DNA from: Sphingopyxis sp. BSN-002 | Lineage (GTDB): Bacteria; Pseudomonadota; Alphaproteobacteria; Sphingomonadales; Sphingomonadaceae | Length of the DNA: 64,000 bases | Direction of reading: 5' to 3' | NCBI RefSeq assembly: GCF_022024275.1 | Contig: NZ_CP091804.1 | Coordinates: 2,002,501 to 2,066,500 of the forward strand | Shown: in pieces, positions 1 to 64,000 of the stretch | How positions within the stretch are numbered: position 1 is the first letter of the stretch | Layout: every line of letters begins with the position of its first letter | The notes under the pieces: model-generated | What the model saw: only the letters and a program-made list of their open reading frames with translations | Databases searched by the model: none | What the model was told of the DNA's origin: nothing | Made by a program: the position numbers and the translations under genes

Positions 1-625
1 CCGCAGGTTCGATCGCGAGATGCGCGCCATGACGAAGCGCAATGTCGCGGCGCGCGGCGTCGGGGTCGATCGCGATCACGCGCGCGCCCGATGCGCGGGC
101 GGCCTGCACGACGATCTGCCCCGGCACGCCAAGGCCGAACACGGCGATCGTATCGCCGATGCGGATCTGGGCGTCGTGGACGCCGTTCAGCGCGACCGCG
201 CCGATGTGCGAGAAGATGCCGATACGCGGATCCGCGCCCTCCGGCAGCAGCCGGTCGCGGGCGTATTCGGCGGTCGCGACATGGTGCGTCTTGTGGTTCC
301 AGGTCCCGAAGAGGCGCTGGCCGACTTTCAGATCGGCGATGCCGCTGCCGACCTCGATGATCTCGCCCGATTCCTCATAGCCGAGATTGCGCACCGGCCA
401 GTCCCAGCTCGGCACCTCGGCATCGACGAACAGGCGCTGCGCCTCGTCGAAGCGGCGATGCATGAAGGGGTTGGTGCCGCGATACTGGGTGAGTTCGGTG
501 CCCGCGCTGATCCCCGAGAAGAGCGTGCGGATACGCACCTCCTCGGACCCGAGCGGGGCGAACGCGCTTTCCTCGAACGCCAGCGTGCGCGGCGCGGTGA
601 GGACAAGCGCCTTACTCGACGACAT
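1..625 (-). CDS. Zinc-type medium-chain alcohol dehydrogenase-like oxidoreductase (3' part beyond window edge)
   Basis: The first 208 residues are visible; the gene runs off the left edge. It starts MSSSKALVLTAP with ATG at 625-623. The N-terminal GroES-like fold is recognisable from the segment FSGISAGTELTQYRG and the following GYEESGEI. The Rossmann part begins with FGLGVPGQIVVQAARASGA, a GxGxxG-type nucleotide site. The usual catalytic zinc motif GxCGTDxH is replaced by GISAGTEL, so the canonical cysteine is absent, as in BchC-like and several sugar or polyol dehydrogenase-like members of this superfamily. The start overlaps the MFS gene by 14 bp, so it is the third gene of the glycerate kinase-MFS operon. 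The substrate is unknown; oxidation of a sugar or polyol released by the same locus is an inference. Confidence 0.8.
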   Translation of the reverse strand, partial: MSSSKALVLTAPRTLAFEESAFAPLGSEEVRIRTLFSGISAGTELTQYRGTNPFMHRRFDEAQRLFVDAEVPSWDWPVRNLGYEESGEIIEVGSGIADLKVGQRLFGTWNHKTHHVATAEYARDRLLPEGADPRIGIFSHIGAVALNGVHDAQIRIGDTIAVFGLGVPGQIVVQAARASGARVIAIDPDAARRDIALRHGAHLAIEPA

Positions 626-1871
626 GGACGACCTCCTGATTGGCCGCGACCCCGCGGCGGGCCTGCAGGCGGGTACCGAGCAGGATGAGAACGGCGACGG
701 CGTAAAGCCCCGCCATCGCGACGATGCCCGACCCCATGCCGAAGCTTTCGCCGATCCACGCGACGAGGATCGGGGTGATGCCGGCGCCGAGGAAGCCGAT
801 CATCGTCATCATGCCGACCGCGGTGGCGCGGGCGTGCGGCGGCACAACGTCCTGCATCGCGGCATAGATGCAACCGTCGAACAGGCCCTTGGCGATGCTG
901 GTCGCGACGAGCACCATGCCGATCTGCGTGGCAGTCTTCGCGCCGAGGAGCGGGAGCAGGAGCAACCCGGCAAGCCCGAGCCCGATCGCGAGCGTCGTGA
1001 AACGGCCGATCGGCGATTTCTTCGCGAGCGTATCGGCAAGCAGGCCGCCGAGCGGGACCGCGCAGAAACCCGCGATATTGATCGTCGCCGAGCCGACCCA
1101 GGCCGAATCGGCCAGATTGAGGCCGAGCAGATTCTTGACGAAATAGGGCGCCCAGAAGGTGACCCCCGTCGAGGCGCCCGTCGCCAGCGCGAAGACAGCA
1201 CAGAGGATCAGCGCAGCGGGAATGCGCAGCACGATGCCGATCGGTTCGGCAGGCTTGCCCTCCTCGGCGGCGGTGTGGACGATCGGCGCGTCGTGGAGGA
1301 AGAACCACAGCATGACGGCATGAACCAGCCCGACGGCGCCGAAAATCAGGAACGGCGCGTGCCAGCTCAACGCGTCGGCAATATAGCCCGCCGCGACGGC
1401 GCCCAGTCCCGAGCCGGCGAACACCGCGGTCTGGTGCAGCGACAGGGCGCGGCTGCGCATCTGCGGCTTGTGCCAGTCGCCGATCAGCGCAGTGGCGGTC
1501 GGGTAATAGGTCGACTCGCCGACCGCGACGAGCCCGCGCATCGAAAGCAGCAGAGCAAAGCCGGTCGCGAGGCTGGATGCCCCGGTCGCGACGCTCCAGA
1601 AGACAAGGCCGAAGATGATGAGGCGGCTGCGGCGCACGCTGTCGCCGACGCGGCCCGCGACGAAGGCGCCGACGGCGTAGATCCAGAAGAAGACCGAGCC
1701 GAGCAGCGCGAGCTGGGTGTCGGTGAGGTCGAATTCGGCCTTGAGGTCGGGAAGGACGGCGAGCAGGATGTTGCGGTCGGCCGCGTTGAGGAACGCGACG
1801 AGCCAGAGCAGCCCGATCATGATCCACGGATAGTTGGCGCGGGCCGCCAAGCCTCCCTTGTTCCCCACCAT
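612..1871 (-). CDS. MFS transporter
   Basis: A 419-residue major facilitator with about 12 hydrophobic segments. The N-terminal half has DRNILLAVLPDLKAEF followed by the loop 2-3 motif GRVGDSVRRSR, a clear version of MFS motif A. The segment RGLVAVGESTYYPTATALIGDW resembles sugar-acid and spinster-like MFS members. It lies 12 bp downstream of the glycerate kinase and overlaps the dehydrogenase gene, so the three are almost certainly one transcript. In this setting it most likely moves glycerate, a glycoside of glycerate, or the released sugar across the inner membrane. The family assignment is firm; the substrate is inferred from the neighbours only. Confidence 0.85.
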   Translation of the reverse strand: MVGNKGGLAARANYPWIMIGLLWLVAFLNAADRNILLAVLPDLKAEFDLTDTQLALLGSVFFWIYAVGAFVAGRVGDSVRRSRLIIFGLVFWSVATGASSLATGFALLLSMRGLVAVGESTYYPTATALIGDWHKPQMRSRALSLHQTAVFAGSGLGAVAAGYIADALSWHAPFLIFGAVGLVHAVMLWFFLHDAPIVHTAAEEGKPAEPIGIVLRIPAALILCAVFALATGASTGVTFWAPYFVKNLLGLNLADSAWVGSATINIAGFCAVPLGGLLADTLAKKSPIGRFTTLAIGLGLAGLLLLPLLGAKTATQIGMVLVATSIAKGLFDGCIYAAMQDVVPPHARATAVGMMTMIGFLGAGITPILVAWIGESFGMGSGIVAMAGLYAVAVLILLGTRLQARRGVAANQEVVHVVE

Positions 1872-1883
1872 GTCTCTTCTCCC

Positions 1884-3194
1884 TTACGCCGTCGGGTCGA
1901 TCAGGATCGCCCTAAAGTCGTTCACATTGGTCAGCGTGGGCCCGGTTATGACCAGGTCTCCGAGTTTTTCGAAAAAGCTGTACGCATTGTTCGACGCCAG
2001 ATATTCGGCGGGGTCGATCCCGGCAGCACGTGCGCGTGCAAGCGTGTCGGGACCGATCGTCGCGCCGGCCGCATCGTCGGTGCCGTCGATCCCGTCGGTG
2101 TCGCACGAGATGGCGAAGATGCCACGCTCGCCGTTCAGCGCGATCGCGAGGCCGAGCAGATATTCGAGATTGCGTCCGCCACGTCCGGCTTTGTTGGTAA
2201 CAGTGACCGTGGTCTCGCCGCCCGAGATGATGACGCGCGCGGTGCCATCCTTTGCCATGCGGCGCGCGAGCGCGGCGTGGCTGGCACCGAGATGGCGCGC
2301 CTCGGCCTGGAGCTGATCGCCGAGGTTGGTGACCTGATAGCCCGCGGTGCCCGCCATCGCCTGCACCGCGGCGAGCGCGTCGCGCGCCTTGGCGATGATC
2401 TGCGTCTCGCCGCCCGCGATGCCGAGCGCGTCGGCGGCAGGGGTCTCGTTGGCGGGGTCATTCAGTGCGGTAGCGATCTGCGCCGAGGGCTCGATGCCAT
2501 ATTTGGCGACGATATCGCGCGCGTCCGACAGGCTGGTGAGATCGGCAACGGTCGGCCCCGACGAGACGAAACTGGGATCGTCGCCCGGAATGTCCGAGAT
2601 GATCCACGTCGTGACATGCGCGGCACCCGCAGCCACCGCGAGGCGCCCGCCCTTGACGCGCGAGAGATGTTTGCGGACGCAATTGATCTCCTCGATCGTC
2701 GCGCCCGATTGCAACAGTGCGCGCGTGATCTGCTGCTTGTCGGTCAGCGTGAGCCCCGCCGCTGGCGCCGCGAGCAGCGCCGAACCGCCGCCCGAGAGCA
2801 GCAGCAGCAGATTGTCCCCCGCCTCGAGCCGGGTCGCGATCGCCAGTGCGCGCTCGGCGGCGCGCAGGCTGTTCTCGTCGGGATAGGGGTGGCCCGCCTC
2901 GATAATCTCGACATTGGGCCACGACGGCGCGGGTTCGGGAAGATGGCCGTGGCGCGTGACGACGAGTCCCTTCAGCGGCTGTTCGGCACGGTCCTGTGCG
3001 ACACGCATCATCTCGGCGGCGGCCTTGCCGACCGCGATGACGACGGTACGGCCGTGCGGCGAGTGCGGGATCTTCCGCGGCATCGCGACCTCGGGACTCA
3101 CCGCGCGCACCGATTCGCGGAACAGCGCGATCAGCTGCTCGCGCTGGCTCGTCCGGCTCACCTGTTCGGCCTCGGTAGCGATGACACCCTCCAC
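1884..3194 (-). CDS. Glycerate 2-kinase (MOFRL/DUF4147 family)
   Basis: A 436-residue protein of normal length for the MOFRL-type glycerate kinases (GckA/TtuD-like), which phosphorylate D-glycerate to 2-phosphoglycerate with ATP. Family landmarks in order are VVIAVGKAAAEMM near the N-terminus, GHPYPDENSLRAAERAL, the glycine-rich LLLLSGGGSALL, INCVRKHLSRVKGGRLA, and the C-terminal MOFRL part SGGETTVTV...GRGGRNLEYLLG. The start is GTG, with AGGGG ten bases upstream. It is the first gene of the kinase-MFS-dehydrogenase transcript. With the mannosyl/glucosylglycerate hydrolase-like gene at 6939 it would send released D-glycerate into lower glycolysis. The family is certain; the position of phosphorylation comes from family knowledge. 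Confidence 0.92.
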   Translation of the reverse strand: MEGVIATEAEQVSRTSQREQLIALFRESVRAVSPEVAMPRKIPHSPHGRTVVIAVGKAAAEMMRVAQDRAEQPLKGLVVTRHGHLPEPAPSWPNVEIIEAGHPYPDENSLRAAERALAIATRLEAGDNLLLLLSGGGSALLAAPAAGLTLTDKQQITRALLQSGATIEEINCVRKHLSRVKGGRLAVAAGAAHVTTWIISDIPGDDPSFVSSGPTVADLTSLSDARDIVAKYGIEPSAQIATALNDPANETPAADALGIAGGETQIIAKARDALAAVQAMAGTAGYQVTNLGDQLQAEARHLGASHAALARRMAKDGTARVIISGGETTVTVTNKAGRGGRNLEYLLGLAIALNGERGIFAISCDTDGIDGTDDAAGATIGPDTLARARAAGIDPAEYLASNNAYSFFEKLGDLVITGPTLTNVNDFRAILIDPTA

Positions 3195-3282
3195 TTATGA
3201 TTTGCCCCTTGGGGTGAAGCAGAGCGGCGGGAGCGCCTAGCGCCAGATTGTGGAACTATTTGTTCCATTTTTCGCAACTAAC

Positions 3283-4185
3283 CTAAATTTCCCATGAAAG
3301 CGTGGGCCTTAGCTTGTCGGTGAGATAGTCGATCAGCGAGCGAACGCGGACGGGCACGCCCTTGGGATCGGCGAACAGCGCATAGAAACTCATGTCGGGC
3401 GCCTGCCAGCCGGGGAGTACTTCGACGAGCTTTCCTTCGGCGAGGTCGGCCTTGCAGAGGAAGGCCGGGAGCGTCGCGATGCCGAGTTCGGAGCGCACCG
3501 CGTGACGGAGCAGGTTGAGGTCGTTGCAGACGAGGCGCGGTGAGAATTCGACCGTTACCTGCTCGGTCTCGGTGTGGAGCGGCCAGCGGTGGCGGCGGTC
3601 GACGGTGCCGGTCGCGAGCAGGTCGAAGCGCGGCAGTTCGACATGGTTCTGCGGCATGCCCTTGCGCTCGAAATAGCCGGGCGCGCCGAACAGGCCGCAT
3701 TCGGTCACCCCGAGCTTGACCGCGACGAGTTCCGAATCGGCGAAGGGGCCGACCGCGAGCGCGACGTCGAAGCCCGCGCGGAGCAGCCCGACGGCATCGT
3801 CGGTCATCACGCTGACGAGGCGCACGTCGGGATAGAGATCGAGGAAGCTCGCGAGGAGCGGGCCGATCAGGCTTTGCCCGAGTACATAGGGGATCGCGAT
3901 CTTCACGACGCCGCGCGGGACATTCTGGCGGTTCTGCAGCGCGCGCTCGCCGTCGCGGAGAACCCCCAGCGAGCGCAGGCAATATTCGAAGAACATCGCG
4001 CCGTCCTCGGTCACCGTGACCGAGCGCGTCGAACGGTGCAGCAATTGCACCCCGAGATTTTCCTCGAGCCGCGAAATGCGCCGGCTCACGGTCGATTTCG
4101 GAAGCCCGAGCGCCTGCCCCGCCTTGGTCAGACTTTCGGTCTCGACGATCTTTGAAAACACCTGCAGATCGCCCAGATCGAGCAT
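3283..4185 (-). CDS. LysR-family transcriptional regulator
   Basis: A 300-residue LysR-type regulator. The N-terminal winged helix-turn-helix covers roughly residues 1-60, with SLTKAGQALGLPKSTVSRRISRLEENLGVQLLHRSTR; the rest is a periplasmic-binding-protein-like effector domain. ATG at 4185 is preceded by GGGAGAGAG. It is divergent from the TonB-dependent receptor and lies 88 bp upstream of the glycerate kinase on the same strand, so it can control both arms of the locus and may be co-transcribed with the kinase. The effector is unknown; a glycerate or glycosylglycerate ligand is inferred from the neighbours. Confidence 0.92.
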   Translation of the reverse strand: MLDLGDLQVFSKIVETESLTKAGQALGLPKSTVSRRISRLEENLGVQLLHRSTRSVTVTEDGAMFFEYCLRSLGVLRDGERALQNRQNVPRGVVKIAIPYVLGQSLIGPLLASFLDLYPDVRLVSVMTDDAVGLLRAGFDVALAVGPFADSELVAVKLGVTECGLFGAPGYFERKGMPQNHVELPRFDLLATGTVDRRHRWPLHTETEQVTVEFSPRLVCNDLNLLRHAVRSELGIATLPAFLCKADLAEGKLVEVLPGWQAPDMSFYALFADPKGVPVRVRSLIDYLTDKLRPTLSWEI

Positions 4186-4227
4186 CGTCTCTCTCCCGTA
4201 ATTTTATGTCGCTTAGTGCCATTATCA

Positions 4228-4242
4228 GCAACACAGCGTTGC
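4228..4242. promoter_or_regulatory. Candidate LysR operator between divergent genes
   Basis: The 150-bp divergent region between the LysR gene and the TonB-dependent receptor contains the perfect interrupted palindrome GCAAC-acagc-GTTGC. Size and dyad symmetry fit a LysR-type recognition site near the regulator's own start. No binding evidence exists. The surrounding stretch is AT-richer than the genome and is the only space where promoters for both arms could lie. Confidence 0.45.
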
Positions 4243-4335
4243 AACAATACGGGCTTTCGTTCAGGGACCCTCCCCTTCAGTTTTTATGACAACGGCCTGC
4301 AAAGGGCCCGGAAGAGACCATGGGAGGAGACCAGC

Positions 4336-6915
4336 ATGACCGCTCACCGCCGCTTTTCGCGCACTTTCCGTACTGCCCTGCTTTGCGCGACGCCGCTCGC
4401 TGCGACGCTGATGCCGCTGCAGGCGGCCTATGCACAGGACGCTGACGAGAGCGCCCCGCAGACCGCCGACGAGGAGGTCGCAGGCGATCAGGACACGATC
4501 ATCGTCACCGGTACCAGCCGTCCGCGCGTCGCGCTCGACACCCCGCTCGCGGTGACCTCGGTCGGCGGCGATTCGCTGGCCCGCCTCGGCGTCAGCAGCC
4601 AGGCCGACATCCTTGCCAGCATCCCGACGATCAAGGCCGACGCCGGCGGCGGCGAAGTCGCCTCGAACGTGTTTGTGCGCGGCCTGCCCTCGGGCGGCCA
4701 GTATCAGTTCACGCCGCTGATGTATGACGGCATCCCGGTGATGTCGACGTTCGGGCTCAACTCGTCGGCCTATGACGTTTACTACCGCAACGACCTGGGC
4801 GTCTCGCGCCTCGAATTCGTCCGCGGCGGTGTGTCGAACCTGTTCGGTCCGGGCTCGGTCGCCGGCCTGATCAACTATATCAGCAAGACCGGCCGCGACG
4901 AGCTGGAAGGCACGGCACAGGTCGAATGGGCCGAAAAGGGCCGCTATCGCGGCGACCTCGCGGTCAGCGGGCCGCTCGGCGAAAACCTGTTCTTCGCGCT
5001 CTCGGGCTTCTATCGTTCGGACGACGGGCCGATCAAGACGGGGCTCGATACCGAGGGTTTCCAGCTGCGCGGCAACCTGAAGTACGAGTTCCCCGACGAC
5101 AGCGGGTCGATCACGCTCTACGGCCAGTATATCGACGACCAGGCGCAATTCTATCTGCCCGTCCCGCTCGACGGCACGACGCGCAGCCGCATCCCGGGCA
5201 ACGACGGCAAGAAGGTCTATCAGCTGCTGACCCCGGCGGTCGCGGGCATGGGCTTCAACACCCCCGACGGTCCCTTCACCACCGACATCACCGACGGCGT
5301 GACCAGCAAGGGCGGTCAGGTCGCGATCGCGTTCGACAAGGATTTCGGCGACAGCGGCTGGGGGATCAACGGCCGCGTTAAATATTCGGACTACAAGCAC
5401 AAGTTCGGGCTGTGGTCGGACGGCGACGGCGTCGTAAACGTCCCCGAGACGCTGAACGCCTTCGTCACCAACGCCGCGCGTCGCGGCCAGATTCCGGAGC
5501 TCAACGGCATCACCGCCGCGAACGCGAGCTTCACCTATGTCGGCGGCGGCGCGGTGCCCGCCGACGCGATCCTGTTCGCCAACCGCTTCACCGATCGCAG
5601 CCGGCCGATGCACGACTTCTCGGCGGAGCTGAACCTGACCAAACAGGCAAAGACCGGTAGTGTCGAGCACAGCTTCACGCTCGGCGGTTTCTATGCCGAC
5701 ACGGTCGCGCGCGACATCAACGTGACCACGACCTTCCTCGGCGCGTTCAACAACCAGCCGCAGCTCGTCAACCTGACCGTCACCAACCCCGTCAGCGGCG
5801 CAACGACGATCATTTCGCGGAACGGCCTGCTCAACGCCGGCGGCGGTTACGTCAACAACCGCCATCAGGCCGAGCGCTACGCCGCCTATTTCGCCGACCA
5901 GATGCAGATCGGCGACCGCTTCAACCTCGACATCGGCGGCCGCGTCGAACATTATAAGGGCGACATCAGCCGCGAGCGCACCTCGACGACGATCACCGAC
6001 GCGACCACGCCCAATCTGTCGACCTCGCTGCGCGACGTGATCTGGGGCAATGACGGCTATCTGACCGGCAAGGTTTCGACCACCGAATGGGCAGTCGCGG
6101 CGGGCGCGCTGTACAAGGTGACCGACGACGTCAGCCTCTACCTCAACGGCAGCCGCGGCTATTTCTTCCCCGAAGTACGCGCGGTCGGCTTCCTGCCGCT
6201 CCCCGCCGGGACCGCGGCAAATGCGAGCGCCTCGCCGGGCACGCAGAGCTATGAGGGCGAAATCATCAAGCAGGTGCAGGGCGGCATCAAGGTCAGCCAG
6301 CCGGCCTTCAGCCTCGAGGCCTCGGCCTTCTACACCAGCCTGAAGAACCGCCGTCAGGTGCTGTTCGTCAACGCGCCGGGCGGCGGCTTCCAGGAGCTCG
6401 TCAATCTGGTTGCGACCGAATCCTACGGCATCGAGGCGGTGTTCGACCTGAAGCTGCTGACCAACCTGCACTTCAACGGCAATCTGACGTTGCAGAAGGC
6501 GAAATATACCGAGTTCCAGAGCAATGTCGGCGGCGTTCCGACGTCGAACCCGGCGATCATCGGCAACGACCTGGAGCGCCAGCCGCAGATCCTTTACAAC
6601 GCCGGCCTCTATTATGACGACGGCGCGCTCGATCTGTCCTTCTTCACCAACTACACGGGCGACAATTTCACCGCGTCGAACAATTCGATCAAGCTCGACG
6701 GATGGAATATCGTCAACCTCGACGCCGGCTATACCGTGCCGATCGGCAAGAACAGCCTGCGCCTCGGGGTGAATGTGTTCAATCTGTTCGACACCGACGC
6801 CACGACCGAAGGGTCGCCGCGTCTCGACAACAACCAGACCGTGGGCGGCGCCTACTTCGTCGGCCGTCCGGTCCTGCCGCGCCGCATCACCGCACGCGCC
6901 ACCTTCAACTTCTAA
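4336..6915 (+). CDS. TonB-dependent outer-membrane receptor
   Basis: An 859-residue TonB-dependent receptor. The start at 4336 is chosen because GGGAGGAG sits seven bases upstream and a clean signal peptide follows (MTAHRRFSRTFRTALL... ending AAYAQ). A TonB-box-like stretch DTIIVTGT is followed by the plug domain (about residues 60-180, with VFVRGLPSGGQYQFTPLMYDG and FVRGGVSNLFGPGSVAGLI), then a 22-strand-type barrel ending ARATFNF. It probably brings the substrate of the locus into the periplasm. The glycosidase gene begins 23 bp downstream, so the two form a unit. Substrate inferred from context. Confidence 0.93.
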   Translation: MTAHRRFSRTFRTALLCATPLAATLMPLQAAYAQDADESAPQTADEEVAGDQDTIIVTGTSRPRVALDTPLAVTSVGGDSLARLGVSSQADILASIPTIKADAGGGEVASNVFVRGLPSGGQYQFTPLMYDGIPVMSTFGLNSSAYDVYYRNDLGVSRLEFVRGGVSNLFGPGSVAGLINYISKTGRDELEGTAQVEWAEKGRYRGDLAVSGPLGENLFFALSGFYRSDDGPIKTGLDTEGFQLRGNLKYEFPDDSGSITLYGQYIDDQAQFYLPVPLDGTTRSRIPGNDGKKVYQLLTPAVAGMGFNTPDGPFTTDITDGVTSKGGQVAIAFDKDFGDSGWGINGRVKYSDYKHKFGLWSDGDGVVNVPETLNAFVTNAARRGQIPELNGITAANASFTYVGGGAVPADAILFANRFTDRSRPMHDFSAELNLTKQAKTGSVEHSFTLGGFYADTVARDINVTTTFLGAFNNQPQLVNLTVTNPVSGATTIISRNGLLNAGGGYVNNRHQAERYAAYFADQMQIGDRFNLDIGGRVEHYKGDISRERTSTTITDATTPNLSTSLRDVIWGNDGYLTGKVSTTEWAVAAGALYKVTDDVSLYLNGSRGYFFPEVRAVGFLPLPAGTAANASASPGTQSYEGEIIKQVQGGIKVSQPAFSLEASAFYTSLKNRRQVLFVNAPGGGFQELVNLVATESYGIEAVFDLKLLTNLHFNGNLTLQKAKYTEFQSNVGGVPTSNPAIIGNDLERQPQILYNAGLYYDDGALDLSFFTNYTGDNFTASNNSIKLDGWNIVNLDAGYTVPIGKNSLRLGVNVFNLFDTDATTEGSPRLDNNQTVGGAYFVGRPVLPRRITARATFNF

Positions 6916-6938
6916 GAGAGAAAACGGGCATCCGCGAC

Positions 6939-8210
6939 ATGACGACTGAAACGCTTGACGCGGGTGCCCGCGCCATCCTGACTGCCAACGACCGGGGCGG
7001 TTACACCGTCCCCAACGGCCGGGTCTATCCCTTCCAGTGGAACTGGGACTCGGCTTTCGTGGCCCTCGGCTTCGACACCTACGACCGCGACCGCGCGTGG
7101 AAAGAAGTCGAGACCCTCTTCAGCGCGCAGTGGGACGACGGCTTCCTGCCGCATATCGTCTTCTGGCAGGACGATCCCGGCTATTTCCCCGGACCTTCGG
7201 TCTGGGCGACGGGCAAGACCCCCATCACCTCGGGCATCACCCAGCCGCCCGTCGCGGCGACGGTCGTCCGCAAGCTGTGGGACAGCGCGATCGCGGCGGA
7301 CGCCGATGACGCGTACCGCCTCCGCCTCGAAAGCCTGTTCGACAAGCTGATCGCCTGGCACCGCTGGTTCCGCGACTATCGCGATCCCGACGGCCGCGGC
7401 GTCGTGGTCGCGATGCACCCGTGGGAAACCGGCCGCGACAATTCGCCCGAATGGGACATCCCCGGCGAGCCGATCGATATTTCGAACGTCGGCGAGTATA
7501 CCCGCCGCGACACCGGCCATCTCGATGCCAAGATGCGCCCGACCAAGCTCGAGTATGATCGCTACCTCGCGCTCGTCCAATATAGCGTCGCGCAGGGCTG
7601 GGATCATGCGAAGATCACCGCGGGCAATCCGTTCAAGGTCGCCGACATCGGCATGTCGATGATCCTGCTGCGCGCGAACCGCGACCTGCTGCACCTTGCC
7701 GACTATCTCGGCCGCGACGAAGAAGCCGCCGAAATCCGCGCGATGATCGCGAAGGCCGAGGCAGGGATCGACTGGCTGTGGGACGAGGACAAGCATAGCT
7801 GGTGCTCGCGCGACCTCATCACCGGCCGCTCGTCGGGCTTCATCACCAGCGCTTCGTTCCTGAGCTTCTATGCCGGGCTTGCCGATCCCGCCAAGGATGC
7901 CGCGATGCTCGCGCATCTGCACCGGATCGGCAGCAAGGTCGAATATCTGATGCCCAGCCTCGACCCCGAGGATCCCGGCTTCCAGATGATCCGCTACTGG
8001 CGCGGCCCGGTGTGGGCGGTGGTCAACTACATGATCGGCACCGGCCTTGCCGAAGCGGGTTTCGACGCCGAAGCCGCGCGCGTCCGTCACGACACGCTGA
8101 CGCTGATGGAGCGCAACGGCTTCTACGAAGCGTACAGCCCCGTCGACGGATCGGGCAGCGGCGGCGACGATTTCTCGTGGACCGCGGCGATCTGGCTGGC
8201 GTGGCGCTAA
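6939..8210 (+). CDS. GH63-type glycosidase, mannosyl/glucosylglycerate hydrolase-like
   Basis: A 423-residue six-hairpin (alpha/alpha)6 glycosidase of the MGH1-like/GH63 group. Conserved features are YPFQWNWDSAFVALG (about 30-44), the loop HPWETGRDNSPEWD in which Asp167 is the expected general acid, RYWRGPVWAVVNYM, and NGFYEAYSP, whose Glu397 is a good candidate for the general base, followed by DDFSWTAAIWL. Characterised relatives (Thermus mannosylglycerate hydrolase, mycobacterial glucosylglycerate hydrolase) release D-glycerate plus mannose or glucose. There is no signal peptide, so it should act in the cytoplasm. A glycerate kinase in the same locus supports this substrate class. Other alpha-glycosides remain possible because the fold family is broad. 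Confidence 0.8.
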   Translation: MTTETLDAGARAILTANDRGGYTVPNGRVYPFQWNWDSAFVALGFDTYDRDRAWKEVETLFSAQWDDGFLPHIVFWQDDPGYFPGPSVWATGKTPITSGITQPPVAATVVRKLWDSAIAADADDAYRLRLESLFDKLIAWHRWFRDYRDPDGRGVVVAMHPWETGRDNSPEWDIPGEPIDISNVGEYTRRDTGHLDAKMRPTKLEYDRYLALVQYSVAQGWDHAKITAGNPFKVADIGMSMILLRANRDLLHLADYLGRDEEAAEIRAMIAKAEAGIDWLWDEDKHSWCSRDLITGRSSGFITSASFLSFYAGLADPAKDAAMLAHLHRIGSKVEYLMPSLDPEDPGFQMIRYWRGPVWAVVNYMIGTGLAEAGFDAEAARVRHDTLTLMERNGFYEAYSPVDGSGSGGDDFSWTAAIWLAWR

Positions 8211-8216
8211 GCTCGT

Positions 8217-8289
8217 GAACCCCGGCGAAAGCCGGGCCCCAATTACTCTCCCAACCCTGGGCCCCGGCTTTCGCCGGGGTTCATTTTTT
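8217..8289. terminator. Strong hairpin terminator between convergent genes
   Basis: The arm GAACCCCGGCGAAAGCCGGG (8217-8236) pairs with its inverse at about 8263-8282 across a loop of about 26 bases, and the 3' arm is followed by ATTTTTTG. It ends the receptor-glycosidase transcript and lies between that gene and the convergent AraC gene, so it can serve both strands. From general experience, palindromes with the GGCGAAAGCC core recur between genes in sphingomonads, so this may also be a copy of a dispersed repeat; only this intergenic copy was noticed here. Confidence 0.8.
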
Positions 8290-8292
8290 GCG

Positions 8293-9084
8293 CTACCTGT
8301 CGGGATCGACGACCGGTCCCCTCACCCGCGCGCGCACCGCGCTCGGGCTCGCGCCGAGCAGGCTTCGCACCATCTTGTTGAAACGCTGCGCGTCGGCGAC
8401 GCCGCAGCGCTCGGCGACGCGCCAGATCGGCAGGTCGGTCGATTCGAGCAGGAAACGCGCATGTTCGGCGCGCCGCTGGAGCAGGCGGTGGGGCACGGTG
8501 GTGCCAAAGCGGCTGCGGAAGAGCCGTGCCAGATAGGCGGGCGAACGACCCGCCGCGGCGGCGATCTCGCGCACGCCGATCGCTTCGTGGAAATGACGGT
8601 CGATATATTCGGCGGCGCGCGCGGCGGCATCATCCTCGGGCAGCGGGTCGGTGCGCCGCGCGAGCGTCAGCAACAGCTCCTGCGCCGCCAGCCGCGCCGC
8701 GATATGCGCGATCGGGTCGCTCGCGGTCGCGAACAGCCCGCTGACATGCGCAAACCGCTCGCGCAGCGCGGCGCAGTCGGGCAGGTGGAGCGCGACGGGA
8801 GCGTGCGCGCCCTGCCCCTCGCCGGCTTCGATATGGATGCACCAATGCGTACCGGGCGCGGCAAGGTCATAGCTTGATGGCAGGCCGGCAGGGCTCAGCG
8901 TGATATCGCCGGGCGCGATGCGGATGCGTTTTCCGGCCAGCTCCATCTCGCCGGTATAGCCGTGAAGGTGCAGCGCGTGGGTGCGCCCTTGATGGATCGT
9001 CGAAAATCCGCGGTCGGCGAGCAGAAACTGCCCGGCCACGGCGATGCGCGGCAAATCTTCCAATGGCAGGTCGATCGTTTCCAT
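8293..9084 (-). CDS. AraC-family transcriptional regulator
   Basis: A 263-residue regulator if translation starts at METIDLPL. An in-frame TTG at 9120 would add 12 residues, but ATG is preferred. The N-terminal half looks like a cupin-type sensing domain. The C-terminal half carries the paired helix-turn-helix: AIGVREIAAAAGRSPAYLARLFRSRFG, then LPIWRVAERCGVADAQRFNKMVRSLLGASP. It is transcribed divergently from the PhyH gene with about 99 bp between starts, so that gene is its likely target. The effector cannot be told from sequence. Confidence 0.9.
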   Translation of the reverse strand: METIDLPLEDLPRIAVAGQFLLADRGFSTIHQGRTHALHLHGYTGEMELAGKRIRIAPGDITLSPAGLPSSYDLAAPGTHWCIHIEAGEGQGAHAPVALHLPDCAALRERFAHVSGLFATASDPIAHIAARLAAQELLLTLARRTDPLPEDDAAARAAEYIDRHFHEAIGVREIAAAAGRSPAYLARLFRSRFGTTVPHRLLQRRAEHARFLLESTDLPIWRVAERCGVADAQRFNKMVRSLLGASPSAVRARVRGPVVDPDR

Positions 9085-9183
9085 GTTCGATTTTTTACCA
9101 TAAGATCGGGTGCGCGCCAATTGCGATCACCGCTTGGAAGCGGCACCATCGGCGCAAATTCAGACGATGAGGATGCCGCGGCG

Positions 9184-9942
9184 ATGCTGAGCGAAGAGCA
9201 GAAAAAATTCTACGACGATCAGGGCTATGTCCTCGTCCCCAGCCTGTTCAGCGCCGAGGAGGCGGCAGCGTTCCGCGCCGAAATGCACCGCATCGCCGAC
9301 AATGAAGGCAACAGCGACGCGACATGGGACAGCGTGCGCGGCAGCGGCACGACGATCACCCATTGCCACGACGTCCATTTCCGTTCGGCGATGGTGACGC
9401 GGCTGCTGACCGATCCGCGCCTCACCGAAATCGCGCAGGACATCATCGGCCCGAACGTCCAGCTTCACCACAACAAGATGTTCATCAAGCCGCCCGAGAA
9501 GGGCTCGCCCTTCCCGATGCATCAGGACTATCCCTATTTCCCGCATCGCGACCATTCGATGATCGCGGTCATCCTGCACTTCGACGATGCGCCCGAGGAA
9601 AAGGGATGCCTGCGCGTCTATCCGGGGACGCACAAGCTCGGCCCGCTGCCTTCGGAGGGCAAGGACCATCACGCCTCGACCGAAACCTATCCGATCGAGG
9701 GCGCGACCGCGCTGCCGGCGAAGGCGGGCGATGCGCTGTTCTTCCACTATCTGACCGTCCACGGATCGGGTTTGAATACCTCCGACGAACCGCGCACGAC
9801 CTTGCTCATCCAGCTGCGCGATCCCGCCGACGTGCCGCTGAACGACGGGCACAGCTCGCGCGGTCAGGGCATGATGCTCGCGGGCGTCGACCCGACCGCG
9901 GGGGCGTTCAAATTCGCGTGGGAAGACGAGAAAGCTGCCTGA
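9184..9942 (+). CDS. Phytanoyl-CoA dioxygenase (PhyH) family protein
   Basis: A 252-residue Fe(II)/2-oxoglutarate-dependent oxygenase of the PhyH superfamily, hydroxylating an unknown small molecule. It starts MLSEEQKKFYDDQGYVLVPSLF, the usual N-terminal signature. The iron triad can be placed: His and Asp in PFPMHQDYPYF and the distal His in YLTVHGSGLN, with the following Arg of SDEPRTT likely binding 2-oxoglutarate. No signal peptide, so cytoplasmic. It is divergent from an AraC regulator and 46 bp upstream of a tannase-family esterase. Many sphingomonad PhyH proteins lack known substrates, and none is proposed here. Confidence 0.88.
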   Translation: MLSEEQKKFYDDQGYVLVPSLFSAEEAAAFRAEMHRIADNEGNSDATWDSVRGSGTTITHCHDVHFRSAMVTRLLTDPRLTEIAQDIIGPNVQLHHNKMFIKPPEKGSPFPMHQDYPYFPHRDHSMIAVILHFDDAPEEKGCLRVYPGTHKLGPLPSEGKDHHASTETYPIEGATALPAKAGDALFFHYLTVHGSGLNTSDEPRTTLLIQLRDPADVPLNDGHSSRGQGMMLAGVDPTAGAFKFAWEDEKAA

Positions 9943-9988
9943 CGTTTTCGCCTGGCTGCCGCTGCTTCTGTCGTTCGGCAGTCCGGCC

Positions 9989-11290
9989 GTGGATGACCGC
10001 TGTGCGACCCTCGCCAAGCTGGCGCTCGACAAGGCGGTCGTCGAGAGCGCCGTGCTGTCGGACGGCATCTGCCGCGTCGACGGCTCGGCGCATCCGGTGC
10101 CGGGATCGGACATCCGCTTCACCGTCTATCTGCCCGCAGCCGAGCGCTGGAGCGGGCGTTATTACCAGATCGGCAACGGCGGCTTCGCCGGCGCGATCCA
10201 TCTGCCGACGCTCGAGGAGGGCGCGCAGCGCGGCGATGCGATCGCGGCGACCGACACCGGACATCGCGGACACGGGTTCGACGCGAGCTGGGCGGCGGGC
10301 AATCCGGTGGCGCTCGCCGACTATGGCTGGCGCTCGATCAAGGCGACGCGCGATGCCGCGCAGGCGCTGGTCGGAGCCTATTACGGCAGGGCACCAAAGA
10401 ATCATTATTTCATGGGCTGCTCGAACGGCGGGCGGATGGCGCTGATGGCGGCGGCGCGCTGGCCCGAAGACTGGGACGGCGTGATCGCAGGGGCGCCCGC
10501 CAATCCATGGACGCTCCAGTTCCGCAACTTCGGAGAGATACAGGACCGAATGCGCGCGGAAGGCGGCTGGCTCGGGCCGTCCGAACTCGACCTCATCCGG
10601 CGAACCGCGCGCGCCGCGTGCCCGGCAAAAACGATCCGGAACGGCATCGCGCAGCAGCCCGGCGGGTGTCGCCCCGACTGGTCGCGTCTCGCCTGTGCGG
10701 GCGGCGCGAAGGCGGGGTGTCTGTCGATCGGACAGCTCGCCACGCTCGGGCGGATCATAGGAGCCGGCTATGAGCCCGCAGCGATGGACGTCGACGACTG
10801 GCAGCGCTGGATCGCCAACCCCGACACCTCGGCCCAGTCGCAGCTGACCTTCGCCGAGCAGTCGCGGCAATATATGTTCGGGCCGTTTTCCCCGGCCGCG
10901 CTTTCGGACAATCTCGATGTGCGCCCGGCCGACTTGCAGGGTTTCCGCGATCGCGGCGGCCGCATCCTGTCCTATTTCGGCTGGTCCGACGCGGTCATCG
11001 CGCCTCGCCTCGGCCTCGACTGGTACCGGTCGGTGGGGCGGGCAACGCGCGGGCCGGGAGCGCCGACCGATTTCTACCGCCTCTTCATGGTGCCGGGGAT
11101 GCAACATTGCCAGGGCGGGGCCGGCCCGGTGAACTTCGGCCAGTCGCTCGAAGCCCCCGCCGGCGTCCGGCAGCCCGGATACGACATACGCCTGACGCTC
11201 GAGCGATGGGTCGAGCAGGGATCGCCTCCCGACCGGCTGATCGGTCAGGGTGACGGCCGTTCGGTGACGTTGCGGCCCGCCGCGATCTGA
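9989..11290 (+). CDS. Tannase/feruloyl esterase family alpha/beta hydrolase
   Basis: A 433-residue member of the tannase family (short; many relatives exceed 500). The CS-D-HC arrangement is intact when counted from the GTG at 9989: Cys144-Ser145 in GCSNGGR, Asp334 in GWSDAVI, and His373-Cys374 in GMQHCQGG, so the disulphide that couples the catalytic Ser and His can form. The N-terminus is doubtful. The same frame stays open upstream to a stop at 9872 and encodes a secretion-like segment, KLPDVFAWLPLLLSFGSPA, immediately before VDDRC, but that stretch has no ATG, GTG or TTG and only a CTG at 9935. Ester substrates are probably plant phenolics or similar; the exact substrate is unknown. Confidence 0.85.
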   Translation: MDDRCATLAKLALDKAVVESAVLSDGICRVDGSAHPVPGSDIRFTVYLPAAERWSGRYYQIGNGGFAGAIHLPTLEEGAQRGDAIAATDTGHRGHGFDASWAAGNPVALADYGWRSIKATRDAAQALVGAYYGRAPKNHYFMGCSNGGRMALMAAARWPEDWDGVIAGAPANPWTLQFRNFGEIQDRMRAEGGWLGPSELDLIRRTARAACPAKTIRNGIAQQPGGCRPDWSRLACAGGAKAGCLSIGQLATLGRIIGAGYEPAAMDVDDWQRWIANPDTSAQSQLTFAEQSRQYMFGPFSPAALSDNLDVRPADLQGFRDRGGRILSYFGWSDAVIAPRLGLDWYRSVGRATRGPGAPTDFYRLFMVPGMQHCQGGAGPVNFGQSLEAPAGVRQPGYDIRLTLERWVEQGSPPDRLIGQGDGRSVTLRPAAI

Positions 11291-11299
11291 AACGACAAA

Positions 11300-11343
11300 C
11301 CGGCCAGCTCGCGCACGACAGGGGAGGAGCGGGAGCTGGCCGG
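11300..11343. terminator. Hairpin downstream of the tannase gene
   Basis: CCGGCCAGCTC (11300-11310) pairs perfectly with GAGCTGGCCGG (11333-11343) across a 22-base loop, ten bases after the tannase stop. No T-run follows, so it may be a weak or Rho-assisted terminator or an RNA 3' end stabiliser. The rest of the gap up to 11533 shows no gene-like feature and must hold the promoter of the envelope operon. Confidence 0.5.
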
Positions 11344-11533
11344 ATGCAGGCGACGTCGGACTTGCGGGTGCCGGGTTAAGTCCTTGTCGCCCTGGTCGGG
11401 TCGCCGAGGAGCGGTTTCGCTCTCGACCCGTCCCTTCTAGGTGCACCGGTCCGTCCGGGGCATGACCGCGACATGACAAAGTCGTAATCCGCGCGTCAGC
11501 TTGCGAAGACCCGCGCGCCGCTATGCCGGCACC

Positions 11534-12274
11534 ATGATCACGGGATCCAACAGATTCAGGCCATCACGCGGCACGACGGGACTGATCCTCCTCCTGCTGA
11601 TCCTGCTCGGCTGCGCGGGTTACTATGTCTATGCGGGCTATTATCGCCACGACATCTTCCGCGAGCTTCCGGCCGCGGACGCAGGGCCCGGACGGCCCGC
11701 CATCGTCATGCTGTCGGGCGATATGGGCAATCGCGTCGGCATGACGCCCAAGGTCGCAGCAAGGCTCAATGCGCGCGGCTATGCCGTCGTCACGGTCAAC
11801 AGCCTGTCCTTCTTCTCGCCGCGCCGCACCGCCGCCGAGGCCGCAGCGCTGATCGCCGGCGCGATGCACCGCGCCGAGGCGCTGGGCAGGACGCGCGAGG
11901 TCGTACTGATCGGCCAGTCGTTCGGCGCCGACATGCTGCACGCGGGGCTTGCCGAAATGCCCGCGGCGGCGCGAGCGCATGTCCGCGCGGTGGTGCTGGT
12001 CGTGCCCGGACACGACATCATCTTCCGCGCCTCGCCGATCGAGCTGGCGGGGCTCGAGACCCCCGACGCGCTCGCGCTGCCGACCGCGTCGCGGCTGACG
12101 TGGGTACCCGTCACCTGCATCCGGGGCATCAGGGAAGGCAACAGCCTCTGCCCCGAAATGGACATGCCGAACCTCCGCAAGGTCGACCTGCCCGGCGGGC
12201 ACCGCCTGAACGGCGACGATGCGGCGCTGACCGCCGCGATCCTTCCTGCGATCGTTCAGCCAAGGAGCGAATGA
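11534..12274 (+). CDS. AcvB/VirJ-like protein, probable aminoacyl-phosphatidylglycerol hydrolase
   Basis: A 246-residue protein with an N-terminal membrane anchor or uncleaved signal (about residues 17-36, GLILLLLILLGCAGYYVYAG) and a periplasmic VirJ-type alpha/beta hydrolase domain. The nucleophile motif is GQSFGADML; LPGGHRLNGDDAAL near the C-terminus supplies the His. PAIVMLSGDMGNR is the usual first strand. In Agrobacterium and Rhizobium, AcvB is a periplasmic lysyl-phosphatidylglycerol hydrolase encoded beside lpiA, the mprF homologue. The same pairing occurs here, with mprF two genes downstream. The start MITGSNR at 11534 is preferred over an upstream ATG because it gives a normal signal. 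This form has a single VirJ domain and lacks AcvB's extra N-terminal half. Confidence 0.8.
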   Translation: MITGSNRFRPSRGTTGLILLLLILLGCAGYYVYAGYYRHDIFRELPAADAGPGRPAIVMLSGDMGNRVGMTPKVAARLNARGYAVVTVNSLSFFSPRRTAAEAAALIAGAMHRAEALGRTREVVLIGQSFGADMLHAGLAEMPAAARAHVRAVVLVVPGHDIIFRASPIELAGLETPDALALPTASRLTWVPVTCIRGIREGNSLCPEMDMPNLRKVDLPGGHRLNGDDAALTAAILPAIVQPRSE

Positions 12275-12275
12275 A

Positions 12276-12683
12276 ATGAAGATGATGGCTCTCGCCCTGA
12301 TGCTTGCCGCCTCGACCGGAATGGCGGCGGCCGCCATACCGCAGCCGGCCGTCTCCCCCATCGGCCTATGGCAGAATCCCAAGGGCACGATCCGCGTCCG
12401 CACCCACCTCTGCGGGCAATTGCTGTGCGGCAATATCGTCTGGGCGAGCCCGAAGGCGATGGCCGATGCGCGCGATGCGGGGGTGAACTCGCTGATCGGG
12501 ACCGAGCTGCTCAGCGACTATCGCCACAGCGGCGCGGGACGCTGGACGGGTCAGGTCTATGTCCCCGACCAGGGCCGGCGCTTCTATTCGACGATCGAGC
12601 AGAAGGGACCGAACGACATACGCATTTCGGGCTGCATTCTCGGCGGCCTCCTGTGCAAGCGGCAGGACTGGACTCGCCAGTGA
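12276..12683 (+). CDS. DUF2147 periplasmic protein
   Basis: A 135-residue secreted protein with a signal peptide ending near AAAAIP. The mature part matches DUF2147 (SPIGLWQNPKGTIRVR, then LCGQLLCGNIVWA, then the C-terminal CILGGLLCKRQDWTR). Relatives are small lipocalin-like beta proteins of unknown function. The start is one base after the acvB-like stop, and its TGA overlaps the GTG of mprF, so it is translationally coupled inside a lipid-modifying operon. The four cysteines could form two disulphides. A lipid-binding role is only an inference. Confidence 0.85.
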   Translation: MKMMALALMLAASTGMAAAAIPQPAVSPIGLWQNPKGTIRVRTHLCGQLLCGNIVWASPKAMADARDAGVNSLIGTELLSDYRHSGAGRWTGQVYVPDQGRRFYSTIEQKGPNDIRISGCILGGLLCKRQDWTRQ

Positions 12684-15268
12684 GCCGGATCCTCGCCTGG
12701 AGTTCCGCGCACAAGCGGTCGCTATCGATCCTCGCGGCATTGGTCGTCGCGGCGCTGGGCTTCTCGGCGCTGTTCGGCCTGCTCCATTCGGTACGCCCGC
12801 ACGCGATCCGCCAGGCCTTCAACGCGCTGTCGAGCATGGAGATCGCGGGTGCGATCGGCCTGACCACGGCGAGCTATCTGCTGCTTACCCTTTATGACAG
12901 CGCGGCGCTGCACGTGATCGGGCGGAAGCTGCCATGGCGCACCGCGGCGCTGGCGAGCTTCACCAGCTATACGCTGAGCCACAATCTGGGCCTCGCGCTG
13001 CTCACCGGCGGGTCGGCGCGCTACCGCGTCTATCGCGCTGCGGGGCTCGGCGGCGGCGAGATCGGCAGCGTGATCGCGCTGGCGAGCCTCGCTTTCTGGA
13101 ACGGCGTGATCCTGCTTGCCGGGATCGCCGCGGCGACGAGCACGCATATCCTGCCCTTCTTCGACTGGGGCCTGTCGCTTCACTGGCTGCACATCGCCGG
13201 GCTGGCGACCGTAACGCTCTGCCTGATCCCGCTGCTACTCCGCCACTTCGGGCTTCGGGCGGTCGAGATCGGGGGCTGGCGGACACCCTTGCCCGGCCCC
13301 GCGATGAGCGCATCGATGACGCTCGTCGCCGCGCTGGATCTCGCGGCCGCCAGCGCCGCGCTCTACATCCTGCTTCCGGCGCCCGATGCGTCGGCATGGC
13401 CGCTCTTCTTTCTCGGCTATGCGCTTGCGATCATCGCGGCGCTGATCAGCCATGTCCCCGGCGGACTCGGCGTGTTCGAGGCGGTGGTGATCGCGACCGT
13501 CCCCGGCGACAAGGCACAGCTGCTCGCGGCGCTGCTCGCCTATCGCGTCATCTATTATCTGCTGCCGCTGCTCGTCGCCGCGCTGCTGCTCGCGTGGCAC
13601 GAAAGCCGGGCATGGCACGGGCAGGCGAAAGAGCTGGCGGTGGCGGGCCAGTCGCTGCTGCGCGAGCTGGCGCCGCCCCTGCTCGCGGCACTGGTCTTCG
13701 CCGGCGGTCTGATCCTTCTCGTCTCCGGATCGACCCCGGCGGAGTCGGCGCGGATGCACGACCTCAAGCATTTCCTGCCGCTGCCCTTTGTCGAAGCCTC
13801 GCATCTTGCGGCAAGCCTCGCCGGAACGCTCCTGCTCTTCCTCGCGCCGGGACTGCTCCGCCGCCTCGACGGCGCCTTCGTCGCGACGCGCGCGTTGCTG
13901 GTCGCGGCGATCCTCTTCTCGCTCGCCAAGGGATTCGACTATGAGGAAGCGCTGATCCTGACCGGGATCGTCGCCGCGCTGCAATGGAGCCGGCCCGCCT
14001 TCTATCGCAAGACCGCGCTGATCGACGCACCGCTGTCGACAGGCTGGATCGCAGCCGCACTGACGGCGATCCTTGCGTCCACCTTTGCCGGATTCTTCGC
14101 CTACAAACATGTCGCCTATGACAGCAGCCTCTGGTGGCAGTTCAGCCTGCGCGGCGACGCACCGCGTTTCCTGCGCACGCTGTTCGGCATTGCTGTGATG
14201 CTTGCGGGACTGGCGTTGTGGCGGCTGTTCGCCCCTTCGGCGCGCCCGGCCCGGCCCGGCGCGGTGAACTTCGACCAGCTAAGCCCCGCGATCGCCATCG
14301 CCGACCAGACCGACGCCTTTCTGGCCTTTACCGGCGACAAGCGCTTCCTGCTCGCCGATGAGGGCGACGCCTTTCTGATGTACCGCGTGCAGGGCGCGAA
14401 CTGGATCGTGATGGGCGACCCCGTGGGCAACGAGGCGCGCTGGTCGGACCTGCTGTGGAAGCTGCGCGAGCGGGCCGACGCTGCCCAGGGGCGCATCCTG
14501 CTCTATCAGATCAGCGCGCGCGCACTGCCGCATGCGATCGACCTTGGCCTTTCCATCGTCAAATATGGCGAGGAAGCCCGGGTCGAGCTGGGCGAATTCA
14601 CGCTTGCGGGGCCGCAGGCAAAATCGCTTCGTCATGCCGAACGCCGCGCGGTGCAGGATGGTGCCTCTTTCGCGATCATCCCTGCCATAGAGGTGCCCGG
14701 CCATATCGCCGAACTGAAGGCGGTCTCGGACGACTGGCTGGCGGCGAAAAAGCAGCGCGAGAAGGCCTTCAGCCTCGGCAGCTTCGACGCGGCCTATATG
14801 GCGCACTTCCCCTGCGCGGTGGTCCGGATCGACGGACGGATCGTCGCCTTCGCCAACATCCTCGCCACCGAAAACCGCGCCGAAATGTCGGTCGACCTGA
14901 TGCGCCATGTCGAGGCGCTGCCCTATGGCGTGATGGACTTCCTGTTCATCCGTTTGATGGAATATGCGCGCGGGGAAGGCTATCGGCGCTTCACGCTGGG
15001 CATCGCGCCGCTGTCCGGAATCGACGGCCGCAAGCTTGCCCCGGTCTGGGCGCGCGGCGCCGCATTCCTGTTTCGCCACGGCGAGATGCTCTATGGTTTT
15101 GAGGGCCTGCGCAACTACAAGGCGAAATTCGCGACCCATTGGGAACCGCGCTATATCGCCGGCCCGCGCGGGATGGCGTTCGCGCAGGGTATGGCGGCCG
15201 TCCACCATATCGTCAGCCGCCCGCCCGCGAAGAAAAGGGCGGCGCCGTCCGCTCTCGTGCTGGTCTGA
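12680..15268 (+). CDS. mprF: Bifunctional lysylphosphatidylglycerol flippase/synthetase (MprF)
   Basis: An 862-residue MprF/LpiA protein with a GTG start that overlaps the preceding stop (GTGA). The N-terminal part (about residues 1-520) is the multispan flippase domain, with GLALLTGGSARYRVYRAAGL and SHVPGGLGVFEAVVI typical of UPF0104. The C-terminal cytosolic part (about 540-840) is the DUF2156/GNAT-like transferase that moves the amino acid from aminoacyl-tRNA to phosphatidylglycerol (FLAFTGDKRFLLADEGDAF, GVMDFLFIRLMEYARGEGY, NYKAKFATHWEPRYIA). Length is normal. Modified lipid reduces surface charge and sensitivity to cationic peptides and acid. Lysine as the amino acid is assumed from the family; alanine is possible. 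Confidence 0.93.
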   Translation: MSRILAWSSAHKRSLSILAALVVAALGFSALFGLLHSVRPHAIRQAFNALSSMEIAGAIGLTTASYLLLTLYDSAALHVIGRKLPWRTAALASFTSYTLSHNLGLALLTGGSARYRVYRAAGLGGGEIGSVIALASLAFWNGVILLAGIAAATSTHILPFFDWGLSLHWLHIAGLATVTLCLIPLLLRHFGLRAVEIGGWRTPLPGPAMSASMTLVAALDLAAASAALYILLPAPDASAWPLFFLGYALAIIAALISHVPGGLGVFEAVVIATVPGDKAQLLAALLAYRVIYYLLPLLVAALLLAWHESRAWHGQAKELAVAGQSLLRELAPPLLAALVFAGGLILLVSGSTPAESARMHDLKHFLPLPFVEASHLAASLAGTLLLFLAPGLLRRLDGAFVATRALLVAAILFSLAKGFDYEEALILTGIVAALQWSRPAFYRKTALIDAPLSTGWIAAALTAILASTFAGFFAYKHVAYDSSLWWQFSLRGDAPRFLRTLFGIAVMLAGLALWRLFAPSARPARPGAVNFDQLSPAIAIADQTDAFLAFTGDKRFLLADEGDAFLMYRVQGANWIVMGDPVGNEARWSDLLWKLRERADAAQGRILLYQISARALPHAIDLGLSIVKYGEEARVELGEFTLAGPQAKSLRHAERRAVQDGASFAIIPAIEVPGHIAELKAVSDDWLAAKKQREKAFSLGSFDAAYMAHFPCAVVRIDGRIVAFANILATENRAEMSVDLMRHVEALPYGVMDFLFIRLMEYARGEGYRRFTLGIAPLSGIDGRKLAPVWARGAAFLFRHGEMLYGFEGLRNYKAKFATHWEPRYIAGPRGMAFAQGMAAVHHIVSRPPAKKRAAPSALVLV

Positions 15269-15675
15269 TGGACGCCGTGCGCCCGATGCCCCCCGCCGGT
15301 GCGATGCTGATCCTGCTCGCGGCGATCATCGCGCTTGCGGTGCATCTGGCGACGGCGCCCTACGCGCATCGCGGCGACCAGCTGCCCGGGCTGACCTATG
15401 AGCCCGAACGCCCTGCCCCGCGCGCGCCGATCGCGCTGGTCGTCACGAGCGTTCAGGACGGGAGTCCCGCGGCGAAGGCCGATATCGCCGCGGGCGATGT
15501 GATCGACCGCATCGACGGCAAGCCGATCGCGTCGGTCTCGGCCGTTGCGCACGCCATGAAAAGCGACGCCGCCAAGGGGGTCGAGCTCCATATTCGCCAT
15601 GCGGGCAAGAGTCGCTATAAGCATCTGCCAGCCCGCACGAAGGACCCGCATGTCGCAGAAAATACTCGTCGTTGA
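15268..15675 (+). CDS. Membrane-anchored PDZ-domain protein
   Basis: A 135-residue protein with one N-terminal transmembrane segment (about residues 12-30, AMLILLAAIIALAVHLATA) and a periplasmic PDZ domain, recognisable from VVTSVQDGSPAAKADIAAGDVI and IDGKPIASVSAVAHAM. There is no protease domain. The start overlaps the mprF stop by one base and its 3' end overlaps the response regulator by 26 bp. The location suggests a sensor-accessory or scaffold role that links periplasmic signals to the two-component system or to MprF (inference). Confidence 0.8.
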   Translation: MDAVRPMPPAGAMLILLAAIIALAVHLATAPYAHRGDQLPGLTYEPERPAPRAPIALVVTSVQDGSPAAKADIAAGDVIDRIDGKPIASVSAVAHAMKSDAAKGVELHIRHAGKSRYKHLPARTKDPHVAENTRR

Positions 15676-16336
15676 AGATGACCCCACGACCGCGGACTTC
15701 ATCGTCAAGAGCCTGACCGGCGAAGGCTTCGTCGTCGATCACGCCGCCGACGGACGCGACGGGCTGTTCCATGCGACCGACGGCAGTTACGATGCGATCG
15801 TCCTCGACCGCATGCTGCCGGGAATGGACGGCATGGCCGTGCTCGCCGCGCTGCGCGCCGCGAAGGTCGCCACCCCCGTCATCATCCTGTCGAACCTTGG
15901 CGCGGTCGATGCGCGGGTCGAGGGGCTGACATCGGGCGCAAACGATTATCTCGTCAAACCCTTCGCCTTTTCGGAATTGCTCGCACGGCTGAAGCTGCTG
16001 ATCGCCAAGCCCGGCGGCGGCACGCAGGTCGAAACGATGCTGGTGTGCGAGGATCTGGAGATGAACCTCCTCAATCGCCGCGTCACGCGCGCCGGGCAGC
16101 GGATCGACCTTCAGCCGCGCGAGTTCCGGCTGCTCGAATATCTGCTGCGCCACAAGGAGCAGGTCGTGACGCGGACGATGATGCTCGAAGGCGTGTGGGA
16201 ATATCATTTCGATCCGGGCACCAACGTCGTCGACGTCCATGTCAGCCGCCTGCGCCGCAAGGTCGACGACGGCTTCGGCAAGCCGCTTGTCCACACGATC
16301 CGCGGTGCGGGTTATATGCTCGGCAAGGCCGACTAG
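15650..16336 (+). CDS. OmpR-family response regulator
   Basis: A 228-residue regulator. The receiver domain has ILVVEDD (acidic pair at 10-11), phospho-acceptor Asp53 in VLDRMLPGMDG, and the conserved Lys in LVKPFAF. The winged-helix output domain ends with VVDVHVSRLRRKVDDG and IRGAGYML. ATG at 15650 is inside the PDZ gene, so the two are translationally coupled. The cognate kinase starts 6 bp after the stop. Membership of the lipid operon suggests autoregulation plus control of acvB/mprF in response to acid, cationic peptides or envelope stress (inference). Confidence 0.92.
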   Translation: MSQKILVVEDDPTTADFIVKSLTGEGFVVDHAADGRDGLFHATDGSYDAIVLDRMLPGMDGMAVLAALRAAKVATPVIILSNLGAVDARVEGLTSGANDYLVKPFAFSELLARLKLLIAKPGGGTQVETMLVCEDLEMNLLNRRVTRAGQRIDLQPREFRLLEYLLRHKEQVVTRTMMLEGVWEYHFDPGTNVVDVHVSRLRRKVDDGFGKPLVHTIRGAGYMLGKAD

Positions 16337-16342
16337 CGCCCG

Positions 16343-17713
16343 ATGCGGCGGGGGTTCTTCCAGTCGACCACCTTCCGGCTCGCGCTGGCGCTGCTGCTGG
16401 TGCAGGTCGCGGCGCTGGCGCTGGGGCTGACCGTCATCCACCGCTTTACCGCCGCGACGATCCTGTCCGACGCGCGGACCGCCGCCGAGGTCGCCCGCGA
16501 CGATTTCGCGGAGGAATATCGGCAGGAAGGCGAAGCGGGACTGGTGCGTGCGATCCGCGACCGGCTGGCCGTCCGCGACGACCGGAATTTCGTCGTGCTG
16601 CTGAAGGGCCCCGACGGCACGGCGATCGCGGGCAATCTGAAGCAATGGCCGGCAACGGTGGGCAATGGCGAACGCTGGAGGCGGATCAGCCTGTTCCGCG
16701 AAGGCGGGCTTGCCGCCGAGGAAATGGGGATCGTCACGACCCCACTCGAAGGCGGCCGCGTCCTGCTGACCGGCGAGGTACTCGAGGCGCAGGCGCAGCT
16801 GGCGCGGGCGAGCCAGGCGGCGTTCCTCTATGCCCTTGCGGCCGGCATCCTGCTCGCGGCGATCGTCGCGTGGGTTGCCGCCTGGATATTGGCACGGCGC
16901 GTCGACGCCTTTGCCCGCGCCGCGTCAGCGATCGCGGCAGGTAAGCTCGACGCACGGGTCGAGCGCGACGAGACCGGCGACGCTTTCGACCGGCTGGGCA
17001 CCTCGATCAACGCGATGCTCGAGCGGATCGAGGCGCTGGTCGGCGAGCTGCGCATGGTCACGGACTCGATGGCGCACGACCTGCGCTCCCCGGTATCGCG
17101 GATGAAGGCGACGCTCGAACAGGCGCTCGGCCGCACGCGGGACGCGCAAGCGACCGTCGCACTGGCGGGCGCGATCGACGAGGCCGACAGCCTGCACCGG
17201 CTGCTCGACACAGCGCTCGAGATCAGCCGCGCCGAGGCGGGGATCGGCCGCGACCAGTTCGCGCACTTCGCGCTCGCGCCTCTGCTCGAGGATCTGGCCG
17301 AGGTCTATGGGCCGCTCGCCGAGGATGAGGGATTTGCAATCGCGGTGGCCGCACCAGCCGATCTGGCGGTGGTCGCGCATCGCGAGATGCTGCTGCGTGC
17401 GCTGTCGAACCTGATCGACAATGCGCTGAAATATGCTGTCGGCGGATCGACCATCCGGTTGGCGGCGGCGCAAAACGGGTCCCAAGTGGCGCTGTCGGTC
17501 AGCGACGACGGGCCGGGCATATCCGAAGACCAGATGGGCGAGGCGGCACGGCGCTTCGTCCGCCTCGATCCCGCGCGCGGCGGATCGGGCGCAGGGCTCG
17601 GCCTGTCGCTTGTCGAGACGATCGCGCATATGCACGGCGGCACGATGACGATCGGACGCGCCGACCCGCACGGCATGGCCGTGACGCTGCGCCTGCCGAT
17701 TGCTTCGGACTGA
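16343..17713 (+). CDS. Sensor histidine kinase
   Basis: A 456-residue inner-membrane kinase with two transmembrane segments (about 12-34 and 163-185) flanking a periplasmic sensor region of about 130 residues. A HAMP domain follows (ILARRVDAFARAASAIAAGKLDARV), then the phospho-acceptor His245 in SMAHDLRSPVSR. The ATPase has the N box NLIDNALKYAV, G1 SDDGPGIS and G2 GAGLGLSLVETI. The family suits a partner of the OmpR-type regulator 6 bp upstream. The periplasmic region shows no recognisable ligand motif. Confidence 0.92.
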   Translation: MRRGFFQSTTFRLALALLLVQVAALALGLTVIHRFTAATILSDARTAAEVARDDFAEEYRQEGEAGLVRAIRDRLAVRDDRNFVVLLKGPDGTAIAGNLKQWPATVGNGERWRRISLFREGGLAAEEMGIVTTPLEGGRVLLTGEVLEAQAQLARASQAAFLYALAAGILLAAIVAWVAAWILARRVDAFARAASAIAAGKLDARVERDETGDAFDRLGTSINAMLERIEALVGELRMVTDSMAHDLRSPVSRMKATLEQALGRTRDAQATVALAGAIDEADSLHRLLDTALEISRAEAGIGRDQFAHFALAPLLEDLAEVYGPLAEDEGFAIAVAAPADLAVVAHREMLLRALSNLIDNALKYAVGGSTIRLAAAQNGSQVALSVSDDGPGISEDQMGEAARRFVRLDPARGGSGAGLGLSLVETIAHMHGGTMTIGRADPHGMAVTLRLPIASD

Positions 17714-17771
17714 CGCCGAAGCCGATGGAGTCGCGCTAGGCTCTGCGTAGCTCCCGCATCAATTTGGGCGC

Positions 17772-18458
17772 GTGACCGAAAACGGGGGCCATATCCATCT
17801 GATCCTGCCGGACGCGACCGAGCGTGCGGCCTGTTTTCGCGTCCTTGCCGAGGGCGGCGGGCGGATCGTGCGGAGCTTCGCGAGCGCGGCGGCGTGGTTC
17901 GAGGCGGGCGCCGATGCCGATTGCGCAATCCTGCTCTTTGCATGGCACCAGCCCGGCGACCTGGGCGGCGCGGCGCTGCTCGACCGGGTCGGCGAGCGCG
18001 GCGACGTGACGATCTTCGTCGCGGCGAGCCGCCTGACGATCGAGGAAACGCGCCTGATCCTGCGCGGCGGAGCGCATGATCTGCTTCCCGCGCCGCTCGA
18101 CCCGCGGCTCGTGCGCCGCGCGATCGACGGCGCGGCGGAAGGCTGGTGCGAACGGCAGATGATGCTCGCGCGGCGACGCGAGGCCGAACTGCGCCTCGCC
18201 GCCCTGACCCCGCGCGAGCGCGACATATTGGAGGGCATCGCATCGGGGCTCGGCAACAAGGCGATCGCGCGGCGGCTCGCGCTCAGTCCGCGTACCGTCG
18301 AGGTTCACCGCGCGAATATCATGCGCCGCGCCGGCGCCGGCAGCGTCGCCGAACTGCTGCGGCTGCAGTTCACCGCCGAGATGGCGCAACGCAATCCTCT
18401 CCATTTCGGTGCATCTGACGGAACCATCGCGGCCGGGGGCGCGATTGGCTCCCTATAA
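17772..18458 (+). CDS. LuxR-type regulator with degenerate receiver domain
   Basis: A 228-residue protein, GTG start. The C-terminal LuxR helix-turn-helix is strong: LTPRERDILEGIASGLGNKAIARRLALSPRTVEVHRANIMRRAG. The N-terminal 125 residues align in shape to a FixJ-type receiver, but the phosphorylation chemistry is gone: the acidic pair is LP (HLILPDAT), the acceptor position reads LLFAWHQPGDLGG with a hydrophobic residue near 56 in place of Asp, and the conserved Lys region reads LLPAPLDP. It should therefore work without phosphorylation. It lies 58 bp after the kinase gene on the same strand and may be an auxiliary output of that operon. Confidence 0.85.
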   Translation: MTENGGHIHLILPDATERAACFRVLAEGGGRIVRSFASAAAWFEAGADADCAILLFAWHQPGDLGGAALLDRVGERGDVTIFVAASRLTIEETRLILRGGAHDLLPAPLDPRLVRRAIDGAAEGWCERQMMLARRREAELRLAALTPRERDILEGIASGLGNKAIARRLALSPRTVEVHRANIMRRAGAGSVAELLRLQFTAEMAQRNPLHFGASDGTIAAGGAIGSL

Positions 18459-18466
18459 GGGACGGG

Positions 18467-18510
18467 AACGGAGCCGCATCTGTGAGTTGGTCCCCACAGA
18501 TGTTTCCGTT
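18467..18510. repeat. Long hairpin between convergent transcription units
   Basis: AACGGA (18467-18472) and CATCTGTG (18477-18484) pair with CACAGATG (18495-18502) and TCCGTT (18505-18510), giving 14 base pairs split by a small internal loop and capped by a ten-base loop. It begins nine bases after the LuxR gene, in a 140-bp gap between convergent genes. No T-run follows on either strand. It is probably a transcript end or processing signal; a small RNA cannot be excluded. Confidence 0.5.
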
Positions 18511-18598
18511 CACGCTCGCGGTCATCCCCACCTGACCGCGATTCCCAACGGGGCCGGCGGAGGTAGTTCCACTTTCGTCGGCCCAACGGGTGCGGGGA

Positions 18599-19645
18599 CT
18601 ATCCGGTTACGAGCGCGCGCTGTTCGGCACGGCCCATCGAAAGCAGGATCGGGTCCGATGCCTGCCGCGCCATGAAATCGGTCTTGCCGGCGATCCCCTG
18701 CCATTCGATCGCGATCAGCGACTGCGCGATCGCGCCGCCGAGCGTGTCGCCGGGACCGGGCAGGATGATGACGTCGGGAGCGAACTCCTTGACCGCGATC
18801 TGTACCGAGAGCGCGAAATCATAGGGCGCGAGGATCTGATGGCCGAAGGTATAGTCCCAGACCTGCGTGGGGTCGCTGGCGAAGCGTCGCCAGATATGGC
18901 CGCGGCCGTCGACCATCGGGATCGCGGGACCGCCGAAAAGCGAGGCGGGCAGCTCGGCCTTCGCCTTGTCCGAGCTGCCGAACATCAGCGGCGTATGGAA
19001 CGGGCCGTGACCGGCGAGGCGGAGCGGATCGCGGCCGGGAGTCGGCGGCGCTTCGGCCAGCAGCGCAGCGAGGCCCTCCTCATTGCCCGCGAAGACGAGC
19101 ATGCCCGCAAGGTCGATCGAGAGCGCGAGGTCGTGGCCGGGGCGCGCGTCGATGGCATCGACCAGCGCGAACAGCTGCTCGCGCAGACCCGGAACCGGTC
19201 GCCAGTCCTCGTCGACCCCCTGCAGCAAAATCTGCCCGCCGGGTCCGTGCGTCTGGCTGTTGAGGCCCATCGCGTTCGAGATGCGGAAGCCGTCTTCGAC
19301 CGACACTGCGCCGCCGAGCGCCAGAGCGCTGTACCAGCCCATCGAATTGCCCGCGACGGCGACGATATCGAATCTGTCGCGATCGATGCTCAGATAGTCG
19401 AGCGCGGTCGCGGTGTAGATCAGCGGCGCCGCGACATCGCCGCGCATATGTTCGGCGACACTGAAACGCTCGGCGCCATCGAGTTCGGTGACGGTCGGCT
19501 GGCCGCGCTCGCGGCGCTGCCCATCGAAGTTCGCAATGAGGTCGGTGAAGCGCGCACCGTGGAGTCGCGCAATGCTGCCGAGTTCACCCTTGCCATAGGT
19601 GCCGCGGCCGGGTGCGACGACGAGCGCGGTCCGCCGCGCGCTCAT
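18599..19645 (-). CDS. FabD-like acyltransferase (ACP S-malonyltransferase superfamily)
   Basis: A 348-residue protein of the acyl carrier protein acyltransferase superfamily. The nucleophile elbow is VAGNSMGWYSALALGGA (GxSxG) and the catalytic His is in GHGPFHTPLMF. Several segments differ from housekeeping FabD: the N-terminal GRGTYGKGELG, and the oxyanion Gln region. It is therefore probably a specialised acyltransferase. It overlaps the stop of the fused 2-oxoacid dehydrogenase by 4 bp (ATGA), so the two are translationally coupled. Handling of an acyl group made by that enzyme is a reasonable inference. Confidence 0.75.
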   Translation of the reverse strand: MSARRTALVVAPGRGTYGKGELGSIARLHGARFTDLIANFDGQRRERGQPTVTELDGAERFSVAEHMRGDVAAPLIYTATALDYLSIDRDRFDIVAVAGNSMGWYSALALGGAVSVEDGFRISNAMGLNSQTHGPGGQILLQGVDEDWRPVPGLREQLFALVDAIDARPGHDLALSIDLAGMLVFAGNEEGLAALLAEAPPTPGRDPLRLAGHGPFHTPLMFGSSDKAKAELPASLFGGPAIPMVDGRGHIWRRFASDPTQVWDYTFGHQILAPYDFALSVQIAVKEFAPDVIILPGPGDTLGGAIAQSLIAIEWQGIAGKTDFMARQASDPILLSMGRAEQRALVTG

Positions 19646-21849
19646 GCGAGCAACTCCTTCGCGGCGGCGTAGATGCTGTCACGGCTCGGCAGCGTCAGCG
19701 TCGCAGCCTTGCCAAGCGGGATGAAGCTGTCGTCGGCGGCGATGCGCTTGAGCGCCTTGCCGGGCGTGCGCTCGACGAAGGTCGCCATCAGCGCCTCGCT
19801 CTGCGAGCCGGTAATGCGGCATTCGTCGACGATCAGGATGCGCTTCGCGTCGCCGACGGCGGCGACGAGCTTGTCCTCGTCGACCGGATTAAGCCAGCGC
19901 AGATCAATGACGCGCGCCTTCACACCGTCGGCGGCGAGCAATTTTTCGGCCTGGCGCGAGAGATAATAGCCGTTGCCATAGGTGACGATCGCAAGGTCGG
20001 TGCCGTCGCCATGGATGCCGACGTCGCCGAAACGGATCGGCGTGCCGTCGCCCGGCGCCTCATAGACGCTGGTCCAGAGGCCGTCGCCTTCCTCATGAAG
20101 GTCGCGGGTCATGTAGAGCGCGATCGGTTCGACGAAGACGACCACCCGCTGCTCTTCGCGCGCGAGGCGGACGCATTCGCGGAGCATGTGCACCGCGTCG
20201 CGGCCGTTCGACGGGACAGCGAGGATCACGCCCGGAATGTCGCGGAAGACCGCCAGGCTGTTGTCGTTGTGGAAGTGGCCACCAAAACCCTTCTGATAGC
20301 CGAGCCCCGCGATGCGGATCACCATCGGATTGGTGTACTGGCCGTTCGAGAAGAAGCTGAGGGTCGCCGCCTCGCCGCGGATCTGGTCCTCGGCATTGTG
20401 GACATAGGCGAGGAACTGGATCTCGGGCATCGGCACGAAGCCGTTGTGCGCCATGCCGATCGCGAGCCCGAGGATCGCCTGTTCGTCGAGCAGGGTGTTG
20501 ACGACGCGCGCCGGGCCGAAGCGCTGGTGGAGCTTCGCGGTAACGTTGTAGACGCCGCCTTTCGGCCCGACATCCTCACCCATGACGGCGATTTCCTCAT
20601 GCGCGAGCATCAGGTCGGCGAGCGCCCACGAAAGCAGCCGCGCCATGTGCATCGGCTTGTCCATCTGGCCGGCATCGCTGCCGAACATCGTGGCGCGATC
20701 CTCCGCCGACGGGGTGTTCGGCCGCGCGACTTCGCGGGAGGGAGGGATCAGACTGTCCATCACATGCGCGGCGGTCGTGATCTTCGGCCGCAGGATCGCC
20801 GCTTCGGCCTGCCGCGCGAGCGTCGCGCCGATCTCTTCATAGGTTTCGGCGATCTCGGCGGGCGTCATCCAGCCCTGTTCGGCCATCAGCGCCGCGCCCG
20901 CGAGCAAGGGATCGCGCGCTTCGTCCGATTCGATCAGCGCCTTCGGAAGATAGACGCCCTGCACGTCGGAACCGGCGTGCCCGTAGAGCCGGACGGTGGC
21001 CATATGAAGGAAGACGGGCTTGCGATAGCGGCGCGCATAGTCTGCCGCCTCGCACGCGCCCGCATAGGCCGAAACGAGGTCGGTGCCGTCGCACTGGATA
21101 TAATGAAGCCCGGCGCGATGACGGAACTGCGCCTCGATCCAGCCCGTGGGCGTGCGCGTCGAAATGCCGATACCATTGTCCTCGCAGAGGAAGATCAGCG
21201 GCATCGGCGTGCCCTGAAAGGCCGCCCAGCCCGCGGTGTTGAACGCGCCCTGCGCGGTCGAATGGTTCGCCGAGGCGTCGCCGAAACTCGTCAGCACGAC
21301 GGCGTCGTCGGGAAGCGGCAGATCCTTGCGGCCGAGCCGGCGCGCGATGCCCACCGAGAAGGCGGCGCCGACCGCTTTCGGCAGATGCGAGGCGATCGTC
21401 GAGGTTTGCGGCGGGATGCTGAGCGGCTTCGATCCGATCACCTTGTGGCGTCCGCCCGAAATCGGATCCTCCGACGAGGCCGCAAAGCTCAGGAGCATGT
21501 CCCAGGTCGCGCTCTCGCCCGGAAGCTGCCGCGCGCGGTGGAGCTGGAAGGCGTTCGAGCGATAGTGGAGGAACGCCATGTCGGTGACGCGCAGTGCCGC
21601 AGCGACCGCCGCATTGCCCTCATGCCCCGACGAGCCGATCGTATAGAAGCCCTCGCCACGCGCCTGCAGATGGCGCGACAGCCGGTCCATCTGGCGGCTG
21701 GTCAGCTGCGAGAGGAAGATGTCGGTCGCGTCGGCGCGCGACAGGCCGATGGCAGCGGGGTCGGGCGAACCATCGCGGCGAGCCAGCGAGCCGTTTGCCA
21801 GCGCGCCAAGGAATTTCTCATGTACTGCCTGCGCCGCGTCCACCGACAT
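19642..21849 (-). CDS. Fused alpha/beta E1 subunit of a 2-oxoacid dehydrogenase
   Basis: A 735-residue protein joining both E1 subunits of a branched-chain-type 2-oxoacid dehydrogenase. The alpha part (about 1-370) has the thiamine diphosphate motif starting SFGDASANHSTAQGAFN and ending CEDNGIGIS. The beta part (about 400-735) has the expected GEDVGPKGGVYNVT, LDEQAILGLAIGMAHNGF, and the C-terminal domain VIDLRWLNPVDEDKL. It decarboxylates a branched 2-oxoacid to an acyl group. Genes for E2 and E3 are not adjacent; the only partner is the overlapping FabD-like acyltransferase. The start is ATG at 21849, with a 160-bp divergent gap upstream. Confidence 0.88.
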   Translation of the reverse strand: MSVDAAQAVHEKFLGALANGSLARRDGSPDPAAIGLSRADATDIFLSQLTSRQMDRLSRHLQARGEGFYTIGSSGHEGNAAVAAALRVTDMAFLHYRSNAFQLHRARQLPGESATWDMLLSFAASSEDPISGGRHKVIGSKPLSIPPQTSTIASHLPKAVGAAFSVGIARRLGRKDLPLPDDAVVLTSFGDASANHSTAQGAFNTAGWAAFQGTPMPLIFLCEDNGIGISTRTPTGWIEAQFRHRAGLHYIQCDGTDLVSAYAGACEAADYARRYRKPVFLHMATVRLYGHAGSDVQGVYLPKALIESDEARDPLLAGAALMAEQGWMTPAEIAETYEEIGATLARQAEAAILRPKITTAAHVMDSLIPPSREVARPNTPSAEDRATMFGSDAGQMDKPMHMARLLSWALADLMLAHEEIAVMGEDVGPKGGVYNVTAKLHQRFGPARVVNTLLDEQAILGLAIGMAHNGFVPMPEIQFLAYVHNAEDQIRGEAATLSFFSNGQYTNPMVIRIAGLGYQKGFGGHFHNDNSLAVFRDIPGVILAVPSNGRDAVHMLRECVRLAREEQRVVVFVEPIALYMTRDLHEEGDGLWTSVYEAPGDGTPIRFGDVGIHGDGTDLAIVTYGNGYYLSRQAEKLLAADGVKARVIDLRWLNPVDEDKLVAAVGDAKRILIVDECRITGSQSEALMATFVERTPGKALKRIAADDSFIPLGKAATLTLPSRDSIYAAAKELLA

Positions 21850-21973
21850 CCTCCGTCACCGCGCCATAAGGTTGCACCGGCAACCATCGGTCCTGTGGGG
21901 CGCGCGCTATAACGGGGCACCCCGGCGCGCAAGCATCTCTTGCCTTATCGCGCAGCCTCGCGCTACCACTTGA

Positions 21974-21990
21974 CCCGATGATGCATCGGG
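21974..21990. promoter_or_regulatory. Inverted repeat in divergent intergenic region
   Basis: CCCGATG-atg-CATCGGG is a perfect 7-bp dyad 20 bp upstream of the DUF4129 start, in the gap shared with the divergent E1 gene. It could be an operator or a short RNA hairpin in the leader. No regulator gene is adjacent, so the call rests on symmetry alone. Confidence 0.35.
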
Positions 21991-22009
21991 GCGGGGCACT
22001 GATTTCAAC

Positions 22010-22702
22010 ATGATGACGCTGTGGATCGCCCAAGCGGCAGCCGCGGCCGATGTACCGTCCGACGGGAGCGGCGGCTGGCTCATCGATCCCGAGCTTGCGG
22101 GACCGGCCTATAGCCAGACGGTCGCGGGCGGCGAGATACAGACCAGCTTCCCGCCTCCGCCACCTCGGCCCGAAAGGCCCGACTGGGATTTCGGCTGGCT
22201 GCGCGATTTCTTCGAATGGAGCGCACCGGCGCTGAAACCGCTCGCATGGATCGGCGCCGCCGTGCTGCTCCTCTTCATTCTCTATCATTTCGTGCCCGCC
22301 TTCGCCGACTGGGTCGACAATATCCGGTTCGGCAGAAAGCGGCGTGAAGTCGAGCAGGAGGTCGTCGGCGAAGCCGAAGCCGGGCGCGCACGCGCGCGTC
22401 TGGCCGATGCCGATGCGCTCGCCGCCGCGGGCCGCTTCGCCGAGGCGATCCACCTGCTGCTTTATCGCAGCGTCGACGACATCGAGAATCGCCGGCCCGG
22501 CCTCGTCCGCCCGGCGATGACCTCGCGCGAGCTTGCCGAGGCGCACGACCTGCCGTCGGTCGCGCGAACCGCGTTCAGCCGGATCGCCCGCGCGGTCGAG
22601 ATCAGCCTGTTCGGCGGCCGCGCGATCGACGAGAGCGCGTGGAGCGAGTGCCGCAGCGCCTATGCCGAGCTGACCGTGCCGCAGAACTGGGCGCGCGCAT
22701 GA
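22010..22702 (+). CDS. DUF4129 membrane protein
   Basis: A 230-residue protein with a proline-rich N-terminal half, one transmembrane helix (about 77-99, LAWIGAAVLLLFILYHFVP) and a cytoplasmic DUF4129-type tail (ADALAAAGRFAEAIHLLLYRSVDDIE and AVEISLFGGRAIDESAW). In other bacteria this domain is the C-terminal end of large transglutaminase-like proteins encoded beside moxR; here it stands alone. It is the first gene of a six-gene cluster with overlapping stops and starts. Function unknown; probably part of the MoxR-associated membrane machinery. Confidence 0.82.
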   Translation: MMTLWIAQAAAAADVPSDGSGGWLIDPELAGPAYSQTVAGGEIQTSFPPPPPRPERPDWDFGWLRDFFEWSAPALKPLAWIGAAVLLLFILYHFVPAFADWVDNIRFGRKRREVEQEVVGEAEAGRARARLADADALAAAGRFAEAIHLLLYRSVDDIENRRPGLVRPAMTSRELAEAHDLPSVARTAFSRIARAVEISLFGGRAIDESAWSECRSAYAELTVPQNWARA

Positions 22703-23931
22703 GCGGGCGGACTTCCGACACGGGCGGTTTCAACCCGCTGATGATTGCCGGGGTGGTGATCGTCGGCATCATCGCCTTCGTTGCGCTCTGGGCGCTGATC
22801 GCGCTCGGCCCGCAACTGTCGAGCGGCAACGACGGTGGCGGTCATGCGCTGTCGAAATCCGCGCCCGGCTATGCCGCTATCGTCGATCTGCTCGAGCGGT
22901 CGGGCGGCACGGTCGAACTGCGCCGCAGCGAAAAAAAGACCGTAGATGACGATTCGAAAGCGTTGCTCGTGCTGACGCCGACGCACGGGACGAAGCCGGA
23001 GGAAATGAAGGCGCTGCTCGACGGTGCTGGCGATGACCATGTCCTCGTCGTCCTTCCCAAATGGCAGACGATGCGGCTTCCCGGCCAGACGAAGAAGCCT
23101 GGATGGGTCAGCCATGGCTTTCCGGTCGCCCCGCCCGACGCCCTGCTTCCCGAGAGCCTGTTCGGAAAGGTCGCCATCGGCGCGCAGAGCGCCAAGGCGC
23201 AGAAGATCGCCGCCGAAATCGCCGGCCGTCCCTTCACGGCCTATCTGCCCGAGGATGCACAGGTCGTAGAAGGCGACGGGCTGGTTCCGCTGATCGCGGG
23301 AGCGAACGGCGGCGCAGTGCTGGCGATCGCGAAGGACCATAATGTCTATATTCTCGCCGATCCCGACCTGATCAACAATCTGGCCTTTGCCTCGCGCGAC
23401 AGGGCCGAGGCCGCCGCGATGCTTATCGACGCGGTGGGAGAGGATGCGGACGCCGACCTGCTGGCGTTCGACCTGACGCTCAACGGGTTCGGCAGCCAGC
23501 GCTCGCTGCTCCGCTTCGCCTTCGTTCCGCCCTTCATCGGGATCACCCTGTGCCTCATCGCGGCAGGCCTGCTCGCGCTATGGCAGGCCTGGATGCGCTT
23601 CGGTCCGGCACTGACGCCGAGCCGCGCGATTCCGATCTCGAAGGCGGCGCTGATCGCGAACAGCGCCGACCTGATCAAGCAGGCGCGGCGCGAGCTCGAC
23701 GGCGCCGACGCCTATGTCCACAGCCAGCGCCTCGCGATCGCGCGGCGCCTGCATGCGCCCTCGGGGCTCGACGCCGAGGCGACCGACGCATGGATCGACA
23801 AGCGGCTGAAGGGCGGCAACCTTTTTTCGGCTCTCGCGCGGCGGCTGGCGCTTGCGCGGAACCGGCATGAATTTTTGAGCGACGCACAGGCGCTGCACGA
23901 CATCAGAAAGGAATTATTGCGTGACGGCTGA
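22699..23931 (+). CDS. DUF4350 membrane protein
   Basis: A 410-residue protein with an N-terminal transmembrane helix (about 14-36) and a second near residue 290 ([18 protein letters not shown]). The region between them is a periplasmic DUF4350 domain ([22 protein letters not shown] at its start), often likened to glutamine-amidotransferase-like folds. ATG overlaps the preceding stop (ATGA). It always travels with moxR and DUF58 genes, suggesting a shared complex. No catalytic residues can be assigned. Confidence 0.82.
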
Positions 23932-24883
23932 GATCGATAGCGTGAAGGCGCTGGGCGCCGCGATCGAGGGCGAGGTCGCCAAGGTCGTGTTCGGGCAGGG
24001 CCCGCTGACCCGCATGGTGACGATCGCGTTGCTCGCGGGCGGGCATGTGCTTCTCGAAGGGCCGCCGGGAACCGCGAAGACCCTGCTCGCGCAGGCCTTT
24101 GCCCGCGCCGTCGGCCTCGATTTCGGGCGCATCCAGTTCACTCCCGACCTGATGCCCGGCGACATCCTGGGGTCGAACCTGTTCAACTTCCAGACGTCGA
24201 GCTTCACGCTCACCAAGGGCCCGATCTTTACCGAGCTGCTGCTCGCCGACGAAATCAACCGCACCCCGCCCAAGACGCAGGCCGCGCTGCTGGAGGCGAT
24301 GCAGGAGCGGCGCGTGACGATCAACGGCGAACCGCATGCAATGAGCCCGCGCTTCACCGTGCTCGCGACGCAGAATCCGATCGAGCAGCAAGGCGTCTAT
24401 CCGCTGCCCGAAGCGCAGCTCGACCGCTTCCTGTTCAAGCTGGTCGTCGACTATCCCGACGCCGACGAGGAACGCCGCATCGTCGCCGATCACGGCGGAC
24501 GCTTCAAAAGCCCGTCGGTTTCGGATTTCGGGGTCGAAAAGATCACCGATGCCAAGGCGATCGGCGCGGCGATCGATGCGATCGCGACCGTGCGTCTCGC
24601 GGAAGAGGTCGTCGACTATATCGTTCGCCTGATCCGCTCGACGCGCGCGAGCGCCGACCTCGAATGCGGCGCAAGCCCACGCGCCGCGACGATGCTGGCA
24701 CGCGCCGCCTGCGCCGCGGCGGCGCTCGAAGGGCGCGACTATGTGATCCCCGACGACGTCCAGCGGCTCGCCGCAGGCGTGCTCCGCCACCGCGTCATCC
24801 TGTCGGCGGCCGCCGAGATCGAGGGCCGGAACGTCGAGCAGGTCATCGCCGACCTTGTGGAACGCGAGGAAGTCCCGCGTTGA
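23921..24883 (+). CDS. MoxR-family AAA+ ATPase
   Basis: A 320-residue AAA+ chaperone of the MoxR family. Walker A is GPPGTAKT (about 47-54), Walker [10 protein letters not shown] (about 106-114), followed by [16 protein letters not shown], sensor 1 [22 protein letters not shown] and the C-terminal lid. GTG start lies 11 bp inside the DUF4350 gene. MoxR proteins work with vWA/DUF58 partners to mature or assemble other proteins, and the DUF58 gene follows directly. Client unknown. Confidence 0.93.
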
Positions 24884-26196
24884 TCTATCCGACCCGCCGC
24901 GCGATCTATCTCCTGCTGCTTGGCGCCCCGCTGGCGCTGGCGCTCGGGCTGCTGCGTCCCGACCTGTGGGTGGTCGCGCCGGCGTGGATCGGCCTGCTGT
25001 TTTTCGGACTGCTGCTCGACGCGATGCTCGGCGCCAATCCGCGCCGCCTCGCGCTCGACGCGCAGGTGCCGCATCAGGTCGGGGTCGGCGATCCGTTCGA
25101 CCTCAGGCTGTCGACGAGCGGCGGCGGCGTGCCGCGCCGCGCCGAAATCGCGCTCCAGCTCGACGAGCGGCTCGCCCCCGGGGGTCGGCTGGCCGACGAG
25201 ATGGTGAAGGCGGCCGACGCGAACGCGCTTGTCCGCACGCTCCCGCTCACCGCCTCGCGGCGCGGACAGGCACTGATCTGGGCGCTGTGGATGCGCTGGG
25301 CGGGGCCGCTGGGGCTCGTCTGGAAGCAGCGCCGCTTCCAGCTCGCCCGCGAAATCACGGTGGTGCCGAGCCTGCGGTCGGTCAGCGAGGAAGGTAGCCG
25401 CCTGTTCCAGCGCAACAGCTGGTTCGGCCTCCGCCAGCAGCAGATCCGCGGCGAGGGCACCGAATATGAGGCGCTCGCCGAATATCAGGCGGGCATGGAC
25501 CGGCGCTCGATCGACTGGAACGCTTCCGCACGGCACGTAAAGCTGCTCGCCAAGGAATATCGCGTCGAGCGCGACAATCGGGTCGTTCTGGCGATCGACG
25601 CCGGACGCACGATGGCCGAGCCCGTCGGCGGGATGCCGCGCGTCGACCGCGCGGTGTCGGCGGCGCTGCTGCTCGCCTATGCCGGGCTCAAGCTCGGCGA
25701 CCGGATCAGTTTCTTTTCCTTTGCCGCCAAGCCGCAGGCGCTGACCCCCGCCTATCTGCACATCCAGGACTTCCCGGCGTTGCAGCGCGCCGCGAGCAAG
25801 ATCGACTATGCGCCGGTCGAGAGCAATTTCACCCTCGCGCTGATGACGCTGTCGGCCGAGCTGAACCGCCGCTCGCTGATCATCCTGTTCACCGAATTCA
25901 CCGACGCGACGAGCGCCGACCTGATGATCCGTGCGGCCGGCAGGCTGGTGAAGAAGCACCGGCTGCTGTTCGTCGTGATCCGCGACGACGAGGTCGAGGA
26001 AGAGGAACGCCGCCGACCCGAAAGCGCGGCGGATATCACCCGGTCGAACGTCGCCGCGGCGATGCTGCGCGACCGCCAGCTGGTGATCGCTCGGCTCCAG
26101 CGGCTGGGCGTCGACGTGCTCGAAGTGCCCGCCGACGCGATGGGCGCGAGCGTGGTCGAAGCCTATCTGGGCATCAAGCGGGCAGGCAGCCTGTGA
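24880..26196 (+). CDS. DUF58 domain protein (MoxR partner)
   Basis: A 438-residue protein starting at TTG in the overlap TTGA with the moxR stop. Two transmembrane helices lie near the N-terminus (about 8-52), followed by an extended region and the DUF58 signature ([26 protein letters not shown]) leading into a vWA-like domain whose MIDAS-like start reads [11 protein letters not shown]. The canonical DxSxS becomes DAGRT, so metal binding may be altered. Gene order and coupling mark it as the MoxR partner. Confidence 0.88.
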
Positions 26197-27215
26197 GCGC
26201 CGCCGGTCTTCCCTCTTTTTCGACGAGCCGCTTTCGCGAAGAGCGCGAGGCCGACTGGATCGCGTTCGACCTGCTGCTGACCAGGCTGGAAAAGCGCGGC
26301 GCAAAGGCACTGACGAGCGAGGAGCTGCTCGAACTGCCGATCCTCTATCGCGCGACGCTGTCCTCGCTGTCGATCGCGCGCGCGACCAGCCTCGACAAGG
26401 CGCTGCTCGACCATCTCGAGGCGCTGTCGATCCGCGGCTACTTCCTCGTCTATGGGGTGCGCGAGACGCGCTGGAGCCGCACCCGCCGTTTCTTCCTCTA
26501 TGACTGGCCCGCCGCCGTGCGCGCCGTGTGGAAGGAAACGATCATCATCGCGCTGGTTATCGTTCTGGGAGCGCTGACCAGCTATTCGCTCGTCGCGCAT
26601 AACCCCGAATGGTATTTCAACTTCGTCGACGAAGGCATGTCGGGCGGGCGCGATCCGCGTGCGACGGTCGAGTTCCTGCAATCGACGATCGGCCACGGCA
26701 AGGCGGCCGCGGCGGACAAGGAGGAAGATGCGCTGCACATCTTCGCGGCCTTCCTGTTCACGCACAACAGCGGCGTGTCGATCATGTCCTTCGCGCTCGG
26801 TTTCGCCTTCGGCGTACCGACGATGATGCTCGAATATTATCAGGGTATCAGCCTCGGTGCGATGGTGGCGGTGTTCGCAGGCAAGGGGCTGGGGTTCGAT
26901 TTCGGCGGCTGGCTGTTCATCCATGGCACGACCGAGCTGTTCGCCGCGGCCCTGTCCGGCGCCGCGGGGCTGCGGATCGGTACGGCGGTGGTCTTTCCCG
27001 GCGCGCGCGGACGACTGGAAGCGGCATCGATCGCAGGGCGAACGGCGGGCAAGGTGATGGTCGGCGTGATATTGATGCTGCTCGTCGCCGGCTTGCTGGA
27101 GGGCTTCGGGCGCCAGCTGATCACCGACACTTTGCTGCGGTACGGCATCGGCACGCTGATGCTGCTCTTCTGGCTCGCCTATTATTACATCCCACGCCGC
27201 GAGGACGTCGCATGA
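26193..27215 (+). CDS. Stage II sporulation protein M-like membrane protein
   Basis: A 340-residue SpoIIM/DUF95 integral membrane protein, GTG start overlapping the DUF58 stop. After a soluble N-terminal 100 residues, four or more helices follow, with the family core MSFALGFAFGVPTMM, YYQGISLGAMVAVFAG and LFIHGTTELFAAALSGAAG. The name comes from Bacillus, where SpoIIM helps peptidoglycan remodelling; this organism does not sporulate. In MoxR clusters it probably forms a membrane module with the RDD protein that follows. Confidence 0.85.
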   Translation: MSAAGLPSFSTSRFREEREADWIAFDLLLTRLEKRGAKALTSEELLELPILYRATLSSLSIARATSLDKALLDHLEALSIRGYFLVYGVRETRWSRTRRFFLYDWPAAVRAVWKETIIIALVIVLGALTSYSLVAHNPEWYFNFVDEGMSGGRDPRATVEFLQSTIGHGKAAAADKEEDALHIFAAFLFTHNSGVSIMSFALGFAFGVPTMMLEYYQGISLGAMVAVFAGKGLGFDFGGWLFIHGTTELFAAALSGAAGLRIGTAVVFPGARGRLEAASIAGRTAGKVMVGVILMLLVAGLLEGFGRQLITDTLLRYGIGTLMLLFWLAYYYIPRREDVA

Positions 27216-28078
27216 CCGCCGCCGCCAATGCCAGGGCGCGCACCGCGACCGCCAGGAAAATCCGCCAGTTCGTGACGCCGGAGGGCGTCGACCTGCAACT
27301 CAGGATCGCGAGTGCCGGGCTGCGCTTCGGCGCGCTGATCACCGATCTGATCATCATCTCCGCCGCGCTGCTGCTCTTCACGCTGTTCATGATCTGGGTC
27401 GGCGTCGCCGGTGGCAAAGGCATCGCCGTGACCATCTGGATGCTGGGTTTCTTCCTGCTGCGGACCTTCTGGTTCATCGGGTTCGAGCTGGGCTCACGCG
27501 CCGCGACACCGGGCAAACGCCTGATGGGCATCCGCGTCGTCGCGCGCGACGGCGGGCGGCTGACGGCCGACGCGGTGGTCGCGCGCAACCTGATCCGCGA
27601 GCTTGAGCTGTTCCTGCCGCTGATGATGCTCGGCAACGGCACGGCCGAGGACACGGTGTCGGGCTGGATCGTCGTCGCGGGGGTCGTCTGGTCGCTGACG
27701 CTCAGCCTGTTCCTGCTGTTCAATCGCGACCGGATGCGGATGGGCGACCTGATCGCCGGCACATGGGTCGTGATGGCACAGCGGGTCAAGCTGGACAGCG
27801 ATATCGCCACCGCACAGGACGCGCAGGCGATGCAGTTCAGCGACGCCGAGCTCGCGGTCTATGGCATTTTCGAACTGCAGGAACTCGAACGCGTGTTGCG
27901 CACGAAAGATGCGCGCGCGATGCGCGAGGTGGCGGACACGATCCGCGCGAAGATCGGGCGCCCGGTCGCGGAAGAGGATGACGTCTTCCTGCTGAGCTAT
28001 TACCGGCAGCTGAAAGCGCGGCTCGAACGCGGCCTGCTGCTCGGCAAAAGACGAGAGGATAAATATGCCAGCGAGTGA
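27212..28078 (+). CDS. RDD-family membrane protein
   Basis: A 288-residue protein with an RDD domain in the first two thirds: LRIASAGLRFGALITDLIII has Arg and Asp at the family positions, and the later GSRAATPGKRLMGIRVV and DRMRMGDLIAGTWVV are typical. The C-terminal third is a soluble acidic helical tail. ATG overlaps the SpoIIM stop. It completes the DUF4129-DUF4350-MoxR-DUF58-SpoIIM-RDD set. Its last 14 bases overlap the nitroreductase start. Confidence 0.85.
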   Translation: MTAAANARARTATARKIRQFVTPEGVDLQLRIASAGLRFGALITDLIIISAALLLFTLFMIWVGVAGGKGIAVTIWMLGFFLLRTFWFIGFELGSRAATPGKRLMGIRVVARDGGRLTADAVVARNLIRELELFLPLMMLGNGTAEDTVSGWIVVAGVVWSLTLSLFLLFNRDRMRMGDLIAGTWVVMAQRVKLDSDIATAQDAQAMQFSDAELAVYGIFELQELERVLRTKDARAMREVADTIRAKIGRPVAEEDDVFLLSYYRQLKARLERGLLLGKRREDKYASE

Positions 28079-28760
28079 CGCTCTCCCCGGATCGGTCGCC
28101 GACGCCCTGCACCGCCGCCGCTCGGTCCGTGCCTTTTCGGACAAGCCGGTCGATCCCGACCTGCTGCGGACGATCTTCGCCAACGCGCAGCGCGCACCCT
28201 CGGGCGGCAACCTCCAGCCGTGGCAGGTCACCGTCGTGACCGGCGAAGCCTGGCAGCGCGTCAAGGACGCGGTTGCGGCGCGGATCGCGATGGGACGCGA
28301 GGGCTATCAACCCGAATATGACATCTATCCCAAGGGGCTGACCGAGCCGTGGGAGGCGCGCCGCTTCGGTGTCGGCGAGGCGCTCTATGCGTCGCTCGGT
28401 ATCCCGCGCGAGGACAAGACGGGCCGCCTCGCTCAATTCATGGACAATTACAAAGGGTTCGGCGCACCGGTGATGCTTTTCCTGCATTGCTCGCGCATCA
28501 TGGGTCCGCCGCAATGGTCGGACATGGGAATGTGGCTGCAATCGGTGATGCTCCAGCTCGTCGATAATGGTCTCGCGAGCTGTCCGCAGGAGTGCTGGGC
28601 GATGTACGGGGCGACGATCCGCGAAACGCTGGGCCTCGGCGCGGACCAGATTCTTTTCACCGGGCTCGCGATCGGCCATGCCGATACCGACGCGGCGGTG
28701 AACCGGTGGCCGGTCCCGCGCGTCGGGCTGGAAGAGGTGATCGATTGGCAGGGTTTCTGA
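28065..28760 (+). CDS. Nitroreductase family protein
   Basis: A 231-residue FMN-dependent nitroreductase. RRRSVRAFSDKPVD near residue 18 contacts FMN phosphate; NAQRAPSGGNLQPWQVTVV and the C-terminal LFTGLAIGHADTDAAVNRW are family typical. It would reduce nitro- or quinone-like compounds with NAD(P)H in the cytoplasm; the natural substrate is unknown. Overlap with the RDD gene suggests it is transcribed with the MoxR cluster, though a functional link is not expected. Confidence 0.9.
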   Translation: MPASDALPGSVADALHRRRSVRAFSDKPVDPDLLRTIFANAQRAPSGGNLQPWQVTVVTGEAWQRVKDAVAARIAMGREGYQPEYDIYPKGLTEPWEARRFGVGEALYASLGIPREDKTGRLAQFMDNYKGFGAPVMLFLHCSRIMGPPQWSDMGMWLQSVMLQLVDNGLASCPQECWAMYGATIRETLGLGADQILFTGLAIGHADTDAAVNRWPVPRVGLEEVIDWQGF

Positions 28761-28762
28761 AG

Positions 28763-29278
28763 ATGAGGCGTAACCGGGTGTGGACGAAATACGGCATCGC
28801 GCTGCCGCTGATGCTCGCGATGGCCGGCTGTACCGCCGTGCCGAAACCGCAGGCACCGCCGCCCGAGCGCCCGACTCCCGCACCGGTACCGCCCCCCGCG
28901 CCGGCGCCTGCCCCGACCCCGACGGGGTCGTGGGAGGATCGCCCGGTCGACCGCGGCGCATGGCGCTATGACGCGGGGAGCCGCGTCGCCAGCTTCGTCC
29001 AGACCGGCAATCCCGGCCCGTTGCTGACGATGGCGTGCAGCGGCGGCAACATCCGCCTGACCTCCGCACTGGAGGGCAATGTCTCGCTGCGCACCAGCGC
29101 GGGGACCGACCAGCTTCGCTTCGACGGCGGCGCCGCGAACGTGCCGAGCCGCGACATCCGCCTCGACCGCATCGCCTTCAGCCGCGGCCGCTTCGCGCTC
29201 GAGGCGCCGGGCGGCAGGGGGCTGACGCTACCGGTCCAGTCGGAAATCGGCCGCGTGATCGAGGATTGCCGGGGGTAA
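28763..29278 (+). CDS. Hypothetical lipoprotein
   Basis: A 171-residue predicted lipoprotein. The signal sequence ends with the lipobox LAMAGC, placing the lipidated Cys at 23. A linker of alternating Pro and Ala (about 28-54) separates it from a C-terminal domain of about 115 residues rich in short beta-strand patterns (VSLRTSAGTDQLRFDGGAA). The gene starts two bases after the nitroreductase stop. The fold resembles small DUF-type periplasmic domains found in sphingomonads; no function can be assigned. Confidence 0.75.
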   Translation: MRRNRVWTKYGIALPLMLAMAGCTAVPKPQAPPPERPTPAPVPPPAPAPAPTPTGSWEDRPVDRGAWRYDAGSRVASFVQTGNPGPLLTMACSGGNIRLTSALEGNVSLRTSAGTDQLRFDGGAANVPSRDIRLDRIAFSRGRFALEAPGGRGLTLPVQSEIGRVIEDCRG

Positions 29279-29288
29279 ACCGGCGCGC

Positions 29289-29723
29289 CTAGGCGCCGAG
29301 CTGGACCGATCCGCCCTTGATCCAGCCCCAGCGGCACGGACCCTGATATTCGCGTGCGTTCTGCACGGCCTTTCCGACTCCGCACATGTCGGGATCGGTT
29401 CCCGGCGCGGCGAACACGATGCCGAACCAGGCGTCGTTGTCGGCGGCTTCGCACACCGAAACGCTGGCGCCGCCTGCGACCTTCGCCTTCACCGCGCGCG
29501 TTTCGCCGGGCGCCCAATAGACGTCGGTGCCGCCGGCCTTGACGCGGCTGGTGCTCGCGCAGGCGGGAAGGCTCGGCCCTTCGGTACCGATCATCACCGC
29601 ACGCGTCGCAAGCGGTTCGCCGGCAACCGCGGGCGCATTGTCGGCGGGCGGCGCGGCCTGGCTGCACGCGGCGAGCGAGAGGGCGAGAGAGACGACGGAC
29701 AGGATCGGGAGACTGTGTTTCAT
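29289..29723 (-). CDS. Hypothetical lipoprotein
   Basis: A 144-residue predicted lipoprotein with signal MKHSLPILSVVSLALSLAAC and lipidated Cys20. The mature part has four further cysteines (CAST, CEAA, CGVG, CRWG) that could form two disulphides. No family is recognised. It is convergent with the lipoprotein gene at 28763 (10 bp between stops) and divergent from gyrB. Confidence 0.72.
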   Translation of the reverse strand: MKHSLPILSVVSLALSLAACSQAAPPADNAPAVAGEPLATRAVMIGTEGPSLPACASTSRVKAGGTDVYWAPGETRAVKAKVAGGASVSVCEAADNDAWFGIVFAAPGTDPDMCGVGKAVQNAREYQGPCRWGWIKGGSVQLGA

Positions 29724-29736
29724 GGCCCGAAACTAG

Positions 29737-32373
<2,637 letters not shown>

Positions 32374-32394
32374 TCGTAGAAACTGACCAAACCG

Positions 32395-32433
32395 GCGCGG
32401 GCGGCTTGCACAAGGCCGCCCGCGCTGTCTTTT
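32395..32433 (+). terminator. Rho-independent terminator of gyrB
   Basis: GCGCGGGCGGC (32395-32405) pairs perfectly with GCCGCCCGCGC (32415-32425) across a nine-base loop, followed by TGTCTTTT. It begins 22 bases after the gyrB stop. Confidence 0.85.
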
Positions 32434-32461
32434 GGCACATACCCAACAGGGGGAGGCACAT

Positions 32462-32872
32462 ATGCGGCGCTTGATCGCGATAGCCCTGCCGCTGCTGCTG
32501 GCCTTGCCGGCAGTCGCGCAGGAGCAGGACGGCGGTGACGATGACGGCAGCGTCAGCGGCGAAGTCGTCAACGGCGAGGATATCGGCAGCGGGATGGCGA
32601 GCTATTACGGCCGCGAGCTCGCCGGAAACCGCACCGCAAGCGGCGAGGCCTTCGATCCCGACGATTTCACCTGTGCGCACCGTTCGCTGCCTTTCGGCAG
32701 CAAGGTCCGCGTCACCAACCTCGCCAACGGCCAGAGCGTCATCGTGCGCGTCAACGACCGAGGTCCGTGGGGCCGCGGCCGCGTGATCGATATCTCGCAG
32801 GCCGCCGCGAAGGAAATCGGCATGCACCGCAGCGGCACCGCGCGGGTCCGCATGACGCTGCTCGACGACTGA
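32462..32872 (+). CDS. RlpA-like double-psi beta-barrel protein, probable lytic transglycosylase
   Basis: A 136-residue secreted protein. ATG at 32462 follows GGGGAGG. The signal peptide ends AVAQ, and the RlpA-like DPBB domain fills the rest: MASYYGRELAGNRTASGEAFDP, CAHRSLPFGSKVRVTNL, and RVNDRGPWGRGRVIDIS with the catalytic-type Asp. RlpA proteins cleave naked peptidoglycan glycan strands at the septum. This version has neither a lipobox Cys nor a SPOR domain, so it should be soluble in the periplasm and not septum-targeted by SPOR. It stands alone between gyrB and a convergent unknown gene. Confidence 0.88.
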   Translation: MRRLIAIALPLLLALPAVAQEQDGGDDDGSVSGEVVNGEDIGSGMASYYGRELAGNRTASGEAFDPDDFTCAHRSLPFGSKVRVTNLANGQSVIVRVNDRGPWGRGRVIDISQAAAKEIGMHRSGTARVRMTLLDD

Positions 32873-32884
32873 GCCGCCTGCGCG

Positions 32885-35284
32885 TCAGGTGATCCAGCTG
32901 CCGATCGTTTCGATCTGCCAGCGATTCTTCTCGAACCGCAGCCGGAAAGTGCCGCCGGTCCAGCCCGCCGACCATTCGACATAGCCGCGGTCGCGCGCAC
33001 GGTTGAAGACGATCTGCGGCATCGTCACCGGATGAAAATCGGGACTCTTTCCGGCAAGGGCGCTCTGGTGCTCCCGCGAATAGACGATGATCGGCTGGTC
33101 GCTCTGCAGGCAGGCGAAATCGGCCGGATCGCCGAGCAGGAAGATCGGGCGCGCCGCGCCCATCGTCGCCGTGCCCCATTTCTCCATCCGCTGGCCGATA
33201 TCGGCTCCCGACATGTCGAGCGGCTCGACGATCGGGGCCGCGTGAACGTCGAACAATTTTGCCAGCAGGGCGATCCGCGCGCCTTGCGCGTTGCTCATCG
33301 GCCCGCAGGTCTCTGCCTTCGTCGCGCCGATCAGCATCGGCGCGCCCACGCCGGTTCGATCGAGCAGCAGGTGCTGCGCCGCAATGTCGGTAAATCCGTC
33401 GCCGTCGGAATCGCGCGCGAGATCGGCGATCGGCAGACGGAGATAGAGATCGCTTTCCTTGCGGCGGGTAGCGAGGGCCACAGGCGGATAGGTGATCGAG
33501 GCCGTGTCGAGCAAGGCCACCTCGACTTCGAGATTGATCGCACCGTCCTCCGCAAGCAGCGGCATGCGCGCTTCCGCCGGGACCACATAGGGAAAGCGGT
33601 CGGCAAGGCCTGTATAGAGCGGCGCCTTCCAGTGGCGCCCGCCATCGTCGGACAGGTGGAGCCAATAGCCGCCGCCCGAAACCTCACCGACCGGATCATA
33701 ATTCTGCGACAGGCTGATCGCCGCCGCGCGCATCCCCTCGCGCTCGAAACGCACGGGCCGGAAATCGGGGGGTAATGCCGCCGCGTCCTTCGGCCAGGCC
33801 GGCGCCCGCCGCGCCGCCGAACGTATCGCGTCGGGCAGCGGTCGCGCAGCAAAGGGCAAGGGGTCGGGATCGACGCTCGCCCGCTCCGCGCGCACGATAT
33901 CGTCGTCCGGTTTCAGACGCGCGACGACCGCACGCAGCGCCGTGTCATAGGCTGCGCGGCGCTCGACGAAAACCGGCAGCCCGAGCGCCGCCAGATCCGC
34001 ACTCAACGCCTTCTTCTCTTCGGCGTCATAATGTTCGCCGTCGAGTTCGGTCGCATAGACGATCGACCGTTCGGCATCCGGACAGATATCGGGGAAGGCG
34101 GCGGGATCGAAAATCCGGCATGCAAGCTCCGGAATCGACTGGCCGTCCGCAACATGCCCCGAAAACCCGGTCTCGGCGAGCGGATAGGGGTCGTCGCCGG
34201 GATGATCGAGTAGCTGAACGAGCATCATCTGGCCGAGCCAGTCCCGGTCTTCTTGCTCGCGGCAAGTGGTCGAGGCCTTGCCTTCGGCCGCAGAGTTCCA
34301 GCGACAGCGAAACGCCCGTTCGGCCGCCGCCCGGTCGCCGACCTCGGCGAAGAGCGCGGCGGCATCCTCCCGGCGGCCGGCGAGGGCATAGGCCGATACG
34401 AGATGGAGCATCGTCGCGCGGGCGTTGTCCTCCTTGTCGAGCGTCATCGGCACGCCGTCGACGGTCGCGGTTCCCGCACCGATCTGTCCGGTGCGCAGCA
34501 ACGCCCTGACCGGCGCAGGCCGGGAGTCGATCAACGCGATCGCCGCATCGGCCTGTCCGGTATTGAACAGCTCCTGGGCATAGCGCAGGGCGAGCCGCGC
34601 GTGCAGCGCGTCGCGGTCGCCGTCGGCAACCCGCGCAAGCGCTTCGGGCGATACGAGCCCGGCATAGAGCGCCAGCGCATCGACCGGTGCCAGGACGCCA
34701 TAATCGGCGGCGCGGATGAGCGGCGGCAGGAACGGTGTGTCGCCCATACGCGCCGCGCGAAGGAAATGACCGCCGCAGGGCGCGCTGTTCGCGATCAGCC
34801 AGGCATCGCGGCGGCGGTCGGTGGCCCCCGCGATCAGCGCGTCGAAATCGGCGGCCTGACATTCACCGATCCGGTCGAGCGCGACCGCCGCCGCCTCGAT
34901 CACCAGCTCCGACCGGCCGGTCTCGCCGACCAGCGCGAGCATTCTTTGCCGGATCGCCGCCTTCGCGGACGGATCGGGCTTCGCGGCAACAAAGTCGAAA
35001 GCCGCGCTGTCGGACCGGACCCACAGGCTTACCAGTTCGGTCATCTGCGCTTCCGAAAGGCCGTAGCGCGAAGCCAGTGCCGCAACGGCGGCGTCGCGCT
35101 TCTTCGCGCGCAGCGCGGCGCGGACCTCCTCGTCCCACCGGGTCAACGGCTGCGGTTTGTACGACGAATAGGTGCCGCCGGTCAGGAAATCGTCGACCTG
35201 GGCCGTCGACAGCCCAAGCCCCGATGGCGACGCCGCGCCCCCGAGCAGGACCGCCGCCACCAACGCCATTGCATATCGCTTCAT
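32885..35284 (-). CDS. Large secreted protein of unknown function
   Basis: A 799-residue protein with an N-terminal signal (MKRYAMALVAAVLLGG, cleavage near AASP). The first half is alpha-helical and Ala/Arg/Asp-rich, with TPR-like helical hairpins (ALAGRREDAAALFAEVGDRAAAERAF). The second half (about 480-799) contains GGGYWLHLSDDGGRHWKAPL, a BNR/sialidase-like repeat, and DSDGDGFTDIAAQHLLLD, which resembles a calcium-binding loop of thrombospondin-3 or VCBS type. No enzyme motif was recognised. It is convergent with the RlpA gene (12 bp apart) and 67 bp from glutaminase. Confidence 0.7.
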   Translation of the reverse strand: MKRYAMALVAAVLLGGAASPSGLGLSTAQVDDFLTGGTYSSYKPQPLTRWDEEVRAALRAKKRDAAVAALASRYGLSEAQMTELVSLWVRSDSAAFDFVAAKPDPSAKAAIRQRMLALVGETGRSELVIEAAAVALDRIGECQAADFDALIAGATDRRRDAWLIANSAPCGGHFLRAARMGDTPFLPPLIRAADYGVLAPVDALALYAGLVSPEALARVADGDRDALHARLALRYAQELFNTGQADAAIALIDSRPAPVRALLRTGQIGAGTATVDGVPMTLDKEDNARATMLHLVSAYALAGRREDAAALFAEVGDRAAAERAFRCRWNSAAEGKASTTCREQEDRDWLGQMMLVQLLDHPGDDPYPLAETGFSGHVADGQSIPELACRIFDPAAFPDICPDAERSIVYATELDGEHYDAEEKKALSADLAALGLPVFVERRAAYDTALRAVVARLKPDDDIVRAERASVDPDPLPFAARPLPDAIRSAARRAPAWPKDAAALPPDFRPVRFEREGMRAAAISLSQNYDPVGEVSGGGYWLHLSDDGGRHWKAPLYTGLADRFPYVVPAEARMPLLAEDGAINLEVEVALLDTASITYPPVALATRRKESDLYLRLPIADLARDSDGDGFTDIAAQHLLLDRTGVGAPMLIGATKAETCGPMSNAQGARIALLAKLFDVHAAPIVEPLDMSGADIGQRMEKWGTATMGAARPIFLLGDPADFACLQSDQPIIVYSREHQSALAGKSPDFHPVTMPQIVFNRARDRGYVEWSAGWTGGTFRLRFEKNRWQIETIGSWIT

Positions 35285-35351
35285 CGCGCCCCTCCCCGTT
35301 GAGGCGACGATGTTACACTGTCACATGGAAGGCGCAAGCCCCCGCAAAATC

Positions 35352-36278
35352 TCAGTCGAAAACCGACCAGCCGGCCGCATAGGCGAAATGTTCGAGCGCG
35401 ATCGCGCCGACGAGCGAGGTTCCCGCCTCGTTGAGGCCCGGCGACCAGACCGCGATCGAACCCTGTCCGGGTGCGATGCAGAGGATGCCGCCGCCGACGC
35501 CGCTCTTTCCGGGCAGGCCGACGCGGAAGGCGAATTCGCCGCTGTTGTCATAGTGACCGCACAGCATCATGATCGCGTTGATCCGCCGGGCGCGATGCGG
35601 TTCGATCAGTTGCTCGCCGGTCAGCGGATCGCGACCCTCCATGGCCAGAAAGAGCCCGGCTTTCGCAAGCTGGCGGCAATTCATCGCAATCGCGCACTGG
35701 CGAAAATAGACTCCGACGGCGTCTTCGACCGGATGGCGGAGATTGTCGAACGCCTTCATGAAATAGCCGAGGCTGCGATTGCGCGCGCCGGTCTGCGATT
35801 CGGACGATGCGACCTCCTGATCGATCGCGACGCCGTCGTCGCCGGCGCGGGCGCGCAGGAAGGTGAGGATTTCCTCGACCGTCGCATCGCCATCGCGGCC
35901 GTCGATCAACCGGTCGGTCGTCGCGATCGCGCCGGCGTTGATCAGCGGATTGCGCGGGATGCCTGCCTCGCTTTCGAGCTGGACGATCGAATTGAACGCG
36001 CTGCCCGACGGCTCGCGCCCGACGCTGTCCCAGAGCGAACTGCCGACGCGGCGCAGCGCGAGCGCCAGCGTGAAGACCTTCGACACCGACTGGATCGAGA
36101 AGGGAATATCGGCGTCGCCCGCGGTGTGGACGGTACCGTCGGGAAGCGCGAGCGCGAAGCCGAAGCGGTTCGGGTCGACCTTGGCGAGCGCCGGGATATA
36201 GTCGGCGACCTTGCCCTGCCCGCGATGCGGCAGGGCGACTTCATAGGCTTCGGCGACGCAGCGGGCGAGATCGGTCAT
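35352..36278 (-). CDS. glsA: Glutaminase
   Basis: A 308-residue serine-dependent glutaminase converting glutamine to glutamate and ammonia. The Ser-x-x-Lys motif is in [17 protein letters not shown]; other landmarks are [12 protein letters not shown], the Asn/Tyr region [10 protein letters not shown], and [14 protein letters not shown]. Length matches family. Two ATGs are possible. The one at 36278 is chosen because TAGGA lies seven bases upstream; the one at 36284 would abut it. The gene stands alone and is divergent from the VOC operon. Confidence 0.94.
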
Positions 36279-36314
36279 GCGCATTTCCTAGCAACTTCGC
36301 TCGCGATTGCATGT

Positions 36315-36334
36315 ATTTTCATTTTTGTGAAAAT
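36315..36334. promoter_or_regulatory. AT-rich inverted repeat, candidate ArsR operator
   Basis: ATTTTCA-tttttg-TGAAAAT is a perfect 7-bp dyad in a strikingly AT-rich 40-bp stretch of an otherwise GC-rich region, 45 bp upstream of the VOC-ArsR-SRPBCC operon. TATTAT (36334-36339) abutting the repeat could be its -10 element. ArsR-family repressors bind such dyads near their own promoters. The neighbouring glutaminase gene is divergent, so control of it is also possible. Confidence 0.55.
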
Positions 36335-36378
36335 ATTATACATATGAGAAACCAACTGCACGACTCGGGAGACGAGAT

Positions 36379-36852
36379 ATGGCCGACCATCCGCGATCGA
36401 AGGGGCTTTCAAGCGCCGTCTGCTACAAGGACAGCAAGGCGGCGTTCCGCTGGCTGGAGCAGGCGTTCGGGTTCGAACCCGTCTTCGCGCTGCTCGATGC
36501 CGACGGCAATCTGGCGCACAGCGAAATGGAATATGGCAATTCGACGATCATGATCGGCAACGAATGGTCCGACGATCACCGCAGCCCCGCGAACCTCGGC
36601 GGCAAGAACACGCAGACGGTGCATGTCCAGCTCGGCACGGGCGAGGACATCGACGCGCATTGTGAAAAGGCGCGTGCCGCGGGCGCCGCCATCATCGCCG
36701 AACCCGAAACCCAATTCTATGGCGACCGCACCTACCGCGCAAAGGACCCCGAGGGGCATATCTGGACCTTCGGCGTCACGGTCGAGGAAAAGACCGCCGA
36801 CGAATGGGACGCCGAGGGCGGCTTCACCACGAAGACGCGGCTCGACGATTGA
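36379..36852 (+). CDS. VOC-family protein (glyoxalase/bleomycin resistance fold)
   Basis: A 157-residue protein with paired beta-alpha-beta3 modules of the vicinal oxygen chelate superfamily. CYKDSKAAFRWLEQAFGFEPV begins module one. The segment TYRAKDPEGHIWTFG near the C-terminus is typical of the PhnB-like subgroup; Glu and His residues there could bind metal. Its stop overlaps the TTG start of the ArsR gene, so the three genes from 36379 to 37639 form one operon. Function unknown; an antibiotic-binding or stress role is possible. Confidence 0.88.
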   Translation: MADHPRSKGLSSAVCYKDSKAAFRWLEQAFGFEPVFALLDADGNLAHSEMEYGNSTIMIGNEWSDDHRSPANLGGKNTQTVHVQLGTGEDIDAHCEKARAAGAAIIAEPETQFYGDRTYRAKDPEGHIWTFGVTVEEKTADEWDAEGGFTTKTRLDD

Positions 36853-37175
36853 GCGGCGCGGTCGACCGGATACTCGGCGCGCTCGCCGATCCGGTGCGGC
36901 GGCGCGCCGTCGAACTGCTCGGACAGCGTCCGCGCAGCGCCGGAGAGCTTGCAGGCGAGCTTGGCCTCGCGCCGCCCGCGATGAGCCGGCATCTGCGCGC
37001 GCTGAAGGAAGGCGGGCTGGTCGAGGACGGGCACCCGCCTTTCGACGCGCGCGTCCGCATCTATTCGCTGAAGGACGGCGCGACCGACGAGCTGAAGCGC
37101 TGGATCGCCGAGACCGAGGCGCGCTGGGCGCATCAGCTCGCGGGGTTCAAGGCGCATGTCGAGGGCGGCAAATGA
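36849..37175 (+). CDS. ArsR-family transcriptional repressor
   Basis: A 108-residue winged helix-turn-helix protein. The TTG start overlaps the VOC stop (TTGA). The DNA-binding domain reads ILGALADPVRRRAVELLGQRPRSAGELAGELGL followed by PPAMSRHLRALKEGGLV, then the wing. No metal-binding CxC motif is present, so this is the metal-independent group often paired with SRPBCC/AHSA1 proteins, as here. It probably represses its own operon through the repeat at 36315. Confidence 0.9.
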   Translation: MSGAVDRILGALADPVRRRAVELLGQRPRSAGELAGELGLAPPAMSRHLRALKEGGLVEDGHPPFDARVRIYSLKDGATDELKRWIAETEARWAHQLAGFKAHVEGGK

Positions 37176-37639
37176 GCGCGGCGGTGATCGTCGCGCTGCG
37201 CGTTGCGGCCACGCCGCAGGCGGCGTTTGCGGCCTTCACGGATGAAATCGGGCGCTGGTGGAAAAGCCATCCGCTCTTCCCCCTGTCGCCGAAGGGCGAC
37301 GGGGTGCTGCGCTTCGACCCCGCAGGGCCCGACGGGCGGCTGGTGACGCGCTTCGACGATGGCGAGGAATGGGAGATCGGGCCGGTGCGCCACTGGCTGC
37401 CGGGCGAGCGGCTGACCTTCGGCTGGCGTCTGCCGAGCTTCGCCGCGGATCAGGCGACCGAGGTCGATGTGCGCTTCGAGGCGGTCGGCACCGAAACGCG
37501 CGTGACCGTCGAGCATCGCGGCTGGGACATGATCCCGAAGCAACATGCCGCACGCCACGGCTTCGAGCTGATGCTGTTCCAGCGGCGGCTGGGCGAACAT
37601 TGGCGGGGGTTGCTGAAGGAGATGGCCAAGGCGAGCTGA
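37172..37639 (+). CDS. SRPBCC/AHSA1-family protein
   Basis: A 155-residue START-like ligand-binding protein of the AHSA1 group. FAAFTDEIGRWWKSHPLF, LVTRFDDGEEWEIGPV and the C-terminal helix with LGEHWRGLLKEMA are typical. ATG overlaps the ArsR stop. This pair (ArsR plus SRPBCC) is common, and the SRPBCC domain presumably binds a hydrophobic ligand. No ligand can be named. Confidence 0.88.
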   Translation: MSAAVIVALRVAATPQAAFAAFTDEIGRWWKSHPLFPLSPKGDGVLRFDPAGPDGRLVTRFDDGEEWEIGPVRHWLPGERLTFGWRLPSFAADQATEVDVRFEAVGTETRVTVEHRGWDMIPKQHAARHGFELMLFQRRLGEHWRGLLKEMAKAS

Positions 37640-37678
37640 AGGCTTGCTCCCGCCCATCCGCCGCGCCACATCTGGACC

Positions 37679-40087
37679 ATGGTCCTCCCCGCCCCCTTTG
37701 CCGATTGGTTCGCCGCGCGCGGGTGGCGGCTGCGGCGGCATCAGGCCGAGATGCTGGTCGCGGGGCGGCGCGGCGAAAGCGCCCTGCTCGTCGCCGCAAC
37801 CGGGGCCGGCAAGACGCTGTCGGGGTTCCTGCCGACGCTGGTCGATCTTGCCGAACATCCGACCGACCGGCTGCACACGCTCTATGTGTCACCGCTGAAG
37901 GCGCTGGCGGCGGACGTCGAGCGCAACCTGCTCGGCCCGATCGCCGACATGGGCCTCGACATCAGCGTCGAGAGCCGCAGCGGCGACACGAGTTCGGACA
38001 AGAAGGCGCGTCAGCGCAGCCGGCCGCCGAACATCTTGCTCACCACCCCCGAATCGCTGTCGCTGCTGCTCTCCTACCCCGACAGTTTCGCGATGTTCGC
38101 AGACCTGAAGACCGTCGTGATCGACGAGATCCACGCCTTTGCGCCGGGCAAGCGCGGCGACCTGCTGAGCCTCGCGATGGCGCGGCTCGGGCAGATTGCG
38201 CCGGACCTTCGCCGTGTGGGCCTGTCGGCGACGATCGCCGATCCGCTGCAATATGCGGCGTGGCTCGCACCCGACGCCGATGCCGGCAAGGTCACGCTGG
38301 TCGAGGGAGAGGCCGGCGCCGAACCCGACATCCGGATCTTGCTGCCCGAGGGCGCAGTGCCGTGGGCGGGCCATTCGGGCCGCTATGCGGTGCACCAGGT
38401 GATGGAGGTCGTCGCGGCGAACCGCACCACGATCATCTTCTGCAACACGCGCGGGCTTGCCGAGCTGATCTTTCAGGAGCTGTGGAAGGTCAACGACCTC
38501 AGCCTGCCGATCGCGATCCATCACGGCAGCCTCGACCGCGAGGCGCGCCAGCGCGCCGAAGCGGCGATGGCGGAGGGGCGGCTGCGCGCGCTCGTCGCGA
38601 CGGCGAGCCTCGATCTGGGCCTCGACTGGGGCGACGTCGACTGCGTGATCCAGATGGGTGCCCCGAAGGGATCGTCGCGGCTGCTCCAGCGCATCGGCCG
38701 CGCAAACCACCGCCTCGACGAGCCGAGCAAGGCGCTGATCGTGCCGGGCAACCGCTTCGAATATCTGGAAGCGCGCGCGGCGCTCGATGCGGTCGAGGCC
38801 GGCGAGCGCGATGCCGACCGCTTCCGCCCCGGCGCCCTCGACGTGCTGGCGCAGCATGTGATGGCGCTCGCCTGCGCCGCGCCGTTCGACGAAGCCGAAC
38901 TGCTGACCGAGATTCGCAGCGCCGCGCCATACCGGTGGATCGACGCCGAAACCTTCGGCCGCCTGCTCGGTTTCGTGCGCGACGGCGGCTATGCACTCAA
39001 AAGCTATGACCGCTTTCGCCGCCTTGCCCCCGACGGACAGGGGCGCTGGCGGATCGCGCATCCGCGGATCGCGGCGCAGCACCGGCTCAATGCCGGGATC
39101 ATCGTCGAGGCGCCGATGGCCGACGTGCGCTTCCGGAACGGGCGGCGGCTCGGCAAGGTCGAGGAATATTTCGCGAGCACGCTGACGCCGGGCGACACTT
39201 TCGCCTTTGCGGGGCTCAGCCTCGAGGTCGAGTCGATCCGCGACACCGACCTGATCGTCCGGGCGACGACGCGGCCCGCGCGCATTCCGAGCTATATGGG
39301 CGCGCGCATGGCGCTGACGACGCGGCTCGCCGACCGGGTGCGCGGCTTCCTGGCCGACCCCGAAAGCTGGCAGCGTTTTCCCGAGGATGTGCGGTTCTGG
39401 CTGGAGATGCAGGCGCTCCGTTCGGCGCTGCCCCGCCCCGGCGAACTGCTGGTCGAAACCTTCCCGCACGAGGGCCATCATTATCTCGTCTGCTATCCGT
39501 TCGAGGGCTGGAACGCGCACCAGTCGCTCGGCATGCTGATCACCAAGCGGATGGAGCGCGCGGGCATGCAGCCGCTGGGCTTCGTCGCATCGGACTATGC
39601 GATCGCGATCTGGTCGTTGCGTCCGGTGACCCGGCCCGAAGGCCTGTTCGACGCCGAGATCCTGTCGGACGAGTTCGTCGAATGGGTCGAATCGTCGCAC
39701 CTGCTGAAGCGTGCGTTCCGCGAGGTCGCGGTGATCGGCGGGCTGATCGAGCGCCAGCATCCGGGCAAGCGCAAATCGGGCAAGCAGGTGACCTTTTCGA
39801 CCGACCTGATCTTCGACGTGCTGCGCAAATACGAGCCCGATCATCTGCTGCTCGAGGCGGCGTGGGCCGATGCGCGCGAACGGCTGACCGACGTCGCACG
39901 GCTCGGCGATCTGCTCGACCGCGCGGCGGGAACGATGCTTCACCGGACGCTCGACCGGATCAGCCCGCTCGCCATCCCCGTTCTGGTGCTGATCGGACGC
40001 GAAAATGTCGCCGCAGCCGACATCGACGACGCGCTGCTCGGCGAACTCGCGGATACGCTGGCGGAGGAGGCGATGCGTCCCGATTGA
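37679..40087 (+). CDS. Ligase-associated DEXH-box helicase (Lhr type)
   Basis: An 802-residue SF2 helicase. Motif I is AATGAGKT (about 40-47), motif II DEIH (about 149), motif III VGLSATIAD, and motif VI RLLQRIGRANHRL; the Lhr-core/WH region fills the rest and the C-terminus ends with the DUF4968-like MLHRTLDRISPLAIPVLVLIG. This is the ligase-associated DNA damage response helicase that, with an ATP-dependent ligase, an exonuclease and PdeM, forms a known four-gene set. Only the PdeM partner is in this window, one gene downstream. Confidence 0.92.
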   Translation: MVLPAPFADWFAARGWRLRRHQAEMLVAGRRGESALLVAATGAGKTLSGFLPTLVDLAEHPTDRLHTLYVSPLKALAADVERNLLGPIADMGLDISVESRSGDTSSDKKARQRSRPPNILLTTPESLSLLLSYPDSFAMFADLKTVVIDEIHAFAPGKRGDLLSLAMARLGQIAPDLRRVGLSATIADPLQYAAWLAPDADAGKVTLVEGEAGAEPDIRILLPEGAVPWAGHSGRYAVHQVMEVVAANRTTIIFCNTRGLAELIFQELWKVNDLSLPIAIHHGSLDREARQRAEAAMAEGRLRALVATASLDLGLDWGDVDCVIQMGAPKGSSRLLQRIGRANHRLDEPSKALIVPGNRFEYLEARAALDAVEAGERDADRFRPGALDVLAQHVMALACAAPFDEAELLTEIRSAAPYRWIDAETFGRLLGFVRDGGYALKSYDRFRRLAPDGQGRWRIAHPRIAAQHRLNAGIIVEAPMADVRFRNGRRLGKVEEYFASTLTPGDTFAFAGLSLEVESIRDTDLIVRATTRPARIPSYMGARMALTTRLADRVRGFLADPESWQRFPEDVRFWLEMQALRSALPRPGELLVETFPHEGHHYLVCYPFEGWNAHQSLGMLITKRMERAGMQPLGFVASDYAIAIWSLRPVTRPEGLFDAEILSDEFVEWVESSHLLKRAFREVAVIGGLIERQHPGKRKSGKQVTFSTDLIFDVLRKYEPDHLLLEAAWADARERLTDVARLGDLLDRAAGTMLHRTLDRISPLAIPVLVLIGRENVAAADIDDALLGELADTLAEEAMRPD

Positions 40088-40173
40088 CGCCGGCGCTGTA
40101 ACCGGCGTTTCGCTTGCCGCGAACCGCGATGAGGCGTAGATTGGCGCAAAATATACAGAGGAGGGATGCTGCG

Positions 40174-41214
40174 ATGACCCATATCCTGAAGCGGTCGGCT
40201 CCATTGGCGCTGCTGCTCGCAGCACCGCTGCTGACCGGCGCATCCCAGCCTCCCGCGCCTGCCCCGACACCAGCGCCCGCCGCCCCCGCGACCCCGCCCG
40301 CCGACGCGATCGCCCCGCCGGTCACCGTCACCCCCTTCATCCAGCCGTTCGATCTCGACGCGACGCAGCGCATGTCGGTCAAGGTCATGGTCGGCGAGAA
40401 GGGGCCTTTCTCCTTTCTGGTCGATACCGGCGCCGAACGCACCGTCATCTCGCGCGAACTCGCCGAGCGGCTGAACCTCGCCGAAGGCGGCAAGCTGCGG
40501 ATGGCGACGATCGGCAGCTCGACGCTGGTGCCGAGCTATCGCGTCGCGACGCTGCGCATGTCCGACCTCCATCTCGCGGGCTTCGATGCGCCGGCGCTGT
40601 TCGGCCGTCACATCGGCGCGGCAGGACTGATCGGGGTCGACATGCTGGAGGAGCGGCGCGTCCTCATCGATTTCCGCAAGCAGAGCATGCAGATTCTCGA
40701 AACGCGCAAACGCGCGGCGCCGATCATCCGCGACGACGACGCGATCGTCGTGACCGCGCGCAATTCGGCGGGGCGCCTGATCCTGTCCGACGCGCGCCTC
40801 AACGGCAAGCGCATCGACGTCATCGTCGATACCGGCGCGCAGACGAGCGTCGGCAATCTGGCGCTGCAAAAGCTGGTCGCCGACCGGCGCGCGAACCGCT
40901 TTCCCTTCGTCCCGACCGAGCTCGGCGCGGTAACCGGCGAGACGGTTCCGGCAATGCGCACCGCGATCAAGCGCATCGTGATCAACGGGATGGACGTCAA
41001 CGACCTGTCGGTAAGCTTTGCCGACAGCCAGGCCTTTCGCGCGCTCGGCCTGAACGAGCGGCCGGCGCTGCTGCTCGGCATGGACAGCCTCGCTCTGTTC
41101 GACCGGGTCGAGATCGATTTTCCCAACAAGCGCGTCGTCTTCGACCTGCCCGACCGCGCCGACCGCGACACGAAGCTTCGCTTCGCCGCAAATCTGGCGG
41201 TTCGCGGCGGCTAG
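40174..41214 (+). CDS. Secreted tandem retropepsin-like aspartyl protease
   Basis: A 346-residue protein with a signal peptide, a Pro/Ala-rich linker (about 25-52) and two retropepsin-like domains. Each has its own catalytic triplet: FLVDTGAERTVIS with Asp84 and VIVDTGAQTSVGN with Asp219. Each half also has a late hydrophobic-Gly strand (AGLIGVDML, ALLLGMDSL). Retropepsins normally dimerise to pair two Asp; this chain could form its site internally. AGGAGGG lies eight bases before the ATG at 40174. It sits between the helicase and PdeM genes. Confidence 0.85.
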   Translation: MTHILKRSAPLALLLAAPLLTGASQPPAPAPTPAPAAPATPPADAIAPPVTVTPFIQPFDLDATQRMSVKVMVGEKGPFSFLVDTGAERTVISRELAERLNLAEGGKLRMATIGSSTLVPSYRVATLRMSDLHLAGFDAPALFGRHIGAAGLIGVDMLEERRVLIDFRKQSMQILETRKRAAPIIRDDDAIVVTARNSAGRLILSDARLNGKRIDVIVDTGAQTSVGNLALQKLVADRRANRFPFVPTELGAVTGETVPAMRTAIKRIVINGMDVNDLSVSFADSQAFRALGLNERPALLLGMDSLALFDRVEIDFPNKRVVFDLPDRADRDTKLRFAANLAVRGG

Positions 41215-41254
41215 GGCGCTTGCCGAGCGGAGACCGCGTCGCCATAGCGGTGCG

Positions 41255-41959
41255 GTGACCCGCGCCGCGACCTTCGACTTTGCGGGCCAGCAATTCCATA
41301 TGCTGGCCGACCGGGCGCTGTTCTGGCCGCGCCACGCGGCGCTGATAGTTGCCGACCTGCACCTTGAAAAGGCGAGCTGGTACGCTGCGCACGGCCAGCC
41401 GCTGCCGCCCTATGACAGTCACGATACGCTCGACCGGCTGGCGGCGCTCGCTTCCGAAACCGGCGCGCGCGCGATCTGGTGCCTCGGCGACAGCTTTCAC
41501 GACCGCGATGCCGCGGCCCGGATCGTCCCCGCGGTCGCCGAACGGCTGCACGAACAGGCGGCACTCACCCGATTCCTGTGGATTGCGGGCAATCACGACG
41601 GGCTGACGGCGGGAGCATGGGGAGGCGAGGTTGCCGACGAACGGGTCGTCGACGGCATCGTCTTTCGCCACCAGAGCCTCGCGCACGAAACGCGTCCCGA
41701 AGTTTCGGGGCATTTCCATCCGAAGCTCAGGCTGTCGCTGCGCGGACGGCTCGTCTCGCGCCCCTGTTTCGCAGGTGACGCACAGCGGTTGATCCTGCCC
41801 GCCTTCGGCAGCCTGACCGGCGGACTGGCATGCGAAGACCCCGTGATCGGTGAAAATTTTCCGGGGCCGTACAGCGCGATGCTCGTCGCGCGCGGGCGCG
41901 TGCTCGCGGTGCCGTGCGCGAATGACGCTACGGCAAGTCGCAAGGCCGCCGCGCGCTGA
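41255..41959 (+). CDS. pdeM: Ligase-associated DNA damage response endonuclease PdeM
   Basis: A 234-residue calcineurin-like phosphoesterase. Metal motifs appear in order: IVADLHLEKAS, CLGDSFHDRD, IAGNHDG and VSGHFHPK. These fit the PdeM family, small nucleases linked to the ligase-associated DNA repair set. GTG start, no clear upstream ATG. It lies 40 bp after the retropepsin gene and about 1.2 kb after the helicase, so the usual adjacency is broken by one insertion. Confidence 0.88.
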   Translation: MTRAATFDFAGQQFHMLADRALFWPRHAALIVADLHLEKASWYAAHGQPLPPYDSHDTLDRLAALASETGARAIWCLGDSFHDRDAAARIVPAVAERLHEQAALTRFLWIAGNHDGLTAGAWGGEVADERVVDGIVFRHQSLAHETRPEVSGHFHPKLRLSLRGRLVSRPCFAGDAQRLILPAFGSLTGGLACEDPVIGENFPGPYSAMLVARGRVLAVPCANDATASRKAAAR

Positions 41960-42129
41960 CGCAAGGCGGGCCGCCACAGGCGGGCCTTTCCTGTGACCAA
42001 AAAGCCTCACCCCCTGAAAAATGATGCAAAAACGGCGCAAACGGGCGTTCCGTGCGCTTTCGCGGCGGAGCAATTTCGATATGTTCGGCGGGCAACAAAA
42101 ATAATGAAATGTTGAGAGGAGTGCCCACC

Positions 42130-44934
42130 ATGAAATCATCTTCCCTTCCGGCTGCGCGATTTATGCGCAGCACCGCGCTTGGCGTATCGCTCGCCATCGC
42201 AACGATCGCGGTTCCGGCCTTTGCACAGGATGCGGCCGACACCGATACCGCCGACGACAGCGGCAACAGCGAAATCGTCGTCACCGCCCAGGGCCGCGCG
42301 CAGCGGCTGGCCGACGTTCCGGTCGCGATCTCGGCCGTCAGTTCCGAAACGCTGCAGAACAGCGGCGCGAACGACATTCGCCAGCTGAACCAGGTCGCGC
42401 CGTCGCTGCTCGTCTCCTCGACCGGTTCGGAAGCAAACGGCTCGGCGCGTATCCGCGGCATCGGTACGGTCGGCGACAACCCCGGCCTCGAAAGCTCGGT
42501 CCCGGTCTTCATCGACGGCGTCTATCGTTCGCGTTCGGGCATCGGCCTCAACGAACTCGGCGAACTCGACCGCATCGAGGTCCAGCGCGGCCCGCAGGGC
42601 ACGCTCGGCGGCCGCAACTCGTCGGCGGGTCTGATCAGCATCTATTCGAAAAAGCCCGACTTTACCTTCGGCGCCACGGGCGAGATCACCTATGGCAATT
42701 ATGATTACTGGCGCCTCGGCGGCAGCGTCACCGGCCCGATCAGCGACACGCTCGCCGCGCGCCTCGACGGCGTCTGGGTGAAGCGCGACGGCTTCCTGCG
42801 CGACACGGTCAACGGCCGCGACGTCAACAACCGCGACCGCTATTTCCTGCGCGGCCAGCTCCTGTTCGAGCCGACCGACGCGCTGTCGGTCCGCCTGATC
42901 GCCGACTATACCTACCGCGACGAGGAATGCTGCGGCGCGACCTATGTCAGCCAGTCGGTCAATCCGTACATCGGCAACCTCAACAATCCGAGCACCGTCG
43001 GCGTCGCACCGACCGCGACGACGAACAACATCGTCAACGTGCTGCGCGATCTCGGCCAGCCGCTCGCGGCGTTCAACCAGGGTTATGACCGCAACATCTC
43101 GGTCAGCCCCGGTCGCAGCTTCGCCGGCCAGACCAAGGACTACGGCTTCTCGGGCCAGATCGACTATGATCTGGGCGGCGCGAAGCTGACCTCGATCACC
43201 GCCTATCGCGAATATCGCTCGGGCCAGGCCGGCGACGTCGACTATAACCAGGTCGACATCCTCTATCGCGCGCCGAGCGACGACAGCTATCGCCAGTTCC
43301 ACACCTTCACCCAGGAACTGCGCCTGCAGGGCGAAGCCTTCGACGGCAAGCTCGACTGGCTCGTCGGCGGCTTCTACGCCAACGAAAAGCTGCGCGTGCG
43401 CGACAACCTCCGCTTCGGGACGCAGTACGGCCGCTTCGCGACCTGCCGCATCATCTCGGGCGGCGGCCTTGCCGGTCTCTATTCGCCGACCAACCCGCTG
43501 TGCGTCGCACCGGGCGTCGGTCCGGCGACGATCGCGGGCGCCAGCGGCGCATCGGGTCCGGATATCGTCGCGGCCTTCACCGCGCTCGACGGGCTCAGCG
43601 ACAAGGGCAGCATCGACGACCAGTACGCCCAGAACGGCAAGAACTGGGCGCTGTTCACGCACAATATCTTCCACATCACCGACAAGCTCGATTTCACCTT
43701 CGGCCTGCGGTACACCAACGACAAGAAGAAGTTCGCCGCGACCTTCACCAACGACAACACGGTCTGCACCACGGTGCAAGGTCTGGTCCTCGACGATCTG
43801 TCGAGCACCAACGCGACCGCGCGCGCGCTGGCGGGCGGCCTGATCGGCCTTGCCTGTCAGGGCAACTCGACCGCCGAGCTGAACAACGTCTCGATCAACG
43901 ACAAGCGGAGCGAGGACGAGTTCACCGGCACGGCGATCCTGTCGTACAAGCCCGTCGACGACCTGATGGTCTATGCGAGCTATTCGCGCGGCTACAAGGC
44001 GGGCGGCTTCAACCTCGACCGCTCGGCGCTGAAGTCGCCGATCCTGCCGTTCGCGGCGACCCCGGGCGGCGCACAGGCGCTGGTCGGCAACCTGCAGTTC
44101 GATCCGGAAACGGTGAACAGCTACGAACTCGGCGCCAAATATGCGACGGGTCCGTTCAGCCTCGGCCTCACCCTGTTCCGTTCGGACTTCTCGAGCTTCC
44201 AGCTGAACACGTTCAACGGCACGGTCTTCCTCGTGCAGAACGTCAACGGCTGTTCGAGCAGCCTTGGCGGGGGCGACCGCGACCAGAGCAAGTTCACCGG
44301 CGCGCCGAATTATAATGCGGCGGCGGCGACCACGGGCGCCTGCCCGTCGGGCGACGTCGGCTATGGTGTCCGGTCGGAAGGCTTCGAACTCGAAGCCTCG
44401 CTGGTTCCGGCACCGAGCTTCCGCATGACTGCGGGCCTGACCTATGCGAACACCAAATATCGCGGTCAGCTGGTCGGCAACAAGTCGGGCGCTCCGCTCG
44501 ATCAGGCGCTCCGCCTGCTTCCCGGCAACAATCTGTCGAACGCGCCCGAACTGGTCGCGACCGGCAGCGTCGCCTGGACGCCCGACATCGGCAGCAGCGG
44601 CCTGACCGGCCTCGTCTATATCGATGGCCGCATGACCAGCGATTACAACACCGGTTCGGACCTGTTCCCGCAGAAGGGACAGGACGGCTATGCGATCTTC
44701 AACGCACGCGTCGGCGTTCGCGGCCCCGACGAGAAATGGGGCATCGAATTCTGGGCGCAGAACCTGTTCAACAAGCAATATGCACAGGTCGCGTTCAACT
44801 CGCCGTTCCAGGAAGGCGGCACCTCGACCGGCACCGCCTTCGCCGATCCGCAATATCCGGGCGGCCGCCAGCTCTTCTCGCAGTTCCTTGCCGAACCGCG
44901 GACCTATGGCGTGACGCTGCGCGGCAAGTTCTGA
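42130..44934 (+). CDS. TonB-dependent outer-membrane receptor
   Basis: A 934-residue receptor. ATG at 42130 follows GAGAGGAG at eight bases; the signal peptide ends AVPAFAQ. The TonB box is SEIVVTAQ, and the plug has LADVPVAISAVSSETLQ, GIGTVGDNPGLESSVPVFIDG and IEVQRGPQGTLGGRNSS. The barrel ends RTYGVTLRGKF. The IEVQRGPQGTLGG form is common in sphingomonad receptors for plant-derived or aromatic compounds, but the substrate cannot be deduced; no transporter or enzyme gene accompanies it. Confidence 0.94.
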   Translation: MKSSSLPAARFMRSTALGVSLAIATIAVPAFAQDAADTDTADDSGNSEIVVTAQGRAQRLADVPVAISAVSSETLQNSGANDIRQLNQVAPSLLVSSTGSEANGSARIRGIGTVGDNPGLESSVPVFIDGVYRSRSGIGLNELGELDRIEVQRGPQGTLGGRNSSAGLISIYSKKPDFTFGATGEITYGNYDYWRLGGSVTGPISDTLAARLDGVWVKRDGFLRDTVNGRDVNNRDRYFLRGQLLFEPTDALSVRLIADYTYRDEECCGATYVSQSVNPYIGNLNNPSTVGVAPTATTNNIVNVLRDLGQPLAAFNQGYDRNISVSPGRSFAGQTKDYGFSGQIDYDLGGAKLTSITAYREYRSGQAGDVDYNQVDILYRAPSDDSYRQFHTFTQELRLQGEAFDGKLDWLVGGFYANEKLRVRDNLRFGTQYGRFATCRIISGGGLAGLYSPTNPLCVAPGVGPATIAGASGASGPDIVAAFTALDGLSDKGSIDDQYAQNGKNWALFTHNIFHITDKLDFTFGLRYTNDKKKFAATFTNDNTVCTTVQGLVLDDLSSTNATARALAGGLIGLACQGNSTAELNNVSINDKRSEDEFTGTAILSYKPVDDLMVYASYSRGYKAGGFNLDRSALKSPILPFAATPGGAQALVGNLQFDPETVNSYELGAKYATGPFSLGLTLFRSDFSSFQLNTFNGTVFLVQNVNGCSSSLGGGDRDQSKFTGAPNYNAAAATTGACPSGDVGYGVRSEGFELEASLVPAPSFRMTAGLTYANTKYRGQLVGNKSGAPLDQALRLLPGNNLSNAPELVATGSVAWTPDIGSSGLTGLVYIDGRMTSDYNTGSDLFPQKGQDGYAIFNARVGVRGPDEKWGIEFWAQNLFNKQYAQVAFNSPFQEGGTSTGTAFADPQYPGGRQLFSQFLAEPRTYGVTLRGKF

Positions 44935-44956
44935 TCGCGCAATCAGGGTAAAGGGG

Positions 44957-44993
44957 CCGCCCGCTCGCTTCGGTGAGCGGGCGGTTTCTTTTT
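44957..44993 (+). terminator. Rho-independent terminator of the TonB receptor gene
   Basis: CCGCCCGCTCGC (44957-44968) pairs with GTGAGCGGGCGG (44973-44984) with one wobble pair, capped by a TTCG tetraloop, and is followed by TTTCTTTTT. The holA stop lies just beyond, on the opposite strand, so both convergent units end here. Confidence 0.9.
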
Positions 44994-44998
44994 GGCTG

Positions 44999-46030
44999 TT
45001 ATCTGGCCCGGGCGGCCTGATGCGCGATATCAGTCATCAGCTTGCGGAACAGCACGGCGCCCGCGGTGCCCGAGGATTTGAGCGCGCGCTCGCAGTCGAG
45101 CAGGCGCGTCATCAGCCGCGCGACGCGGACCGAATCCCAGATATGAAGCTGCGCGGTCACCGCATCGCGTTCCTTCCAGAACACCCCGCTGCTCTTCGCC
45201 GCAACGACGGTCGCGGGATGTGCGCCGGCATCGACCTCGGCGCGGAGCCGGGCAAGCTGCATCGCGCGGATACCGAGCGCGCGGATGATACGAATCTCGG
45301 CGACCCCGACCGCCGCCGCCGTGCCCAGCATCTCGGGAAGCTCGCGCACCTTGCCGCCGAGCGCGACGTTGATGCACTCGCTGACATCCTCCTCGTGCGT
45401 CGCCGCGCCAAGCGCCGCGATATCGGCCGCGGTGACCTGTCGCTGGCGATCCGGGGCCGCGTCGAGATAGAGCGCGATCTTCTCGATCTCGCGGCGCATC
45501 AGCGCCTGATCGCCCGACACAAGATCAACAAGCAACTGCGCCTCCGCATTGCCGAGCCGCAGCCCCTGCTCCTGCGCCGCACCCATTGCGATGCCGACGA
45601 GCGCGCGGCGATCGGGCTGGTAGCAGATCGCGGCGACCGCATGGTTCGACCCTTCGACGAGCTTCACCAGCTTCGATTTGGCGGTGATCGAGGCACCGCT
45701 GGCGATCACGGGGTTGATCGCAGTCTCGGCAGCGAGCAGCGCCTCGACCGCAGCCAGACTGTCGTCGCCGCTGCCCGATATCTCGAGCCGGATCACCCGC
45801 GCGGGCGAGAAAAGCGACATCGACGCGGCCTCGGCGGCGAGCAGCGACGGATCCTGCGACACTTGCGATCCGGTCAGGTCGAGCCGTTCGGCATCCTTGC
45901 CCGCCAGACCGATCAGATGGCTGGCCACGGCCTCCATCGTCGCTTCGTCGGGGCCGGTCAGAAGAGTGAAACGAACCGCGGGATCGAGGCGCGTCTGGCG
46001 TTCGAGTTCGTTCGGCTTGACGCTCTTCAT
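44999..46030 (-). CDS. holA: DNA polymerase III subunit delta
   Basis: A 343-residue HolA. N-terminal VRFTLLTGPDEATMEAVASHL and PARVIRLEISG, the middle SGASITAKSKLVKLVEGS, and the C-terminal GAATHEEDVSECINVALGG region match the delta subunit of the clamp loader, which opens the beta clamp. ATG overlaps the lptE stop by one codon (ATGA), a conserved arrangement in alphaproteobacteria. Coupled downstream of lptE and leuS. Confidence 0.93.
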   Translation of the reverse strand: MKSVKPNELERQTRLDPAVRFTLLTGPDEATMEAVASHLIGLAGKDAERLDLTGSQVSQDPSLLAAEAASMSLFSPARVIRLEISGSGDDSLAAVEALLAAETAINPVIASGASITAKSKLVKLVEGSNHAVAAICYQPDRRALVGIAMGAAQEQGLRLGNAEAQLLVDLVSGDQALMRREIEKIALYLDAAPDRQRQVTAADIAALGAATHEEDVSECINVALGGKVRELPEMLGTAAAVGVAEIRIIRALGIRAMQLARLRAEVDAGAHPATVVAAKSSGVFWKERDAVTAQLHIWDSVRVARLMTRLLDCERALKSSGTAGAVLFRKLMTDIAHQAARAR

Positions 46031-46569
46031 TGCCCGGCGGGCGCGGGCGCGTCGGCAGTGCGTCCGCCGCCGCGGTCGGCGAAGACCGCAAGCCGCGTCA
46101 CGATCTGGTCGGCAACCGCCGAGGCCAGCCGTTCAAGCGCCGAGGATTCGGCGGCAATCGTCGCATATTCGCTGCCAACGACGTCGATCCCCGCATCGGA
46201 AAAGGCGGTCGCGTCGAGCAGGACCTCGCCGGTGCCGGCATCGACGAGCTGATAGCGCGCGCGCAGCGTCCGCCGTTCGCGCGTCACGGCATCGTCGGCG
46301 CGAACGCCGAAGCCGGTGATCGAATCCTCGAGCCGGACGTCGAGGCGAAGCCGGTTGCCCGCGCCCTGGCCGCCCTGCGTCGCCTGCAGCCGGTCACGAA
46401 GCGCATTGCGGACAAGGAAGCCCGAATGTCCCTCGATCGGCGCGACGTCGACGTCGGCGAGCACTTGCGCCACCGCGCCCTTGCTTCCGTTCGCATAGAG
46501 CGGACGCAGCCCGCAGCCGCCCAGAGTGAGCGAGGCTGCGACAAGGGCGGAGACGAGAAGGCTGCGCAT
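46027..46569 (-). CDS. lptE: LPS assembly lipoprotein LptE
   Basis: A 180-residue lipoprotein with lipobox LGGC (Cys19) and the LptE signature GCGLRPLYANGSKG right after it. LptE plugs the LptD barrel and helps insert lipopolysaccharide in the outer membrane. Position between leuS and holA is the conserved alphaproteobacterial order. Sequence beyond the N-terminus is poorly conserved, as is usual for this family. Confidence 0.9.
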   Translation of the reverse strand: MRSLLVSALVAASLTLGGCGLRPLYANGSKGAVAQVLADVDVAPIEGHSGFLVRNALRDRLQATQGGQGAGNRLRLDVRLEDSITGFGVRADDAVTRERRTLRARYQLVDAGTGEVLLDATAFSDAGIDVVGSEYATIAAESSALERLASAVADQIVTRLAVFADRGGGRTADAPAPAGQ

Positions 46570-49118
46570 CAGGGTACGATATTGACCAGACGGTCGGGGA
46601 CCACAATCACCTTTTTGGGTGCGGCACCCGCAAGCAGCTCGACGATGCGCGGGCGCGCGAGCGCGGCGGCTTCGGTCGCATCCTTGTCGAGGCCCTTGGC
46701 GATCGTCATCGTATCGCGAAGCTTACCCGCCATCTGGATCGCGATTGTCACCTCGTCATCGACGAGCAGTGCCGGATCGGCGACGGGCCATGCGGCATCG
46801 GCGACCATCGCAGTCGTGCGCTGGCCTATCGGCAGCGCCGCCCACGCCTCTTCGGCGAGGTGCGGCATCATCGGCGCGACGAGCAGGATCAGCGTCCGGC
46901 ACGCCTCGGCGCGGGTCGCGGAGGGCTTCGCCTTCTCGATCTCGTTGGCAAGCGCGTGGATTTTCGCGACGGCCTTGTTGAAGCCCAGCGCCTCGACGTC
47001 GGCGGCGACGCCGGCGATCGCCTGATGGAGCTTGCGCGCGAGCGCCTTGTCTTCACCGCCGTCGCCGATGTTTTCGGTGTCGCCGAACAGGCGCCACAGG
47101 CGCTGGACGAAGCGCCACGCGCCCTCGATACCCGCCTCGCTCCACGGCAGGTCGCGTTCGGGCGGGCTGTCGGAGAGCATGAACCAGCGCACCGCGTCGG
47201 CGCCATACTGGTCGAGGATGGCGTCGGGATCGACGACATTCTTCTTCGACTTCGACATCTTGATGACGCGGCCGACATCGACCGGCGCGCCGTCGGATTC
47301 GAGCGTCGCGCCGTCGGCGGTGCGGACGATCTCGTCGGGCGTGAAGAAGAGCGGGGCATGGCCCTCGCCCTGCTCGCGGCTGTAAGTTTCGTGCGTCACC
47401 ATCCCCTGTGTGAACAGGCTGGCGAAGGGCTCCCTGATGTCGATCATCCCGAGCTTGTTCAGCGCGCGCGTCCAGAAGCGCGCATAGAGCAGGTGGAGGA
47501 TCGCATGTTCGATACCGCCGATATACTGGTCGACGGGCAGCCAGCGGCGGATGACGTCGGCGTCGAACGGCTTGTCCGCCGGGGCCGACGCGAAGCGCAG
47601 GAAATACCACGACGAATCGACGAAGGTGTCGAGCGTGTCGGTCTCGCGCACCGCGTCGCCACCGCACGACGGACAGGCGACATGCTTCCACGTCGGATGA
47701 CGATCGAGCGGGTTGCCGGGGACCGAGAAATCGGCGTCTTCGGGCAGCACGACGGGAAGCTGGCCCTTGGGCACCGGCAGCAGCCCGCACGCATCGCAAT
47801 GGATGAAGGGGATCGGCGTGCCCCAATAGCGCTGGCGCGAGACGCCCCAGTCGCGCAGGCGCCATACGGTCGTGCCCTTGCCCCAGCCCTCATGCTCCGA
47901 GCGCGCGATGACGGCGGCCTTCGCCTCGTCGATCGTCATGCCGTCGAGGAAATGGCTGTTCACCAGCTTGCCGGGGCCGACATAGGCCTCGTCGCCATGG
48001 AAGACCTGGCCGGTCTCGTCGCCGTCGGCGATCACGCGGTGGACGGGCAGGTGATATTTGCGCGAGAAATCGAGGTCGCGCTGATCATGCGCCGGGCAAC
48101 CGAAGATCGCACCCGTGCCATAATCCATCAGCACATAATTCACGACCCAGACGGGCAGGTGCCAGTCGGGATCGAGCGGATGTTCGACCGAAATGCCGGT
48201 GTCGAAGCCGAGTTTCTCGCCCGTTTCGAGCTGTTCGGCCGACGTGCCCTGACGGCGACATTCCTCGATGAACGCGGTCAGTTCGGGCGAATCCTTCGCG
48301 AGGCGTTCAGCGAGCGGATGGTCGGGCGAAATCGCCGCGAAGCTCGCGCCGAACAGCGTGTCGGGCCGCGTCGTGAAGACGTCGAAGCCGACCGCACCGC
48401 CTGCGAGTTTGAACGAGAACTCCAGCCCCTGCGACTTGCCGATCCAGTTTTCCTGCATCAGCCGCACCTTGTCGGGCCATTTGTCGAGACCATCCAGCCC
48501 CTCGAGCAGCTCGTCGGCGAAATCGGTGATCTTCAGGAACCACTGCGACAGCTTCTTCTTTTCGACCAGCGCGCCCGAGCGCCAGCCGCGACCATCGATC
48601 ACCTGCTCGTTCGCGAGCACGGTCATGTCGACGGGGTCCCAGTTGACGTAGCTTTCCTTGCGCGTGACGAGGCCATGCGCGAACAGGTCGAGGAACAGCG
48701 CCTGTTCCTGCCCGTAATAGTCGGGTTCGCAGGTCGCGAGCTCGCGGCTCCAGTCGATCGCGAGGCCGAGGCGCTTCAGCTGGCCGCGCATCGAGGCGAT
48801 ATTGTCGCGCGTCCAGCCGCCGGGGTGGACGCCCTTTTCCATCGCCGCATTTTCGGCCGGCATGCCGAACGCGTCCCAGCCCATCGGGTGGAGCACGTCG
48901 TGGCCGGTCATCCGCTTGAAGCGCGCGAGCACGTCGCCCATCGCATAGTTGCGGACGTGGCCCATATGGATGCGCCCCGAGGGATAGGGGAACATCTCGA
49001 GGATATAGGCTTTCGGCTTGTCGGCCGCGTCGGTGGTCACGAAGCTGTTCGCGGCCTCCCAGGCAGCCTGCCATCGGGCATCGGCGGCCAGGGCGCCAAA
49101 GCGCGTTTCGCGGGTCAT
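46569..49118 (-). CDS. leuS: Leucyl-tRNA synthetase
   Basis: An 849-residue class I synthetase. The HIGH-type motif is [19 protein letters not shown] (about 47-65), and the KMSKS loop reads [14 protein letters not shown] (about 620). The editing domain (CP1) lies between, with [15 protein letters not shown] and CPSCGGDA as zinc-type cysteines. Length fits the family. The start lies 53 bp after the DUF3576 gene, and its stop shares one base with the lptE start. Confidence 0.97.
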
Positions 49119-49171
49119 TCGTTGCTTACCCCGTTAGTCTGTCTGGGCGGGCGCGAACCGCGCGCGCCGGA

Positions 49172-49624
49172 TTAGCCGTCGATGGCGCTGCGGCGCAGGT
49201 CGCGGGCGCGGGTGAGGATGATTTCCTCGAGCTTCTGGACCGTCGCCGCCTGCACGGGTGCGTCGACCCAGCTGCCGCCCTGTGCGACCTGGCGCGACGC
49301 CGCGACGCGAAGCGCATCGGCGCGAAGGTCGCGGTCGAGGATCGACACGGTGACCTTCATCCGTTCGCCGGGGTTCGCCGGATTGGCGTACCAGTCGGTG
49401 ATGATGACGCCGCCCGAGCTGTCGGCCTGAAGCAGCGGCATGAACGACAGAGCGTCGAGCGACGCACGCCACAGATAGGAGTTCACGCCAATCGTCGTCA
49501 CCTGCGATGCCGCAAGGTCGGCCTTCGGCTTTTCCTTGCCGGCGCAGGCCGACAGGCCGAGCGCCGCGACGCCGAGCAGTGCCAGCGTGGCCGAACGCGA
49601 GGCAAGGAGGGTAAGCTTGGACAT
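49172..49624 (-). CDS. DUF3576 lipoprotein
   Basis: A 150-residue lipoprotein. The start MSKLTLLASRS is chosen over longer upstream frames because it gives a normal signal with lipobox LSAC (Cys27). The mature part matches DUF3576: VTTIGVNSYLWRASLDALSFMPLLQADSSGG and ITDWYANP. The family is alphaproteobacterial and usually encoded next to leuS, as here. Function unknown; probably outer-membrane biogenesis, given the link to lptE. Confidence 0.9.
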   Translation of the reverse strand: MSKLTLLASRSATLALLGVAALGLSACAGKEKPKADLAASQVTTIGVNSYLWRASLDALSFMPLLQADSSGGVIITDWYANPANPGERMKVTVSILDRDLRADALRVAASRQVAQGGSWVDAPVQAATVQKLEEIILTRARDLRRSAIDG

Positions 49625-49891
49625 GCCGAACACCTTATCTTTCAAAGCGCCGCAAAAGGCCGCGCTGCCGGAAATTTCCAGCGTCTCTATCGCCCTTGCC
49701 GCCGTCCGGCAAGCGCGGCAATTCGCTCTTTCCCGCCGTTCATCGTGGGGCAAGCTTCGGGGCGCACTGTGGTGTTCGCGCAACAACTTCGGCGAAAAGC
49801 CGGAGAGGCGCGATATTATGATCGGGAATCACTGGAATTATCCCCGCCGGAGTCCTATCTGACGACTCAATCGGGGTTTGGAGTCGCAGAC

Positions 49892-50608
49892 ATGGCGCGG
49901 ATGCCGCGACATCTTTGGAAAGCAGGGCTGTTCGCCGGCGCGGCGATTACGGTTGCGCTTCCGCCTGCGCTCGCCGCGATGACGCGGACCAGCAGCACCA
50001 GCGAAACCTCGATTTCCGAAACGCTGCTCGGTCAGTTCACGCCCGCGTCGGGCGACGCGCGACTGATTGCGCGATACAAGAATATTCCCGTCGAGGGGCG
50101 TGACGGCTTTGCCTTTACGCCGGCCGCGATCGACACGGGCCGCAAGAACCGGGCGATCACCGTCGTGATTCGCGCCCGCGACGAAGCATCGAGCGCCGCC
50201 CGCACCAGCGGACTGGCCGCCGGCCGCGTCAACGCACCGATCGCGATCGCACCGGTCGCCTATGATCTGGGCGCTTCGCTCGGCTTCCAGAAGTTCGTGA
50301 CGCCGGCCCTGCCGCGCGGGATCGACCTGCGCAATCTGCCGGTCGCCAAGGCACCCGAGCAGGCCGAGAAGAAATCGCGCTTTGCGACGCGCGTTATCAA
50401 TCGCCCGAGCGACCCCGCCGGCGCGACCGATCGCGTCACCTCGCCCGGCGACGACCAGAATGTCGATGTCGTCAGCAGCTATCGCCTGACCAAGAACCTC
50501 GATGTCACCGCCGGGGTGCGGTATCGCACCGACGACCGCGCCCAGCCGCTGACCGATTCGCGTCGCGACAGCCAGGCGGTCTATGTCGGAACCGCCTTCC
50601 GCTTCTGA
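49892..50608 (+). CDS. Secreted protein, probable outer-membrane associated
   Basis: A 238-residue protein with a signal peptide (cleavage near ALAAM). A low-complexity Ser/Thr region follows, then a basic segment. The last third has alternating residues ending VYVGTAFRF, whose terminal Phe resembles an outer-membrane beta-barrel C-terminus, and YRLTKNLDVTAGVRYRTDD looks like two barrel strands. The predicted barrel is too short to be complete. Its 3' end overlaps the ThiE-like gene on the opposite strand by 28 bp. No family recognised. Confidence 0.7.
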   Translation: MARMPRHLWKAGLFAGAAITVALPPALAAMTRTSSTSETSISETLLGQFTPASGDARLIARYKNIPVEGRDGFAFTPAAIDTGRKNRAITVVIRARDEASSAARTSGLAAGRVNAPIAIAPVAYDLGASLGFQKFVTPALPRGIDLRNLPVAKAPEQAEKKSRFATRVINRPSDPAGATDRVTSPGDDQNVDVVSSYRLTKNLDVTAGVRYRTDDRAQPLTDSRRDSQAVYVGTAFRF

Positions 50609-51195
50609 CGCGTCCGGCGCCTCGTCGCCTTTTCTTCCCACGCATCGATCGCCGCCCAGCCGGAGTCGAGTCCGCTTGCGCGTTTCAGTTCGCGCGCTCG
50701 CGCGCCGGACATGCCGCCGAGCGCGATCGGCTTTGCCTTCGCCAGTCGCGCGAGCCGCAGCCACGCGGCACGGCCGATTGCAGCGGCGCCGGGGTGCGAA
50801 CGGGTCGGATGGAGCGGCGAGATAAAGGCGCCGTCGGCTTCGGCGCGTTTCGCCGCCCGCGCCTCTAGCGGGGTGTGGACGGGCATGGTGACGACAAGGC
50901 CGATGCGACGCGCCTGTCCCGCTTGCCCGGCACGATGCTGGCGAAGATGGACGCCATCGGCCCCCCATCGCTTCGCCAGCGCCGGCGATCCGGCAAGCAG
51001 AAGCATCAGATTTCGGGTCCGCGCCGTACGTGCGAGACGGCGCAGCAGTCGCCAGCGCGCGCCGGGCTTCAGGCTGTCGTGGCGCAGCACGATCCCGCTG
51101 CCGGGGGGCAGGATTGCGGCGAGTTCGGTCATCGGGACGGCAAGACGCTCGTCGCTGAACAGCCAAATTTCGGGGAGAGGGTGGCGCCGGACCAT
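50581..51195 (-). CDS. Thiamine phosphate synthase-like (ThiE/TenI superfamily) protein
   Basis: A 204-residue TIM-barrel protein of the ThiE/TenI superfamily. ADGVHLRQ, the glycine-rich GAFISPLHPTRSHPGAAAIG and ALGGM are family landmarks. Typical pyrophosphate-binding residues are altered (the usual GPVFPTxTK reads GAFISPLHPTRSHPG), and the N-terminus is LPEIWLFSDERL. It is therefore likely a paralogue, not the housekeeping enzyme. ATG at 51195 gives the normal length. Confidence 0.75.
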   Translation of the reverse strand: MVRRHPLPEIWLFSDERLAVPMTELAAILPPGSGIVLRHDSLKPGARWRLLRRLARTARTRNLMLLLAGSPALAKRWGADGVHLRQHRAGQAGQARRIGLVVTMPVHTPLEARAAKRAEADGAFISPLHPTRSHPGAAAIGRAAWLRLARLAKAKPIALGGMSGARARELKRASGLDSGWAAIDAWEEKATRRRTRQKRKAVPT

Positions 51196-51252
51196 CGTGC
51201 TTTCTATAGGCACGCCGCGGGCGCACGCAACGCGCCCTTCAAGGGATCGATT

Positions 51253-51915
51253 ATGAGCGACGCGGCAGACCGGCTGGCCGAAGTAAAGGCGAATATCGCG
51301 GAGGCGGCGAAACGCGCGCAGCGCAAGGCCGGCGATATCTGCCTGATCGCGGTATCGAAAACGCACGAGGCGGACGCAATCCGCCCGCTGATCGCCGCTG
51401 GTCAGCGCCATTTCGGCGAAAACCGCGTTCAGGAAGCCGCCGCCAAATGGCCCGCACTGCGCGCCGAAGCCGGCGACATCACGCTCCACCTGATCGGACA
51501 GTTGCAGTCGAACAAGGCCGAGGAAGCGGTGGAATTGTTCGATGCGATCCATTCGGTCGATCGCCCGTCGCTGGTTCAGGCGCTGGCAAAGGCCTGCGCG
51601 AAGGCGGGCAGGCGGCCGCAGATGTTCGTGCAGGTCAATGTCGGCGACGAGGAACAGAAGGGCGGCTGTGCGGTCGCCGACCTCCCCGCGCTGCTGGCCG
51701 AAGCCGCCGAAGCCGGCCTGACGATCGACGGTCTGATGGCGATCCCGCCCGCCGACGTCGAACCTGCGCCTTATTTTGCGCTGCTCGACGAACTCGCCGA
51801 GCGTCACGACCTGCCGCTGCGCTCGATGGGGATGAGCGGCGACTATGAAACTGCGGTCATGCTGGGCGCGACACATGTGCGCGTCGGGACGGCGCTGTTC
51901 GGGGCGCGAGACTAA
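51253..51915 (+). CDS. YggS-family PLP-binding protein
   Basis: A 220-residue PLP homeostasis protein. The PLP lysine is in LIAVSKTHEADAI, followed by GENRVQEAAAKW and LIGQLQSNKAEEAVELFD, and the phosphate cup near SMGMSGDYETAVMLGATHVRVG. AAGGGA precedes the ATG at 51253. Standard length. Its last bases overlap a convergent unknown gene by 4 bp. Confidence 0.95.
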   Translation: MSDAADRLAEVKANIAEAAKRAQRKAGDICLIAVSKTHEADAIRPLIAAGQRHFGENRVQEAAAKWPALRAEAGDITLHLIGQLQSNKAEEAVELFDAIHSVDRPSLVQALAKACAKAGRRPQMFVQVNVGDEEQKGGCAVADLPALLAEAAEAGLTIDGLMAIPPADVEPAPYFALLDELAERHDLPLRSMGMSGDYETAVMLGATHVRVGTALFGARD

Positions 51916-52592
51916 CGCTGGCCGGGGGCGGCGCGGAAAACCACCGGATCGATAAGCGCGTCGGCAACGACACGGTCCATCATCCAGCCGCTGTCTGGCA
52001 CGCTGCCGTCGTCGGAGTAGTTCCACCGCGACACGATCAAATCCCGGCTGAAATCGTCCTGCGTCGAATAGCAGACAATCGTACCGACAAGGCCGTCGCC
52101 GAGATCGAAGCATCGGGCCTGTACACCGGCGACTTCGCCCGAACGGCAGCGGCTGAACCAGCTGCATTTCGGCTGCTCTTTGATCCAGTCATCGGTCAGG
52201 AACCTGCCGCGTGGTCCCGGCTTGATCTCGACGCTGCGGCGAAGCGATATCGAGGCGGTACAGGCATCGGAATCGGTCGCGATGGACGGCGCGTCCTCGA
52301 ATATCGCGAGACCGGCAGAGCCGCGGTAGATCCGGCGGACACCCTCCGAAAGGAGATCGCGTCCCGCAATCCGGGGTTCGATCCCGCGCTCCCTGCACGT
52401 CGCCTCAAGCGTTTCCAGCCTTTCGTTCACGTCGGCCCGGCTGAAACGAAATTCGGCATAAAGCCCCCGAATCGGAGCCTGTTTCGAGCCCGCAGTCCCT
52501 TCGGGTAACGGCGCAAGCCAATCCGCCGCACTCGCGGGCGAGGCCGTCAGAGCAAGGAAGAGGGCCACCAGGGCCGCAACGATCGGCTTCAT
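51912..52592 (-). CDS. Secreted protein of unknown function
   Basis: A 226-residue protein with a signal peptide ending ASPASAADW. The mature part has six cysteines, including the pair KCSWFSRC, suggesting a disulphide-stabilised periplasmic protein. No family was recognised. It lies 33 bp downstream of the DUF4402 gene on the same strand and may share its transcript. Confidence 0.72.
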   Translation of the reverse strand: MKPIVAALVALFLALTASPASAADWLAPLPEGTAGSKQAPIRGLYAEFRFSRADVNERLETLEATCRERGIEPRIAGRDLLSEGVRRIYRGSAGLAIFEDAPSIATDSDACTASISLRRSVEIKPGPRGRFLTDDWIKEQPKCSWFSRCRSGEVAGVQARCFDLGDGLVGTIVCYSTQDDFSRDLIVSRWNYSDDGSVPDSGWMMDRVVADALIDPVVFRAAPGQR

Positions 52593-52625
52593 GGCGCAGA
52601 CATAACAGCTGCAGAACGGCGGGTC

Positions 52626-53141
52626 TTACTGATATTCGACCGTAACGGGGATACGGCCGCGATAATCGCCGCCGCTGGCGCCGGCGACCTGGAGCCGGCC
52701 GCCGAACCGGAATTGCAGGCGGCCGTCGGGGCCGAGGCGCGGAGTGGGCGAAAGATCGGTCGCAAGGCCCGTGACACGCGCGGTGCGGCCGTCGCCGCTT
52801 TCGAGATCGACCGTCGCGGGCAGATAGACGCGCACTTCGGCGCCGGGTTCGCCGCTGACGGTGACGACGCCGGTCAGCGCAAAGCCACCCAGATCGACGA
52901 CATTGCCGCTGAGACGGCGCGCGCCGGTCAGCGGGTCGATCGCGACCTCCCCGCCGCCTGCGCCTGCCGCGACGCGGCCCATATCGAGCTGGGTTTCGAC
53001 CTCGACGCGCAGCGGCGTTTCCGCCTTGTGCCTGACGAGCGTGGCGCCGCCCTCGTCCTTGCCGCACAGCATGCACTGCGCCGCCGACGGAGACGGCGCG
53101 GCAAAAAGCAGCGAGAGGCCGAGGATCAGGCGCAGTTTCAC
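52626..53141 (-). CDS. DUF4402 secreted protein
   Basis: A 171-residue protein with a signal peptide (KLRLILGLSLLFAAPSPSAAQ). GTG at 53141 is preferred to GTG at 53150, since it gives a normal signal and AGGG eight bases upstream. The mature part matches DUF4402: VETQLDMGRVAAGAGGGEVAIDP and the closing GGDYRGRIPVTVEYQ. These are beta-sandwich surface or fimbria-like proteins. The Cys pair CMLC at the mature start is unusual. No chaperone-usher genes are near. Confidence 0.82.
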   Translation of the reverse strand: MKLRLILGLSLLFAAPSPSAAQCMLCGKDEGGATLVRHKAETPLRVEVETQLDMGRVAAGAGGGEVAIDPLTGARRLSGNVVDLGGFALTGVVTVSGEPGAEVRVYLPATVDLESGDGRTARVTGLATDLSPTPRLGPDGRLQFRFGGRLQVAGASGGDYRGRIPVTVEYQ

Positions 53142-53237
53142 GTCCGCCACCCTAGACCGTCATGGTTAACCCGCAGTAAAATGACCGCCGCGCCATTCCG
53201 CTGGCGGCAGCCTGCATTTGGGTCTAACCAGCGGCCG

Positions 53238-54311
53238 ATGAGCAGCTCCCGGCTCCCCCTGCCCCGACTCAACGCCCTCGCGACCGCGGTCCCGACTCAC
53301 GATATCCATCAGGCCTTCATCGACTGGGCGACCCCGCGCCTGACCGACGAGCGCGTCCGCGCACTCTTTTCGCGGATGGCGACACGGTCGGGAATCGCGC
53401 ATCGCTGGTCGGTGCTGCCGCCAACCGCCGATGGCGGCTCGCCGGTCGCGCGGGGCGGTTTCTACGACGTCCCCGGCTTGCCCCCGACCTCCGCGCGGAT
53501 GAGCGCCTATGCAAGCCACGCGCCCGATCTGGCGATGCAGGCGATCGCGAAGCTGGGCGATGCGTTCGATCCGGCGCGGGTGACACATATCGTCGTCGCG
53601 AGCTGCACCGGCTTCGTCGCGCCGGGCATCGACCAGATCCTTGCGCGGCGGCTGGGCCTGCCCGCTACCGTTGAGCGCGTGCTGATCGGCTTCATGGGCT
53701 GCTATGCCGGGGTCACCGCATTGCGCACCGCGCGGCATATCGTCCGGTCGCAGCCCGACGCGGTGGTGCTGGTCGTCAGTGTCGAGCTTTCAACGCTGCA
53801 TCTGCAGCTCGAGGACAAGCCCGAGCCGCTGCTCGCCATGCTTCAGTTCAGCGACGGCGCCGCGGCGGGGATCGTTTCGGCCGATCCGGCCGGCCTCGAA
53901 CTCGGCGACGGCATCAGTCTGGCGCTCGACGACAGCGCCGACCTCATCCGCTGGGACATCGGCGACACCGGCTTCGCGATGCACCTGTCGGGCGAAGTGC
54001 CCGGGCGGCTGCGCGAGGCGCTGTCGGCACCCGCGGTACGGGGGCAACTTTTCGACGGAGCCGGACCGCCCGGATTGCTGGCGATCCATGCGGGCGGGCG
54101 CTCGGTGCTCGACGCGGTCGAACATGCCCTCGCCGTTCCCGCCGAAGCGCTTGCCGACAGCCGTTCGGTGCTCGAACGCTTCGGCAATATGTCGTCGGCG
54201 ACGATCCTGTTCGTGCTCGCCGAAATGATGGCGCGCGGCGCGGAAGGGCAGGGGATCGCGATCGCCTTCGGCCCCGGCCTTGCCGCCGAGGCGATCCGGT
54301 TTTCGGCGTGA
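53238..54311 (+). CDS. Type III polyketide synthase
   Basis: A 357-residue chalcone/stilbene synthase-like ketosynthase. The catalytic triad is complete: Cys155 in GFMGCYAGVTALRTA, His284 in LAIHAGGRSVLDAVE and Asn317 in FGNMSSATILFV. The family extends an acyl-CoA starter with malonyl-CoA and cyclises it to resorcinol, pyrone or similar. Length is normal. The stop overlaps the GTG of the methyltransferase gene, so the three genes from 53238 to 56129 form one operon. The starter cannot be predicted from sequence alone. Confidence 0.93.
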   Translation: MSSSRLPLPRLNALATAVPTHDIHQAFIDWATPRLTDERVRALFSRMATRSGIAHRWSVLPPTADGGSPVARGGFYDVPGLPPTSARMSAYASHAPDLAMQAIAKLGDAFDPARVTHIVVASCTGFVAPGIDQILARRLGLPATVERVLIGFMGCYAGVTALRTARHIVRSQPDAVVLVVSVELSTLHLQLEDKPEPLLAMLQFSDGAAAGIVSADPAGLELGDGISLALDDSADLIRWDIGDTGFAMHLSGEVPGRLREALSAPAVRGQLFDGAGPPGLLAIHAGGRSVLDAVEHALAVPAEALADSRSVLERFGNMSSATILFVLAEMMARGAEGQGIAIAFGPGLAAEAIRFSA

Positions 54312-55021
54312 ACCCTTTCGCCAGCCTCGCCGGGCCGATCGCGCGCGAGGAGGAGATGGACGCCGCCGAACTGCCACCCGTCCGCTATGCGAAAGTGCTC
54401 GCCGACCTGTCGCGCGTCAACGCGCTGACCCTCGCCCGGCGGCCGACGGTCGGCTTTCTGGAACGCGTGCGGGCGCGGGGCATCGGTATGAAACCGTGGC
54501 GCATCCTCGACGTCGGCTTCGGCGCTGGCGATATGCTGGCGCGGATCGCGCGCTGGGCCGATGCGCGCGGCGTTCCGGTCGATCTCGCCGGCGTCGACCT
54601 CAATCCGAAAAGCGCGCCGGTGGCCGAAGCGGAGCTCGGCGGCCGCGCGACGCTGGTTACCGGCGATTATCGCGATCTGGCGGGGCAGGGGTGGGACATC
54701 ATCCTCTCCAGCCTCGTCGCGCATCATATGACGCCGGCGCAGCGTAGCGAATTCCTCCGCTTCATGGACCGCGAATGCGCACGCGGCTGGCTGGTCAACG
54801 ACCTCCATCGCCAGCGCCTGCCGTTCATGGGTTTTCCGCTGCTCGCGGTGCTCGCCCTCGCCGACCCGATCGTGCGCCGCGACGGTCAGCTTTCGGTCGG
54901 GCGCAGCTTTCGGCGCGCCGAGTGGCAGGCGATGCTCGCCGAGGCGCTGCCCGATACGGCCGGCGCATGCCGGATCTTCCGCAGCTTCCCCTATCGCCTC
55001 TGCGTCGAGCGCATCCGGTGA
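54308..55021 (+). CDS. Class I SAM-dependent methyltransferase
   Basis: A 237-residue methyltransferase, GTG start overlapping the polyketide synthase stop. Motif I is ILDVGFGAGDMLARIARW; LAGVDLNPKSAPVAE supplies the acidic residue for the SAM ribose and IILSSLVAHHMTPAQ forms motif IV. It likely O- or C-methylates the polyketide product. The 4-bp gap to the flavoprotein gene keeps the three genes coupled. Confidence 0.9.
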   Translation: MNPFASLAGPIAREEEMDAAELPPVRYAKVLADLSRVNALTLARRPTVGFLERVRARGIGMKPWRILDVGFGAGDMLARIARWADARGVPVDLAGVDLNPKSAPVAEAELGGRATLVTGDYRDLAGQGWDIILSSLVAHHMTPAQRSEFLRFMDRECARGWLVNDLHRQRLPFMGFPLLAVLALADPIVRRDGQLSVGRSFRRAEWQAMLAEALPDTAGACRIFRSFPYRLCVERIR

Positions 55022-55025
55022 TCGG

Positions 55026-56129
55026 ATGACCGCGACCGACGCGATCGTCGTCGGCGCCGGCCCCGCCGGCTCGGCAGCGGCGATCGGGCTGGCCCGCGCC
55101 GGGGCAAGGACGCTGCTGCTCGAACGGTCGCGAGAGACCGGCGATGCGCTGTGCGGCGGATTTCTGAGCTGGCAAACGCTGGCACGGCTCGAGGCGCTCG
55201 GCATCGACCGCGCGGCGCTTGGCGGCCAGCCCGTCGGCCGCGTACGCCTGCTTGCGGGCGAACGGCGGAGCGAGACGCGGCTGCCCTCGGCAGCGATGGG
55301 AGTGTCGCGGCTCCGGCTCGATGGCGCCCTGCAGGCGATCGCCATAACCGCCGGAGCCGGGCTCGAACGTCCGGTGCATGCGACTTCGATCGAGGCGGGC
55401 AGCGTCCGGACGCGCGACGGCGCAATGCTGGCTGCGCCCTCGATCTTTCTGGCGGCGGGCAAGCATGGTTTCCGCGGTTTTCCGCGCGAACCCGCCGCGT
55501 GGCAGCGCGGCGACCCCGCGATCGGCCTGCGGCTCAGGCTTCCGGCGCATCCGGCGCTCGACCGCCTCGTCGGCGACGCGGTCGAACTGCATCTTTTGGA
55601 TCGCGGCTATGCCGGGCTCGTCCGGCAGGAGGACGGGAGCGGCAACCTGTGCCTCGCGGTTCACAAGTCGCGGCTCGACGAAGCCGGCGGCGATCCGGCC
55701 TCGCTGCTTCGGGCGCTCGGCGACAGCCTGCCGCATCTCGGCGAACGGCTGGCCTATGCGGACTGGAACCGCGCGGTCGATGCGATCGGCCATGTTCCCT
55801 ATGGCTGGCGCACCGGCGAGACGTCGCCCGGTCTGTTCCGCCTCGGCGATCAGGCCGGCGTCATCCCGTCGCTCGCGGGCGAAGGCATGGGGCTGGCGCT
55901 GGCAAGCGCCGAGGCGGCGGTGACGGCGTGGCGTCACGGCGGGCCGGGTGCGGCAACCGCGTATCAGGAACGGCTGGCGGAGCGGATGGCGCGGCCCTTT
56001 GCGCTCGCGAATCTCGTCTGGCGGGCCGGCGAAAGCCGGCGAACCGCGGCGCCGATGACGATCATGGCGTCACTTTTTCCCGCGATGGTGCGAATGATAT
56101 CGCAGGCGACGCGCATCGACACCCGTTGA
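55026..56129 (+). CDS. FAD-dependent oxidoreductase (geranylgeranyl reductase/hydroxylase-like)
   Basis: A 367-residue flavoprotein. The N-terminal FAD site is [21 protein letters not shown]; the second is [30 protein letters not shown]. This matches the PHBH/geranylgeranyl-reductase superfamily. As third gene of a type III PKS-methyltransferase operon it could hydroxylate the aromatic ring to a quinol or quinone, as in the Streptomyces srs phenolic lipid pathway (known precedent; the link here is inferred). Confidence 0.88.
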
Positions 56130-56220
56130 GCCTGCGCCCCTTGCGGCCGCGCTGCCGAAAGCCGATATTGGAGCCAACAGCGAAGACGCCCGAAAACGGC
56201 GCATCCGAAGGAGATTTCGC

Positions 56221-56628
56221 ATGACCGATCCGAAAACCGAAAAGACGCTCGATCCCATGGCGCACCACGTGCTGCGCGAAGGCGGCACCGAGCGCGCCTT
56301 CACCGGCAAATATACCGATCACAAGGGCGACGGCGTCTATCGCTGCGCCGGTTGCGGCGAACCCTTGTTCGACAGCAAGACCAAATATGACAGCGGGTCG
56401 GGCTGGCCCAGCTATACGGCGCCCGCCGGCGAGGGCTCGGTAAGCGAGCATCACGACCGGAGCCATGGCATGGTCCGCACCGAAGTGCGCTGCGCGAAGT
56501 GCGAAGGTCACCTGGGCCATGTCTTCCCCGACGGCCCCGGACCGACGGGCCTGCGCTACTGCATCAACAGCGCGGCGCTTGACTTCGCCGACCGCGGGCA
56601 GGATGAGGCTGACACCGGCAAAGGTTAA
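56221..56628 (+). CDS. msrB: Peptide-methionine (R)-S-oxide reductase
   Basis: A 135-residue MsrB. Zinc cysteines are in CAGCGEPLF and [10 protein letters not shown]; catalytic Cys114 is in [12 protein letters not shown], and [10 protein letters not shown] is the substrate region. It repairs methionine-R-sulfoxide in proteins or free. AGGAG lies before the ATG. No signal peptide, so cytoplasmic. Monocistronic. Confidence 0.96.
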
Positions 56629-56683
56629 CCGATCCGCCGGCACTGACGCATCAGGGGCGCAGTGAGGGAAGGAACACACAGCT

Positions 56684-58849
56684 TTGCGCCGCGAACGACA
56701 GCAGGCAACCGCAGGTAAATCGACATCTTCGGGCAAGGGTGGAGGCGCGTCGCCTCCGCCGTCGCGATTTCGCATCTGGCTCCGGCGGCTGTTCCGCTGG
56801 GGCCTTGGCCTTGCCTTTGTCGGGCTGGTCGCGGTCGCGGTCGCGGTCGGCATTGCGGTGCAGCGTATCCCGAGCTTCGAGGAGCTGAAGAAATCGCCTG
56901 CCGGCCAGACGATCCGCGTCCACGCCGCCGACGGTACCGTCTTCCTGTCGCTCGGCCCCAATTACGGGCGCTGGCTGACGCTCCGCGAGACACCGCAGGT
57001 GATGCAGGACGCGATGGTCGCGGTCGAGGACCGGCGCTTTCGCTATCACCCGGGCGTCGACCCCGTCGGCCTGAGCCGCGCCGCGGTGTTCGCGGTCGAG
57101 CATTATGGTACCGGTCGCCGCATGCAGGGCGCGTCGACGATCACCCAGCAGCTCGCACGCAATATCTTCCTGTCGAACAGCTATACCTGGACCCGCAAGG
57201 GCCGCGAGATGATCCTCGCGATGGCGCTCGAGTGGAAATTCTCGAAGGACGAACTCCTCGAGCTCTATCTGAACAAGGTCTATTTCGGCGGCGGCAGCTA
57301 TGGCATCGACGCGGCATCGCGCCGCTTCTTCGGACACAGCGCCACCGAAATGTCGCTCTCCGAAGCCGCGGTGGTCGCGGGCCTCGTCAAGGCGCCGTCG
57401 CGCTATTCGCCGACCGCCGACGCGCAGGCCGCACTCGGCCGCGCCGGCGTGGTGCTCGACGTGATGGTCGACGCGGGCGTGATCACGCGCAGCCAGGCCG
57501 ACAATGCCAAGCCCGCCGATGTCCAGATGGCGCAGGAAACCGGACAGAACAGCGCGCGCTATTTCAGCGACTGGGCGCTGCCGCAACTCGACATGTTGAT
57601 CGACGAAGGCAGCGAGGCACTCGACGTCTATACGACGATCGACCTCGACATGCAGCGCGCCGCGACGGCCGCGATCCAGGCCGATACGCCAAAGGGCGTG
57701 CAGGCCGCCCTCGTCTCGCTCGACCGCGACGGCGCGGTGCGCGCGATGGTCGGCGGCACCGACTATGTCGCGTCGAACTATAACCGTGCGACGCAGGCGA
57801 TGCGCCAGCCGGGTTCTGCGTGGAAGCTGTTCGTCTATATGGCGGCGCTCGAGTCAGGCTATAAGGTCAATGATCCCGTCGTCGACGAACCGGTGACGAT
57901 CAACGGCTGGAGCCCGCGCAACTCGTCGGGGCGGTTTGCGGGCGCGATGGATCTGCGCACCGCCTTCGCCTATTCGGTCAACACCGTCGCGGCGAAGCTC
58001 GGCGACGAGGTCGGCTTCTCCGCCGTCGCGAACATGGCGCGTCGCTTCGGCATCACGACCCCGATCAACACCCACCCCTCGATGGTGCTCGGCAGCGCCG
58101 AGGTGCGGGTGATCGACATGACCGCCGCGTTCGCCGCAGTCGCACGCAAGGGCGTATCGGTCGAGCCCTATGGCATCACCAAGGTGACGACCGCCGACGG
58201 GCGCCTGCTCTATCAACGCCCCGCCGAACGTGGACAGCAGCTGGTCGACAGCTGGGTCGCCGCAGGCATTACCGACCTGCTCCAGACCGCCGTCAATACC
58301 GGCACCGGCAAGGCGGCCCAGATCGGCCGCCCCGTCGCGGGCAAGACCGGCACGACGTCGAGCAACAAGGACGGCTGGTTCCTCGGCTTTTCGAGCGGGC
58401 TGACAACGGGCGTCTGGATGGGCCGCGACGATGCGAAACCCGTCGGAGGGCTGCAGGGCGGCCGCGCGCCGGCAAAGGCGTTCGCCGACTATATGCGCGT
58501 CGCGGTCGCACGGCGCCCGGTCGAGGCGTTCGATACCGAGGTCAAGCTTCCCGAATGGCAGCTCGAGGACGAAGGCGACGCCTATATGGGCGAACCCGGG
58601 TCGGACGGGCTGGTCGACGAGAATGGCATGCCGATCGAACTGCCTTCGGCCGCGCCGCCGCCCGACGGCGACAACCCGCCGCCGCAGGAAGGCGATGGCC
58701 CGGTGCTCAACCAGCAATGGATCGAGGAGCAGACGGGACGACGCCCGGCGGACAATGGCGCGGGGAAGAATATCCCGCCACCGCCTAAGGCGATCCCGCT
58801 CGTGAAGGGCCTGCCGCCGCGGCCGCAGCAGAACGGCGAAGGAAACTAG
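56684..58849 (+). CDS. Class A penicillin-binding protein (transglycosylase/transpeptidase)
   Basis: A 721-residue PBP1-type enzyme. A basic cytoplasmic tail and one transmembrane helix (about 40-60) precede the glycosyltransferase domain with catalytic Glu115 in AVEDRRFRYHPGVD and GASTITQQLARN. The transpeptidase has Ser378 and Lys381 in QPGSAWKLFVY, SVN with Asn433, and KTGTTS with Lys554. The C-terminal 100 residues are Pro-rich and disordered. The start is TTG at 56684 behind GGGAAGGA. Peptidoglycan polymerisation in the periplasm. Confidence 0.93.
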   Translation: MRRERQQATAGKSTSSGKGGGASPPPSRFRIWLRRLFRWGLGLAFVGLVAVAVAVGIAVQRIPSFEELKKSPAGQTIRVHAADGTVFLSLGPNYGRWLTLRETPQVMQDAMVAVEDRRFRYHPGVDPVGLSRAAVFAVEHYGTGRRMQGASTITQQLARNIFLSNSYTWTRKGREMILAMALEWKFSKDELLELYLNKVYFGGGSYGIDAASRRFFGHSATEMSLSEAAVVAGLVKAPSRYSPTADAQAALGRAGVVLDVMVDAGVITRSQADNAKPADVQMAQETGQNSARYFSDWALPQLDMLIDEGSEALDVYTTIDLDMQRAATAAIQADTPKGVQAALVSLDRDGAVRAMVGGTDYVASNYNRATQAMRQPGSAWKLFVYMAALESGYKVNDPVVDEPVTINGWSPRNSSGRFAGAMDLRTAFAYSVNTVAAKLGDEVGFSAVANMARRFGITTPINTHPSMVLGSAEVRVIDMTAAFAAVARKGVSVEPYGITKVTTADGRLLYQRPAERGQQLVDSWVAAGITDLLQTAVNTGTGKAAQIGRPVAGKTGTTSSNKDGWFLGFSSGLTTGVWMGRDDAKPVGGLQGGRAPAKAFADYMRVAVARRPVEAFDTEVKLPEWQLEDEGDAYMGEPGSDGLVDENGMPIELPSAAPPPDGDNPPPQEGDGPVLNQQWIEEQTGRRPADNGAGKNIPPPPKAIPLVKGLPPRPQQNGEGN

Positions 58850-59574
58850 GTAAAGCGGTAGCGGTGGAGCCCGCGCCCTTCGCGGCGCAGCCACGCGCGT
58901 GCCGCGCCGACATCGCCGTCGTGCAGTTCGTCGACCAGCGCGTGGAAATCGGCACCATGATCCATGTGGCGAAGATGCGCGACCTCGTGCGCGACCGTCG
59001 CGCGCCGGACATGGGCTGGCGCCATGACCAGCCGCCAGCTGTAGCGAAGGTCGCCTTCATGGGTGCAGCTGCCCCAGCGGCTGCGCGGATCGCCGACGCC
59101 GACGCGGCCGACATTCAGCCCCGCCTGCGCCGCGATCTCGCGGCTCTCGCGCGCCATCAGGTCGAGCGCCTCGGCCTTCAGCCAGCGCTCGATACGGCGG
59201 CCCACGGTCTCTGCGGGGCCGCCCAGACATAGCCGGTCGCCTTCCAGCCTGACCGCGCGCGGCGCCGCGACCGACCAGTCGACCCGCCGTTCGATTCCAA
59301 AGACGGGCACGCATGCACCGGGGGCGACAAGAACCGGTGCGGCGGCCTTGCCCACCTGTTCGTGAAGCCAGTCCTGCTGCCCGCTTGCCCATTCGAGCGC
59401 GCGGGCAACGCTGGCGCGGCGGGGCAGGGTCAGGCGCAGCTCGCCGCGGGCACCGTCGAAGATCAGCTTGTACCGCCGCGACCGGGAATGATGGACGAGC
59501 CGCACCGGCCACGCCGTCTCGCCGACACGGATGTGCGGGCCGTCGGCGCCGGGATCAAACGACGCGTTCGACAA
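58846..59574 (-). CDS. YgjP-like metallohydrolase (SprT/M48-type)
   Basis: A 242-residue protein with the YgjP/DUF45 fold. The zinc site is VAHEVAHLRHMDHGADFHALVDEL, and PRSRWGSCTHEGDLRYSWRLVMAP precedes it. A TTG at 59574 is taken as the start; it overlaps the YcgN-like gene by 20 bp, and no later start fits the conserved VRLVHHSRSRRYKLIFDG region. Family members are putative peptidases with little functional data. The stop overlaps the convergent PBP stop by a few bases. Confidence 0.85.
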   Translation of the reverse strand: MSNASFDPGADGPHIRVGETAWPVRLVHHSRSRRYKLIFDGARGELRLTLPRRASVARALEWASGQQDWLHEQVGKAAAPVLVAPGACVPVFGIERRVDWSVAAPRAVRLEGDRLCLGGPAETVGRRIERWLKAEALDLMARESREIAAQAGLNVGRVGVGDPRSRWGSCTHEGDLRYSWRLVMAPAHVRRATVAHEVAHLRHMDHGADFHALVDELHDGDVGAARAWLRREGRGLHRYRFT

Positions 59575-60001
59575 GATGATTCTCCAACGGGCCCGCCATA
59601 TCTTCGCCCACGGTCCAGCCGACGATCGATTCGCCCGCGCGGTGCACCGCATCGCGATCGCCGCAGACGAGATAATGCCATTCGGGCAGAGGCTCGCCCT
59701 CGGCGCGCAGGCGATAGGCACAGGTTTGCGGCAGCCATTCGATATCGTCGACCTTGGTCTTGGTCAGCGTAAGGCAATCGGGCACATGGCGGCGGCGATG
59801 TTTGTAATCGCCGCAACGCGCGGTCGCGAGGTCGAGCAGACGGCACGCGACATTGGTCGGATAGATGCGCCCCGTATCCTCGTCCTCGAGCTTGTGGAGG
59901 CAGCATTTGCCGCAGCCGTCACACAGCGCCTCCCACTGACCCGCGTCGAGGCTGGCAAGCGGCGCCTCCCAGAAGGGGCGCTCCGGTGTCGCCCCCGCCA
60001 T
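59555..60001 (-). CDS. YcgN/UPF0260 family cysteine-cluster protein
   Basis: A 148-residue protein of the YkgJ/YcgN cysteine-cluster family. The motif LCDGCGKCCLHKLEDEDTG is followed by NVACRLLDLATARCGDYKHR, PDCLTLT and TCAYRL; these cysteines are thought to bind zinc or iron. ATG at 60001 is preferred, two bases after the SCO1 stop; an in-frame ATG at 60016 overlaps that gene. The product is cytoplasmic. It is downstream of SCO1 and overlaps the YgjP-like gene, so the three share an operon. Confidence 0.9.
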   Translation of the reverse strand: MAGATPERPFWEAPLASLDAGQWEALCDGCGKCCLHKLEDEDTGRIYPTNVACRLLDLATARCGDYKHRRRHVPDCLTLTKTKVDDIEWLPQTCAYRLRAEGEPLPEWHYLVCGDRDAVHRAGESIVGWTVGEDMAGPLENHLVERVV

Positions 60002-60003
60002 CG

Positions 60004-60630
60004 CTACCTGACCCATTTCGCCAGCTCGGCGGCGACCTTGTCGGGCGCGCCCTCATCGGGATCGGTCGACGGATTGTCGAGCGGCAGCAGCGCCACCGGC
60101 TTGCCTTGCGGATCCATCAGGAAGGCGAGCTGGCTGTGCGCCATCAGATAGCGGTCGGGCGCCGAACCCGGCACCTTGTTGTAAATGACCGCATAGGCCT
60201 TTGCGACTGCCGCGATCTGCTCGGGCGTGCCGGTCAGGCCCAGCAGCCGCGGATGATAGCGGTTCACGAACGGCTTGAGCGCGGCGGGCGTATCGCGTTC
60301 GGGATCGACGGTGATGAACATCGGCACGACCTTCGCGCCGCGCGCCGGATCCTCCTTTTCGAACCGCGACAGGCCGCGCATCAGTTTCTGAAGGTCGACG
60401 GGGCAGATGTCTGGACAGAAGCTGTAACCGAAATAGACGAGCCGGTACTTGCCGGCGAAGTCGGTATCGCGGACGGTCCTGCCATCCTGGTCGGTCAGCG
60501 TGAACGGTCCGCCGATCCGGGCATCGGCAAGCGGCGGCTCTGCGGTCGACGCACCGCCCGACGGATTGCAGCCCGCCAGCATCGCGCCCAAAATCAGGAG
60601 CAGGCTTGAACGGGCCAGCTTTTGTCCCAT
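60004..60630 (-). CDS. SCO1/SenC family copper protein
   Basis: A 208-residue lipoprotein (lipobox LAGC) with a thioredoxin-like fold. Copper ligands are the CxxxC pair in YSFCPDICPVD (Cys72 and Cys76 from this start) and the distal His in YLMAHSQLAF. It delivers copper to the CuA site of cytochrome c oxidase. An in-frame ATG at 60648 would add six residues; the shorter start gives a normal lipoprotein signal. A palindrome AATATCGATATT lies just upstream. Confidence 0.92.
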   Translation of the reverse strand: MGQKLARSSLLLILGAMLAGCNPSGGASTAEPPLADARIGGPFTLTDQDGRTVRDTDFAGKYRLVYFGYSFCPDICPVDLQKLMRGLSRFEKEDPARGAKVVPMFITVDPERDTPAALKPFVNRYHPRLLGLTGTPEQIAAVAKAYAVIYNKVPGSAPDRYLMAHSQLAFLMDPQGKPVALLPLDNPSTDPDEGAPDKVAAELAKWVR

Positions 60631-60736
60631 AATATCGATATTCATCATGCGGCCAGCCTTGATCGGCTAAAGCGCGAAAATCAACCATTGTCGTCGTGCC
60701 GAGCGACGGACAAATTGCCCCAGGGGTCTCTCGATC

Positions 60737-61351
60737 ATGTTCCGACGCGCGGAATTCCGCCTTGCCTCCCTCTCCCTGCTCGCCGCGGCGACCGCGCTGA
60801 CGGCCAGCCCGGCGCTCGCGCAGTTCCGCGGCGGCTTCGCCTTCCTGCAGGCGGTCGACAATCGCGACGGGACCAAGGCGACCGAGGCGCTGAAGAACGA
60901 TCCGACCTATATCAACACGCGCAACCCCGACACGGGCGAGACCGCGCTGATCCTGACGACGAAACGGCGCGATATCCAGTGGGTGCGCTTCCTGCTCGGC
61001 AAGGATGCCGACCCGTCGATCGGCGACCGCCAGGGTGTCACCCCGCTGATGCATGCCGCGCTGATCAATTTCCCCGAAGGCGCCGAAGCGCTGCTCGGCG
61101 ACAAGGCGCCGGTCGACCAGACCAACCGGCGCGGCGAAACCGCGCTGATCCTTGCGGTACAGAACAAGAATGCCGCGGTGATCCGCCTGCTGGTGCGCAA
61201 CGGCGCCAATCCCGACAAGGCCGACCATATCGCGGGCATGTCGGCGCGCGACTATGCCAAGCGCGACGACCGCACCGGCGCGATTCTGGCGATGCTCGAC
61301 GCCAAGCCCGACGCGATACGCGACAGCGGAGCGGTTTTCGGCCCCAAGTAA
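60737..61351 (+). CDS. Secreted ankyrin-repeat protein
   Basis: A 204-residue protein with a signal peptide ending ASPALAQF and about four ankyrin repeats: NPDTGETALILTTKRRDIQWVRFLL, GVTPLMHAALIN, RGETALILAVQNKNAAVIRLLV and AGMSARDYAKRDD. It is exported to the periplasm, where it probably binds another protein. It lies in the gap between SCO1 (divergent) and ribB. No partner can be proposed. Confidence 0.88.
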   Translation: MFRRAEFRLASLSLLAAATALTASPALAQFRGGFAFLQAVDNRDGTKATEALKNDPTYINTRNPDTGETALILTTKRRDIQWVRFLLGKDADPSIGDRQGVTPLMHAALINFPEGAEALLGDKAPVDQTNRRGETALILAVQNKNAAVIRLLVRNGANPDKADHIAGMSARDYAKRDDRTGAILAMLDAKPDAIRDSGAVFGPK

Positions 61352-61357
61352 GCACAA

Positions 61358-61399
61358 TGTGATATTGCCATTGACGATCACACTGTGATGTGAAATACG
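61358..61399 (+). promoter_or_regulatory. Candidate ribB promoter with palindromic operator in the spacer
   Basis: TTGACG (61371-61376) is a good -35 element. The palindrome ATCACA-c-TGTGAT (61377-61389) fills the next 13 bases, and a weak -10-like AATACG (61394-61399) follows at 17-bp spacing. A further half-site TGTGAT lies at 61358-61363. The ribB ATG (61406) falls where transcription should start, and no ribosome-binding site is visible. A repressor on the palindrome would block RNA polymerase. Confidence 0.55.
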
Positions 61400-61405
61400 C
61401 GTGGC

Positions 61406-62680
61406 ATGTCCACGCAACTCATCGACCGCATCCGCGCCATCGTCGAAGACGGGACCATGTCCCGTTCGGGGCTGGCGCGCGCCGCGGGTCTTCACGCCAA
61501 CAGCCTTCGCGACCTCGATTCCGAGGGCTGGAATCCCACCGCCGATACGCTCCGCAAGCTGGAGAACTGGCTCGCGCACGGCAGCGACCTGTCGCCGATG
61601 GCCACCCCGGAAGAGATCATCGCCGAGGCGCGCAATGGGCGCATGTTCATCCTCGTCGACGACGAGGACCGCGAGAATGAGGGCGACCTCGTCATTCCGG
61701 CACAGATGGCGACCCCCGACGCGGTCAATTTCATGGCGACCCACGGCCGCGGCCTCATCTGCCTGACGCTCACCAAATCGCGCGTCGAGACGCTCGGCCT
61801 CGAACTGATGAGCCGCCAGAACGGCACGCGGCACGAAACCGCCTTCACCACCTCGATCGAGGCGCGCGAGGGCGTCACCACCGGCATATCGGCCGCCGAC
61901 CGCGCGCGTACCGTCTCGGTCGCGATCGACGCCGGCAAGGGCCGCGACGATATCGTCACCCCCGGCCACGTCTTCCCGCTGATCGCACGCGACGGCGGCG
62001 TTCTCGTCCGCGCCGGCCACACCGAAGCGTCGGTCGACATCGCCCGCCTCGCCGGACTCAACCCCTCGGGCGTGATCTGCGAGATCATGAACGACGACGG
62101 CACGATGGCGCGGCTCGACGACCTGATCCCCTTCGCGCGGCGCCACGGGATGAAAATCGGCACGATCGCCGACCTGATCGCCTATCGCAGCCGCACCGAC
62201 CGGCTGGTCGAATGCGTGTCCGACGAGCCGTTCGAATCGGACTATGGCGGCGACTGGCGGCTCAAATCCTATCGCAACAAAGTCGACGGCAGCGTCAATC
62301 TGGTACTCCAGAAAGGCCCGGTCGATCCCGAAGGAACGACGCTGGTGCGGATGCATGCCGTCTCGATCTTCGACGACATCATGGGGCGCCCGGGGCCGAA
62401 GAAGCGCCGCCTGCAGCGCTCGATGGACGCGATCGGCGAGGCCGGCGCCGGCGTTATCGTGATGCTGATGCGCCCGCTCCCAGGCTCGGCTGATGCCGAT
62501 GCAGCGCCGCCGGAAGCCGGAGGCATGGACCTTCGCACTTACGGGATCGGCGCGCAGATTCTCGCCGACCTCGGTGTCCATGCGATGGAACTGCTCACCC
62601 CGACCCACAGCAATATCGTCGGCCTCGAAGGCTATGGCCTGTCGGTCGTCGGCGAACGCCCCATTCCCGGAGAAGCCTGA
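61406..62680 (+). CDS. ribB: 3,4-dihydroxy-2-butanone-4-phosphate synthase with N-terminal Xre-like helix-turn-helix
   Basis: A 424-residue protein in three parts. Residues 1-60 form an Xre/lambda-repressor-like helix-turn-helix ([20 protein letters not shown], then [14 protein letters not shown]). Residues about 65-265 are Rib[38 protein letters not shown] and [15 protein letters not shown]. The last 150 residues are GTP cyclohydrolase II-like but lack the zinc cysteines ([17 protein letters not shown] where RibA has HSECLTGD). So it has RibB activity with a degenerate RibA-like tail (RibBX type) plus a possible DNA-binding head. ribH overlaps its stop. Confidence 0.9.
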
Positions 62681-63105
62681 TGGCCCACGTCCTGATCGTC
62701 GAAGCCCGTTTCTACAGCCACCTCAACGACATGCTGATCGACGGCGTGAAAAGCGCGCTCGAAGCCGAGGGCCACAGCCACGAGGTCGTGACCGTCCCCG
62801 GCGCGCTCGAGGTCCCGGCCGCCATTTCGCTGGCCGCCGACAGCGGCCGCTACGACGCCTATGTCGCGCTCGGCGTCGTGATCCGCGGCGAAACCTATCA
62901 TTTCGAAGTCGTCTCGAACGAAAGCGCGCGCGGCATCATGGCGCTGACGCTCGACGGGCTCGCGATCGGCAACGGCATCCTGACGGTCGAAAATGAGGAA
63001 CAGGCGCTTGCGCGCGCCGACAAGACGCGCAAGGATAAGGGCGGCGAAGCGGCAAAGGCCGCGATCGCGATGCTGGCCCTGAAGGAACAATTCGGCATTG
63101 GCTGA
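62680..63105 (+). CDS. ribH: 6,7-dimethyl-8-ribityllumazine synthase
   Basis: A 141-residue lumazine synthase, joining the RibB product with the pyrimidine intermediate in riboflavin synthesis. [37 protein letters not shown] and [10 protein letters not shown] are family landmarks. ATG overlaps the ribB stop (TGATG-type). It lies downstream of ribB, so riboflavin genes are co-expressed. Confidence 0.96.
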
Positions 63106-63736
63106 TCGACTACCCCCCAGCCGTTACTCCGTCGTCGAACGCGGCGGGCGGCTGGTGGTCATCGACCGCGATACCGGGCAGACCCCGCCGAGCGCCGCCG
63201 AACGCATGGCCGAATATGACCGGCGCATGGGGAACGAGCGTGCGCAACCGACCGGGCGTGTAACGGTCGTCGAACCCGAGGCGGCGCCAACCCCGATCGA
63301 ACCGGCCGCACCGATGCGCCCCGAAACCCGCCCGCCCAACCCCCGCATGGCAGCAGCGGTCGCCGAAATGAACCGCAAGCGACCGTGGAAGGAACCCGCA
63401 AGGGCTTCCGCTGCCAAGCCCGAGCCCGCCCGGATCGCGCAGCGGCCGCAGCCGAAGGCACAGGCATCTGCAGGCGGCCGCAAGACGATCGTCACCGGCA
63501 AATGGTGGGATTCGAAAGGCCCGCGCACGATCGAGCTGGGTCCCAAAGGCCAGCAGACGCTGAGCGGCGGCTTCGTTACGCTGTTTTTCGTGGCACTGAT
63601 CGCGGCGATCGTGGCGCTGTTGATCGCGCCGGTGATCCTGTTCGTGGTCGGCTTCCTGCTCTTCCGCTTCGGCGGCAACATCCTCGGGCCGATCGGCGCC
63701 GGGATCGTCGACAAGGCGCTCGCCGAAAGAAACTAG
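63098..63736 (+). CDS. Membrane protein of unknown function
   Basis: A 212-residue protein starting at a TTG 8 bp before the end of ribH. The N-terminal 130 residues are Pro/Ala/Arg-rich and probably disordered. The last 60 hold two close helices ([32 protein letters not shown]). No family recognised. Overlap with ribH suggests co-translation, but a riboflavin role is not evident. Confidence 0.68.
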
Positions 63737-63759
63737 CCGGGCAGATCGCTCTGCCCGGC
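63736..63759. terminator. Hairpin between convergent genes
   Basis: GCCGGGCAGA (63736-63745) pairs with TCTGCCCGGC (63750-63759) across a TCGC loop. It starts at the stop codon of the membrane protein gene and lies before the convergent Old Yellow Enzyme gene. No T-run follows, so it may stop transcription only weakly. Confidence 0.6.
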
Positions 63760-63769
63760 CAATTCGGTA

Positions 63770-64000
63770 TCAGGCTGCGACCAGCGCCGGATAGTCGGTG
63801 TAACCCGCCGGCCCCGGCGAGTACCAGGTCTGCGGATTGTCCGCCGCCCATTCGGCGCCGGTGCGGATGCGCTCGACGAGATCGGGATTGCCGATGAAGG
63901 GACGGCCAAAGGCAATCGCATCGGCACTGCCGTTCGCCAGCGCCTCTTCCGCCAGCGCGACATTATAGTCGCTGTTGAGAATCAGCGGACCCTTGAACGC
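63770..64000 (-). CDS. Old Yellow Enzyme-type alkene reductase (partial; 5' end beyond window)
   Basis: The last 76 residues are visible. They match the C-terminus of NemA-like FMN flavoproteins: ADAIAFGRPFIGNPDLVERI is the FMN-phosphate segment, and TWYSPGPAGYTDYPAL is the usual tail. These enzymes reduce activated alkenes or nitrate esters with NADPH. The 5' part lies outside the window. Confidence 0.9.
   Translation of the reverse strand, partial: AFKGPLILNSDYNVALAEEALANGSADAIAFGRPFIGNPDLVERIRTGAEWAADNPQTWYSPGPAGYTDYPALVAA

Follow-up and report, generated by a model that had tools for sequence, protein, structure and literature searches.

A natural single-chain ("tethered-dimer") retropepsin-type aspartic protease is probably encoded in the analyzed window, that is, in the whole stretch of 64,000 nt from Sphingopyxis sp. 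BSN-002. Following export via Sec, the two halves of the protein would pack together about a pseudo-twofold axis, so that D84 and D219 would come together and activate one water, and one flap per half would close over the substrate. General acid–base catalysis by an Asp pair is the mechanism of clan AA proteases, and here it would be carried out by D84/D219. As one complete site would be formed within the chain, no partner molecule would be needed, and the halves could specialize, as in pepsin; such a protein could be a retropepsin with concentration-independent activity. Its place is likely the periplasm, where it would likely cleave an envelope protein or peptide.

The two-motif exported layout is present in the PDB (entry 9iy9), hence proteins of this kind are already known. 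Added here are the sphingomonad family, the asymmetry of its halves and its possible history, as well as a helicase–protease–PdeM gene order in part of the family.

Domain layout and family membership

The reading frame is open, starts with ATG and encodes 346 aa; its features are summarized in Table 1. An alternative TTG start at 40114 was rejected because the ribosome-binding-site-like motif stands before 40174. The N-terminus is Sec-signal-like, with a hydropathy peak of 1.83 over residues 9–23; the protein has no Cys and therefore no lipobox, and we infer that it is exported via Sec. A promoter scan yielded no site, and the two terminator-like sites found are both within the gene.

Table 1. 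Features of the protease gene and its immediate neighbors (window coordinates).
Feature	Position	Strand	Basis
Gene of the two-domain retropepsin-like protein	40174..41214	+	ORF, 346 aa + stop, signal-like start
AGGAGGG, ribosome-binding-site-like	40159..40165	+	sequence; 8 bases between motif and ATG
Signal-peptide-like N-terminus, about residues 1–24	40174..40245	+	hydropathy peak; similar N-termini in relatives; boundary by eye
Pro/Ala-rich linker, poorly conserved	40246..40341	+	alignment of relatives
Domain 1, retropepsin type, about residues 62–178	40357..40707	+	PF13650 best stretch, residues 69–156; conservation
DTGA, residues 84–87, domain 1 catalytic motif	40423..40434	+	D84 in 73/73 rows
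LIG, residues 152–154, domain 1 psi-loop hydrophobic-hydrophobic-Gly	40627..40635	+	G154 in 73/73 rows
Short inter-domain junction, residues 168–190	40675..40743	+	20–23 residues in 73/73 rows
Domain 2, retropepsin type, about residues 188–326	40735..41151	+	second PF13650 stretch; fold match Z 11.2 to 5c9f
DTGA, residues 219–222, domain 2 catalytic motif	40828..40839	+	D219 in 73/73 rows
LLG, residues 300–302, domain 2 psi-loop motif	41071..41079	+	G302 in 73/73 rows
Upstream neighbor, ligase-associated DEXH box helicase	37679..40087	+	TIGR04121, 1062.7 bits vs. cut-off 850
Downstream neighbor, ligase-associated endonuclease PdeM	41255..41959	+	TIGR04123, 221.4 bits vs. cut-off 150

The first-pass annotation had claimed two DTGA motifs, at Asp84 and Asp219, in one exported protein, and the motifs are indeed present there and nowhere else in the protein. 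When the protein was shuffled 20,000 times, two DTGA motifs appeared in one shuffled sequence and two DTG motifs in 93. The presence of two retropepsin-type domains behind a signal-like start in one chain is likewise supported, by two profile stretches and the hydropathy peak. Both PF13650 (E 8.5e-23, 81.3 bits vs. the cut-off of 24.3) and PF13975 (E 1.1e-22, 80.8 bits vs. the cut-off of 28.2) match the protein in two stretches. Each half has the retropepsin order of elements, that is, hydrophobic strand, DTGA, flap region and hydrophobic-hydrophobic-Gly, and the DTG with the downstream hydrophobic-hydrophobic-Gly in each domain places the protein among the Asp_protease_2 / retropepsin-type proteins. 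It scores 35 bits with TIGR02281, a clan AA family with the cut-off of 57.95, and thus stays outside this family. It is also outside the MEROPS A2-like definition (single-domain chain, activity as a homodimer only), having two domains in the chain, and may work like an A2-like retropepsin with the dimer built in.

Direct comparison of domain 1 with domain 2 by hhalign, in which DTGA is aligned with DTGA, shows that they are homologous (probability 96.4%, E 1.1e-9; 102 columns with 23% identity).

Conservation of the aspartate pair and predicted structure

Conservation was analyzed in an alignment of 73 rows, comprising the window protein, 29 family loci and 43 Sphingopyxis-level loci; 72 of the sequences are distinct, many of them close Sphingopyxis-level ones and 27 (L005–L031) from other genera. 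By the sphingomonad family we mean the family of the window's genome, which we take to be GTDB Sphingomonadaceae; in the NCBI taxonomy Sphingopyxis is an alphaproteobacterium of the order Sphingomonadales, family Sphingopyxidaceae. The closest relatives among named records, 64–86% identical, mostly come from Sphingopyxis.

D84, D219, G154 and G302 are invariant in all 73 rows. The domain 1 motif is DTGA in 66 rows, DTGS in five, and DTSA and DSGA in one each; the domain 2 motif is DTGA in 59 rows, DTGS in nine, DTGT in four and DSGA in one. The distance from the conserved DF of domain 1 to Ile191 of domain 2 is 20–23 residues in every row, and a junction of this length should be enough to tether a retropepsin dimer.

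More distant relatives reveal asymmetry of the halves. Twenty-three such proteins were picked from search matches because two domains were found in them, leaving out one-domain matches, duplicate entries for a locus and weakly matching two-hit proteins (e.g., L101, L103, L136, L138), so that the set is biased toward proteins keeping both motifs. Both catalytic aspartates are kept in all 23. At the third motif position, domain 1 has Ala (11 proteins), Gly (11) or Ser (one), the motif being DTA (often), DSA or DTS in 12 of the 23; in domain 2 the third residue is Gly in all of them, and the second is Thr (11), Ser (9) or Leu (3). The psi-loop Gly is kept in 22 proteins in domain 1 and in 21 in domain 2. 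Such retention of the Asp pair despite the drift of one motif would be expected of halves contributing one Asp each to a common site. Still, some of these proteins have a damaged-looking half: L085 and L086 have DLG in domain 2 and Asn in place of the psi-loop Gly, L089 combines DTA with DLG, and L083 has DTA in domain 1 with Pro replacing the psi-loop Gly. Therefore, not every member of the group need be an enzyme.

Two AlphaFold models were built from alignments of close relatives only (69–92% identical), and both are of low confidence (mean pLDDT 52.0 and pTM 0.46 for model 1; 55.6 and 0.52 for model 2). No ten-residue block of domain 1 reaches a pLDDT of 70 in model 2, and the one with D84 averages 37. 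Domain 2 is the better-modeled half: it has the retropepsin fold, matching Rickettsia APRc (5c9f) with Z 11.2 over 121 residues at 3.4 Å, and in model 1 it matches HIV protease over the 99 residues of the latter with Z 10.1–10.5.

The first three Foldseek matches of model 2 are 1lv1, 4qlh and 3kt2, that is, 198-residue single-chain HIV protease dimers, aligned over 247–249 columns with target TM 0.50–0.51; the Foldseek rmsd of tethered dimers to this model is 5.8–10.3 Å. Lone 99-residue HIV monomers have TM 0.64–0.72, and such a fit of a single half would, by our estimate, correspond to about 0.35 on 198 residues. In VIA-align, the tethered dimer 1g6l is superposed on model 2 with 165 residues at 3.4 Å (rank 36, Z 10.4), spanning model residues 22–264 (protein residues 79–321) and hence both halves; this is the one both-halves match among the best 50 VIA-align rows for model 2, and there is none among the best 50 for model 1. 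In the Foldseek list of model 1, 9iy9 is in the third place (276 columns, target TM 0.36, rmsd 6.8), with 1hvc, another tethered dimer, in the tenth. Pepsins are absent from the best 50 Foldseek and VIA-align rows of both models, which excludes nothing. It may also be that the network has learnt how HIV dimers are arranged.

The low-confidence models thus favor, with moderate support, the placement of D84 and D219 in one shared intrachain cleft. The idea of the first-pass annotation that a pepsin-like site forms within the chain is favored by the kept Asp pair, the 20–23 residue junction and the match of these weak models to tethered HIV dimers, and is likely rather than certain; two independent folds with no shared cleft, named there as the contrary outcome, were not obtained, in models too weak to exclude them.

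Among known proteins, the closest in layout is 9iy9, a Bacteroides fragilis "Exported protein" / putative endopeptidase released in 2025. This chain, also called exported, has two DTG motifs and two Gly-Met-Asp psi-loop-like motifs in the alignments, and matches the sphingomonad family profile with E 1.7e-8. It differs in its length of 420 residues, about 15% identity and an extra N-terminal part, and only its first retropepsin domain is well matched by sequence, to sphingomonad domain 2. No paper on 9iy9 or on tandem bacterial retropepsins was among the matches listed in a search of the open-licence PMC literature, nor was any work on the function of the sphingomonad family. The tethered HIV-1 protease dimers (1lv1, 3kt2, 1g6l, 1hvc) likewise have two retropepsin domains per chain, but are laboratory constructs with near-identical halves, whereas the sphingomonad halves occur naturally and share 23% identity.

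APRc/RC1339 of Rickettsia, RloA of Pseudomonas and PerP of Caulobacter (the latter as cited in a passage of PMC4140852) are also bacterial retropepsin-type proteins, exported or membrane-bound. Unlike the sphingomonad protein, APRc and RloA are single-domain chains, for which dimers have been reported, based on cross-linking for APRc (excerpt of PMC4140852) and on the crystal structure and light scattering for RloA (excerpt of PMC12239564), although the APRc crystal is described as having no canonical dimer (excerpt of PMC11313796). DTG and LLG motifs are also described, in an excerpt of PMC6982040, for Amuc_1434 of Akkermansia.

Gene neighborhood and alternative explanations

The protease gene starts 86 bases after the helicase gene and ends 40 bases before the PdeM gene, and the three genes are possibly co-transcribed. 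A TonB-dependent receptor gene (42052–44934) is directly behind PdeM and has a match in 42 of the 43 Sphingopyxis-level loci. Just upstream of the helicase gene, at 36804–37639, there is an ArsR-type regulator followed by an overlapping ORF, presumably SRPBCC-like.

We also searched for other partners in 14 regions of 8.5–12 kb, taken from 14 of the 85 genomes where the protease gene is away from both neighbors. A cluster with an ABC transporter representative (L154) was found in seven of these regions, one of its members (L146) being about 4 kb off. A cluster found in 12 regions was rejected: its representative is on the strand opposite to the protease gene and overlaps it, and was taken as a shadow of this gene.

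The position between the helicase and PdeM genes might suggest that the protease belongs to the ligase-associated DNA repair set. With linkage defined as at most 6 kb from start to start on the same strand, the helicase is upstream in 31 of the 117 genomes with the protease gene, PdeM is downstream in 25, both are in place in 24 and either of them in 32. At the Sphingopyxis level, 38 of the 43 loci have a helicase match and 42 have a PdeM match; four of the six misses are contig ends, and two loci (L054, L064) have sequence there without a helicase match. Against this, the gene is away from both neighbors in the remaining 85 genomes, and of the 42 genomes (out of 135 having both) in which no more than 7 kb separates the helicase and PdeM genes, 22 have the protease gene nearby, 16 have it elsewhere and four lack it. 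Moreover, a protein with an export signal is not expected to meet cytoplasmic repair enzymes, and the ligase and exonuclease genes of the same set are found together about 985 kb away in this genome, the set being split in two. A role in repair is thus largely refuted and highly improbable, and we attribute the linkage to inherited gene order rather than to a repair function. Homology with true pepsins (family A1), bacterial ones of which have been reported (excerpt of PMC2761423), is scarcely credible, even though pepsins, bacterial ones included, also have one chain, two lobes and two DTG motifs, with one Asp from each lobe. The A1 profile is absent among the four Pfam matches obtained up to E 0.1, vs. 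retropepsin-type families at 1e-22. Sequence similarity is still recognizable between the sphingomonad halves, but between pepsin lobes it is confined to the motifs, and signal peptides are said to be absent from bacterial A1 proteins (both according to the same excerpt).

Two further explanations accept the retropepsin-type fold. Each domain could pair with the same domain of a second molecule, yielding a chain dimer with two separate retropepsin sites; the single-domain precedents, APRc (with the reservation about its crystal) and RloA, and the full motif set kept by each sphingomonad domain agree with this. However, a domain 1 homodimer would carry two altered motifs in the 12 of 23 distant relatives where this domain is changed, as opposed to D-x-G being kept in domain 2 of all 23; the short junction should favor pairing within the chain; and model 2 fits a tethered dimer. 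We consider such pairing quite unlikely. It is also unlikely, on balance, that the protein is not a protease and that its fold is used for binding or as a scaffold in the periplasm, which would be compatible with an intrachain pseudo-dimer. We have found no reported activity for any member encountered; the changed third residue of domain 1 in 12 of 23 relatives and the lack of a psi-loop Gly in L083, L085 and L086 point in the same direction. On the contrary, the conservation of both aspartates in all 23 relatives and of the psi-loop glycines in 22 and 21, together with the invariance of all four residues within the family, is the pattern of a working pair, and in the window protein itself both sites are DTGA.

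Distribution and possible origin of the two-domain form

The protease gene was found in 117 of 149 family genomes at E ≤ 1e-10, the other 32 having no match. In a sample of the class, 18 of 240 genomes match the profile at E ≤ 1e-8, three of them from the same family, and some of the matching genomes carry tandem copies of the gene; adjacent copies of the two-domain gene are seen at L078, L079 and L080, where the first two loci have DTA in domain 1 and DSG in domain 2. In the phylum sample PF13650 is present in 78 of 120 genomes, with many matches in frames of about 180–270 aa. Two matches in one frame (E ≤ 1e-5, read by eye) are observed in just six genomes (G000, G041, G091, G210, G466, G491). 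Thus the double form, although common in the family, makes up a minority across the phylum. The claim that such a protein is unusual in bacteria is right in part only, given its frequency in the sphingomonad family, the six genomes of the phylum sample and the same two-motif layout in B. fragilis 9iy9. Single-domain prokaryotic clan AA proteins have been noted previously (excerpt of PMC2642776), and a superfamily survey, as excerpted from PMC11313796, distinguishes four families, the pepsin-like one being two-domain. A search of viral contigs for relatives gave 100 pattern matches, none of which was confirmed.

The domain tree was built from 25 first domains, 25 second domains and 20 single-domain proteins, chosen for spread and not as a full set (130 columns, unrooted). 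A branch (92/69, not starred) separates all second domains from the rest, and another (95/93, starred) does so for all single-domain proteins. First domains are not separated in this way (two changes; united in 24% of bootstrap trees) and lie between the second domains and the single-domain proteins; seven end branches are long. The tree is compatible with one old duplication behind both domains.

Pepsin is thought to have arisen by a step turning a retropepsin homodimer into a single-chain enzyme. The alphaproteobacterial family may be an independent natural replay of this step, with an old duplication and fusion of a retropepsin converting the homodimer into a single chain and the halves drifting afterwards, DTA being allowed in the N-terminal half and Gly kept in the C-terminal one. 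We offer this reading tentatively, at somewhat below even chances; if it is true, the rise of asymmetry could be traced step by step. A widespread family with still-similar halves provides material to test how asymmetry arises once a dimer is tied.

In the window, a weak second match of the same genome (E 0.0087, near 28799–29164) is an ORF without a Pfam match and was dropped. Elsewhere in this genome (L105, C1:3421400–3422400), there is a single-domain retropepsin-like ORF of 184 aa with a DSGAS motif.
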